Source: a virus. Taken from it: DNA of 37,127 nucleotides. The stretch spans positions 1-37,127 of the IMG/VR virus record IMGVR_UViG_3300006733_000007. One strand, written 5' to 3'. A program made the position numbers and the translations under genes. Below the pieces are notes generated by a model. The model worked only from the letters and a program-made list of their open reading frames with translations, ran no database searches and was not told the origin of the DNA. Position 1 is the first letter of the stretch. The number at the start of each line of letters is the position of its first letter. Positions 1-37,127 of this stretch are shown here, piece by piece.

Positions 1-123
1 CTCATGTCCTCAAGGTCTTGGGTGAATATCTCAGAGAGCCTGCCCACTGACAGGGCTGCATCCACCTGTGACCTTTTCTTTGCCATCTTGAGGAGGGTAT
101 TCACCTGAGAAAAGATGTCATCA
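1..123. repeat. Left copy of 123-bp terminal direct repeat (circular joint)
   Basis: These 123 bases are identical to 37005-37127. A gene is open through the joint (590 down to 1, then 37004 down to 36632), so the overlap marks a circular or circularly permuted molecule of 37,004 bp rather than a short physical terminal repeat. Short exact overlaps like this are typical of assembled circular phage contigs. Confidence 0.95.
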
Positions 124-590
124 TTCTCCATCCGGTATTGGGTGTATGTGCCTTTACCATCCCTCCGCTGACCTGTCCTCTTGACCAAGGTCAAAGGTGT
201 TAGAGAACCTTTCATGCTGTCTGGGACATCATCAGGAAACACCCACCTCCACCGATATTTTGATTCTTTGGAGTTGCATTCCCCCAGACCCTCACTGACA
301 ACAAGGTTGTCTGATGGTCTGACCAGTTGGCATTTCACCCTGTAGTGGAAAAAACCCTTGCTCCAGTCCTCTGTGGCATCCTCCACAATATAGTGGTCTG
401 CCAGACCCAAGAGCTTGGTGATTTTCTCTGCTCCTGCCTTGAGTAGAGTGGGGTTGCTGGTGCCCTGTATGGTGCCATAGTCATGACCCTCCTTGAGGTG
501 TTCTCTGACCAGCACTTGGAACTTGCTGATGGCAGCCAGCTCTGCCTTGGTGGTCTCCTCATCTGGGACTGTCAGTGCAACTGTCTCCAT
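1..590 (-). CDS. Recombination-module phage protein, N-terminal part (split by contig ends)
   Basis: My own translation from ATG at 588-590 is open across the circular joint to the stop at 36632, giving 320 aa. The start follows AGGAGGT by 6 nt and abuts the stop of the upstream gene (TAGATG). Visible blocks are a conserved GECNSKESKYRWRW stretch near residues 103-116 and QVNTLLKMAKKR near 162-173. I recognise the pattern as a widespread phage protein found beside recombination and replication genes. I know of no proven activity. The C-terminus is acidic and ends DEFPFE, resembling the acidic tip of single-strand binding proteins, so a ssDNA-annealing or SSB-partner role is an inference. See the C-terminal part at 36632-37127. 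Confidence 0.85.
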   Translation of the reverse strand, partial: METVALTVPDEETTKAELAAISKFQVLVREHLKEGHDYGTIQGTSNPTLLKAGAEKITKLLGLADHYIVEDATEDWSKGFFHYRVKCQLVRPSDNLVVSEGLGECNSKESKYRWRWVFPDDVPDSMKGSLTPLTLVKRTGQRRDGKGTYTQYRMENDDIFSQVNTLLKMAKKRSQVDAALSVGRLSEIFTQDLEDM

Positions 591-1271
591 CTATGCACCT
601 CCTCTGATATTCAGGACAGGCTCCTCCCAGATTTTAACACCTGCAATGCCGGTTCTGCCAGCCCTGACCTGCTTGCCCAGTGCCACCATGTCAACCACCT
701 TGAACTCATCGGGGAGCTGGGCAAAGTCCACCACCTCAAATTTCTTGAGGGTCTTGGTTCCCAGTGTGCCTGCCTCAGCCCTGACATGGGCAGGTGCCCC
801 AGCTGGGATTTCAGTGGGGGTCAGGAGCTCCTCTGAGGTATTGCCGGTGAGTTCCTGCTCTCTGGCAGCTAGGTCAGCTTTCATTTTCGCCAAGTCCTCT
901 GCCTCTTTTGCTTTCCGGTCTTGCTCCTGCCTGTATGCCAACACCTTGCCTCTAGTGGTCTGGTCTGCCTCTGAAAGAGGCTCTGAGAGGGTCTTGAACA
1001 GATTATTGATGTTTTCAGTGTGAACCCTCAGGGGAGTCAGCTTTTCAGCCCTTAAAGCCTCCAGAGCTTTCTTGACTCCCTGCATTATGCTCAGGTCATT
1101 GGTGGCACTTTTGACATCCTCATCAGAGATGATGATTCTGGTGGCAGCGTATTTGCAAAGACCCTGAATTTGGTCATTGAGCTGCAGGAAAGAGATGTCC
1201 TGCAGGGGGTCAATCACTGCCAGCCTGATGTCCTCTGCCATGTTTATTTCAACTATTTCTGATTTTTCCAT
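591..1271 (-). CDS. Coiled-coil phage protein next to recombination gene
   Basis: 226 aa from ATG at 1271, preceded by AGAGGTG; an upstream in-frame Met at 1361 lies inside a strong hairpin and is not credible. The middle (about residues 90-140) is rich in Glu, Lys, Ala and Gln and predicts a long coiled coil. The C-terminal part (KFEVVDF.. LPDEFKVVDMVALGK, ending near GVKIWEEP) matches a layout I know from phage proteins encoded beside ssDNA-annealing or exonuclease genes. Function is not established. It is immediately followed by, and probably translationally coupled to, the 320-aa split gene. Confidence 0.8.
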   Translation of the reverse strand: MEKSEIVEINMAEDIRLAVIDPLQDISFLQLNDQIQGLCKYAATRIIISDEDVKSATNDLSIMQGVKKALEALRAEKLTPLRVHTENINNLFKTLSEPLSEADQTTRGKVLAYRQEQDRKAKEAEDLAKMKADLAAREQELTGNTSEELLTPTEIPAGAPAHVRAEAGTLGTKTLKKFEVVDFAQLPDEFKVVDMVALGKQVRAGRTGIAGVKIWEEPVLNIRGGA

Positions 1272-1345
1272 TTTCACCTCTTGAAAGTAGTATTTTGATG
1301 TGTCACAATATAGTTGTCTGTCTCCTTGGTTGATACACCGGAGTT

Positions 1346-1376
1346 GAGAGCCCCCCCCCATTTGGGGGGGGCTCTC
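1346..1376. other. Perfect GC hairpin with C9/G8 tract
   Basis: Arms GAGAGCCCCCCCC and GGGGGGGGCTCTC form a 13-bp perfect stem around a CATTT loop. It sits between the XRE gene and the coiled-coil gene. On the transcribed (minus) strand no T-run follows, so it is not a canonical intrinsic terminator. It could be an attenuator, an RNA-processing site or a transcript-stability element. Confidence 0.7.
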
Positions 1377-1419
1377 CTCTTTTGGTGCTCACCGTCTGTG
1401 CATGGCACCACCTCCTTAT

Positions 1420-1626
1420 TCAGCTCATAATGTAATTGGTGCAAACCAGCTGGAGTTCCGGGAACCTCTTGCCAATCAACCCAGCGGTCTTGGCAGACAG
1501 ACTCCTTGTGCCTTTCTTGACCATGCTGAGGTTGGCAGGAGAGATTCCCAGCTCCCTTGCCAGTTGGGAGTCACTCCAGCCTTTGGTGACCTGAATCTTT
1601 CTGAGCCCTTTTAGTATTTCCTGCAT
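1420..1626 (-). CDS. Small XRE/Cro-type HTH regulator
   Basis: 68 aa, almost entirely one helix-turn-helix. SDSQLARELGISPANLSMVKKG (about residues 18-39, shown here in two parts: SDSQLARELGI and SPANLSMVKKG) has the spacing of XRE/Cro-family HTH domains. The start is supported by GAGG 8 nt upstream and by a near-perfect sigma70 promoter 35 nt upstream. It is first in its transcript and has no dimerisation or peptidase domain, so a Cro-like or antirepressor-like switch protein is more plausible than a CI-type repressor. A likely target is the 15-mer shared by its own promoter and the early promoter near 5725. Confidence 0.8.
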   Translation of the reverse strand: MQEILKGLRKIQVTKGWSDSQLARELGISPANLSMVKKGTRSLSAKTAGLIGKRFPELQLVCTNYIMS

Positions 1627-1660
1627 CTCTCCAGCCTCACTTATTCAACCCTGTGAAAAT

Positions 1661-1689
1661 ATATTACAGCATCCATTCACATTTGTCAA
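1661..1689 (-). promoter_or_regulatory. Sigma70-type promoter P2 (TTGACA-17-TAATAT)
   Basis: Read on the minus strand: TTGACA (1684-1689), a 17-bp spacer, then TAATAT (1661-1666), just upstream of the HTH gene and just downstream of a terminator. The 15-mer covering the -35 box and start of the spacer recurs exactly at 5726-5740 in the other early promoter. Confidence 0.85.
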
Positions 1690-1763
1690 TAGCCATTGAG
1701 AGCTCCTCAGGTGATATTCTGGCAGGGGCTTTCACGGTGGCAATGTGGCAGGATTCAAGGCAC

Positions 1764-1808
1764 AAAAAAAGAGGGGAGGGGTTCTCATCTATTTGAGAAC
1801 CCCTCCCC
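1764..1808 (-). terminator. Rho-independent terminator of the early operon
   Basis: The minus-strand RNA forms a perfect 15-bp stem (arms 1773-1787 and 1794-1808, six-base loop) followed by CTC and seven U. It lies 40 bp beyond the stop of the DUF932-like gene, ending the early transcript before promoter P2. Confidence 0.93.
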
Positions 1809-1810
1809 AT

Positions 1811-1834
1811 AATTGTTGAGAAAATTCAACAATT
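1811..1834. other. Short AT-rich hairpin before the terminator
   Basis: AATTGTTGA and TCAACAATT form a perfect 9-bp stem with a six-base loop. It lies between the stop at 1848 and the main terminator, so the transcript 3' end carries two stem-loops in tandem. Confidence 0.6.
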
Positions 1835-1847
1835 AAACCCCAGCTGG

Positions 1848-2879
1848 TCAATACTTGCTTGCCCTGAGCAGCCAATCCAGTGACCTCTCCTTGAGCTTGG
1901 CACTGGAGCCAAAGAGGATGGCATCCTCCCTCTCTGTGCTCTCATGGAGTTTTCTCTCATGGTCAGCAAATTCAGTGGCACCCATATAAGCCTGATACAT
2001 GGTGCCCTGAATCTTGGGGTTCTGGTTTCCCCTGCCCACATAGACAAGCTCCTTGACCCTCTCCATTTGCCTCTGGATGGGGTCATAGACATCCTCCATC
2101 TTGATGCCTGCTTTCTGACCAAAGGTTGCCAGCAGAAAGTCATCCATGTTCTTGGGAGGGAGCTGGCAGGTTGCCAGCCATTCCAGCATCTCCTTGTGCT
2201 TGTCATAGTAGAGCCTGACCAGAGCCAGCACCTGCCTTGCCTGCTCCACCTTGTCACTACCATTGGCATTCTTGGTGTGCCTGCTGTAGAAAGTCTCCCC
2301 CAGCTTGTTGTTCAGGCTGGCTCTGAGGGTGTTCCAGCAGACCCACCGGATGGGGGTAAAAAACATCTGTCTGGCTGTCTGCCCATCATGGGAATTGACC
2401 AGCATCAGATACTGGTCAATCCTCTCATCCTCCATCCCCAGAGGGTAGAGGGAGTCATTGAGCTTTGCCTGCAGGCAAATTCTTTTGCCCCCCTTGAGGC
2501 TCCCTGCTGCATGGTATTTTGCCTCACCGGTTCCCACCACAGCATCAAAGAACTCAAAGCATTCCCTGTTCTGGATGGGGGTGTAAAAACTTCCCACCAC
2601 CTCATAGACCTTGCCATCAGTCTTTCTGACCACTGCCCACTTGTCAGGAATAACCTGACCCTTGAAATTGGCAAGGCAGATGGGCTCCAGAGCCACCTCC
2701 CAGTCCAGACCGGCAATGGTCATTGCCTCCTCAGCAGTCATCACATGGTCAACCTCTGTCTCCAACCGGTGCCATGATTGCCCTCCAAAGAGAGCTAATG
2801 TCTCCACTTGGCTGGCAGCAGGGGTTTTATACTCTGCTGCATCCCTTGCCATTGCTGCATTCAAATCTCCCATGGTCAT
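1848..2879 (-). CDS. DUF932 / TIGR03299-type phage-plasmid protein
   Basis: 343 aa. The order of motifs is characteristic of the DUF932 phage/plasmid-like family (TIGR03299): WAVVRKTDGKVYEVVGSFYTPIQNRE near residues 81-106 (read as WAVVRKTDGKVYEV and VGSFYTPIQNRE), then FFTPIRWVCWNTLRASL near 176-192. The biochemical role of this family is unknown; it is common in early regions of phages and in plasmids. ATG at 2879 follows AAGGAGG. It is the last and largest gene of the early transcript, directly before the terminator. Confidence 0.85.
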   Translation of the reverse strand: MTMGDLNAAMARDAAEYKTPAASQVETLALFGGQSWHRLETEVDHVMTAEEAMTIAGLDWEVALEPICLANFKGQVIPDKWAVVRKTDGKVYEVVGSFYTPIQNRECFEFFDAVVGTGEAKYHAAGSLKGGKRICLQAKLNDSLYPLGMEDERIDQYLMLVNSHDGQTARQMFFTPIRWVCWNTLRASLNNKLGETFYSRHTKNANGSDKVEQARQVLALVRLYYDKHKEMLEWLATCQLPPKNMDDFLLATFGQKAGIKMEDVYDPIQRQMERVKELVYVGRGNQNPKIQGTMYQAYMGATEFADHERKLHESTEREDAILFGSSAKLKERSLDWLLRASKY

Positions 2880-2915
2880 GATTCGTTTCCTCCTTTTTAT
2901 TTTCAGTTGAAAAAC

Positions 2916-3215
2916 TTACAGGAACAGGGGTGTGGTGATGTCAGTGTTGGCAGTGATGATGACCATGCACTTATTGAAAGATGCCCCCATCAAGGGGCTC
3001 AAGGTCTTTCTGTTTGGCATGGTCTCAAAGGTTGCCACCTCCAGCTTGTCATGGATATGGGCTTTCAGCCCATAGTATTGTGCCTCACTGAGGACAATCA
3101 CAGGCTGCAGGTTCCCTTTCTCCTTGAGCTCTGCCAGCTCTTGGTAGAGGTGGTCACAGAGCTCCTTGGCTTGGATGACGGTGCTCCCTCTGCTATCCAC
3201 AAATTTCTGTGGCAT
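2916..3215 (-). CDS. Hypothetical early protein (99 aa)
   Basis: Start at 3215 with AGGAGGT upstream; the preceding small gene stops at 3228. N-terminal half (about residues 10-45) is helical and Glu/Leu-rich; the C-terminus ends in a beta-like stretch (MVIITANTDITTPLFL). No family recognised. Confidence 0.75.
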   Translation of the reverse strand: MPQKFVDSRGSTVIQAKELCDHLYQELAELKEKGNLQPVIVLSEAQYYGLKAHIHDKLEVATFETMPNRKTLSPLMGASFNKCMVIITANTDITTPLFL

Positions 3216-3227
3216 GTGAACCTCCTT

Positions 3228-3386
3228 TCAATAGTTGATGTCTGGCTTGAGGTCATCCAGCACCAGTTCTTTGCCCTCAGCCCAGTGCATGAATCCCTCC
3301 TGTGTGAGGAGCTGGGCTGCTGCCTTGGAGCCACCCTCTCTCACAACCTCCTTGGCAACAAAGAGCCTCCTCTCTTTTGGGTTCAT
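3228..3386 (-). CDS. Small early protein (52 aa)
   Basis: Translated by eye: starts MNPKERRLFVAKEVV, ends DDLKPDINY. The start carries the AGGAGGCAGACTATG leader shared with several other early genes, and the stop precedes the next gene by 12 nt. Basic N-terminus, acidic C-terminus; helical. Function unknown. The shared leader makes it a confident small gene. Confidence 0.75.
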   Translation of the reverse strand: MNPKERRLFVAKEVVREGGSKAAAQLLTQEGFMHWAEGKELVLDDLKPDINY

Positions 3387-3427
3387 AGTCTGCCTCCTTT
3401 CTTTTATTTAAGCTGAAAAGCTCACTG

Positions 3428-3453
3428 CATGGGGAGACCTGAATCTCCCCATG
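3428..3453. other. Early intergenic hairpin element (copy A)
   Basis: CATGGGGAGA and TCTCCCCATG make a perfect 10-bp stem with a CCTGAA loop. Flanks GCTCACTGCA and TGAGGGTGA are shared with the hairpin at 4205-4233 and nearly with 5063-5088. On the minus strand it is the 5' leader of the 52-aa gene. Confidence 0.8.
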
Positions 3454-3465
3454 AGGGTGAGGCTT

Positions 3466-3693
3466 TCAACCGGTGATGGCATTCCTGCAACTCTGGACAT
3501 GTCTCTCCAGCTGCTTGGGGCTCCTGATTCTCCTTGGGTTGAGGGAGATGTCAAAGCGATAGTGACCACCCCTGTCTCCCTCCTTGATGTGCAGAGCTGA
3601 CTCCTGTGTGGTGGAGAGCTTGATGGTCAGGTGGTCAGTCCCTGCCAATTCCAGCAGCTCTGCCCTGATTGGGGCAAGGTCAATGCCTCTCAT
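3466..3693 (-). CDS. Hypothetical early protein (75 aa)
   Basis: ATG overlaps the stop of the 157-aa gene (ATGA), so translation is probably coupled. Contains an acidic-to-basic gradient and a C-terminal PKQLERHVQSC helix. No family recognised. Confidence 0.75.
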   Translation of the reverse strand: MRGIDLAPIRAELLELAGTDHLTIKLSTTQESALHIKEGDRGGHYRFDISLNPRRIRSPKQLERHVQSCRNAITG

Positions 3694-4163
3694 TTGGGCA
3701 CCTTGGCTGGGAACACCCCACCCAGCAGATAGTTGTCCCTGATGGTCTGGAGCTTGTCCCCATCAAACTCAAACAATAGGTAGGGCAAGTCTGTGGTCTT
3801 ATAACCCACAAACAGAGCTCTCTTTTCTGCTGCAGTTCTCTGGGTCTCTGTGAGCTCCAACCATTTCTTGAATGATTTGCTCATTGTCTGCCTCCTTGTA
3901 TATTTCCTTTTGGTCTTGGGTCTGCCCAGTGTGTGCAGTTGCTCATCAGTCACTGGGATGAGCATGTCTCCCCTGAAATAGTAGGGGATTCTTGCTTTCC
4001 CTCTCTCCCCAAGCTCATAAAAGCAGTGCTGTCTGGTGTTCACCCAGCAGACAGAGACCACAGTTCTGGTTCTGTTCCACCGGAGCCATTTCAGCACCTT
4101 GTTGGGGATGAGTTTTCTGTTGAGCCTCACCTTGTCTCCCACTTTGAACTTGGGGGCTCCCAT
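3690..4163 (-). CDS. Hypothetical early protein with internal in-frame start
   Basis: 157 aa from ATG 4163 with AAGGAGATG. The first ~90 residues are very basic and SH3-like in spacing (KFKVGDKVRLNRKL, then TVVSVCWV), as in small beta-barrel nucleic-acid-binding proteins. At residue 94 there is a second Met (3884) preceded by AGGAGGCAGACA, the leader used by other early genes, which here encodes RRQT in frame. A separate 64-aa product (MSKSFKKWLELTETQ..) is therefore likely. This looks like two genes fused by loss of a stop codon, or a deliberately nested pair. Confidence 0.75.
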   Translation of the reverse strand: MGAPKFKVGDKVRLNRKLIPNKVLKWLRWNRTRTVVSVCWVNTRQHCFYELGERGKARIPYYFRGDMLIPVTDEQLHTLGRPKTKRKYTRRQTMSKSFKKWLELTETQRTAAEKRALFVGYKTTDLPYLLFEFDGDKLQTIRDNYLLGGVFPAKVPK

Positions 4164-4204
4164 GGTTGCATCTCCTTTCTAAATTAGAGCTTATTGGCTC
4201 ACTG

Positions 4205-4233
4205 CAGGGACTTACTGAACCGGTAAGTCCCTG
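4205..4233. other. Early intergenic hairpin element (copy B)
   Basis: CAGGGACTTAC and GTAAGTCCCTG form a perfect 11-bp stem. Same flanks as copy A (GCTCACTGCA and TGAGGGTGA). Its core (4211-4226) reads CTTACTGAACCGGTAA, one of three copies of a CTTACTGAANNGGTAA motif in the genome. Confidence 0.8.
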
Positions 4234-4241
4234 AGGGTGAA

Positions 4242-4517
4242 TCAATGAGCATGATTCGCCTGATGTCTCCAGACATCTTTCATATTCTCTGCAATCTGGG
4301 CATCCTCATCCTTGGGCACTATCTCCTTGACCTCATTGCAGCATCCATGTGTGGCTCTGCTACAGCAATAGACACCAACACCCTTTGTCAGCCTCTTATC
4401 CAGAGGAGTCTGCTTTGCCTCCTCATAATAGCCATACATTTTGCCCTCTATGGTCAAGGTGTAAACCTCTGCACCACAATATGGGCATGTTGCTTTCTGC
4501 CAGCTGGAGCTCTCCAT
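4242..4517 (-). CDS. Zinc-ribbon early protein (91 aa)
   Basis: Start chosen at ATG 4517 because AGGAGGTG lies 9 nt upstream and the ATG overlaps the upstream stop (TGATG). Carries CPYC near residue 11 and a VYCCSRATHGCC cluster near residues 49-60, giving two or more Cys pairs that could bind zinc. Function unknown. Confidence 0.75.
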   Translation of the reverse strand: MESSSWQKATCPYCGAEVYTLTIEGKMYGYYEEAKQTPLDKRLTKGVGVYCCSRATHGCCNEVKEIVPKDEDAQIAENMKDVWRHQANHAH

Positions 4518-4612
4518 CAGTTGAGCACCTCCTTTGGTATTTGTAACCATGTCACCCAATGATAGGGGACTGTGTTCCGGAGCATGTCCTGCCATGCCAG
4601 AAAGAGAATCAT
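4517..4612 (-). CDS. Very small early protein (31 aa)
   Basis: MILFLAWQDMLRNTVP.. to KEVLN; the stop overlaps the next ATG as TGATG, and its own start has GGGAG 7 nt upstream. Hydrophobic N-terminus. It fills the gap between two real genes and contains the next gene's Shine-Dalgarno site, so it may be a coupling leader peptide. Confidence 0.5.
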   Translation of the reverse strand: MILFLAWQDMLRNTVPYHWVTWLQIPKEVLN

Positions 4613-4632
4613 CAGGTCTCCCTCTTTCCTTT

Positions 4633-5025
4633 TCAATTCACCGGCACCTCCTCCTCCATGGGAAAGCCATACTCTCCCATCCAGTATCTCTGGGGGATAG
4701 TCCTGAGTGCCAGCCACTCAGGGATGTAGCCATTCAGGAAAGTGCAGGGCTTGTCCCCATCCATCAGGAAAGCATCTTTCCACTGAATCTGGCTCTTGGG
4801 AATCCATGGTCTCTGCCGGTTGTGAAAGCCATCCCTCCAATAAGCTATCTGGATGGCTTTCTCTGTGGTCTTGACCACCTCAGCACAGACCACCTGCTCA
4901 CCTGTTCCTGCCACAAACAGGTTCACACATTCCCCTCCTGTGATGTTCTGGGCAGCCAGCTCCACATCCATGGGCTGATATCTGTCTCCCAGAGCCTCCT
5001 TGAGAATCCTGTCCATCTTGTTCAT
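4633..5025 (-). CDS. Hypothetical early protein (130 aa)
   Basis: ATG at 5025 uses the shared AGGAGGCAGACAA leader; an upstream Met at 5070 lies in the intergenic element and is rejected. Mixed alpha/beta sequence with several Trp residues near the C-terminus (WRDGF, WIP, WKD, WLAL, YWMGEYGF). No family recognised. Confidence 0.75.
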   Translation of the reverse strand: MNKMDRILKEALGDRYQPMDVELAAQNITGGECVNLFVAGTGEQVVCAEVVKTTEKAIQIAYWRDGFHNRQRPWIPKSQIQWKDAFLMDGDKPCTFLNGYIPEWLALRTIPQRYWMGEYGFPMEEEVPVN

Positions 5026-5062
5026 TTGTCTGCCTCCTTTTATTGAGCTGAAAAGCTCTCTG

Positions 5063-5088
5063 CAGGGCACCTCCTGAGAGATACCCTG
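5063..5088. other. Early intergenic hairpin element (copy C, weak stem)
   Basis: CAGGG and CCCTG give a 5-bp stem around a longer loop. Flanks GCTCTCTGCA and TGAGGGAGA match the flanks of copies A and B, so it belongs to the same family though the stem is degraded. Confidence 0.5.
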
Positions 5089-5100
5089 AGGGAGAGATTA

Positions 5101-5343
5101 TCAGACATTCAGCCAGTTGGGGAGATTCTCAAATTCATGCAGCCACCAGTTGAACATGGTCTCCTCCTTGGCTCTGTCATAAGCCTGACAGAGCAGGTCA
5201 TTCAGTTGATTATATTGGTGCCTGTTGAGAGTAATGTCTCCCCTCTCTATTTGCAAATAGAGATTGTTCAATTTGATGTATGCTCTATCTGCCTGAATCT
5301 GCTCCAGTTTCTCTGCTGTGTACTCCGCTATGGTGTAGCCCAT
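5101..5343 (-). CDS. First clear early gene product (80 aa, helical)
   Basis: Start at 5343 with AAGGAGGCAGACAATG. Sequence is strongly helical (EYTAEKLEQIQADRAYI, then QYNQLNDLLCQAYDRAKEE) and ends in a Trp-rich tail (FNWWLHEFENLPNWL). First sizeable gene downstream of promoter P1, so expected to be expressed first. No family recognised. Confidence 0.75.
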   Translation of the reverse strand: MGYTIAEYTAEKLEQIQADRAYIKLNNLYLQIERGDITLNRHQYNQLNDLLCQAYDRAKEETMFNWWLHEFENLPNWLNV

Positions 5344-5386
5344 TGTCTGCCTCCTTATTTTATTTCAGCCTTTCAACTGAATAGGT

Positions 5387-5414
5387 CAGCTGGTGAACCG
5401 GAGCTCACCAGCTG
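5387..5414. other. Leader hairpin before the 80-aa early gene
   Basis: CAGCTGGTGA and TCACCAGCTG form a perfect 10-bp stem with an 8-base loop, followed on the minus strand by the shared AAGGAGGCAGACAATG start region. Confidence 0.75.
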
Positions 5415-5497
5415 GGGCTATTCTTTTGAATCTCTCCAGCACTGTGACCTTTCATCAGTGATTCCAGTGCCTTTGAGGGGATTGCTTTCTCTTGCAT
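5405..5497 (-). CDS. Possible 30-aa leader ORF
   Basis: Reads MQEKAIPSKALESL.. to KNSPSW from ATG 5497, with GGGAGGT about 10 nt upstream. The stop falls inside the leader hairpin. Composition is plausible for a helical peptide, but length and lack of any family keep this tentative. Confidence 0.35.
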   Translation of the reverse strand: MQEKAIPSKALESLMKGHSAGEIQKNSPSW

Positions 5498-5530
5498 CCC
5501 TTGCTCAACCTCCCACTTAATTCCCCAGAG

Positions 5531-5580
5531 TGCCTACCCTCTTGTCTATGTCTGAGCTTTGGGCTTATTCTGCCTACCCT
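5531..5580. repeat. Pair of TGCCTACCCT direct repeats, 40 bp apart
   Basis: Exact 10-mers at 5531-5540 and 5571-5580 in non-coding leader DNA, spaced by about four helical turns. They could be regulator sites or remnants of iterons. Confidence 0.45.
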
Positions 5581-5709
5581 GCACTGCTCCTGATTAAGCT
5601 GGTGTTGCCTGTTGACTCTAACGGAGGGGGAGGATTTTTTGTGGGCTATCTAGTGCCCTATGGGGGGAGAGAGTTATTTCATTTAGGCTCCTTTATCATG
5701 TTTTCTTTT

Positions 5710-5739
5710 ATAGTATCATAAACTTTTCACATTTGTCAA
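5710..5739 (-). promoter_or_regulatory. Early promoter P1 (TTGACA-18-TACTAT)
   Basis: On the minus strand TTGACA (5734-5739), an 18-bp spacer, TACTAT (5710-5715). The surrounding 15-mer is identical to the one at promoter P2 (1676-1690). It lies between the late terminator and the early genes. Confidence 0.8.
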
Positions 5740-5828
5740 TACCCTAACAGCACTTTTTTGCCTAAAATAGGACTTTTTTCTCATATTTCTCAAAAATAAT
5801 TCAGCTGATAAGCACATTTCTGGGCAAC

Positions 5829-5866
5829 AAAAAAGGCCCTCCACTGGGATAATTCCCAATAGAGGG
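5829..5866 (-). terminator. Rho-independent terminator of the late transcript
   Basis: Minus-strand RNA forms a 13-bp stem (5837-5849 with 5854-5866) that includes two G-U pairs, which pair only on the minus strand. Six U follow at 5829-5834 after GGCC. It stands about 95 bp beyond the holin-like gene. Confidence 0.88.
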
Positions 5867-5959
5867 TCTCTCATAGCAAATGGGGTTCTGCAGGTCTTAC
5901 CATACAGCCCCCAAGTGTGGACATCGTTTGTTGGTCATCCTGTGGGCTCTGGTGGGGGT

Positions 5960-6208
5960 TCAGGAGGTGCCAGTGGAGGTGAGCTCCTTGCTGGATGGTT
6001 CTTTTCTGAACCAGAACTGCCAGCTGAGGAGCAGGGCTGCCAGAAAGAACTCTGTCACCAGCCCCAGCCCCAGACCTGCCACCAGTGCCATGGCTGGGTC
6101 AAGTTTGTCAGGGCTCTGCATCACCTGCCAGATGAGCCAGAAAAACCCTGCCAGCCACAGACAGAACACTGTCAGCAGGACATAGAACAGTCTCTCCTTT
6201 ATCTCCAT
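5960..6208 (-). CDS. Holin-like membrane protein (82 aa)
   Basis: Two predicted membrane segments: about residues 7-29 (FYVLLTVFCLWLAGFFWLIW) and 39-66 (ALVAGLGLGLVTEFFLAALL). A short loop joins them and the tail is charged (FRKEPSSKEL). Size, two TM helices and position as the last late gene before the terminator fit a class II holin. No sequence family is recognised, so holin is an inference. ATG 6208 follows AAGGAGG. Confidence 0.6.
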   Translation of the reverse strand: MEIKERLFYVLLTVFCLWLAGFFWLIWQVMQSPDKLDPAMALVAGLGLGLVTEFFLAALLLSWQFWFRKEPSSKELTSTGTS

Positions 6209-6225
6209 GATTCCTTTCCTCCTTT

Positions 6226-6495
6226 TTATCGTTTATCTATCTCCAGACCATGCATTCTGGTCTTGAGCTCGGTGACATCCTCCTTGGTGTTGGAGATGCT
6301 ACCATTGATTTTCCCCAGATGGAGTTTCATGTCACCCATCCCCCTGGTGACCAGCACTATGTTGCTATTCAGGGTCTTGATTTCCCTCCCTTGGTCATCT
6401 GATTTCTGGGACAGTTTACCAAAGAAATAGGCGAATCCTGCTATCTGAATGACCAGCAGGAATCCCAGACCCAAGAATCCAATCATGCTCTCCAT
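6226..6495 (-). CDS. N-terminal TM plus coiled-coil protein (lysis cassette?)
   Basis: 89 aa. Residues 4-26 (MIGFLGLGFLLVIQIAGFAY) form one membrane helix; residues 30-89 are heptad-like (REIKTLNSNIVLV, then SISNTKEDVTELKTRM). The layout resembles XhlA-type haemolysin/holin partners or i-spanins. The neighbours are a holin-like gene downstream and a possible peptidase upstream, suggesting a lysis role by inference. Confidence 0.55.
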   Translation of the reverse strand: MESMIGFLGLGFLLVIQIAGFAYFFGKLSQKSDDQGREIKTLNSNIVLVTRGMGDMKLHLGKINGSISNTKEDVTELKTRMHGLEIDKR

Positions 6496-6506
6496 GTAGC
6501 TCTCCT

Positions 6507-6977
6507 TTATATCAAGACTTTCTGGGGCACCTCATAGCCGTGCTCCCCCATGGCAAATAGATAATTAGCTGAAAATGGCTGGGGCTCCTTGAGTTTCCAC
6601 CCTGACTCTGTCCTCACTGTGATATAGGCATGGAATCCCTGTGGCATGAACCCCAGAGAAAAGGCACAGGCACTGAGCCCAAACTCAATGCCCACTATCC
6701 CCTTGAACCAGATGGCAAAGTCATCACAGTCTCTCCATGCGGTCTTATATTTGGGCAGCTTGTATTTCAGGTCAATATAGTCAATGACATCCTCCCACCC
6801 CTCCTCTGTGGTGGTTCTGTATGTCTGGAACTCATCCATCAGGCTGTGCATGATGGCAATGCCCAACTGCTCCAGCTCCTGTCTGATGACAGAGCTCTCA
6901 ATCTCAAAATAGTGGAGCTGGGGCTTGACCGGTTCCTCCTTGCTCCACAGTCCTTTTATCAGCTCAAGAAGCCACAT
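6507..6977 (-). CDS. Papain/transglutaminase-like fold protein, candidate lysis peptidase
   Basis: 156 aa. WRDCDDFAIW places Cys84 after two aromatic/charged residues; GFHAYITV gives His116, and WKLKEPQP gives Glu131. This Cys-His-acid order with CDDFA and W-x-x-EP is typical of transglutaminase/papain-like phage proteins. No other cell-wall hydrolase is visible in the genome and the gene opens the lysis-like cassette, so it may be the endolysin or a virion-associated peptidase. Both roles are inferred. Confidence 0.55.
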   Translation of the reverse strand: MWLLELIKGLWSKEEPVKPQLHYFEIESSVIRQELEQLGIAIMHSLMDEFQTYRTTTEEGWEDVIDYIDLKYKLPKYKTAWRDCDDFAIWFKGIVGIEFGLSACAFSLGFMPQGFHAYITVRTESGWKLKEPQPFSANYLFAMGEHGYEVPQKVLI

Positions 6978-6987
6978 GACTCCTCCT

Positions 6988-8673
6988 CTACCAGCTGGGG
7001 GTGTAATTGACTACAGCATAGACTTGAGTGCATCTGGTTTCATTATTGAATGCAGGGGCATCAGATAAACCCCTAAAACCAATCTGCAAGTCATTGAGCT
7101 CAGACCATTGCCATGCAGCAATGGTGTTGGGATTCAAAGCATACTCTTTGGAGTAATCATCATAGCTCTGGGTGAAAGATTCCAAGTCACCCTCATACAA
7201 CGTGCCATTGGTTTTTAGCTTGATATAGCCATGTAGGGCTGAGACATTGGTTTTTCTGGCTCTCATATATACAGTAACACTATTGATAGTCCCCACTGGA
7301 TTGCTTGGGTTAGAGATATTATAGAGGTCATATTTGTCTTGAGAGTCACCACCCTGTGTGACATAGGTCGCATCCTCATCAGGGGTGACATCATCCACAT
7401 CCTCCCAGTTTGCCTCACCTCCATTGGGGAATGGGGTCAGTTGGGTCACATCACCGGCTGCATTGGGTCTCAGTATCTCCTCAATGGGGTCTGGGGTGAA
7501 ATACTGTCTGGATGCCTCACTCAGCTGATAAAAAGTCTCAAGAATGCCTGTCCTTGCATCCCAGTCATGCCTGATGCCCTCAATATAATACTCATCGTCT
7601 ATACCGGCATCACTGAGCTTGACTCCAATTCTGGTGCTCAGGTCATATCCCAGCACCTTGGGGAGCAGATTGGCAGGGTCTCTGGCTGGAATGATGTGCA
7701 GGAACTTGACCCTGCTCTTGGTAACATCACCGTATCTTGCCACCAGCAGGGTAACATAAGACAGCACCACTTGATCATTGGTCAGGAGCAGACCTGACCT
7801 GTTAAGGCTCCTTGTACCATAGGCTGTTTTGGAGCTGGCATTTGAGCCAACCTGTTCAACCCCTCCACTCCTTGTGGCTCTGACATCATTGAACAGGAGG
7901 AACTCATCAAGGGCAAAGTCCACAAACCGGTATTTGTCCTCTCCTGAGCTATCCCCAAATATGCACTGGGCAGTGTCATAGGGGCTCTCAGTCCTCCTTG
8001 ACCTGTCCTCAAAAACCATGTAGCCATCAGCTCCCACATAGAGGGCACCTAGCTCTGACTCCATGACCTGATGCAGGTGCTCAAGGGCATTCTGATTGGC
8101 AAAGGCACCAGAGGCAATGATAGTTGTGTCACCAGTGCTGATGGTTCTGGCAGTGGCATCCCACCCCAGAGTGTCAAGGATATTCCCCACCCTTGTCCCA
8201 CTGAGCTCCTGTGCCTCTCCTGCATCATTGAGCAGGAGCCTTGCAAGTGTCTTGGTGCCATCAGCACATCTGACTGTCATTACCGGAGCATTACCACCAA
8301 CCCCTCTCCAGTTGGGAGTCCATGATTCTACATAACCAGTATAGAGGTCAAAATAACTGACACCGGCATCAAAACTCCCTCTGACATTGACCCTTTTCAT
8401 AGTCCTGACATTGGGAGTGTATGACCCACCAGTGTTCTCTGGATAGTAGTCACCAGAGGCATTGTCCAGCACCAGCTCCAGTGTGCCCACCTCCATCCTG
8501 TCTAGCTCGTATTCTCTGCCCCTGCTGGTGTGGAACTCCAGAACATCGGAGCTCACATCTGTCCATGAGGGGCTGGCATCAAAAGGGTCAGAGGCAAAGG
8601 CAATCCTCACCTGTATGGTGGGCTTTTCAGCCACAGGTTCAAAAGCAAACTCAAATTGATAAGGGAAAGGCAT
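6988..8673 (-). CDS. Baseplate / minor tail protein with C-terminal lectin-like domain
   Basis: 561 aa. The N-terminal ~400 residues carry repeated beta-rich stretches (RGREYELDRMEVGTLELVL near 51-69; GYVESWTPNWRG near 112-123) typical of distal tail/baseplate hub proteins of siphoviruses. Residues ~430-561 form a separate beta-sandwich-like domain (INSVTVYMRARK.., ending VYAVVNYTPSW) common at the end of virion proteins and possibly glycan-binding. It follows the tape measure and fibre genes, as expected for a tail-tip component. Exact role is inferred. Confidence 0.65.
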   Translation of the reverse strand: MPFPYQFEFAFEPVAEKPTIQVRIAFASDPFDASPSWTDVSSDVLEFHTSRGREYELDRMEVGTLELVLDNASGDYYPENTGGSYTPNVRTMKRVNVRGSFDAGVSYFDLYTGYVESWTPNWRGVGGNAPVMTVRCADGTKTLARLLLNDAGEAQELSGTRVGNILDTLGWDATARTISTGDTTIIASGAFANQNALEHLHQVMESELGALYVGADGYMVFEDRSRRTESPYDTAQCIFGDSSGEDKYRFVDFALDEFLLFNDVRATRSGGVEQVGSNASSKTAYGTRSLNRSGLLLTNDQVVLSYVTLLVARYGDVTKSRVKFLHIIPARDPANLLPKVLGYDLSTRIGVKLSDAGIDDEYYIEGIRHDWDARTGILETFYQLSEASRQYFTPDPIEEILRPNAAGDVTQLTPFPNGGEANWEDVDDVTPDEDATYVTQGGDSQDKYDLYNISNPSNPVGTINSVTVYMRARKTNVSALHGYIKLKTNGTLYEGDLESFTQSYDDYSKEYALNPNTIAAWQWSELNDLQIGFRGLSDAPAFNNETRCTQVYAVVNYTPSW

Positions 8674-8675
8674 CT

Positions 8676-8930
8676 CTAGCTCCCCAGATAGTAATTGTCA
8701 AAGACCTGTTTTGCCTGAGTATAGGCAGCCTGCACCTTGTCTTTCTGGGCTTGAGTCATCTGTCCCCAGATGTCCAGCCTCTCTCCCCTCACCATAGTCT
8801 CAGCCTCATTGGTATATTTGACTGAGCCAGTAACATTCAGAGCAATGATATTGCCCTGCTCATCCTCAGTGAAATCCCAGTCATGGTTCCCTGCCTCTAC
8901 CTCATCAGCTGTCCATTGTTTTGGTGCCAT
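8676..8930 (-). CDS. Hypothetical tail-region protein (84 aa)
   Basis: ATG 8930 follows AAAGGAGG. N-terminus acidic (DWDFTEDEQGNIIALNV), C-terminus helical (AQKDKVQAAYTQAKQVFDNY). Lies between the fibre-like and baseplate genes, 3 bp before the latter. Likely a small tail accessory protein; no family recognised. Confidence 0.65.
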   Translation of the reverse strand: MAPKQWTADEVEAGNHDWDFTEDEQGNIIALNVTGSVKYTNEAETMVRGERLDIWGQMTQAQKDKVQAAYTQAKQVFDNYYLGS

Positions 8931-9056
8931 AATATTCCTCCTTTATGTTTGAGTGAGCATCATATAATAAGTCACCCCATTGAAATAGTAAGGGTTTCTT
9001 CGTTAATTTGTTTGGCTATTTTTAATCTCCTTCAAATTTATAGCAAAAATCTTCCG

Positions 9057-9743
9057 TTAAGATGATGTTATTGTTTCTACTGCGGTTCCGTTATAGAATT
9101 TCAACTTATTTTCACTGGCATCATACCAGATAGCAGCCTCTGTCGCTGAATCAACATCAGTAATCATCAGTACAAGATAGCAACTTGTTAAAGTGAGATT
9201 TACAAGGTCAGCAGAGCCAGTAAGTGCCAGTCTATTGGTATAAGCAGAAGCTGCATTATCTGTTTGAAATGTCAGAGTATCTTGACATCTTAAAGTAAAT
9301 CCGCCATCAGACCTTGATAATGTTTCCAATCCACCTATATCCTGAACAGCGGCATTTACAGCTCCACCTAATGTTATAGTGTTAGGATAGAAATGCCCTT
9401 GTACCTCAAGTTTTCCACTCACCATCAGGTCATCTTCACTAGCTAAAGAATGAGCAGTTGTAGCAGCATCACCTATTCTAGTATAATCACCCGTTTTGCC
9501 CAATATGGTAGTCTTAGTTCCATCATTGGTGATGGTGAGGGCATCTGACCACTCTGGGGCTGTGGCTCCTGAATTGACTATGAGCATTTGACCATAAGAG
9601 CCAATGGCAACGCTGGTGAAATTTGTGCCATTATCAAAGCCAATATCCCCAGCTGCAGCACTGGCAAATCTGTGGGTGGTTGCTGCCTCCCACTCTGTCT
9701 TGCTCAGGCTGGTTCCAACATCTATATGAGCAAATGCACCCAT
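9057..9743 (-). CDS. Tail fibre-like structural protein
   Basis: 228 aa. N-terminal 60 residues (AHIDVGTSLSKTEWEAATTH) look like a virion-attachment region. The rest is Thr/Ser/Gly-rich beta repeats (GKTGDYTRIGDAATTAH, then KLEVQGHFYPNTITLGGAV) seen in fibre shafts, ending WYDASENKLKFYNGTAVE, a motif frequent at fibre tips. DNA of the C-terminal half is AT-richer than its neighbours, suggesting a swapped receptor-binding module. Confidence 0.6.
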   Translation of the reverse strand: MGAFAHIDVGTSLSKTEWEAATTHRFASAAAGDIGFDNGTNFTSVAIGSYGQMLIVNSGATAPEWSDALTITNDGTKTTILGKTGDYTRIGDAATTAHSLASEDDLMVSGKLEVQGHFYPNTITLGGAVNAAVQDIGGLETLSRSDGGFTLRCQDTLTFQTDNAASAYTNRLALTGSADLVNLTLTSCYLVLMITDVDSATEAAIWYDASENKLKFYNGTAVETITSS

Positions 9744-9757
9744 GATGGCTCCCTCCT

Positions 9758-11689
9758 TTATGACAAGTTGAGATTAAAATTCCTGTCCTGTTCCCTGTAG
9801 AGATATTTTCTGGTGATATTCCCCAGCTCCCTCTCTGTGATGACTGAGCCTTGGACTATAACAGTGAGACCTTGCCCCCCACCATACTCCCTTGATTGCC
9901 CTCTAGTCAGGACTCTCTCCCCTCCATGGGCTATGATGGGGACTGGCTGACCAGCTCTGCCATGGACAAGACCCCCTCCTTGTAACCCCCCCTCACCATA
10001 CTTAGTGGTTGGTGGGTCCTCATAGAACCCTGTGGTGGGGTCATAGACCTGCATTGCAGCCATGGTGACAGCCAGCTGCTGCTCCACATGCTCCCTCAGC
10101 CTCCTTGCCTGTATCTGGTTATATATCTGGGCAGCCATCTGATTGAATGACCTCTGTGCCTGCTCAGCTGCAGTGAGACCATGGGCATAATCCTCCACTG
10201 ACATGGCAGCCATATCAGTGGCTGTCTCCAGCATCTGCCAGTCCTCTATCAGACCAGCCTTGACCATCCTCTCCGCATATTCTGCCCCAGCAAGGGCATC
10301 AATGGATTCTGTTGCCCTTCTTGTGGTGATGTCCAGACGGGCAAGAGACTTTTCAGCTTCATCATTCTGTTGTGTTAACAAGTAGATGCCACCAGCTAAC
10401 AAAGCAACACCAGTTACCAACATTAAGACTGGGTTACCTGACATGATAGCATTGAGGGCAGCGAAGCCTGCAATAACCGCTGGCAATACAGCTACTATCC
10501 CGGCAAGTCCTATCCCCAATAAACCCACTATTCCAGTGATGCGAAAGAGTGTTGTTGATAGCTCTGGGTTCTGTTCCACCCAGTCTGATACCCCATCAAC
10601 CACCCTTGTGAGGGTATCAATCAGGGGCATGAGCTTGGGGAGGAGCATGTTGCCAATGGTGATGCCCACAGCCCCCATCTTGTTTTTCATTATCTCCAGC
10701 TGTCTGGCAGCCCCCTTGTTGATTTCATTGAAAGCATCTGTGGCTGCACCAACTCCATCTGTGGCATGCCTCACAGCATCAAGGTCTGCAGCATAGGTCT
10801 CTGCATTCTCACCAGCCAGAGCCAGCACAGCCTGAACCCCCTCCACTGAGCCAATCAGTTTCCTGAGGACAGCCATGTTCCCACCAGTGGCATCCATGAG
10901 CTCTGCCATGGTGCCAGCCAGCCCCTTGGCTTGGAGAGCCTCTTTGGACATCTCCAGACCCAGTGACTGGAGGTGCTTTTCCTGCCTGACAGTTGGAGCT
11001 GACAGGGCTTGGATAGCAGCTCTCAGCTGAGTAGTTGCCACAGATGTGGGGACACCCTGCTTGGTCATGGTGGCAAGGGCAGCTGCCACCTCCTCAAATG
11101 AGACACCAGATGCCTTGGCTATGGGAGCCACATTGAACAGGGAGGCAGACAGTTCCTCAAAAGTGGTCTTACCACCTTTGACCGTCTGGAACATAATATC
11201 AGCCACTTTCTGGGCATCACTCACATCCATCTTGAAAGCATTGATGACAGTGGTCAGCCCATCCACAGCGGTCTCCGTATCAGTCACACCAGCAATGGCA
11301 GCCTTGGTTGCCACCTCCATGAATGTCAGGACATTCTCCTTGGGGACACCAGCTGATATGGCTTGATAGAGTGCTTTGGTAGCATCCACAGCATCCACAC
11401 CCAAGTCCTTGGTGAGCTTGAGGACATCATTAGAGAGAGCCTGAAATTCCTGCTGACCCAGACCCATCATGGAGTTAACCTCCCTCATGCCTCCCTCAAA
11501 GTCTGCAGCTGACTTGGCTGCCATGCCAAGGGCACCCACAATGGCACCACCGGCAATGCCAGCTGCCATCCCAGCTGTCCTGAACCTCTGGGACATGCCC
11601 TGAATCTTTGAGCTGAATTGCTGAATTGCAGCATCAGCCTGCTTTGCATCCAGTGAGAGTCTTGCTACTAGGTCAGCTACTCCTGCCAT
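9758..11689 (-). CDS. Tail tape measure protein
   Basis: 643 aa, longest tail gene, directly after gpGT. N-terminus shows the TP901-type pattern: DLVARLSLDAKQADAAIQQF, then AADFEGGMREVNSMMGL near 62-78 and LYQAISAGVPKENVLTF near 108-124. Hydrophobic segments cluster at about residues 35-57 and 385-440 (GIVGLLGIGLAGIVAVLPAV). By the usual ~0.15 nm per residue, the tail would be near 95 nm, short for a siphovirus. No peptidase domain is seen. Confidence 0.92.
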   Translation of the reverse strand: MAGVADLVARLSLDAKQADAAIQQFSSKIQGMSQRFRTAGMAAGIAGGAIVGALGMAAKSAADFEGGMREVNSMMGLGQQEFQALSNDVLKLTKDLGVDAVDATKALYQAISAGVPKENVLTFMEVATKAAIAGVTDTETAVDGLTTVINAFKMDVSDAQKVADIMFQTVKGGKTTFEELSASLFNVAPIAKASGVSFEEVAAALATMTKQGVPTSVATTQLRAAIQALSAPTVRQEKHLQSLGLEMSKEALQAKGLAGTMAELMDATGGNMAVLRKLIGSVEGVQAVLALAGENAETYAADLDAVRHATDGVGAATDAFNEINKGAARQLEIMKNKMGAVGITIGNMLLPKLMPLIDTLTRVVDGVSDWVEQNPELSTTLFRITGIVGLLGIGLAGIVAVLPAVIAGFAALNAIMSGNPVLMLVTGVALLAGGIYLLTQQNDEAEKSLARLDITTRRATESIDALAGAEYAERMVKAGLIEDWQMLETATDMAAMSVEDYAHGLTAAEQAQRSFNQMAAQIYNQIQARRLREHVEQQLAVTMAAMQVYDPTTGFYEDPPTTKYGEGGLQGGGLVHGRAGQPVPIIAHGGERVLTRGQSREYGGGQGLTVIVQGSVITERELGNITRKYLYREQDRNFNLNLS

Positions 11690-11690
11690 A

Positions 11691-12367
11691 TCACTCCTCA
11701 GTCAGCTCCAGCCACATCTTGACCAGCTCTGGGCTCTGTGCCAGCTCACTGACATTCCTGTTATGGATTGTCCTGATTCTTTTGAAAGTCATATACTCCA
11801 TGAGTGGCAGAACCACTCTGGGGTCTTGCTCCAATGCCACACTGGGAGGGCACCCAAATGTCTGGCAGATGGCATCCAAGATTCCCCAGATGGTTTGCCC
11901 TGTCCCATCTACCAGCTCTGTCTTGAGTGCCCTCAGTCTTTTTTTCTTTCAATGGGGGTTTCCCACTGGGCACAAGACATGAGCCAGAGGAGCTCATCCT
12001 CAGTCAGCCCTGCAATGACATCCCTGTTGGGCTTGGGCAGTGGATTGCCTTTCCAGTCGGTCAGGTTCCAATCCACCACCCTGTCAGCTACCTCATTGAT
12101 GAGCATGTCCATCTTGGGTTGCAGTGCCAGCAGTTGCTTGGGGGTCATGACCCCCTTGTTGCTCTCACCTGCAGCCATCAGGTCTGTGAGCATGGAGACC
12201 TCTTTCATGGACTGGATGGGGAGAATGTCCACCCACTCCCCCTCATGGGGCTTGACTGGTTCTCCAAAGTCCACAATCTCTGTGCCCTGCATACGCCTGC
12301 CAACAAAGACCACACAATTGTCAGCAGGAACCCTTATGGGTTGTATCTTGAGTGACTCCTTTGCCAT
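11691..12367 (-). CDS. gpGT tail assembly chaperone made by -1 frameshift
   Basis: The 144-codon gpG frame (12367-11933) contains A AAA AAA G near its end. A -1 slip there yields RLRALKTELVDG and continues without stop to 11691, for a fused product of 225 aa. The T part includes IWGILDAICQTFGCPP and VLPLMEYMTFKRIR, a composition typical of gpT-type extensions, and stops 2 nt before the tape measure start. The -1 frame has no credible independent start before residue MDAIC. This is the classic siphovirus G/GT arrangement. Confidence 0.88.
11933..12367 (-). CDS. gpG-type tail assembly chaperone
   Basis: 144 aa zero-frame product ending PIERKKD. Starts MAKESLKIQPIRVP after GGGAGGAAT. Position between tail tube and tape measure, together with the slippery heptamer near its 3' end, identifies it as the tail chaperone that binds the tape measure during tail assembly. 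Sequence similarity to named gpG families is not obvious to me. Confidence 0.85.
   Translation of the reverse strand: MAKESLKIQPIRVPADNCVVFVGRRMQGTEIVDFGEPVKPHEGEWVDILPIQSMKEVSMLTDLMAAGESNKGVMTPKQLLALQPKMDMLINEVADRVVDWNLTDWKGNPLPKPNRDVIAGLTEDELLWLMSCAQWETPIERKKD
11939..11945 (-). promoter_or_regulatory. -1 ribosomal slippery heptamer A AAA AAA
   Basis: Seven A on the minus strand, phased as A AAA AAA in the gpG frame and followed by GAC TGA. Slipping back one base opens a 78-codon extension up to the tape measure gene. Confidence 0.88.
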
Positions 12368-12384
12368 GGTATTCCTCCCTTATT

Positions 12385-12792
12385 CTAGGCTACATCTCTG
12401 GAGAGAGCACCGTTGACCTGCAACTCAGCTGAATAGGTGGCTGCAGCTGCAATCTCAGCCCTGACCGTGTATCTCCTGACCAGAGCATTGCCGGTATAGT
12501 GGGGGGCATTTGCTCCCACTGATGTTCCGGTGGGGTCAAAGTCAAAGGCTGCCTCTCCTGAGCCTATCTGACCAAAGATGGTGGCATCCCCTTGGCTGGC
12601 AACAAAGTCAGCATATCCATCAAGGGTGAACCTGCCCCCATAGAGACCCTCCACAAACTCCTGAGCTGAGTCACCAAAGGCTGTCACCTCAGGCAGGTTG
12701 ACCTCCACCGTCATCTCTACAGTGTGCAGCTCATCCTCTATGGCTATTGAGTTGTATGAGAAATTGGTATTCTTGGCAGCTATTCTTGCCAT
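12385..12792 (-). CDS. Tail tube-like protein B (paralogue)
   Basis: 135 aa. Shares with the upstream 247-aa protein the N-terminal order I-x-V/S-Y/N ... T-x-E-x-x-x, then EVTAFGDSAQEFVEGLYGGR (residues 34-53) versus EVTCFGDDALEFVEGNYQGR. This pattern is found in phage tail tube subunits. It directly precedes gpG/gpGT. Could be the actual tube subunit, with the longer copy as a decorated or terminator-proximal variant. Confidence 0.7.
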   Translation of the reverse strand: MARIAAKNTNFSYNSIAIEDELHTVEMTVEVNLPEVTAFGDSAQEFVEGLYGGRFTLDGYADFVASQGDATIFGQIGSGEAAFDFDPTGTSVGANAPHYTGNALVRRYTVRAEIAAAATYSAELQVNGALSRDVA

Positions 12793-12907
12793 GACTGTTC
12801 ACCTCCTATAATCCAAATTTGGGTTAAAAATATGGTAAGTTACCTATCCATGCACCCACCCCCTGTCTTTTCAATTCTGTGAAGCTATTAGCATATACGA
12901 GCCTGAA

Positions 12908-13651
12908 TTAAGTCCCTTGCTCATATCCACAGGTGACCATCAGGGTCACGCTGGAGAATCCAGAAAAGGCTGTCACATTGACCCTTTTCCATGCCTCAGT
13001 TGATGCCACTGTGGTCAGCCTCTGCTGTCCCACAGCGGTCTTGGTGGTCTGCATCCCAGCTATGAGGGCATAGGCATCCCCACCTCCATTGTCACTGGAC
13101 TGTTCAATGTCCACAGTGATGGAACCACCCCCGCTGACAGCAAGGATTCTGACTACTGCCACAAAGACTGTGGGAGCTGTGGTTGCCCCCAGATTCTGTG
13201 CTGAGTTGGCAACTGCACCTGTGGCTGCCACAGCCACATTGCTCAACACAGTGCCTCTGACAGCTGCACCACTCCCCTGCCAGTTCACATTGAGCAGGAC
13301 AGCTCCTGCCACCTCAAGGGGTCTTGCCTCATCATTGGGTCTGGCTTGTATCTCATAGCCCACATCCCCATAGGAGGCATCATTGCCAAAGTAGAACCCA
13401 CACAGGGCAGCATTGGTGGCTCCAATCTCTGCCCAGATGCTCTCATCAATCTGCCCACCATCTCCATCAAAAAAGCTGTTCTGGTTGAGCCTGCCCTGAT
13501 AGTTGCCCTCCACAAACTCAAGGGCATCATCCCCAAAGCAGGTGACCTCAATAATCTGGTTGTCAATCACCAGCTCAATGGTGTTTGTCCTCCCAGTGAG
13601 ATTGTGCTCATTGACATATATCCTGCTGGTGTTTCCTGCTACTCTGCCCAT
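12908..13651 (-). CDS. Major tail (tube) protein candidate A
   Basis: 247 aa. The N-terminal ~130 residues match the 135-aa paralogue downstream; residues ~130-247 are an additional Val/Ala/Thr-rich beta domain (TVFVAVVRILAVSGGGSITV, then SGFSSVTLMVTCGY), likely displayed on the tube surface. ATG overlaps the preceding stop (TAATG). A 115-bp gap containing the palindrome GGTAAGTTACC separates it from the paralogue. Confidence 0.7.
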   Translation of the reverse strand: MGRVAGNTSRIYVNEHNLTGRTNTIELVIDNQIIEVTCFGDDALEFVEGNYQGRLNQNSFFDGDGGQIDESIWAEIGATNAALCGFYFGNDASYGDVGYEIQARPNDEARPLEVAGAVLLNVNWQGSGAAVRGTVLSNVAVAATGAVANSAQNLGATTAPTVFVAVVRILAVSGGGSITVDIEQSSDNGGGDAYALIAGMQTTKTAVGQQRLTTVASTEAWKRVNVTAFSGFSSVTLMVTCGYEQGT

Positions 13652-13980
13652 TATGCCATTCTCCTTTTGTCTCTCAAGACCTGTGTCCTGAGAGCCTGCC
13701 TGTTAGGTCTGGTCACAGTGACATAGTGCTCCCTGATTCTTTGGAGCTGTTCCTCATCCTCATAAGGGACAATGCCACCATTCCTGATGAGGTTCCTGAT
13801 GTTGATGCCCTGAGCCTCATCCTCTGTGCCCATGATGATGGGGAGCCCCTCAGTGGTTGGGTCAACCTCCATTTTCCCCTTATTAAGCCTTAGCTTGACT
13901 GTGGGGATATAGTAATGGTCACCCTCAGGGAGGTCTGGCAGGTCTTGCCTTTCTGGTTTGTGCACCTTTTTGTTAGACAT
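13651..13980 (-). CDS. Hypothetical tail-region protein (109 aa)
   Basis: Starts MSNKKVHKPERQDL after GAGGTGAG, overlapping the preceding gene by 8 nt. Charged ends flank VDPTTEGLPIIMGTEDEAQ. Between tail terminator and tail tube; no family recognised. Could be a small tail completion factor. Confidence 0.7.
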   Translation of the reverse strand: MSNKKVHKPERQDLPDLPEGDHYYIPTVKLRLNKGKMEVDPTTEGLPIIMGTEDEAQGINIRNLIRNGGIVPYEDEEQLQRIREHYVTVTRPNRQALRTQVLRDKRRMA

Positions 13981-14401
13981 AACATCTCACCTCAAACTCC
14001 GTAGATAAATATGGGGTGCCTCCCCACTCTGTAGTGCCCAGACCGGTATTCCCAAGCACCTCAGCATCATCAGCTGAACTGCTCAGCTGGGGGTCTGTCT
14101 CTATTGCTGCATATAAAGAATATGTCCCTGATTTTTCCACATACTTGATGAGCTTGTCAGCTCCAGAGGGATTCTCTATCCTGCCCAACATTATGACCAC
14201 TCTGAATATAACATCCTGAGTAGCATAGCCAAAGGTAGCTGGCAGTGATTTCCCCAGCAAGATGACAAAGGTGGGAAAGACCCTGATGCTGTTGGGGAGC
14301 TCATCTGGTGCAAATATCTGTCTGGCATATTTCTTGTCAGTATAAAAAGCTGCCAGTGTTGTCTTTAGCCCCTGCCCTGCTGATTCAATTCCAACTGCCA
14401 T
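13973..14401 (-). CDS. Tail terminator / tail completion candidate
   Basis: 142 aa from ATG 14401 (TAATG overlap with the previous stop; GGGGGAGA upstream). Alpha/beta layout with FPTFVILLGKSLPATFGYAT and DVIFRVVIMLGR resembles gpU-like tail terminators. Place in the order adaptor, gp10-like, this gene, tube is where the terminator normally lies. The call rests on position and pattern. Confidence 0.6.
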   Translation of the reverse strand: MAVGIESAGQGLKTTLAAFYTDKKYARQIFAPDELPNSIRVFPTFVILLGKSLPATFGYATQDVIFRVVIMLGRIENPSGADKLIKYVEKSGTYSLYAAIETDPQLSSSADDAEVLGNTGLGTTEWGGTPYLSTEFEVRCYV

Positions 14402-14781
14402 TATCTCCCCCACATGTTCTCAATAGTAGTGGCTACATCCTCAGCTATCTTTTCAGCTGTTTTTCTAAATACTTTCTGGACATAGGTGAACATGCCCACA
14501 CCCAGAACTTTCCTGCCCCCCTCCATGTGTCTGGCTGGCATCCTGCTGGTGCCAAACTCCACGAATGGGGCATATTGCACATTGGTCATGACCTGCCCCT
14601 CATCCGGTTTCAAGATGTGGGAGATGCTTGACCTCAGCCTGCCTGTTGACACCACAGTGGCTTTCTTGACATCCCTCTCAAAAGCCAAGGTGAGCATCTT
14701 GAGGTAACTGTCCCCGATGGGAGGGATTTTCTTGAGCTTTCTGAGGAGGTCATTGGTTCCCACCAGTGTCAGCTTTATCAT
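14401..14781 (-). CDS. HK97 gp10-like head-tail joining / tail completion protein
   Basis: 126 aa. VVSTGRLRSSISH (residues 43-55), VMTNVQYAPFVEFGTSRMPARHM (about 64-86, in parts VMTNVQYAPFVEFGT and SRMPARHM) is the signature of the HK97 gp10 family. The protein joins completed heads to tails or closes the tail. ATG overlaps the preceding stop by 4 nt. Confidence 0.85.
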   Translation of the reverse strand: MIKLTLVGTNDLLRKLKKIPPIGDSYLKMLTLAFERDVKKATVVSTGRLRSSISHILKPDEGQVMTNVQYAPFVEFGTSRMPARHMEGGRKVLGVGMFTYVQKVFRKTAEKIAEDVATTIENMWGR

Positions 14782-15620
14782 GGCACCTGCTTTTTCCTCA
14801 GGTCTGTCTTTTTCAGCATAAGCTCCACATCTGGGTCAAGCCCCTTGTAAACGATAACTCCACCACCACCCTCAACATTCACCACATCCTGAAATGCAGT
14901 GTCTTTCCTCTGCCACCATCTCTGTGCCTGAATCAGCACTGAGAGCTCCACCATCTTGGGGTATTGATAAGTAGAGGCAACCTTGTCAGCATGGGCTGCA
15001 GCTGTAGTCCCATTGACTCCCCTGATGACAGTGATTTTCTTGGTGGCATCTGAGGTGTCTGATTCGATGAACATCTGCTCTGACTCCACCAGTATAGTGT
15101 GCCCTGCAGCCAGTGTCCCTTCAGCTGAGACATCCAGCTCAGTCTCAGTGGCATCATCAGCAGTCACCGTGATGGCAGTGGCAGTGTATGGTGTGGCTGA
15201 GATGCCATCCCCATAGCCAAAGACACCAATGACCTCCACTCCCTTTCTGATACCGGCTGCAAATGAACCATATCTCCCATAGGGGAGTATCTCTGCCCAT
15301 GTCTTGGGAAAGTTATTGAAATCAATCAGGACAAAGTCTGTGTCCTCTGTTAGGGTATTCTCAAAAGTTCCATCTCCATCCTCATCAGTCTTGAGAGTGG
15401 TGATTGAGAGAATATCATCTGAAAAGAATATCTGATACCCTGCTCCCTGATAATACTTTGTGGTGCTCTCAACATAGAATGTCCTATGGCAGAGCTCATC
15501 CACCAACCTACTGGCTGCCTCAAGCATAGCCACCAGAGTGGTATTATGAGCAATGTCCAGAGTCACCCCACTCAGCTCCATCATAGCAACCAGTGTGTCT
15601 AGGTCATTATATGAGTTCAT
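14778..15620 (-). CDS. Head-tail connector/adaptor protein (gp6-like) with inserted beta domain
   Basis: 280 aa. The N-terminal helical part (TLVAMLEAASRLVDELCHRTFY, about 28-49, read as TLVAMLEAASRLVDEL then CHRTFY) and C-terminal helix (VELSVLIQAQRWWQRKDTAF near 225-244) match phage head-tail adaptors. Between them (about 145-215) sits a beta insert ending TVIRGVNGTTAAAHA, a domain met in many phage adaptors and tail proteins. Position after the capsid block supports the call. Confidence 0.75.
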   Translation of the reverse strand: MNSYNDLDTLVAMMELSGVTLDIAHNTTLVAMLEAASRLVDELCHRTFYVESTTKYYQGAGYQIFFSDDILSITTLKTDEDGDGTFENTLTEDTDFVLIDFNNFPKTWAEILPYGRYGSFAAGIRKGVEVIGVFGYGDGISATPYTATAITVTADDATETELDVSAEGTLAAGHTILVESEQMFIESDTSDATKKITVIRGVNGTTAAAHADKVASTYQYPKMVELSVLIQAQRWWQRKDTAFQDVVNVEGGGGVIVYKGLDPDVELMLKKTDLRKKQVP

Positions 15621-15802
15621 AGTCCACCTCTTTTGGCAGTGATGTCCTCAGTCCATCCACAGAACCGGCAATGGAGCATGCCTGTCTCTGGATGCACCTC
15701 CAGATGATAGTCACACTCAGGGCAGTGGGTTCTCCTGATGAGCCCCTGTTCCCTCTGCCTCCTGAGATTGTTCTCTATTTCAGTGAAAGCCCTCTTTGCC
15801 AT
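15617..15802 (-). CDS. Small zinc-ribbon protein (61 aa)
   Basis: CPEC (residue 27) and CRFC (residue 45) spaced by 14 residues with a beta-like HLEVHPETGMLH linker: a textbook zinc ribbon. Basic N-terminal helix (NNLRRQREQGLIRR). Stop overlaps the adaptor start. Function unknown. Confidence 0.75.
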   Translation of the reverse strand: MAKRAFTEIENNLRRQREQGLIRRTHCPECDYHLEVHPETGMLHCRFCGWTEDITAKRGGL

Positions 15803-15811
15803 TGGTCTCCC

Positions 15812-15892
15812 TTATGCGGTCTTGTTGGTGTGCTCATACCAATCCAGCAGGATAGTGATGAGGTCTCCATTTGCCCCCACTGTTACTGCCAT
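15812..15892 (-). CDS. Possible 26-aa protein
   Basis: Reads MAVTVGANGDLITILLDWYEHTNKTA; GAGGTAG lies 3 nt before the ATG and the gap between two genes is otherwise empty. Codon use agrees with neighbours. Too short for a firm call. Confidence 0.4.
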   Translation of the reverse strand: MAVTVGANGDLITILLDWYEHTNKTA

Positions 15893-15894
15893 GG

Positions 15895-16287
15895 CTACCT
15901 CACATATATGATGACTGTGCCACCCTTGGAATCACCAGCATTGGAGACTACCAGAGACAGGACATCATTGACTGCCATCGGTGCCATATTCCCTGCATTT
16001 CCATCAGTCATGCAGGGCACCACTTGGGTGTTAGCATTATTGGCAAGATTGGCTCCCAGAGCTGCCAGCACATCCATGCCATTAGAGTCATTTAGCACCA
16101 CATCATACAGGTTGGTGGGTTGGGTGCCCCCTCCATCAGGCTTGAACACCACCCTGAGTATCTGACCGGAGACATGGGCTGTATTGGTGCCACTCACATC
16201 TCCGCTGGCATCTGAAAGCCAGTCAAAAGTGATTTTTCTGATTGAGCCTTGGTCTATTTTATCTGTGATAGTGTTGGTTCCTGCCAT
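15895..16287 (-). CDS. Virion structural protein candidate (130 aa)
   Basis: Start set at ATG 16287 because AGGAGGTA lies 7 nt upstream. Beta-rich Gly/Asn/Thr composition (ITFDWLSDASGDVSGTNTAH) resembles capsid decoration or head-fibre proteins. Located in the structural block; no family recognised. Confidence 0.65.
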   Translation of the reverse strand: MAGTNTITDKIDQGSIRKITFDWLSDASGDVSGTNTAHVSGQILRVVFKPDGGGTQPTNLYDVVLNDSNGMDVLAALGANLANNANTQVVPCMTDGNAGNMAPMAVNDVLSLVVSNAGDSKGGTVIIYVR

Positions 16288-16304
16288 GATATACCTCCTG
16301 TTTT

Positions 16305-16389
16305 CTGGGGGAGCAGTGGTGAGCAAAGGAGTCCAACTCTGCCACTACTATAGAATACAGCTCCCCCAGCTGGGGTGGCTAATCCCCAG
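16305..16389. other. Intergenic nested inverted repeats
   Basis: CTGGGGGAGC (16305-16314) pairs with GCTCCCCCAG (16360-16369), enclosing a further AGTGG/CCACT pair. A second hairpin GCTGGGG/CCCCAGC follows and overlaps the stop of the 183-aa gene. No T-run, so a transcript-stability or processing role is likelier than termination. Confidence 0.6.
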
Positions 16390-16941
16390 CTATTTCTTTT
16401 TGGGCTTTTTCTCCTTGTCCTCCGGTGGGAGCTCCATCATCAGGAGCTCATCCACATTGAGCTCTGGCTCCTCTGCCAGACCCAGCACAATCTTTCTGTA
16501 GAGGCTCTTGTGTGACTGCTCCAGAGCACCAGCCTCATCCAGCTCCTTGAGCATCTTGCAAATGTTATGGTAAGCCATCTCACCAATGACAATCGCTTTC
16601 TCCTGAGGGATTTCATTGCCCTCATCATCCTTGGTTCTCCAGTGGATGGCTGTGGTTGGCTTGAGGGACTCCTCACACTCCTCACAGGCAAGGATTTTCT
16701 CTCTGGCATCATAGGGGACATCCACATCCAGCTGGGTGCATTCCTTGTTCTTGCAGACAGCCACATTCTTGATTTGATACATCTCAAACCTTTCCTCATC
16801 AGTGATGATTCTCTGGTTGAGGGCATCAAAGAGTTGCTGGCTGGTGTAGTCCCCTTTCTTGGGGTAGAGGTTCAGAAATAACAGCCTCTCAAATATAGTG
16901 AGACTAAAGGTGAATCTCTTGGGCTCCTTTGTTTTTGCCAT
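16390..16941 (-). CDS. Hypothetical protein with Cys-pair motif (183 aa)
   Basis: ATG 16941 after AAGGAGGAG. N-terminal FTFSLTIFERLLFLNLYPKK, middle CKNKEC ... CEEC (residues ~63-94) forming a possible zinc site, helical C-terminus with a Lys-rich tail (KEKKPKKK). In the head-gene block; may be a capsid-associated or assembly factor, but I do not recognise the family. Confidence 0.7.
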   Translation of the reverse strand: MAKTKEPKRFTFSLTIFERLLFLNLYPKKGDYTSQQLFDALNQRIITDEERFEMYQIKNVAVCKNKECTQLDVDVPYDAREKILACEECEESLKPTTAIHWRTKDDEGNEIPQEKAIVIGEMAYHNICKMLKELDEAGALEQSHKSLYRKIVLGLAEEPELNVDELLMMELPPEDKEKKPKKK

Positions 16942-16977
16942 GGACTCTTTCTCCTCCTTTTGTGGACTCCTTTTGAT

Positions 16978-17005
16978 TGGGGGCTGATTTCAGGCTCAGC
17001 CCCCA
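16978..17005. other. Intergenic hairpin
   Basis: TGGGGGCTGA and TCAGCCCCCA pair perfectly over 10 bp with an 8-base loop, between the 36-aa zinc-ribbon gene and the 183-aa gene. No T-run on either side. Confidence 0.65.
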
Positions 17006-17017
17006 CAAGCCCTCTAT

Positions 17018-17128
17018 TTAATTGTAGTCCTTGTTCTGCTCACCACACTTGGGGCAGACAGCACCCACCTCATCAGCAGGGCTGGACTTTCCGCAGTGGG
17101 GGCAGACCCATTTCTCATTATCTGGCAT
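17018..17128 (-). CDS. Minimal zinc-ribbon protein (36 aa)
   Basis: Found by eye: MPDNEKWVCPHCGKSS, ending CPKCGEQNKDYN. CPHCG and CPKCG are 16 residues apart, a complete zinc ribbon. AGGAGG lies 9 nt before the ATG. The longer open frame that overlaps it has no domain and is a shadow. Confidence 0.7.
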   Translation of the reverse strand: MPDNEKWVCPHCGKSSPADEVGAVCPKCGEQNKDYN

Positions 17129-17161
17129 CTTGCAAACCCTCCTTGCTTTAATCCTCCCATC

Positions 17162-17992
17162 TTATGTGATAGTTTTGGTGCACATGATGTAAAGTGCTGA
17201 CCCATCTGGGAGCCTGCACTTGAGCAGGGTGTCCACATTGCCGGTGTCAGTCTGAATCATGTTGCCAGCCCCGACTGTCCAGCCAGCAAATTCAAACAGG
17301 TAGGCATCATCATCCACATCAGCCATGCCGGTGGCATTCCCTCCATTGACAACCCTGAAACAGGAGAGCAAGCTTCCTGCAGGGTCAGAGGTGGCTCCGT
17401 CTGACCAGATTTCTGCCTGCACTGCAGCCATGGTGCCAGCTTGGGTGGCTTGGTTGGCAATGTGCAGGGTGGCTCTCATGGCTACCCCCAGACCGGTGAC
17501 TGTCCCTGTGTCTCCAAAGCTCAGGGAGATGTGGGCACCATGGGCAGTGCCAGCTGCCACATTGGTGACTGAGGTGAACAGTCTGGCTGACTCACCGCCT
17601 CCATCGGCACCTGTCAGGTATAGCCTCAGATACATGCCCCTGTTGTCCCCTGAGGTCTTGCCATTGTCAAAGTAGAAAGCCATAAATTTCATGTTGGCAG
17701 TGTCCTCAGTCACCGGAGCTGCACTGGTGCCACACTTGATGACACCTCCATCTGTGTTGGCTGCAGCCACATCACAGGCAGTCAGGTCAATTCTGGCATC
17801 CCCATCAAAGACAAGGGCATTGACACTCTCATCCCAGAGCATGAAGTTGGTTGCAGCTGAGCCCCAGAACTTGACATCCAGCCCTTGGGCTGATTTGCCA
17901 AAGTTCAGGACAGCACCACTGCCTGCAGTCTTTTCCACAAAGAAAAGATTGCCTGAGCTCCAATAGCTCTTGATGTCTGCTTTAGTTTCTCC
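17162..17992 (-). CDS. Virion structural protein (276 aa)
   Basis: Start at ATG 17992 with GAGGAGGTG; an upstream Met at 18037 is in a poorly supported stretch. Beta-rich, with VLNFGKSAQGLDVKFWGSAA and FMLWDESVNALVFDGDARID near residues 30-75, a repeat style seen in phage head-fibre or surface proteins. It lies just after the capsid gene and a 156-aa protein. Exact role unknown. Confidence 0.65.
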   Translation of the reverse strand, partial: GETKADIKSYWSSGNLFFVEKTAGSGAVLNFGKSAQGLDVKFWGSAATNFMLWDESVNALVFDGDARIDLTACDVAAANTDGGVIKCGTSAAPVTEDTANMKFMAFYFDNGKTSGDNRGMYLRLYLTGADGGGESARLFTSVTNVAAGTAHGAHISLSFGDTGTVTGLGVAMRATLHIANQATQAGTMAAVQAEIWSDGATSDPAGSLLSCFRVVNGGNATGMADVDDDAYLFEFAGWTVGAGNMIQTDTGNVDTLLKCRLPDGSALYIMCTKTIT

Positions 17993-18171
17993 CATTTCCT
18001 CACCTCCTCTATTAGAGTGTTTTAGGGCTATGCCCAAGGGAGTGGGTCTCCCCTTTGGCTCTGGAGAGCCTGAGATAGAGTCCTCAGGAGGAGCTGGATG
18101 GGACTGCCACCCTGCTCCCCCTGAGAGCTTTAGTCAGCTGAAAACATGGTCAATTTAGTATCTGGCTTTGA

Positions 18172-18642
18172 TTAAGTCAGGGCAGTGGGCATGACATCCT
18201 GCATCAGTCTTGCACCGTAACCCACTGGGACAATGCAGACAAATGATTCAGCACTGGGGTCACTCAGGACAACCCTGACATAAGGGAAGTCCTCAGTAAG
18301 CTCAGCTGCTCTTGTCATGATGATGAAAGTCTTGCCATCATCGGTTCCTGCAATGGTGATGCCAGAGGTGGTGGCAGCTGTCACTGCTCCAAAGGTATCA
18401 CCGGATGCAGCTGTGGTTTTCTTGTAGTCAAAGGCAATGGCAGTGCTGTTGGAGGGAGTTGTGTCATCACACTCCTCCACGGTCAGGGTTATGGCACCCC
18501 CCAGAACCCCACAGACAACCACAAAGTCAATGCGGTCATACAGCTGGGTGTTGATTATATCGGAGTTGGCAGCACCATTTACATCCACTGGGGCAAGCCC
18601 AAAACTGTAATGGATTAGCCCCTCAAGTTGCGGTAATCCCAT
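18172..18642 (-). CDS. Hypothetical virion protein (156 aa)
   Basis: Starts MGLPQLEGLIHYSFGLAP after GAGGAAAT. Contains SDIINTQLYDRIDFVVVCG and TLTVEECDDTTPSNSTA, beta-rich and Thr/Ala-rich. Position immediately downstream of the major capsid gene suggests a head decoration or head-associated protein by inference. Confidence 0.6.
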   Translation of the reverse strand: MGLPQLEGLIHYSFGLAPVDVNGAANSDIINTQLYDRIDFVVVCGVLGGAITLTVEECDDTTPSNSTAIAFDYKKTTAASGDTFGAVTAATTSGITIAGTDDGKTFIIMTRAAELTEDFPYVRVVLSDPSAESFVCIVPVGYGARLMQDVMPTALT

Positions 18643-18692
18643 TTGATTTCCTCCTCAGAGTTATTTATCGCCCCTTAATTCTGGGGCTGGTT

Positions 18693-20006
18693 TTAGGTTG
18701 CTATGGTCACGAATGGGCTCAGGGTGTTGCTCCCCTTTCTGGGAGTGAGGGCATTCAGCCAGCTGGGTTGACCGTCATACCGCATGGTGAACCGGAAAGC
18801 CACCTCATCTGTGGTGAATGCCACATGGATGGATGAGGCTGTCTTGAGGTTCCCACCGGCTTTCTGTCCAATCCAGTATTGGCTGCAGTCCACCAGCCCA
18901 AGGTCAGGGGTGGTGCCCATGGTCTGCATTTTCTCTGAGAGCATCAGAGGTCTGCCCATCAGGGTGCCAAAGGGAGTACCGGCTACACCATTGGCAGGCA
19001 GCCAGACAGCTGCACCACCGGTGCCCACCGCCAGACTCATCTGGGCAAGCTGGGGGAAAGTGTCATTGTTGCCCACCCACATGGCATTGGCATGGCAGCT
19101 GGGATGGAGCCTTGCCCACATGTTCACGATGTCGGCATAGTTAATCTCAGAGCTGGTGGTTCTGGTCACTGAGACAAGGCTGGGGTTCTTGGAGTTGAAC
19201 ATCCCCAGTGCCTGATTGGAGCCGTTGCCGGTCAGGTAGTCCTCATCCTCCACAAAGGCAATGGCTGAGGCAAACATGGTGGTGAGCAGGGGCTCCATGG
19301 AGATGGGGGAGTCATTGATGAGCTCATCACTCATATAGACCAGACCAGTCAGCTTGTGGAGGGTCAGGGCAATCCTGCCCAGCTTGGGTCTGGAGGCAGT
19401 AATGGTGCCTGCCTCATCCGGTCTGTATATGGTGACTCCACCAAAGAAATTGGAGGCATGGCTGGCAACATCAACCACCGGTATCTCAATCCGGTTGGTC
19501 TGCATGGGAATGTTGGTGGCTTTGCCCTTGACAATGGATTTCTCCAGTGCCATGGCATCCAGCTGTGCCCTGAACTCTGTGGGCACCAGATAGCCACCGG
19601 TTGCCAGTTCTGATTCCTCCATGTGACCGGTTGTGGCAGCCCTGATTTCAGCACCCTCCACAGCCAGCTGTGCAGTATGCCATGCCTTGAGTTTGGGGGC
19701 ATTGTCTATGGTGCCTCCCTTACGGTCAGCCCTGACAACATCCCTGCAGAACTCCCACATGCCATCCCACTCACCCTTTTGGGACTCAAGGAGTTTATCA
19801 GTCTCATCCTTAACCACCTCAATTCTGGATGCAGCTGCAGCTTTGTTCGCAGCATCTCCAGTGGGGGCAGCTGTTATTCCCAGCTCCCCAATGATGTCCC
19901 TGATGGTTGCCTTGAGGTCATCCCCCTTGACTTCCTCCTCAGGGATGGGCTGCCCATACTCATCTTGGAGTAGCAACCCTGTTTTTGAATCGGTCTTGAA
20001 TTTCAT
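18693..20006 (-). CDS. HK97-fold major capsid protein
   Basis: 437 aa. About 125 residues of charged, helical N-terminus act as a scaffolding delta domain, with a likely cleavage zone near HMEESELATGG (residues 128-138). The mature part begins GGYLVPTEF and shows NIPMQTNRIEIPVVD and LYMSDEL-type patterns (LVYMSDELINDSP) characteristic of HK97-family capsids. It follows the protease gene by 24 bp. Confidence 0.95.
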   Translation of the reverse strand: MKFKTDSKTGLLLQDEYGQPIPEEEVKGDDLKATIRDIIGELGITAAPTGDAANKAAAASRIEVVKDETDKLLESQKGEWDGMWEFCRDVVRADRKGGTIDNAPKLKAWHTAQLAVEGAEIRAATTGHMEESELATGGYLVPTEFRAQLDAMALEKSIVKGKATNIPMQTNRIEIPVVDVASHASNFFGGVTIYRPDEAGTITASRPKLGRIALTLHKLTGLVYMSDELINDSPISMEPLLTTMFASAIAFVEDEDYLTGNGSNQALGMFNSKNPSLVSVTRTTSSEINYADIVNMWARLHPSCHANAMWVGNNDTFPQLAQMSLAVGTGGAAVWLPANGVAGTPFGTLMGRPLMLSEKMQTMGTTPDLGLVDCSQYWIGQKAGGNLKTASSIHVAFTTDEVAFRFTMRYDGQPSWLNALTPRKGSNTLSPFVTIAT

Positions 20007-20030
20007 GGATTTTTCCTCCTCAGGTATAAA

Positions 20031-21482
20031 TTACTTGACTTGCCCTTTAAGTTCTCCAACCACCTCAATGATGGCTGACTTTAGTGCCTCCTTGTCAGTT
20101 GCAATCTGGTTTGCTTTCTCCTGCAGCACCTCCTGAACAGCCTCAGTGATACCACCCTTGGTGTAAACTTTCTCTGTGTCCTCAGCTGTCTCAGACCTTG
20201 ACAGAACCCCAGCCACCAGCTCCGCACACTCCATGAGCATGCCAGCTGCCTTGTTGAGGTCTGCCTTGTTTGCAGCTGAAAGCACAGCACCGGCTTTCAC
20301 CATTATGTCATCAGGGATGTCCCCCCCTGTCTGGGTCTTAAATATCTGCCTGCACAGCTCCCATGCCCATCTGGAGGTCTCAGCATTCATGCCAAATTTC
20401 TCCACTACATTGGCACAATATGAGAGCTCATCAGCCACCTCCATCTGGGAGATGTCTGCATCTGGGTTAATGTCCAACTTTCTGCCTTTCCATGAGGTGA
20501 AAGACCTGTCAAAGACAGCTCCTTCCTCAATGGATGCCTCTGCCACCAACCAGTCCTCCACCTGCTTGGCATGCTCAGCCACCCACTCCTTGGCTTTGTC
20601 CATTGTCCAGTCCTTGTCTTTCCTGAACAGGTAAGTGATGATAATCTTGTCCTCTGTGCAATAGATGGCTGAGATGCCCTCATCAGCTGAAATTGTGATG
20701 GTCTTGATGTCATGCCCCTCATGGTTCCCCTCATCCTTGGGGTTGGGCACTCTGATATAGTCCTCAGTCTCCTCAGGCTTGGTGGTCTCATCCTCTGCCT
20801 TGAGCTCTGGGATGGTCTCCACCTTTTCCAGCTCCTCCACCTTGATACCATACTGCTCCAGATGGATGGTGCCTCTGAGCTGGTCATCCTCAGTGGTCTT
20901 GACCAGTTCCACACCCTGCCAGAGTTTGGGCATTGCCTCTGCCTCCTTGAGTAGTTGCTTGGAGACAGAACTCAGCTGAGAATACTCTGCTGGCTTTCCC
21001 TTGAGCCCCTGAATAGCATCCCTGTTGGCTGGGACAATGACCTGAGAGACCTCCAGCAGTTCCACCTCCTCATAAGTGACCCAAGGCTCCTTTTCTCCAT
21101 CTCCCATCTTGTATTTGGTGGGAATGAATCCGATGGAAAATGCAGCCATGTTCATGCTGGTGAGAATGAAAGCCCAGTCAGCCTCCTCATTCCCCATCCC
21201 AATATAGTATCTGGGCTTGCCATAGAGCCCCTCATCATTGATGTCCAGCTCTGCCCAGTGCCCAATCTGTTTCCTCAAGTCCCAATAATCATGGGAGCTG
21301 ACCAGCACTGGTCTTTTCTTGAACTCCTTGAGGGTCTTTTTCATGGAGCTGGGGAGCACCACCTCATCCATCCTGTCCATGCTCCCTGTGGACAAGGGGA
21401 TGAGAGCATCCACCTCACCTGTCTTGAGGTTGACATTGCTCACCTGCACCCTGTATGTGATTCTGACCAGATTGTTGTCCAT
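20031..21482 (-). CDS. HK97-type prohead protease with long C-terminal extension
   Basis: 483 aa. Residues ~20-155 are the S78/Caudovirus prohead protease: VSSHDY gives His64, AAFSIGF gives Ser116, ELLEVSQV gives Glu144, equivalent to the His-Ser-Glu triad of HK97 gp4. The remaining ~320 residues are acidic and helical, including IPDDIMVKAGAVLSAANKAD and a C-terminal coiled coil. HK97-like proteases are usually near 200-230 aa, so this looks like a protease fused to scaffold. It matures the capsid by cutting delta domains and itself. Confidence 0.9.
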   Translation of the reverse strand: MDNNLVRITYRVQVSNVNLKTGEVDALIPLSTGSMDRMDEVVLPSSMKKTLKEFKKRPVLVSSHDYWDLRKQIGHWAELDINDEGLYGKPRYYIGMGNEEADWAFILTSMNMAAFSIGFIPTKYKMGDGEKEPWVTYEEVELLEVSQVIVPANRDAIQGLKGKPAEYSQLSSVSKQLLKEAEAMPKLWQGVELVKTTEDDQLRGTIHLEQYGIKVEELEKVETIPELKAEDETTKPEETEDYIRVPNPKDEGNHEGHDIKTITISADEGISAIYCTEDKIIITYLFRKDKDWTMDKAKEWVAEHAKQVEDWLVAEASIEEGAVFDRSFTSWKGRKLDINPDADISQMEVADELSYCANVVEKFGMNAETSRWAWELCRQIFKTQTGGDIPDDIMVKAGAVLSAANKADLNKAAGMLMECAELVAGVLSRSETAEDTEKVYTKGGITEAVQEVLQEKANQIATDKEALKSAIIEVVGELKGQVK

Positions 21483-21733
21483 CAGAAATTCCTCCTGATA
21501 TAGTCCTTTGCCCAGTCAAGGATATGGTCTATATAGACCAACTCATCCTCACTCAATTCTGGCTTATCTCTACCACCCAACCTGAGTCCCACAGTGCCTT
21601 GCCCCAATCTTGGATTGTCAGGCTGGGTGTTGTTCTTAATAACAATATGAACATCCTGCCCCACAACCTCGGCAGGCAAGTGGGAGGTGCCCAGATGGAT
21701 AGGGTTTTCTTTTGTGCCTATAGCCTCAACCAT
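21482..21733 (-). CDS. Hypothetical head-region protein (83 aa)
   Basis: Start set at ATG 21733, which overlaps the portal stop (TGATG) after GGAGGGGG. Middle is polar (VIKNNTQPDNPRLGQGTVGL); C-terminus helical and acidic (DELVYIDHILDWAKDYIRR). Stop overlaps the protease start. No family recognised. Confidence 0.65.
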   Translation of the reverse strand: MVEAIGTKENPIHLGTSHLPAEVVGQDVHIVIKNNTQPDNPRLGQGTVGLRLGGRDKPELSEDELVYIDHILDWAKDYIRRNF

Positions 21734-23760
21734 CAACCCCCTCCCACCACAGGCACCCATGTGCACCTGCAGTTTGGGTGGACTGGAATTATCCCATGGG
21801 CATCCTTGAGTTCCTCCTTGGTGCCCTCAAGCCCATTGCAGACAGAGCAGGTTCTGGCATCAGCTGCCACAACAAATTCAGCCCTCTCCACACCTGCCTC
21901 ACTATATCCATGGAGAGCCCCCTCATTGCTTGCCATGATGGTCTCAGTTCTGGCAATCCTGAGAGACCTCACCTTGTCACACTCAACAAAGACCCCCCTG
22001 ACCCTCTTGGAAATCTTGTCCATGGACTCCCCTGCTTGGAACCCTGCAGCCAGCTGGTCAGCCAGCAATGCAGCTGTCTCCTCACCAACCTCCTCGGCAG
22101 CCCATCCTATTCTGGTCTTGAGCCATTTCATTGCCTCAGCAAAGGCAGGGGGCACATCCTCCTGCTTTCTGTGATATGCCTTGCTCCCCTCATGAGGAGT
22201 CTCTGGGGCATCCAAGTCCTCACCCTCCTCAAAGCTCTCAGCAAGGAGGGCTGTGAGTCCATCGGTCACTGCCTCTGTATAGGCAGCCTTGGCTGTCCTC
22301 TGGTTAATCAGAGTCTGGTCAGCTCCCCCTGATTCTGTCAGGTTGGAGAGAGCCTCCACCTCCTGCTTTCTGAACATCTTTTTGAGCTGAGTAATAATGT
22401 CCTCCTCAGCTTTCTCAACTCTCTGGACATATCTGAGCCAGTATGCCTCTTTCTGCTCAGGGGTCTCATACTGTTTTGCCTTGCCCTCCTTGGGAGTCTG
22501 AGAGTCCTGCTGGGGTGACTTGCCACCTGCAGGAGCTCCTGCTGGCAGACCCTCAGGGAATTTGCCCTTATCATTCACTGGGACTGCCACCTTGTTGATT
22601 GGTATCAGAATGAAATCCTGCTCCCATGGGTCAAGACCAGCATCACACCTTGCCTCATTCGCTGACATATAGCCGTTGTTGACCCCACTGTCCCTTTCTT
22701 TCCTTGCCTGCTCTTGGTCAGCTGGAACCACACTGGCATGGTGCACCTCCAGTTTGGGGTCATATCTTTTCTTTGCCAGTTGCTCTGTGAGCTTGGCATC
22801 AATCAGCTCAAGCCTTGGGGTGATAGTCCACTTGGAGAATACATACTCCCCAGACTCAGCATTTGCCCTGTTGACATTCTCTGAGATGCCCATGACAGAG
22901 AGGGGCATGCCAAAAGCCCCAAGGATGTTATCCCTGTTAAGCTTTCTCAATTTCCAGAAATCCATGTCCCTCTGGGAGATGATTGCCTTTTCTATCTTGG
23001 CACCCCCAGAGAGGATGGCAACCTTGTGTGCCCTGCCATAGCCCCCATGCTTGGAGCCAAAGGCAGCTGTGATTCTTGCCTCCTCCTCAGTTGACACCTC
23101 ATCTGGATAGGACAGGACAGTGCCCACAGCTGCGTCATTATAAAAATAGTTCCTGTTCCACTTTGAGCTGAAAACCTCAGTCTGCAGGTCAACTGCAATG
23201 GACTGGGTTGCCCCCACTCCCCAGTATGGGTTGGAGGGATTGGGGTTGTTTATCCAGATAATCTCATCAAGGTCAAAAGGAATCCTCTCTGTCCCTGCCT
23301 CAAAGACCCAGCCTGAAATAAAGCTCTCAGCATTAGCCACAGGTCTCATATAGCTGGGGGGAATCAGCCACATCTCAGCAGGAACTCCCAGCCCATTATT
23401 CACTGTATATATGAAAGCATTGCCCACTAGGTCAAGATACATCTGGAGGAGCATCTTGAACTCATAACCTGTTTGAAATGGGTTGACATAGCCCATCAGG
23501 TCAAGGAGAGGGTGCTTGAACAGTTGCTCCTTGTCCTCCTCCTTGTCTCCCCTCCTGGCATACAGCTCCAGCTTGGCTCCACCCACTGCCTGCCCAATCC
23601 TGCTCACACAGCCAAAGAGCCAGCCTATTTCACCATAGGCATCAAGGTATGCTCTGGTGTTCCACCCAATGGGTATCTGCCAAGAGCTCCCTGCATAGCC
23701 CCATGGTCTCTTGCCTGCCAGAACCTTGACTGCATCTTTCAATCTATCAGTTACTGCCAT
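21733..23760 (-). CDS. Portal protein fused to MuF (SPP1 gp7-like) domain
   Basis: 675 aa. Residues ~1-400 follow HK97-family portals (NTRAYLDAYGEIGWLFGCVS near 29-48; GMPLSVMGISENVN near 298-311). After a proline/glutamine-rich linker, residues ~600-675 are a Mu F domain: IARTETIMASNEGALHGY, then DARTCSVCNGLEG and IPVHPNCRCTWVPV with the conserved Cys-x-x-Cys and HPNCRC. Portal-MuF fusions are known. The portal forms the DNA gate at the head vertex; MuF proteins are minor head proteins ejected or retained inside. Confidence 0.92.
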   Translation of the reverse strand: MAVTDRLKDAVKVLAGKRPWGYAGSSWQIPIGWNTRAYLDAYGEIGWLFGCVSRIGQAVGGAKLELYARRGDKEEDKEQLFKHPLLDLMGYVNPFQTGYEFKMLLQMYLDLVGNAFIYTVNNGLGVPAEMWLIPPSYMRPVANAESFISGWVFEAGTERIPFDLDEIIWINNPNPSNPYWGVGATQSIAVDLQTEVFSSKWNRNYFYNDAAVGTVLSYPDEVSTEEEARITAAFGSKHGGYGRAHKVAILSGGAKIEKAIISQRDMDFWKLRKLNRDNILGAFGMPLSVMGISENVNRANAESGEYVFSKWTITPRLELIDAKLTEQLAKKRYDPKLEVHHASVVPADQEQARKERDSGVNNGYMSANEARCDAGLDPWEQDFILIPINKVAVPVNDKGKFPEGLPAGAPAGGKSPQQDSQTPKEGKAKQYETPEQKEAYWLRYVQRVEKAEEDIITQLKKMFRKQEVEALSNLTESGGADQTLINQRTAKAAYTEAVTDGLTALLAESFEEGEDLDAPETPHEGSKAYHRKQEDVPPAFAEAMKWLKTRIGWAAEEVGEETAALLADQLAAGFQAGESMDKISKRVRGVFVECDKVRSLRIARTETIMASNEGALHGYSEAGVERAEFVVAADARTCSVCNGLEGTKEELKDAHGIIPVHPNCRCTWVPVVGGG

Positions 23761-23771
23761 TGGTCAGCTCC

Positions 23772-25157
23772 TCATACCATTATGACCCTTTTCTCTGCTC
23801 TGCCATCCAGCCTCATGACCATGTATCTGAGGTCATCGCAGCCATGGTCATTCTCCTTGACCGGTTCCTCTTTGTTGGGTTTGCCATTCAGGTCATCATG
23901 CCAGACATACTGGGGAATCTCCTGCTCTGTGTTCAGGGGCTTGCCCTGCTCCTTGAGCCTCCTGTCTGGGGAGTGGCACAGGCTGTTTTTCAGCAGAAAG
24001 AGTCTGGGCTTGCCATCACCAGCCACCCTTAGTCTGGCAGCCACTTTCTGGATGCCAGTGGTCACTGCCTTGTCTGCAGGGGCTGTGTGTGTTCCCGATG
24101 CCCCACACAACCGGAGATGCTTTTCCAGTGTCTTTCTGTCCTCAGCATCATGGTCACAGACAGTGGTGGAAATGAACTCCCTTGCCTGAATCAGGTCGGT
24201 TTTATTGTAACCCTTTCTGGTCTCAGTCTTGTTGGGCTTTCTGGTCTTGGTTGCCTCTGCCAGAGCAATCATCTCAGCAGTGTCCTCCACCAGCAGACCG
24301 GTATGATATATCTCCCTGTACCGGTATAATCTGCCATCCCCATCCTCTGCCCACCACTGGCACACAAATGGATTGGTATAACCAAAATCTATGACCCTGA
24401 ACCTCCTCCAATCCTTGGGGATGGGGAATTGGTCAATCAGGTGAATGGCTGGGTCATACTCCTCCCAGACAACACCCTCAGCCCTGCACCACTGACCCAA
24501 GACCAGCCTCTTGTATTCCAGTCCTGTGAGCTGTTCCAGATATTCCAGATATGAGGGAGGGTTATGAGGGTTGTCCTTGGCTGAGCTGTAGTGGACAGAG
24601 GCTTGCCCTCCCTGAATCAGCCTCTGGTTAATCCAGTGAGTGGCTGCATCAGGATTACAGCTGAGAATGATTTGCTGCCATGGAGCTGCAGTCCCCCTGA
24701 GCCTTGCAAGGAGCTCATTGAAATCCCTCTCAGTGAGCTTGTTAGCCTCCTCAACCCAGATGATGTCAACACCACCGGCAAGACCTATTGACCGGATTTG
24801 CTCCCTCTGCTCATCGTCTTTCATGCCACCATAGGCAAGGACTGAGCTGTTGGAGTATTCCCACCGGTGAGCCCCACTCTTATGGGTGATGTTGGAATCC
24901 CCAGCCATCACGGTGGAGTTCATGAACAGGACAGTGGAGTTCTCCATAGACTCTCTGGTCTTTCTGACCACCAGACCCATGGCATTGGGAAAGGCTTTGA
25001 GATAGGCATTGATTTTCTCTGCAGCTATCTGGGACTTGCCCCCTCCAGCTGACCCAGTGAGCAAAAGGATAGGGGCTCTATCCCTCCAGACCGGTATCTG
25101 CCAGTCCAGCGGATGGAACACCCCCTCAATTCTTTCCCTAACTGTTTTGGTTGTCAT
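23772..25157 (-). CDS. terL: Terminase large subunit
   Basis: 461 aa. Walker A GSAGGGKS (residues 35-42), Walker B VDIIWVEE (130-137), coupling motif SCNP (166-169). The nuclease part has VIDFGY (Asp257), CDHDAED (344-350) and HGCDDLRY (Asp441-442), the acidic set of an RNase H-like fold. It pumps DNA into the prohead and cuts it. Length matches other phage TerL proteins. Portal gene follows after 11 bp. Confidence 0.95.
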   Translation of the reverse strand: MTTKTVRERIEGVFHPLDWQIPVWRDRAPILLLTGSAGGGKSQIAAEKINAYLKAFPNAMGLVVRKTRESMENSTVLFMNSTVMAGDSNITHKSGAHRWEYSNSSVLAYGGMKDDEQREQIRSIGLAGGVDIIWVEEANKLTERDFNELLARLRGTAAPWQQIILSCNPDAATHWINQRLIQGGQASVHYSSAKDNPHNPPSYLEYLEQLTGLEYKRLVLGQWCRAEGVVWEEYDPAIHLIDQFPIPKDWRRFRVIDFGYTNPFVCQWWAEDGDGRLYRYREIYHTGLLVEDTAEMIALAEATKTRKPNKTETRKGYNKTDLIQAREFISTTVCDHDAEDRKTLEKHLRLCGASGTHTAPADKAVTTGIQKVAARLRVAGDGKPRLFLLKNSLCHSPDRRLKEQGKPLNTEQEIPQYVWHDDLNGKPNKEEPVKENDHGCDDLRYMVMRLDGRAEKRVIMV

Positions 25158-25163
25158 TCTCTC

Positions 25164-25331
25164 TCAAGGTCTGTCTCCCTGAGAGCTTGGGTGCCTGTAT
25201 GCCGGTCTGACCTGACAGCTCATCCTGCCACACCTGCACCTCACCCTGCCACTTGGTTCTATCTTGGCAGGATAATCCAGATTCCTGCCACACACACATC
25301 TATTTATATCCTTGATGGGCTGCCTGCTCAT
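25164..25331 (-). CDS. Small zinc-ribbon protein before terL (55 aa)
   Basis: Found by eye: MSRQPIKDINRCVCGRNLDY, ending PSSQGDRP. CVCG (residues 12-15) and CRCG (32-35) form a zinc ribbon with an Arg-rich surface. ATG overlaps the preceding stop as ATGA, and the stop is 6 nt before terL. Resembles the Com-like zinc fingers of phages in its spacing. Function unknown. Confidence 0.72.
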   Translation of the reverse strand: MSRQPIKDINRCVCGRNLDYPAKIEPSGRVRCRCGRMSCQVRPAYRHPSSQGDRP

Positions 25332-25573
25332 CTGGGGTCACCGTAAGTATATCCCAATGCCATGAACTCATCTCTGGTGTATGTCTCCTTTTGCACCATC
25401 CCAGCAAGAATCAGCACTGCCCTGCCCACCAGCGTCACCATATCCTTGAGAGTGCTCTGGGTTGACAGGAACTGCACCACCCCTCTGGTGGTCTTGTTAT
25501 ATTTCACATCCAGAATGACCAGCCAAGACATCATCAAGTTCACCACCGTATTCCCACCTGACAAACCAGACAT
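25328..25573 (-). CDS. Hypothetical protein (81 aa)
   Basis: Helical, hydrophobic centre (LKDMVTLVGRAVLILAGMV near 42-60), acidic C-terminus. Weak start context (AGGGG 10 nt upstream); ATG at 25534 within frame is an alternative. No family recognised. Confidence 0.55.
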   Translation of the reverse strand: MSGLSGGNTVVNLMMSWLVILDVKYNKTTRGVVQFLSTQSTLKDMVTLVGRAVLILAGMVQKETYTRDEFMALGYTYGDPR

Positions 25574-25603
25574 TGATATTCAGCCCCTTGGAATGCAACC
25601 ACA

Positions 25604-25834
25604 TCAGACTTTTTCCACTAAGTATTTGATTGCCACAAGCACAGCTGAAAAGTCCTCCTGCACCAGCATGCCTCTCTCACAGTTCTCCTCTGCTTTCCTG
25701 AGCCTTTCTATCAGCTCTGACTTGGTGAAATCAGTAGGCAGCCCCACTTGCACCAGTAGCCCAGTGCCAAGGAGTGCGGCTGCAGCCCCTGCAGCCTTTC
25801 TGAGGAAATCCCTTTTGCCCTCATCCTCCACCAT
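25604..25834 (-). CDS. Membrane-anchored protein with Tat-like N-terminus (76 aa)
   Basis: KRDFLRKAAGAAAALLGTG (residues 7-25) looks like a twin-arginine signal in which the first Arg is Lys, followed by one hydrophobic span to about residue 31 and a soluble helical tail. ATG overlaps the preceding stop (TAATG). Export via Tat is a guess; a simple N-terminal membrane anchor is as likely. Confidence 0.6.
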   Translation of the reverse strand: MVEDEGKRDFLRKAAGAAAALLGTGLLVQVGLPTDFTKSELIERLRKAEENCERGMLVQEDFSAVLVAIKYLVEKV

Positions 25835-26313
25835 TAGGCTTTCCCCCTTGGCTTTCTTGCCCCAGTCACTGCATCAGGGCTGCTGGGATAGGGTGCCTCA
25901 TGAGCATCAGCTGCCTCCCTGACTGAATCTGCCACCTCAGCTGCAGCCTTGGATGTTGCACCAGCTCTTGCAACTGCCTCAGCAAGTTCTGCCTCATTGA
26001 CTGACTTGTCCACTGCTTTCAGCTGAAAACCATCCCCGAATGTGGTGGCTCCTACCACCCTCACATTGAGATTGTCAGCCAACCAGCTCAGGGCACAGGT
26101 GGGAGAGCACAGGTCAGCAGTGTCATTGACCAGAACCAGCCCATCAGAGAGGTCTCCCAGTTCTGTTGCCTTGGCAAGTTCCTCATCTGTCATGACCCTT
26201 GTGCCCCTCAGTTCCAGATGAACCCACTCACCATCCAGTGCCTGAGGATGGTCTGTCATCTCCACAGTCCTTGGGCATTGGTCACACTTTACAATCACCT
26301 TGTTGATTCTCAT
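25834..26313 (-). CDS. Cys-pair protein near terminase genes (159 aa)
   Basis: CDQC (residues 10-13) and CSPTC (69-73) are candidate zinc ligands in a beta-rich N-terminal half. The C-terminal 60 residues are Ala/Glu-rich helix (EAELAEAVARAGATSKAAAE). Family unknown. Confidence 0.65.
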   Translation of the reverse strand: MRINKVIVKCDQCPRTVEMTDHPQALDGEWVHLELRGTRVMTDEELAKATELGDLSDGLVLVNDTADLCSPTCALSWLADNLNVRVVGATTFGDGFQLKAVDKSVNEAELAEAVARAGATSKAAAEVADSVREAADAHEAPYPSSPDAVTGARKPRGKA

Positions 26314-26384
26314 TATATACTGGACTCCTTTTCATTGGCTAGGGCAGCTCTCACCACCCCAGCCAGTAGACTTTTTATTGTCTG

Positions 26385-26570
26385 TCAGTCTCCCCAGCGG
26401 TTCATGTTGGCACTCTCACTGGGTTTTACAGGTGGGGGAGGCAGGTCAGCCTCTGTGAGCCCCACAGGTGATAATATGAACTTGGTGGCTGTGCCTCCGC
26501 TAACTGGATGGATGGTGATGCCCTTGTTGCCAATCTGTGTCTGGCACAGCCCAGATTCTGATGAGCTTTT
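26385..26570 (-). other. Coherent 61-codon frame with no start, in frame after the terS stop
   Basis: After the TGA of the small terminase (26571-26573) the same frame stays open for 61 codons and reads like real protein (IGNKGITIHPVSGGTATKF, ending SESANMNRWGD) but has no ATG, GTG or TTG near its start. A good Shine-Dalgarno and ATG at 26574 open a 24-codon frame that would need a +1 shift to enter it. Options: stop readthrough of TerS, frameshift, non-standard start, or an inactivated gene. Confidence 0.4.
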
Positions 26571-27119
26571 TCATTGCTCCACCTCCTTTAATTGGTCTTG
26601 CCTCTCTTTGGTGGGGGCATCCCCATAGAAATCCTCAGGGCTCACAGCGATATAGGTCTTTTGAGATATGCTGCCCTGAATGTTGAGGTCTCTCCTCTCC
26701 CTCTTGCCATACTTGTCTGGAGATTTCCTTTCCTGCAGCCAAGCAGCTGCCTGCCAATCTCCCTTGGCAACAGAGACCTCCTCAGTCACTGTCCCTGTTC
26801 TGGTGGTGATGGTCTTGGTCTTGATGACCTGTCCACCTATGGCAGCCTGCTTGATGAGCTCAAGGCATTCCTGCTCCAGTTCCAGCTCTGCCCTTTTTAC
26901 TGCCACCACAAAGTCCACGAGCATCTGGTCATGCTTATTGATGGGCATTCCCAGTTCCAACAGACCCTCAGCCTCAGCCCCTGCCTTTTTCCACCTCCTG
27001 AGAGTCTCATCTGAAATCCTGCAGAGGGAGCAGGCATCCTTTTCAGTCAGCCCACCTCTCACAGCTTGATAGATGCTTCTGAGCTTGGTCTTAGTCAGTT
27101 TTGTCTGCCTGCCTGCCAT
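26571..27119 (-). CDS. terS: Terminase small subunit candidate
   Basis: 182 aa. N-terminal HTH: AVRGGLTEKDACSLCRISDE (about 19-38) followed by TLRRWKKAG, then a helical oligomerisation region (DFVVAVKRAELELEQECLEL, 69-88) and a basic segment near YGKRERRD. This layout is standard for phage small terminases that bind the packaging site. First gene of the late block and 1.4 kb upstream of terL. ATG 27119 has GGAG 6 nt upstream. Confidence 0.82.
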   Translation of the reverse strand: MAGRQTKLTKTKLRSIYQAVRGGLTEKDACSLCRISDETLRRWKKAGAEAEGLLELGMPINKHDQMLVDFVVAVKRAELELEQECLELIKQAAIGGQVIKTKTITTRTGTVTEEVSVAKGDWQAAAWLQERKSPDKYGKRERRDLNIQGSISQKTYIAVSPEDFYGDAPTKERQDQLKEVEQ

Positions 27120-27128
27120 AATGACTCC

Positions 27129-27156
27129 ATTTTATCACCTGTTCTCCCAGTGTCAA
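27129..27156 (-). promoter_or_regulatory. Possible late promoter (TTGACA-16-TAAAAT)
   Basis: Minus strand TTGACA (27151-27156), 16-bp spacer, TAAAAT (27129-27134), just before terS. The -10 box is only 9 nt from the ATG, which would make the mRNA almost leaderless, so it may be fortuitous. A CTTACTGAANNGGTAA motif lies just upstream (27174-27189). Confidence 0.4.
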
Positions 27157-27177
27157 AACAGTGAAGCTGAATCTTAC

Positions 27178-27315
27178 CTATTCAGTAAGTTCTGGGCTTG
27201 CTGTTTCGATAAGTCCTTGACCTTTCAATGTTATGATTGCCCCCTGAGCCCTCAGGACTGGCGTGTTCAGGGTAACATTCCCATCCCTGTCTGTCAGTGC
27301 CTCTAGAGCTTTCAT
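27178..27315 (-). CDS. Small protein at the island edge (45 aa)
   Basis: Found by eye: MKALEALTDRDGNVTLNTPV, ending SPELTE. ATG overlaps the upstream stop as ATGA. Mixed charged/beta composition, no family recognised. It is the last gene of the island; the next feature is the putative late control site. Confidence 0.6.
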   Translation of the reverse strand: MKALEALTDRDGNVTLNTPVLRAQGAIITLKGQGLIETASPELTE

Positions 27316-27731
27316 GATTCTTTCCATCTCAGCTGTATGAGGGATTCTTTCAACTCGTCAATTTGTGATATTAGGAACTCATAAGTTCCCACGTCATCGG
27401 TACTTCTGCTTATCCACTGTTTGTCTAGGAACTCGTATAGCCACTTTATATCGGCTTGGAACTGGGCTTTGGCTACACCATTTAGTTGACGTTGACAAGC
27501 GTGGCAATCTTCATCACCAAAACCCTCTTTATCATGAAAGGGGCAATCACCACAAACCGCTATTATTATCGCTACTTCTGTCAGCACCCCATCTTTATCC
27601 ATAGCAAGGAAGGCTTCTTGGATTGCTTTGTCACACTTTCTAGCCCATTCTTCAGGCTTCATTATCACATCAGTTTTAGACAACTCAAGAAATTTGGTAA
27701 ATTCTTTTTCCAGTATCTCTTTAATCTCCAT
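27312..27731 (-). CDS. Island protein with Cys pairs (139 aa)
   Basis: Start at 27731 with AGGAGG. Contains CGDCPFHDKEGFGDEDCHAC (residues ~60-79), a compact four-Cys cluster also holding His, likely a metal site. Helical elsewhere. Follows the PP-loop gene. Family not recognised. Confidence 0.65.
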   Translation of the reverse strand: MEIKEILEKEFTKFLELSKTDVIMKPEEWARKCDKAIQEAFLAMDKDGVLTEVAIIIAVCGDCPFHDKEGFGDEDCHACQRQLNGVAKAQFQADIKWLYEFLDKQWISRSTDDVGTYEFLISQIDELKESLIQLRWKES

Positions 27732-27771
27732 TGGTAGCCTCCTTAAAGAAACAACTCTTATTCTTTAATCT

Positions 27772-27791
27772 CCCCCTCTTGGCTAAGATAC
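27772..27791. repeat. Island junction motif, variant copy
   Basis: Plus strand CCCCCTCTTGGCTAAGATAC, close to the 18-mer at 29076 and 29834 (one insertion, one change). It spans the stop of the PP-loop gene and precedes the start region of the 139-aa gene. Confidence 0.5.
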
Positions 27792-28544
27792 TTACTTCCT
27801 TTTAATCCACCAATCAAATAGTTCTTGACCTGTTTTGTGTTGATACTTCAAGGGCTTGCCACTTTTACTCATGTGATTGCGTGACACTCTTGCATCAACT
27901 ATGTGGTCACAAGCCCTACGCCACAAGTAAGCAATCTTCGGAAATCTAATGGCTTCTTCTATGGGGTTTGCTCTATAGGGGCACATCACACAACCGATGC
28001 GTTTATACCCCTCGTCATATAGAGAACAGTGGGCTAGTTTGTTCTCCCGAAGATACTGCCATATATCATAATCGTCAAAATCGTATATTGGCTGAACATA
28101 GAACTTTGTTTTATTATTACCCCTACCTTGTCCAACAAAGCATTGCTGTTTTCGTCTAGGGCTCTCTGCTTTGCGATTTCCTAACACTACCACACGGTTT
28201 TTACCACCAGCTTCCTTGATAACTGTACAGCACCACCGATGGTTACGAAATGGCAAGCCTTTTCTATCCACTTGCTGCCAGAACCCCTTGGCGTGGTAAT
28301 CCCATATAACATCAGGGTAATTCAGCTTAATGAAGTCGTGTATCTCTTTAGGGTCTATCGGGCTAACACAGTAATGGGCATCGAACTTAACCCCTGCTTT
28401 AACAGCCAAGTCATATATAGCCACACTATCCTTACCGCCTGAGAACGCTAGATAATACCCTTCCTGTGGCTCCCAAGCCTGTAGTAAAGAGATAGCAACC
28501 TCTACCTTATTCTGCCCTTCAAAGTTAAGCTGTTGCAAGCCCAC
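27792..28544 (-). CDS. PAPS-reductase / DndC-like PP-loop protein
   Basis: 250 aa. PP-loop FSGGKDS (34-40), LGNRKAESPRR (121-131), plus cysteines at WCC (105-106) and GCVMC (175, 178) that could hold an Fe-S cluster. This set is found in phage-encoded phosphoadenosine-phosphosulfate-reductase-like proteins and in DndC. The start is GTG 28544 after GAGGGGGG. In the island it neighbours an adenine methyltransferase. Activity could be sulfur transfer or an adenylation step; DNA phosphorothioation needs partners that are not seen here. Confidence 0.85.
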   Translation of the reverse strand: MGLQQLNFEGQNKVEVAISLLQAWEPQEGYYLAFSGGKDSVAIYDLAVKAGVKFDAHYCVSPIDPKEIHDFIKLNYPDVIWDYHAKGFWQQVDRKGLPFRNHRWCCTVIKEAGGKNRVVVLGNRKAESPRRKQQCFVGQGRGNNKTKFYVQPIYDFDDYDIWQYLRENKLAHCSLYDEGYKRIGCVMCPYRANPIEEAIRFPKIAYLWRRACDHIVDARVSRNHMSKSGKPLKYQHKTGQELFDWWIKRK

Positions 28545-28573
28545 CTACTTTCCCCCCTCTTTATCCCTCTATA

Positions 28574-29053
28574 TTACCCTAGAAACTTGGCTCTAAGGTC
28601 AAGGTATTCTTTGTTATCCACATATTGCATCAGGTGTAATTTATCCAATTCACCAAATATCTGCTTTATCTCAGCCTTATTATCTGGTATCAGGGGCAAT
28701 AATGTAGTAACAGCATCTTCGTTTGAAGCACAAAAGGCACAGCCACCATCAATGGCAAGTGGGTTATACCAACACTCTACTACTGTGTCGTTTGTCTTTT
28801 GCATCGCCTTACAATGTTGACACCATAATTTCTGTATCTTCTCCCTCAACTCAGGTCTATTCAATCTCTCAGGCTGTAACCTGTCTATAATTTTCCTTAC
28901 GCAGTTATCTAAACGTATGAAGAACTTTGTTGTAGGATATATACCAAGTTCATCGGGGTTATCAAACATTTCTGATATAGCATCAGTTCGTTCTTTCTGA
29001 AACTCGCCTATTAAAGTATTTTCTGGTTCTAGTATTACTTTATCATCAGCCAT
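28574..29053 (-). CDS. Island protein with two Cys pairs (159 aa)
   Basis: CQHC (78-81) and CAFC (105-108) with a conserved-looking stretch WYNPLAIDGGCAFC, suggesting a zinc finger within a mostly helical protein. C-terminus NKEYLDLRAKFLG resembles the ending of the 56-aa island gene (YDAIKAKYLAKGG). Start has GAGGGGG 8 nt upstream. Function unknown. Confidence 0.65.
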   Translation of the reverse strand: MADDKVILEPENTLIGEFQKERTDAISEMFDNPDELGIYPTTKFFIRLDNCVRKIIDRLQPERLNRPELREKIQKLWCQHCKAMQKTNDTVVECWYNPLAIDGGCAFCASNEDAVTTLLPLIPDNKAEIKQIFGELDKLHLMQYVDNKEYLDLRAKFLG

Positions 29054-29075
29054 CTTATCTACCCCCTCTTTATTT

Positions 29076-29093
29076 CCCCCTTTGGCTAGATAC
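29076..29093. repeat. Island junction motif, copy 2
   Basis: Plus strand CCCCCTTTGGCTAGATAC, identical over 18 bp to 29834-29851. It spans the methyltransferase stop and lies upstream of the 159-aa gene. The two copies are read in different frames, so the match is at the DNA level. Confidence 0.75.
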
Positions 29094-29625
29094 CTAACTC
29101 TATATCGCTTTCCACCTCGTTACCCCAACAATCCCAACCGTCTACTTTTCTGCGAGCAAAGAGTTCTATGCGTGGTAGGTCGCCCATAAGTGTGACAATA
29201 CGTTCTCTTATCTCAGTTGGTTTCTTGCTGTGCTGTAACCTTGGAGACATAATGACCTGCATAACCTCATTATTAGCAATTTCTAATTTCCCCTTTACAC
29301 CTAGCAAGCAAATCTCCGTACTTGGTTTTGTGTAGTGTCCGATTCCGTAAACGCAACCAAAATTATTAGAGTTCATCTTTAGCCAATTAAACGCAATGGT
29401 TTTATATTTGAATCCCCAACTACTCATTACGTCTAGTGCTTCAGGTAATAAAGGCGAAGTTGCCCATAGAAATAAGTAGCAGTTCTTGTCTACGATATCC
29501 TTAATTCGCAACCCCTTTAACTCGTCTTGCGTCATAGTAGGATATTGGCTTTCAGCAGAACCCCATATACCCTTATCGTTATAACTCCAAGGTGGGTCAG
29601 CATATATTATCTGGTATTTTTTCAT
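29086..29625 (-). CDS. MT-A70-family adenine N6-methyltransferase
   Basis: 179 aa. Catalytic DPPW at residues 10-13, FLWATSPLLPEAL (52-64), YTKPSTEICLLGVKG and HSKKPTEIRERI (near 122-133), ELFARR and GWDCWGNE at the end: the full MT-A70 signature. Such phage enzymes methylate adenine in DNA (N6), usually to block host restriction. ATG overlaps the preceding stop. Target sequence cannot be read from the gene. Confidence 0.93.
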   Translation of the reverse strand: MKKYQIIYADPPWSYNDKGIWGSAESQYPTMTQDELKGLRIKDIVDKNCYLFLWATSPLLPEALDVMSSWGFKYKTIAFNWLKMNSNNFGCVYGIGHYTKPSTEICLLGVKGKLEIANNEVMQVIMSPRLQHSKKPTEIRERIVTLMGDLPRIELFARRKVDGWDCWGNEVESDIELGI

Positions 29626-29828
29626 GGTATTTGGTTTAACCTTTCTTGGAATTCGTTAATGTTAATCTCTACTTCTGCCCCATCAATAGGTTCGTATGCT
29701 TCAGTTTCCATTGGTGTAGGTTCATGTATAGGGCAAGGTTCATAACCCCGCAAAGTACCATTTATTTTCCCGCTTACGACTCTCGCATAATATTTAGAGT
29801 TTATATAACATCTACACTTCGGTTTCAT
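29622..29828 (-). CDS. Small Cys-containing island protein (68 aa)
   Basis: KPKCRCYINSKYYARVVSGK at the N-terminus and EPCPIH near residue 30 may form a metal site; the C-terminus is acidic. Preceded by a GGGGG-type ribosome site that follows the junction motif. Overlaps the methyltransferase start. Family unknown. Confidence 0.6.
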   Translation of the reverse strand: MKPKCRCYINSKYYARVVSGKINGTLRGYEPCPIHEPTPMETEAYEPIDGAEVEININEFQERLNQIP

Positions 29829-29982
29829 CTTCGCCCCCTTTGGCTAGATACTTGGCTTTGATTGCATCGTAGTCGCTTCTCTCTAAGGATATGCCCAACA
29901 TATTTGTAGCCTGCCTGTGGCTTTCACTCTCTATCTCAGCAAATATCCCCTCAATCTCAGCCTTATTATAGAGTCTCCTCAT
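29812..29982 (-). CDS. Small island protein (56 aa)
   Basis: Start ATG 29982 overlaps the HNH stop (ATGA) with AAGGAGATGG upstream. Helical (IEGIFAEIESESHRQATNML) and ending AIKAKYLAKGGEDE. The junction motif lies inside its last codons. First gene of the island; its upstream half keeps backbone-type context. Confidence 0.55.
   Translation of the reverse strand: MRRLYNKAEIEGIFAEIESESHRQATNMLGISLERSDYDAIKAKYLAKGGEDETEV
29834..29851. repeat. Island junction motif, copy 1
   Basis: 18 bp identical to 29076-29093. Here it encodes the end of the 56-aa protein (KYLAKGG) and supplies the ribosome-binding region of the 68-aa gene. Confidence 0.75.
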
Positions 29983-30257
29983 TCCATCTCCTTTTTGTGG
30001 TGCCTTGGATTGTGGCACCTCCTGCATTCCAGTGTGCAGTTCTCTCTGGTGGTCTTTCCCCCATCACTGAGGTCTTTGATGTGAACAAGGTCAAGACCCC
30101 TCCAGTCCGGTCTCCGGTGACAGGTCATGCAAAGCCCCTCTGATTCCTGCACCAGCTGGGCTTTGAGCTCTCTCCTCCTTTTCAGCTCATCAACCCTCTC
30201 TTGCCTCTGGCTCTTGGGGAGGGTCACTCCATGTGGGAGGAAAGAATAATCACTCAT
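29979..30257 (-). CDS. HNH endonuclease
   Basis: 92 aa from ATG 30257 (GAGG 6 nt upstream). CMTCHRRPDW, GLDLVHIKDLSDGG, NCTLECRRCHNPRHH carry the HNH zinc and catalytic His residues. HNH proteins beside terS assist terminase cleavage at cos or pac in many phages. Here the island separates it from terS, suggesting the island was inserted between once-adjacent genes. Confidence 0.88.
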   Translation of the reverse strand: MSDYSFLPHGVTLPKSQRQERVDELKRRRELKAQLVQESEGLCMTCHRRPDWRGLDLVHIKDLSDGGKTTRENCTLECRRCHNPRHHKKEME

Positions 30258-30444
30258 CTGCAGCCTCACTAAATTTGATATGGGCATGCTCTGTCTTGAC
30301 ATACAGGATGGCAGCTGTGTCCCTGCCCTCCAGATGGGAGTCACAATAATAGTCCACTTTTTTCTGAACCTCACCCTCACTGAGGTCACCCCTCATGACC
30401 ACCTTGATGGTGACTGCTGTCAGATGTAGCTCATCCTCAGTCAT
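30250..30444 (-). CDS. Hypothetical protein (64 aa)
   Basis: MTEDELHLTAVTIKVVMRGD.., alternating beta and helix (VQKKVDYYCDSHLEG). Good start (GGAGGGAG). Overlaps the HNH start by 8 nt. No family recognised. Confidence 0.7.
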   Translation of the reverse strand: MTEDELHLTAVTIKVVMRGDLSEGEVQKKVDYYCDSHLEGRDTAAILYVKTEHAHIKFSEAADE

Positions 30445-30455
30445 TACTCCCTCCT

Positions 30456-30785
30456 TTATGGGTGGTCATCCAGCACCCTGCTCTGCCCCCAATCGTCTGG
30501 GAGGTGCTTGGATTTTTCCTCTTCTGCCTTGTTCTCCCCCAGATTCTGCATTAGCTTTTCCATGTCAGTGCTGAACTTGTCCTCCTCCCCCACTGGTAGC
30601 TCTGATTTCTCTACAACATATCTGACAAACTCAACCCAGCCCTCCATGAGCTTTGTCCAGTAATCACAGAAAGCCTTGGCTTCCATCCAGACCACTATCT
30701 CACCCACTGTGGTCTTGAATGTGAGATAAACCCTTTTCTCCTGATGCTTGTATTCCAGTCCTATAGTCAGGGGCATGCTCATCAT
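30456..30785 (-). CDS. Hypothetical protein (109 aa)
   Basis: ATG 30785 overlaps the preceding stop; AGGAGGTGG is just upstream, and a further Met at 30776 is possible. Begins with a beta-rich stretch (RVYLTFKTTVGEIVVWM), ends acidic. No family recognised. Confidence 0.65.
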   Translation of the reverse strand: MMSMPLTIGLEYKHQEKRVYLTFKTTVGEIVVWMEAKAFCDYWTKLMEGWVEFVRYVVEKSELPVGEEDKFSTDMEKLMQNLGENKAEEEKSKHLPDDWGQSRVLDDHP

Positions 30786-31225
30786 CCCACCTCCTGTCCC
30801 CATGGAAGGGTCTTGCCCAGATTCTCTGGGGTGATTTCTGCTCTCCTGATATGCCCTTTCAGGTGTCCCTCCATGGACTGGATAATGTTGGCATGCTGCC
30901 TGAAATTGGGGAGCCTGAACTGAGGCTTGATTTCCTTTCCACAGAACCTGCACAGGAGAGTATCTCTTTGCAAAAAGCAGTCCACAAGATAGAGGTCTTT
31001 CACCTCCTGCAGGAACCCCCAGAACTCCCTGCCATCACTCTCTTTCAGCCCAAATACCTGAGTGACCTCAGCTGGAGCAAGGATGTAGTATTGCAGGTCA
31101 TGGTCAGACTTCACCCTGAGCATGCGGTCAGACCTTTGCCCCATCACTGTGCCACTGCCCCCTGATTTCATATTGTGCCCCAGATACACCCCATCATTAA
31201 CCTTGATTCTGTCTCCCTTTTCCAT
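30782..31225 (-). CDS. Zinc-finger-containing protein (147 aa)
   Basis: Start at 31225 with AGGAGG. CRFCGKE near residue 93 plus His residues in RQHANII and EGHLKGH suggest a C2H2-like zinc site. N-terminal region is beta-rich (GDRIKVNDGVYLGHN). Function unknown. Confidence 0.65.
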   Translation of the reverse strand: MEKGDRIKVNDGVYLGHNMKSGGSGTVMGQRSDRMLRVKSDHDLQYYILAPAEVTQVFGLKESDGREFWGFLQEVKDLYLVDCFLQRDTLLCRFCGKEIKPQFRLPNFRQHANIIQSMEGHLKGHIRRAEITPENLGKTLPWGQEVG

Positions 31226-31592
31226 ATTGCCTCCTTTGGTTGTTCCCACTATTCAGGTGATAAGCCATGGACTTGACCGCTGACTCCTCCCACTCCATCA
31301 CATCTGAGATGGAGGCTCCCAGCCAGAATGCACACTCCTGTAACCTCCTGCAGTCAATATCCACTGAGATGACAATGACTTTCTCCCTTGGTTTGAGTTG
31401 TTGGATTGCCCTGTCTATATCTGCCTTGAGCTGGAGGGGGTATTCAAAAGGTGCCTTGGCTGTCCCTCTCCCCTTTTTCCCCTGAGAACCTGCATCTCCA
31501 TCCCCTCCCATGGGATTCTTGCCCTCCTCAAGGAGGTCATAGTTAGCCATTAGCCTCCTGAGCAACCCCACTGAATAGTCTCTCTTTCCCAT
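31197..31592 (-). CDS. Sigma-70 region 4-like / ArpU-type regulator candidate
   Basis: 131 aa. ADIDRAIQQLKPREKVIVIS followed by QECAFWLGASISDVMEWEES has the length and spacing of a region-4 HTH (helix, turn at LGAS, recognition helix). Phage proteins of this sort (ArpU family) control late transcription. It sits at the end of the early block, fitting a late-gene activator. Similarity is judged by pattern only. ATG overlaps the upstream stop (TGATG). Confidence 0.55.
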   Translation of the reverse strand: MGKRDYSVGLLRRLMANYDLLEEGKNPMGGDGDAGSQGKKGRGTAKAPFEYPLQLKADIDRAIQQLKPREKVIVISVDIDCRRLQECAFWLGASISDVMEWEESAVKSMAYHLNSGNNQRRQYGKGRQNQG

Positions 31593-31921
31593 CAGGGCTG
31601 GTTTTCCTGCCTGATTTTCGTCTGGTCAAACTTGACACTGCTGGGCAGAATAAGCCCTGAACCAGTCACTATCTCCTTTTTAGTTTTTTGTTGTGGAGCT
31701 GGGACAGGCATCTTGATTTGGATGATGCCATTCTGGGATGCAAAGATAAAGGCATGAATCATCCTCTCACAGTCCCTGCACAGCCCCATCTTGTTGTCCT
31801 TGCCCACCCACCTGTTGCATTCAGGGACAGGGCATCTCTTGAATTGTTCCTCCTCATGCCTGATTGGGGGCTCTTTGCCATCCCCTACAGCCTGCCTGTG
31901 CTCATCATCTCTTTTGCCCAT
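31592..31921 (-). CDS. Zinc-finger protein (109 aa)
   Basis: CPVPEC (residue 30) and CRDC (48-51) pair into a zinc site inside a short domain; the C-terminal half is extended and basic (PQQKTKKEIVTGSG). Start has GGAGC 7 nt upstream. Unknown function. Confidence 0.65.
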   Translation of the reverse strand: MGKRDDEHRQAVGDGKEPPIRHEEEQFKRCPVPECNRWVGKDNKMGLCRDCERMIHAFIFASQNGIIQIKMPVPAPQQKTKKEIVTGSGLILPSSVKFDQTKIRQENQP

Positions 31922-32090
31922 TCAATGCTCCTTTCAATATGATATTGGGTTGTCTGTGCATGGGGAACCTTGCCCCACAGTCTTGACACTTTGCCCAGAG
32001 CTTGTTCTCAGCATCCAGCTCCTCCCTCAGAATCCCATTGCATGCTGGGCACTTCCCCACACAGTTGCCTCTATTCGGAAACAGTCCCAT
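31905..32090 (-). CDS. Small zinc-ribbon protein (61 aa)
   Basis: CPACNG (14-17) and CQDCGA (35-38), a clear ribbon, with basic C-terminus (KGALNGQKR). AGGAGGTG upstream of ATG 32090. Overlaps both neighbours. Confidence 0.7.
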   Translation of the reverse strand: MGLFPNRGNCVGKCPACNGILREELDAENKLWAKCQDCGARFPMHRQPNIILKGALNGQKR

Positions 32091-32538
32091 AAGTCATCAC
32101 CTCCTCTGCCACTATTATAGCACCGGCTCCATTGTCACCCTTTGCATGGAGCCCATGCTTTTTCATCCAGTTCTGCAGCCCCCCATCTCTGGCAATCTCA
32201 ATCTGGACATCCTCCACCAGCCTGGAATAATATCTCCTCTTGAACAGCTCCCTGTTGTGCACTTGTCCATGGTGGATGCGACACAGGAGGATTCTCTGCT
32301 GAAACTTGGGGTGGGAGTCTCTCCCTTTCTTAACCTCCCCAAAGGGTTCATGGAACTCCAGATGCCCAATGCTGCCACAGACCCCTGTTTCCTCATCAGG
32401 GAACTGGCAGACACCATCACAATCAATATAAGCCTGCCTCCAGTTGGGGTGCCTCATGTTCCTGAGGGACATTCTGGTGGAGAACTTTCTCCAGTCAAGG
32501 TCTTTGTGTGGCACCGGCAATCCTCCTTGTCTGGGCAT
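32071..32538 (-). CDS. HNH-like zinc-binding protein
   Basis: The reliable part includes CDGVCQFPDEETGVCGSIGH and LEFHEPFGE, then LLCRIHHGQVHN, which has the layout of HNH nucleases (paired Cys, HxxH, C-x2-H/HH). C-terminus is helical. The start is uncertain: ATG 32538 is used here (155 aa); ATG 32454 after AGGAAC would give a shorter form. Could process DNA or be a structural zinc protein. Confidence 0.6.
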   Translation of the reverse strand: MPRQGGLPVPHKDLDWRKFSTRMSLRNMRHPNWRQAYIDCDGVCQFPDEETGVCGSIGHLEFHEPFGEVKKGRDSHPKFQQRILLCRIHHGQVHNRELFKRRYYSRLVEDVQIEIARDGGLQNWMKKHGLHAKGDNGAGAIIVAEEVMTYGTVSE

Positions 32539-32770
32539 CCTTGAGAGACTTGACATCCACATAGGATTTTCTGGCTCCATCAAGGATGAGCTCCTTGTGC
32601 TCATCCTTGATATAGTGGAGGGTGAATGGCTTGCCCCCATGCTCAAACCATCCCCTCTTGCATCTGCCACAGCTCCAGTGCTTGAGGCTCTTTGCCTCCC
32701 CCTCTTTTCTGGGCACCCTGTAGGTGTCAGTAAAGGTGTGGCAGAAAGGGCACATCTTGTTTGAGCCCAT
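32495..32770 (-). CDS. Zinc-ribbon protein (91 aa)
   Basis: CPFC (residues 7-10) and CGRC (34-37) around a TYRVPRKEGEAKSLKHWS linker, then GGKPFTLHYIKD. Start at ATG 32770 lies 2 nt beyond the previous stop; the Shine-Dalgarno is distant, so translational coupling is likely. Confidence 0.65.
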   Translation of the reverse strand: MGSNKMCPFCHTFTDTYRVPRKEGEAKSLKHWSCGRCKRGWFEHGGKPFTLHYIKDEHKELILDGARKSYVDVKSLKDAQTRRIAGATQRP

Positions 32771-32771
32771 T

Positions 32772-32975
32772 CTATTTGGCAAAGAGCTCCTCCAGCTGGT
32801 GGAGAGCTGTGACCTCATTGCTCTGGGCTATCTTGAACCCTGTCTCCATCCCCACCAGCCAGCAAATGACCTCATGCTCAGCCAGCCCTGCTGCATTTAC
32901 TGGGTCAATCCCTTGAGCCTCATATTTCTGTTGTCTGGTCTCAATCTCCTCATTGACATCATCCATGTTAATCAT
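32772..32975 (-). CDS. Hypothetical protein (67 aa)
   Basis: ATG overlaps the preceding stop (ATGA) with AGGAGGTG upstream. Acidic N-terminal helix, hydrophobic middle (VICWLVGMETGFKIA). No family recognised. Confidence 0.7.
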   Translation of the reverse strand: MINMDDVNEEIETRQQKYEAQGIDPVNAAGLAEHEVICWLVGMETGFKIAQSNEVTALHQLEELFAK

Positions 32976-33226
32976 CTGGGCACCTCCTTGAATGCTTTGA
33001 GTGGGATGACCCTCAAGACCACCCCCTTGATTTTCTGGGCAGGGAACCTGAGAGCCACAGACCTTGCTATCCTGTAGAGGTGGGGAAAGGGCTTGACCCC
33101 CTGCTTGTTGGTGTAGAGGATTTCCACCTCAAGGGTCTCATGGAACATCCTGCTCTCTGCTAGCCCCACCTTGGGCTCTTTGTGACCATCCCAGATGGGG
33201 GCTTTAATCTGAAATCTGGTTGCCAT
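32972..33226 (-). CDS. Hypothetical protein (84 aa)
   Basis: Basic, beta-rich (LEVEILYTNKQGVKPFPHLY, IKGVVLRVIPLKAFK). GGAG 5 nt before ATG 33226. No family recognised. Confidence 0.7.
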   Translation of the reverse strand: MATRFQIKAPIWDGHKEPKVGLAESRMFHETLEVEILYTNKQGVKPFPHLYRIARSVALRFPAQKIKGVVLRVIPLKAFKEVPR

Positions 33227-33491
33227 CGGACTCCACCTCTACATCACATTTTCTGGGTTTGAAAGCATCTTTTCTGTAATTGTGAGTGCTGCCTGATGTC
33301 TCTCCCCCACCAATCATGTCTCTGGAACCATCATCATATTCAAGCTCTACAGCTCCATATATACCACTGGGAGGAGCATGGAAAGTCACTCTGGTGACCA
33401 ACCTGAACTGCCTGCTCACCTGAAAAGCCTGCCTGCACCTCTTTCCCAACCACCATCTCCTGTATCTCTCCTCAAAGTCCTCTCTATACAT
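33204..33491 (-). CDS. Hypothetical protein (95 aa)
   Basis: Start at 33491 with GGAG 8 nt upstream. Very basic Trp/Arg N-terminus (RYRRWWLGKRCRQAF) suits nucleic-acid binding; acidic C-terminus. No family recognised. Confidence 0.65.
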   Translation of the reverse strand: MYREDFEERYRRWWLGKRCRQAFQVSRQFRLVTRVTFHAPPSGIYGAVELEYDDGSRDMIGGGETSGSTHNYRKDAFKPRKCDVEVESDGNQISD

Positions 33492-33975
33492 CTTGATACT
33501 CCTTTGCCCACACCACTGGATGGATAGAGATGACAGTCTGGTCAACATTTGCCTCTCTGGCTGTTGCCCTCAGGGAGAGCATGTGCCAGCAGTCATCATC
33601 AAAGAGGAGACCACAGCCAATGTCCCCATCTTTCTGGGGCAGGCATAGCCCATCCAGCCATGGTTTTACAGCTGAAATCATGCCATCCAAGTCCCTGACC
33701 TTGTATTTGCCCTTTGAGCTGGGGACAACATTGAACATGACCTCACAGTGGTATTTGAGCACAGGCATTCCTGCCTGCACCAGCATGCCCAGATAATAAG
33801 CCTCAGTTCTTGCTGTCTTTTCATGCTCACTCCTGACTGCCCAGTGCATCTTTCTCAGCTCATTGGGATAGAGCTTGGGGTCTGGTAGCCTGTAGAACCT
33901 GAAAATGAGGAGCTGCTTTCCAGTGAGCTGGATGCCCACTGCCCCCAGACCCTCCAGCTCTTGCTCTCTGGTCAT
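33484..33975 (-). CDS. RusA-like Holliday junction resolvase
   Basis: 163 aa from ATG 33975 (ATGA overlap). RDLDGMISAVKPWLDGL (residues 94-110) and LLFDDDCW (123-130) match RusA, where three Asp residues bind metal (here candidates Asp95, Asp97, Asp126-128). The usual Asn of DLDN is Gly here. RusA-type enzymes resolve branched DNA before packaging. Placed among replication genes, as in lambdoid phages. Confidence 0.75.
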   Translation of the reverse strand: MTREQELEGLGAVGIQLTGKQLLIFRFYRLPDPKLYPNELRKMHWAVRSEHEKTARTEAYYLGMLVQAGMPVLKYHCEVMFNVVPSSKGKYKVRDLDGMISAVKPWLDGLCLPQKDGDIGCGLLFDDDCWHMLSLRATAREANVDQTVISIHPVVWAKEYQDV

Positions 33976-34379
33976 CTTTTGCACACTATCCCCCAGTGCT
34001 TTTCCAGCTCCAGTGCCCAAGCAGGGGCATCTTTCTCCGTCATATACTGTGCCACCTGCCCTTTGAACAGTTCCAGAACAGCCTCCCTGTCCATTTCCAG
34101 CAGGTCATCCACCAATGCCCTCATTGCCCCCTCTCTGACCTGCTTTGCCCATACTGTCCAGCTAACAGTATTTTTAGGCTGGAATAACATCTCAGTTGTT
34201 ATGTAGGCAGAGGCAACTACTCCCCACAAAGCTCTCACCATCCCATCCTCTACAGCTACCCCTGAGGGCTTGAGAACATCCAGCATCTTGGACAGGGTAT
34301 CACTCAGCTGGGGGATGTCCTCTGGCTTGATGTCTAGCCCTATGACTGCCTCTTTGATGAGGTCTCTTTCCTCACTCAT
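33972..34379 (-). CDS. Hypothetical helical protein (135 aa)
   Basis: ATG 34379 after AAGGAGA. Long helices (PQLSDTLSKMLDVLK, REGAMRALVDDLLEMDREA). Between the helicase loader and the resolvase; could be a replication accessory factor. No family recognised. Confidence 0.65.
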   Translation of the reverse strand: MSEERDLIKEAVIGLDIKPEDIPQLSDTLSKMLDVLKPSGVAVEDGMVRALWGVVASAYITTEMLFQPKNTVSWTVWAKQVREGAMRALVDDLLEMDREAVLELFKGQVAQYMTEKDAPAWALELEKHWGIVCKR

Positions 34380-34531
34380 TTTCTGTCTCCTTTCAATATA
34401 TTGGGAGGGCAGGTGCATTCACTGCAGGGCTGCCCACATCTCCTGCAGGTGTAGAGCCTCTGGAGGGGTTCACCTTTCCAAGTCCTGAGCTGCTCCCACC
34501 TGACCTTTCTGCCACACCTGCATCTAGGCAC
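34376..34531 (-). CDS. Small zinc-finger protein (51 aa)
   Basis: Found by eye. GTG at 34531 (AAGGAAAAGGG upstream) overlaps the helicase-loader stop. Reads MPRCRCGRKVRWEQLR.. with CRCG (4-7) and CRRCGQPCSECTC (29-41), seven Cys in 51 residues, probably one or two zinc sites. Stop overlaps the next ATG. Confidence 0.65.
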   Translation of the reverse strand: MPRCRCGRKVRWEQLRTWKGEPLQRLYTCRRCGQPCSECTCPPNILKGDRK

Positions 34532-35345
34532 TGCCCTTTTCCTTTCTGAACTCCCCTGCCTCTATGACCACCACCTTGGCTCCCTCTATCCTCTGGAGCC
34601 TGCTGGCTATCATCCAGCTAATGGGGCTGTCTTTGTCCCCCTCCTCCTTGGGGAGCTGCTGGTTGGTGGTAACCACCAGAGGGAGCCCCTCCCTGTAGCG
34701 GTAATCCACAATAGCCTCCAGCCTTTCCTTGACCCAACCTGAGGGCTTTTCCCTGCCAAGGTCATCCAGCACCAGCAGACCCACCTTGCAAAAGAAATCA
34801 AACTGCTGGTGATAGGGCATGGTGCAGTCTTTGTCCATGGAGCTCCTGAGCTCATCCAGCAGGGTGGGAACATAAGCATATCTGGCTGGTCTCCCCTGCT
34901 TGAGCCACCTCTTGCAGATAGCCACAGCCAGATGGGACTTGCCCCTGTCCACATCTGCCATGATGGTCAGCCACCTGACCTCTGGGAGGTCGGATGCCAG
35001 CTTGGAGGCTGCATTCCATGCCTCCTCAGTGCTCTTGTCCCTCAGCTGATACTTGGCAAAAGTCCAGTCATTAGTTCCCTTTGGTAGCTGGCAGTATTTC
35101 AGCCATGTTGCCTCCCTGTGCTTGCTCATCCTGGTGATGGTGCACAGGCAGGGCACAGTCTTGGAGAAATCAGGCTTTCCATTCACCAATGGGTGCAGGT
35201 AACCAGTTCCCCCACAGTGAATGCACTCAGGGTCAGCATAGCCATCATGCTCCTGCTCATCCCACTGAATGCTTGAGCCTAGTTGTGAGGCTGGGGCTGT
35301 CTTTGCCCTTGGGATTATATCTCCCACCCTTTCCGGTCTGTCCAT
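34524..35345 (-). CDS. DnaC/IstB-like helicase loader ATPase
   Basis: 273 aa from ATG 35345 (AGGAGGGCAGACA leader). N-terminal zinc site CIHCGG (41-46) and CLC (66-68), as in DnaC-type loaders. P-loop position reads ADVDRGKSHL (130-139): the first Gly is Ala and the loop has only one Gly before Lys136. Walker B LLVLDDL (190-196), sensor-like TTNQ (226-229). No helicase gene is visible, so it probably recruits host DnaB to the phage origin. Confidence 0.85.
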   Translation of the reverse strand: MDRPERVGDIIPRAKTAPASQLGSSIQWDEQEHDGYADPECIHCGGTGYLHPLVNGKPDFSKTVPCLCTITRMSKHREATWLKYCQLPKGTNDWTFAKYQLRDKSTEEAWNAASKLASDLPEVRWLTIMADVDRGKSHLAVAICKRWLKQGRPARYAYVPTLLDELRSSMDKDCTMPYHQQFDFFCKVGLLVLDDLGREKPSGWVKERLEAIVDYRYREGLPLVVTTNQQLPKEEGDKDSPISWMIASRLQRIEGAKVVVIEAGEFRKEKGSA

Positions 35346-36369
35346 TGTCTGCCCTCCTTTTCCTCTGAATATCCTTGGCAATCCTCATCCAGTTCCAGAT
35401 TTGCTGAGCTGGTCTTGATGCCTTGGTAAGGGGCTCATCCAGCTTTCTGGCAGCCCAGAGCTTGGATTCTGCGAGCAGGTCAAGATTGGGGTGTTCTTTT
35501 TTCAGCCCAACAAGTAGCTGATAGCACTCTCCCAGACCCAGCTTGAATCCTTTGACCCCTCTCCAGAACTTGATGAGTTCCTTGTCCTTTTCTGGCAGGT
35601 TCTCAATAGCCTGTCTGGTGTCATCATCTATAATAATGGTATTGGTATTTTCTTTCCTTTTTATAGGTGAGCCTGACTTGAGCCTGCTGCTCTTACCCTT
35701 TTGGTAAGTTTTACTGGTTACCATTTCAGTAAGCTCTATTATATCAGCCTCAGAAAGCCTGAACCATTCTCCCTTGAATTGCTTGGGTTTGAATTTTCTC
35801 TTGAGTTCCAGCTCCAGAGTGGCTGCCATGGGACTCTCTTTGGTGAGTAATACTGAGAGCTCAAGGGGCATCCCTTTATAATCTGCCAGCCTTTCCTGTA
35901 GGTTCTGGGTGTAACCTATTTTATAGAGGTCATCAGGTGCCTTGAGAACATACACCCAGCCATGCTCTTTGTGACCCCTTGGTTTGTCTCCGGTATGCAG
36001 GTCATGGATATTGATACCTATGAGATACTCCAGCCTCTTTTTCCTAAACACCTTTGACCTTGAGACCCTCCACTGGTCATAATCTTTATTGAACCAGTAT
36101 CTCTTGCCATCAGTCCCAATAACCTTGGCATCAAGGAGCCACTGGAGCTCCTGCTTGATGTGGGTCTCCCCCACTCCAGCTGCCTCAAAGTCTTTCTGGA
36201 GAGGGATGACCGCATGCTTTCTGTCTGAATCACCCCTGCATCCCCAAGATAGCCTGAGGATGAGCAGGATGATGCCCAGCTGCCTCTTGGTGAAGTCACA
36301 GGACATCAGCTCCTCAAGGAGTTCATGGGCAATTCTCAGGTGGGGGTCAGTTGGCTGTGGATTCGCCAT
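35257..36369 (-). CDS. Rep_O-like replication initiator with internal T5orf172/GIY-YIG domain
   Basis: 370 aa from ATG 36369 (AGGAGG 6 nt upstream). Residues ~10-105 match phage Rep_O N-termini (IAHELLEELMSCDF, LLILRLSWGCRG, winged helix to about 85). Residues ~137-213 are a T5orf172/GIY-YIG-like unit: WVYVLKAPDDLYKIGYT, QERL, Glu near 186-188, KGEWFRL. Residues ~260-345 are a separate helical tail (ELIKFWRGVKGFKLGLGECY, QQIWNWMRIAKDI). It overlaps the loader gene by 89 nt. Initiation at an internal origin is likely; the nuclease-like domain is unexpected. Confidence 0.8.
   Translation of the reverse strand: MANPQPTDPHLRIAHELLEELMSCDFTKRQLGIILLILRLSWGCRGDSDRKHAVIPLQKDFEAAGVGETHIKQELQWLLDAKVIGTDGKRYWFNKDYDQWRVSRSKVFRKKRLEYLIGINIHDLHTGDKPRGHKEHGWVYVLKAPDDLYKIGYTQNLQERLADYKGMPLELSVLLTKESPMAATLELELKRKFKPKQFKGEWFRLSEADIIELTEMVTSKTYQKGKSSRLKSGSPIKRKENTNTIIIDDDTRQAIENLPEKDKELIKFWRGVKGFKLGLGECYQLLVGLKKEHPNLDLLAESKLWAARKLDEPLTKASRPAQQIWNWMRIAKDIQRKRRADNGQTGKGGRYNPKGKDSPSLTTRLKHSVG
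35695..35735. other. Putative origin region inside the initiator gene
   Basis: Clustered palindromic sites: CTTACC-CTTTT-GGTAAG (35695-35711), GGTTACC (35716-35722) and, on the minus strand, CTTACTGAAATGGTAA (35718-35733). DNA here and upstream to 35640 is AT-rich compared with its surroundings. Lambdoid phages keep their origin inside the O gene, which is the analogy used. Confidence 0.35.
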
Positions 36370-36571
36370 TGAGCCTCCTGTTCCTCCTCTGCCTGTAGCC
36401 CTCAACCCTGATGTCAGTGGCTACATCTGACAGGTCAACCTTGGGGGTGGGGAACCATCCACACTGCAGGCATTCAGCTTTCTCCAACCATGCCCTGAAC
36501 ACATTGCCCCCACACCTTGGGCACCTGTTTGGGATTTGCTCCTCCATGGGCAAGAACTGTGGCTTGAGCAT
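36347..36571 (-). CDS. Zinc-ribbon protein (74 aa)
   Basis: Start at ATG 36571 after AAGGAGGCACAGACA. CPRCGGN (17-20) and CLQCGW (34-37) make a zinc ribbon; the C-terminus is Arg/Asn-rich (RQRRNRRLNGE) and may bind nucleic acid. Lies between the split recombination gene and the initiator. Confidence 0.7.
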   Translation of the reverse strand: MLKPQFLPMEEQIPNRCPRCGGNVFRAWLEKAECLQCGWFPTPKVDLSDVATDIRVEGYRQRRNRRLNGESTAN

Positions 36572-36599
36572 TGTCTGTGCCTCCTTTTCAGTTGAGAAA

Positions 36600-36623
36600 G
36601 AGGGGAGGCTTTCACCTCCCCTC
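36600..36623. other. Leader hairpin before the 74-aa zinc-ribbon gene
   Basis: GAGGGGAGG and CCTCCCCTC form a perfect 9-bp stem with a six-base loop, followed on the minus strand by CAACTGAAAAGGAGGC and AGACAATG, like the early hairpin leaders. Confidence 0.7.
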
Positions 36624-36631
36624 ACAGTCAC

Positions 36632-37127
36632 CTATTCAAATGGGAACTCATCAGGGGTGAGGTCTGCCTCACTCTGCCCTGCATTCTCCGGTGGGTCTTT
36701 CTCCCCAACCCCTGCCTGCTCTTTCAGCTGCTCAAGGGTGACCCCTGACTCCACAGTCACCAGCAGTTTTTCAGCCTCCTCAGCGGTCAGCTGGCAGTCA
36801 ATCAGGGACTTGCCAGATTTCCTGAACATGATGGCAACCATCCCCCCAAGGTCAGCTGGGGCATAGTTCATGAGCTTGGCTGCAGTGGTGATTTTCTGGA
36901 TGGTCTCTGCCAGCTTTTTATTGGCTGGTGCTTTGGGTGGTTGCTTGCTGTCTGTCTTGGGCTTGGGTGAGGATGTGGTGAACTTGCCTGAATCAATGAC
37001 ATCCCTCATGTCCTCAAGGTCTTGGGTGAATATCTCAGAGAGCCTGCCCACTGACAGGGCTGCATCCACCTGTGACCTTTTCTTTGCCATCTTGAGGAGG
37101 GTATTCACCTGAGAAAAGATGTCATCA
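36632..37127 (-). CDS. Recombination-module phage protein, C-terminal part
   Basis: Continuation of the gene at 1-590 (same 123 bp at both ends). This part holds DIFSQVNTLLKMAKKR, EIFTQDLEDMRD and, after a Pro/Lys/Thr linker, two helical segments and the acidic end ADLTPDEFPFE. The final DEFPFE is similar to SSB C-terminal tips that recruit replication and repair partners. The GTG seen near 37108 is not the true start. Confidence 0.85.
   Translation of the reverse strand, partial: DDIFSQVNTLLKMAKKRSQVDAALSVGRLSEIFTQDLEDMRDVIDSGKFTTSSPKPKTDSKQPPKAPANKKLAETIQKITTAAKLMNYAPADLGGMVAIMFRKSGKSLIDCQLTAEEAEKLLVTVESGVTLEQLKEQAGVGEKDPPENAGQSEADLTPDEFPFE
37005..37127. repeat. Right copy of 123-bp terminal direct repeat
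   Basis: Identical to 1-123. Contains the middle of the split 320-aa gene. Confidence 0.95.

Follow-up and report, generated by a model that had tools for sequence, protein, structure and literature searches.

Orphan MT-A70 methyltransferases (phrog_359) are encoded by phages next to genes that differ from one phage to another. The prophage enzyme M.EcoPA8orf6770P requires the adjacent PNB-2 and prefers 16S rRNA as substrate (PMC10810198), and methylation of GATC has been reported for a related phage MT-A70 enzyme in work cited in the same paper. Phage proteins of the family phrog_424 are annotated as "phosphoadenosine phosphosulfate reductase" and often as "viral cysH"; published surveys label such genes cysH or PAPS reductase (PMC8319345, PMC8879888, PMC9301287). 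The CysH-like protein of Type IV-B CRISPR systems carries the PP-motif SGGXDS, lacks the catalytic cysteine and has been proposed to adenylate its substrate (PMC8175902). The avoidance of restriction sites by phages is also known, affects mostly orthodox Type II sites and is more extreme in non-temperate phages (PMC6286503).

Here we describe a 2.7 kb block in the virus record IMGVR_UViG_3300006733_000007, a 37-kb phage analyzed over a stretch of 37,127 nt (the window), in which an MT-A70 gene and a phrog_424 PP-loop gene lie together. No description of this gene set was found in the literature. The explanation that accounts best for the data, and which we consider probable, is that the block is an acquired accessory "moron" segment in a slot before terS and that its two enzymes act separately. 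The block is genuinely foreign; its genes are common, separate phage accessories rather than a new shared DNA-modification system, and as a system it is ordinary.

Gene Organization

Most of the long coding ORFs of this phage, including the packaging, head and tail genes, lie on the minus strand, and six or seven short genes, all on that strand, separate the HNH endonuclease gene from terS (Table 1). Every gene named in the original prediction is present. The overlap of the 68-aa and MT-A70 genes suggests that the two are probably translationally coupled, and this operon-like order leaves room for a joint function, a counterpoint to separate action. Ribosome-binding sites in the style of GGGGG had been described as typical of the block; a run of five or six G residues does precede the 68-, 159- and 250-aa genes, whereas the 71- and 139-aa genes have AGGAG(G) and the MT-A70 gene has neither. 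Two of the G-runs are carried by an exact 18-bp repeat, CCCCCTTTGGCTAGATAC, found at 29076-29093 and 29834-29851. A tRNA search returned nothing.

Table 1. Positions of the block, its genes and its flanks in the window.
Feature	Coordinates	Strand	Basis or remark
Island, refined limits	27312..29982	-	Maximum-scoring segment (CpG/TpA/GC); GAAG not avoided inside
Compositional core of island	27345-29908	-	Maximum-scoring segment
HNH endonuclease, backbone flank	29979..30389	-	PF01844, 2.1e-6
56-aa ORF (ATG at 29982; 71 aa from 30027)	29812..29982	-	ORF list; start overlaps HNH stop
68-aa orphan	29622..29828	-	ORF list; 4-nt overlap (ATGA) with MT-A70 start
Putative MT-A70 N6-adenine methyltransferase, 179 aa	29086..29625	-	PF05063, phrog_359; DPPW intact
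159-aa protein: conserved N-terminal peptide, orphan CxxC..CxxC C-terminal part	28574..29053	-	N-domain matches
PP-loop/PAPS-reductase-fold protein, 250 aa	27792..28544	-	PF01507, phrog_424; SGGKDS, CC (105-106), GCxxCP (185, 188)
139-aa orphan, paired CxxC motifs	27312..27731	-	Without relative in phage records or IMG/VR
49-aa ORF, backbone-like composition	27178..27327	-	Segmentation
Predicted sigma70-like promoter TTGACA-16-TAAAAT, TG before second hexamer	27129..27156	-	11/12 consensus matches
Terminase small subunit (terS), backbone flank	26571..27119	-	phrog_4102, 8.6e-23

Composition and Origin of the Block

A sharp change in composition and CpG content at the edges had been predicted, and it is borne out. 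GC is 41% in the island and 51% in the backbone (0.39-0.44 vs 0.50-0.53), the observed/expected ratio of CpG rises from 0.08 in the backbone to ~0.6 in the island, and that of TpA from 0.48 to ~1.0. Maximum-likelihood segmentation of the window with two models returned the compositional core of the island with a log-odds score of 355, the runner-up segment scoring 35. The HNH-side boundary of the segment lies no more than ~75 nt from where the 71-aa ORF begins (the ATG of this ORF and the HNH stop codon overlap), and its terS-side boundary lies within the final codons of the 139-aa gene. The composition of the 49-aa ORF is backbone-like, and this ORF is therefore probably not part of the block.

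Independent evidence comes from restriction sites. Counted on both strands, the backbone contains far fewer sites than expected for GATC (2 observed/340 expected), GGCC (2/397), GGWCC (2/171) and CCWGG (8/387), and GAAG is avoided 14-fold (24 observed vs 334 expected). The island has none of the first four, for which 17, 16, 7.5 and 10.5 were expected (~51 in total, both strands), but contains GAAG at a normal level (28 observed vs 22 expected). Composition break and GAAG contrast thus each support the designation of the segment as an acquired island. The island shares the avoidance of four sites and not that of GAAG, so its donor would most likely be a phage that had been under attack by a comparable range of Type II restriction systems. 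In the simplest reading, the loss of GAAG and CpG is the history of this backbone only; alternatively, the block could have come to share the avoidance of palindromes only once it was in this genome, provided that GAAG and CpG are selected against more slowly. Two relatives, one carrying the N-terminal domain of the 159-aa protein (L007) and the other the closest by terL and capsid (L008), avoid GATC, GGCC and GGWCC, show no avoidance of CCWGG or GAAG, and are intermediate in CpG. A contrast of this kind between backbone and island is useful for dating and sourcing acquired phage segments.

Because the nearest relative is 57% identical in terL and no empty site at high identity was found, the insertion itself is not directly seen. 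Searches for the host gave a best match of 51% for terL against genome contigs (a Chloroflexota MAG), and nothing close for the portal protein in 400 Chloroflexota genomes or, in 249 genomes from a single class of that phylum, for the 159-aa protein.

The Slot Upstream of terS

Among loci with related terL genes, methyltransferase ORFs detected with HMMs that rest on a small number of seed sequences and may overlook diverged family members end ≤1 kb upstream of terL in nine of 16 cases, lie farther upstream in seven and are never downstream. This clustering indicates that the island occupies a slot where relatives often keep a methyltransferase. Indeed, L008 (57% identity in terL, 68% in capsid), which lacks the island, has a 432-aa ParB-N6/N4 methyltransferase directly before terS. 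This enzyme and those of other terL relatives share the genome position of the island; that of L008, however, belongs to a class unrelated to MT-A70, and no PP-loop gene was found in the L008 stretch. The horizontally acquired block would therefore have landed in a position often held by a DNA methyltransferase, which shows that the pre-terminase slot can be filled by an unrelated accessory block.

The MT-A70 Methyltransferase

The 179-aa protein matches the MT-A70 family (PF05063, 1.9e-31, 109.7 bits vs a cut-off of 23.9; phrog_359, 9.3e-77) and MTase_II of PADLOC (1.3e-66), and has relatives in 350 phage records. Its catalytic domain is complete, with YADPPW present and DPPW intact, and it shares this full-length domain with the orphan phage enzymes (56% for that of Pasteurella phage Pm86). 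Judged from these motifs, it would transfer methyl groups from SAM to the N6 position of adenine in DNA or rRNA. Protection of GATC is an unlikely purpose, because the genome holds a single GATC, at position 7773 of the window.

The precedent of M.EcoPA8orf6770P and PNB-2, with its preference for 16S rRNA (PMC10810198), suggests that the protein may be an rRNA methyltransferase with the 68-aa protein as partner, altering translation or lysogeny rather than modifying phage DNA. The 4-nt overlap of the two genes is consistent with this, as are the solved MT-A70 relatives, which are METTL3/MTA1-type and include RNA m6A enzymes. However, the 68-aa protein matches no family and has no relative among the fetched loci, so that its likeness to PNB-2 is conjectural, and the GATC methylation reported for a related phage enzyme, as cited in PMC10810198, also speaks against this reading. 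We regard an rRNA substrate as rather unlikely; it would in any case be a special case, for one enzyme, of the explanation by separately acting accessories and not a rival to acquisition.

Association of the Two Enzymes

The block had been proposed to form a joint DNA-modification or anti-restriction cassette of new chemistry, in which the MT-A70 enzyme would methylate, the PP-loop protein would add sulfur or another group, the proteins with cysteine pairs would provide metal, sulfur or specificity, and virion DNA would be protected. The tight operon-like order on one strand and the intact catalytic motifs of both enzymes are consistent with such a role. However, the gene set is unique to the window. 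The MT-A70 phage loci most similar to that of the window (n = 80, 46-58% identity) were free of both PP-loop genes and the 159-aa domain over ~5 kb, and MT-A70 was likewise missing from the ~82 additional PP-loop loci that were inspected. Because the PP-loop loci had been retrieved through their resemblance to the window protein and break off at contig ends, the co-occurrence counts (0/80 and 0/82) hold within ~5-8 kb. The genes are thus largely scattered, without association, an outcome that the original prediction had itself named as a refutation.

DNA methyltransferases of several unrelated classes (C5, N6/N4 or Dam) do adjoin the PP-loop gene slightly more often than they adjoin control genes of the same loci (11/139 vs 3/131, p = 0.03), and an N6/N4 methyltransferase overlaps it in three (L089, L110, L132). 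Permutation of positions within loci, however, is not significant (p = 0.11). A loose clustering tendency of such accessories is supported, and the link of the PP-loop gene with DNA methyltransferases of any kind is marginal; together with the absence of co-occurrence, this marginal adjacency gives no support to a joint conserved chemistry. The link is weak but non-zero, a second counterpoint to separate action. As a partner of the PP-loop gene, DUF5131 was rejected (11/85 loci vs 6/145 controls, a weak excess); it is absent from the window.

Features of known sulfur-based or defense systems were not recovered. The PP-loop protein scores 16.6 bits against DndC (TIGR03183), far below the curated cut-off of 290.4, and neither dnd partners, desulfurase domains nor other Ssp partners were found among its island neighbors. 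For Ssp phosphorothioation, the score against SspD is 11.7 bits (E 0.037), which is not an SspD-type match; for BREX, the match is confined to positions 135-318 of the 779 of BrxP, and the other island genes have no BREX match. With one GATC in 37 kb, protection of that site would be pointless. A joint cassette therefore appears improbable to us. A lineage-specific system in which the MT-A70 enzyme, the PP-loop [4Fe-4S] enzyme and the two proteins with cysteine pairs would place methyl groups and sulfur on phage DNA or on host tRNA or rRNA, in a phage already purged of most Type II sites, is very improbable. We therefore return to separate accessories: the two enzymes would work independently, and each alone may be a nucleic-acid modifier.

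The PP-Loop Protein

The 250-aa protein matches PAPS_reduct (PF01507, 2.6e-25) and phrog_424. Its homology to phrog_424 members is full-length (48% in L005, 42% in Methanosarcina virus MetMV), and SGGKDS, CC and GCxxCP are all shared with them; the difference lies only in genomic company, as no other examined locus pairs the gene with MT-A70. In an alignment of 35 relatives, SGGKDS (S35-S40) and C105, C106, C185 and C188 are invariant. The AlphaFold model (AF2, pLDDT 90.6) matched in Foldseek APS reductase 2goy, FAD synthase and the tRNA-thiolation enzyme TtuA at TM ~0.5-0.57, with a Foldseek probability of 1.00 for FAD synthase, TtuA and an ATP sulfurylase subunit. The SGGKDS motif and the fold thus identify the protein as a PP-loop ATP pyrophosphatase.

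With the assimilatory APS reductase 2goy it shares the fold and the four cluster-binding cysteines typical of APS-reducing enzymes, with which its CC and GCxxC align. The identical Pfam domain and the survey labels (PMC8319345, PMC8879888, PMC9301287) would argue for its gene being a viral cysH, an auxiliary metabolic gene serving to enhance sulfate assimilation. Yet it falls far below the NCBIfam cut-offs for cysH (44.2 vs 165.1 bits), APS_reductase (41.8 vs 235.3) and PAPS_reductase (32.6 vs 254.2), the C-terminal catalytic cysteine motif ECGLH is present in none of 97 family members, this protein included, and it has the full ATP-pyrophosphatase loop SGGKDS where 2goy has the degenerate SGAED. 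A role in sulfate assimilation is accordingly hardly credible. Rather than a reductase of sulfate assimilation, the protein is probably an enzyme that adenylates or thiolates its substrate at the expense of ATP. By the same logic as was applied to the Type IV-B CysH-like proteins (PMC8175902), which it resembles, by description only, in its PP-motif and its lack of the catalytic cysteine, it would likely adenylate a substrate with ATP, probably with additional sulfur transfer via a [4Fe-4S] cluster, and would not reduce PAPS or APS. Type IV-B differs in its csf genes, none of which was seen in the window.

These features provide a sequence-level ground to doubt the sulfate-assimilation role of reported viral "cysH", at least in this large family, and are of moderate use as a correction of that label. 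The absence of the catalytic cysteine motif together with the ATP-pyrophosphatase loop makes a nucleic-acid or adenylation role worth testing.

Orphan Proteins and Flanking Features

Proteins with paired cysteine clusters had also been predicted, and they were recovered in the 139-aa (CGDCPFH...CHAC) and 159-aa (CQHC...CAFC) proteins. For the former, neither 50,697 phage records nor IMG/VR yielded a relative. The first ~40-50 residues of the latter form a highly conserved peptide (FQKERTDAISEMFDN..GIYPTxKFFxRLD), which stands alone as 56-57 aa ORFs in L007 and L172 and is fused to other small proteins in unrelated phages (L173, L174, L175, L208, L210). Its cysteine-pair half is an orphan, and its AF2 model is helical and of low confidence (pLDDT 61).

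That the island is an assembly chimera or a local quirk of composition might be argued from its occurrence in one metagenomic record only, a second copy not having been found, but is barely conceivable, since both junctions lead back to the same backbone, the HNH stop overlaps the first island start, and the avoidance of four restriction sites is common to island and backbone.

The 56-aa ORF and the C-terminus of the 159-aa protein have the stretch NKAEIxxIFxE in common, and their genes carry a 34-nt repeat that is 85% identical (29936-29969 and 28650-28683, respectively). Beyond the block, the predicted sigma70-like promoter, recognized by consensus match only, directly precedes terS.

Backbone composition and island repeats

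Across the backbone (window 1-27120 and 30030-37127 for composition and site counts), CpG is extremely depleted, with an observed/expected ratio of 0.08 and CA/TG at 1.49. GATC, GGCC, GGWCC and CCWGG are almost entirely missing, position 7773 being the sole GATC of the window, and the non-palindromic GAAG/CTTC is depleted 14-fold. The CpG and site depletion suggests a host with numerous restriction systems, and the pattern possibly reflects CpG methylation in that host. A second island-like segment, far weaker (log-odds 35), has 38% GC and a CpG of 0.44.

Two duplications lie within the island, the 18-bp one containing the GGGGG ribosome-site run; together they suggest that some small genes arose by internal duplication.

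Island genes in other phages

The 159-aa island protein carries a peptide of ~40 aa, FQKERTDAISEMFDN..GIYPTxKFFxRLD, that is almost unchanged among unrelated phages, occurs standalone or joined to differing partners, and gave zero family matches in Pfam, PHROG and NCBIfam. One compared locus, L174, encodes a 162-aa protein lacking a methyltransferase core, whose C-terminus is the MT-A70 C-tail IELFARQKTEGWDVWGNEVENDIEL; 300 nt after it is a protein with the 159-aa domain. In two phages (L089, L132) the PP-loop gene is flanked by an overlapping N6/N4 methyltransferase and a C5-methylase-like gene; L089 additionally carries terL downstream.

Coordinates of features in the window and compared phage loci
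Feature	Location	Remark
Conserved peptide	window 28868-29053	in 159-aa protein
Conserved peptide	L007:4610-4783	
Conserved peptide	L172:616-786	
Conserved peptide	L173, L174, L175, L208, L210	
18-bp repeat	window 29076-29093, 29834-29851	100% identity
34-bp repeat	window 28650-28683, 29936-29969	85% identity
Second island-like segment	window 8964-9520	overlaps 3' portion of 228-aa gene, which lies downstream of tape measure gene
162-aa protein	L174:6609-7097	
PP-loop/methyltransferase stretch	L089:3730-8062	
PP-loop/methyltransferase stretch	L132:4695-7992
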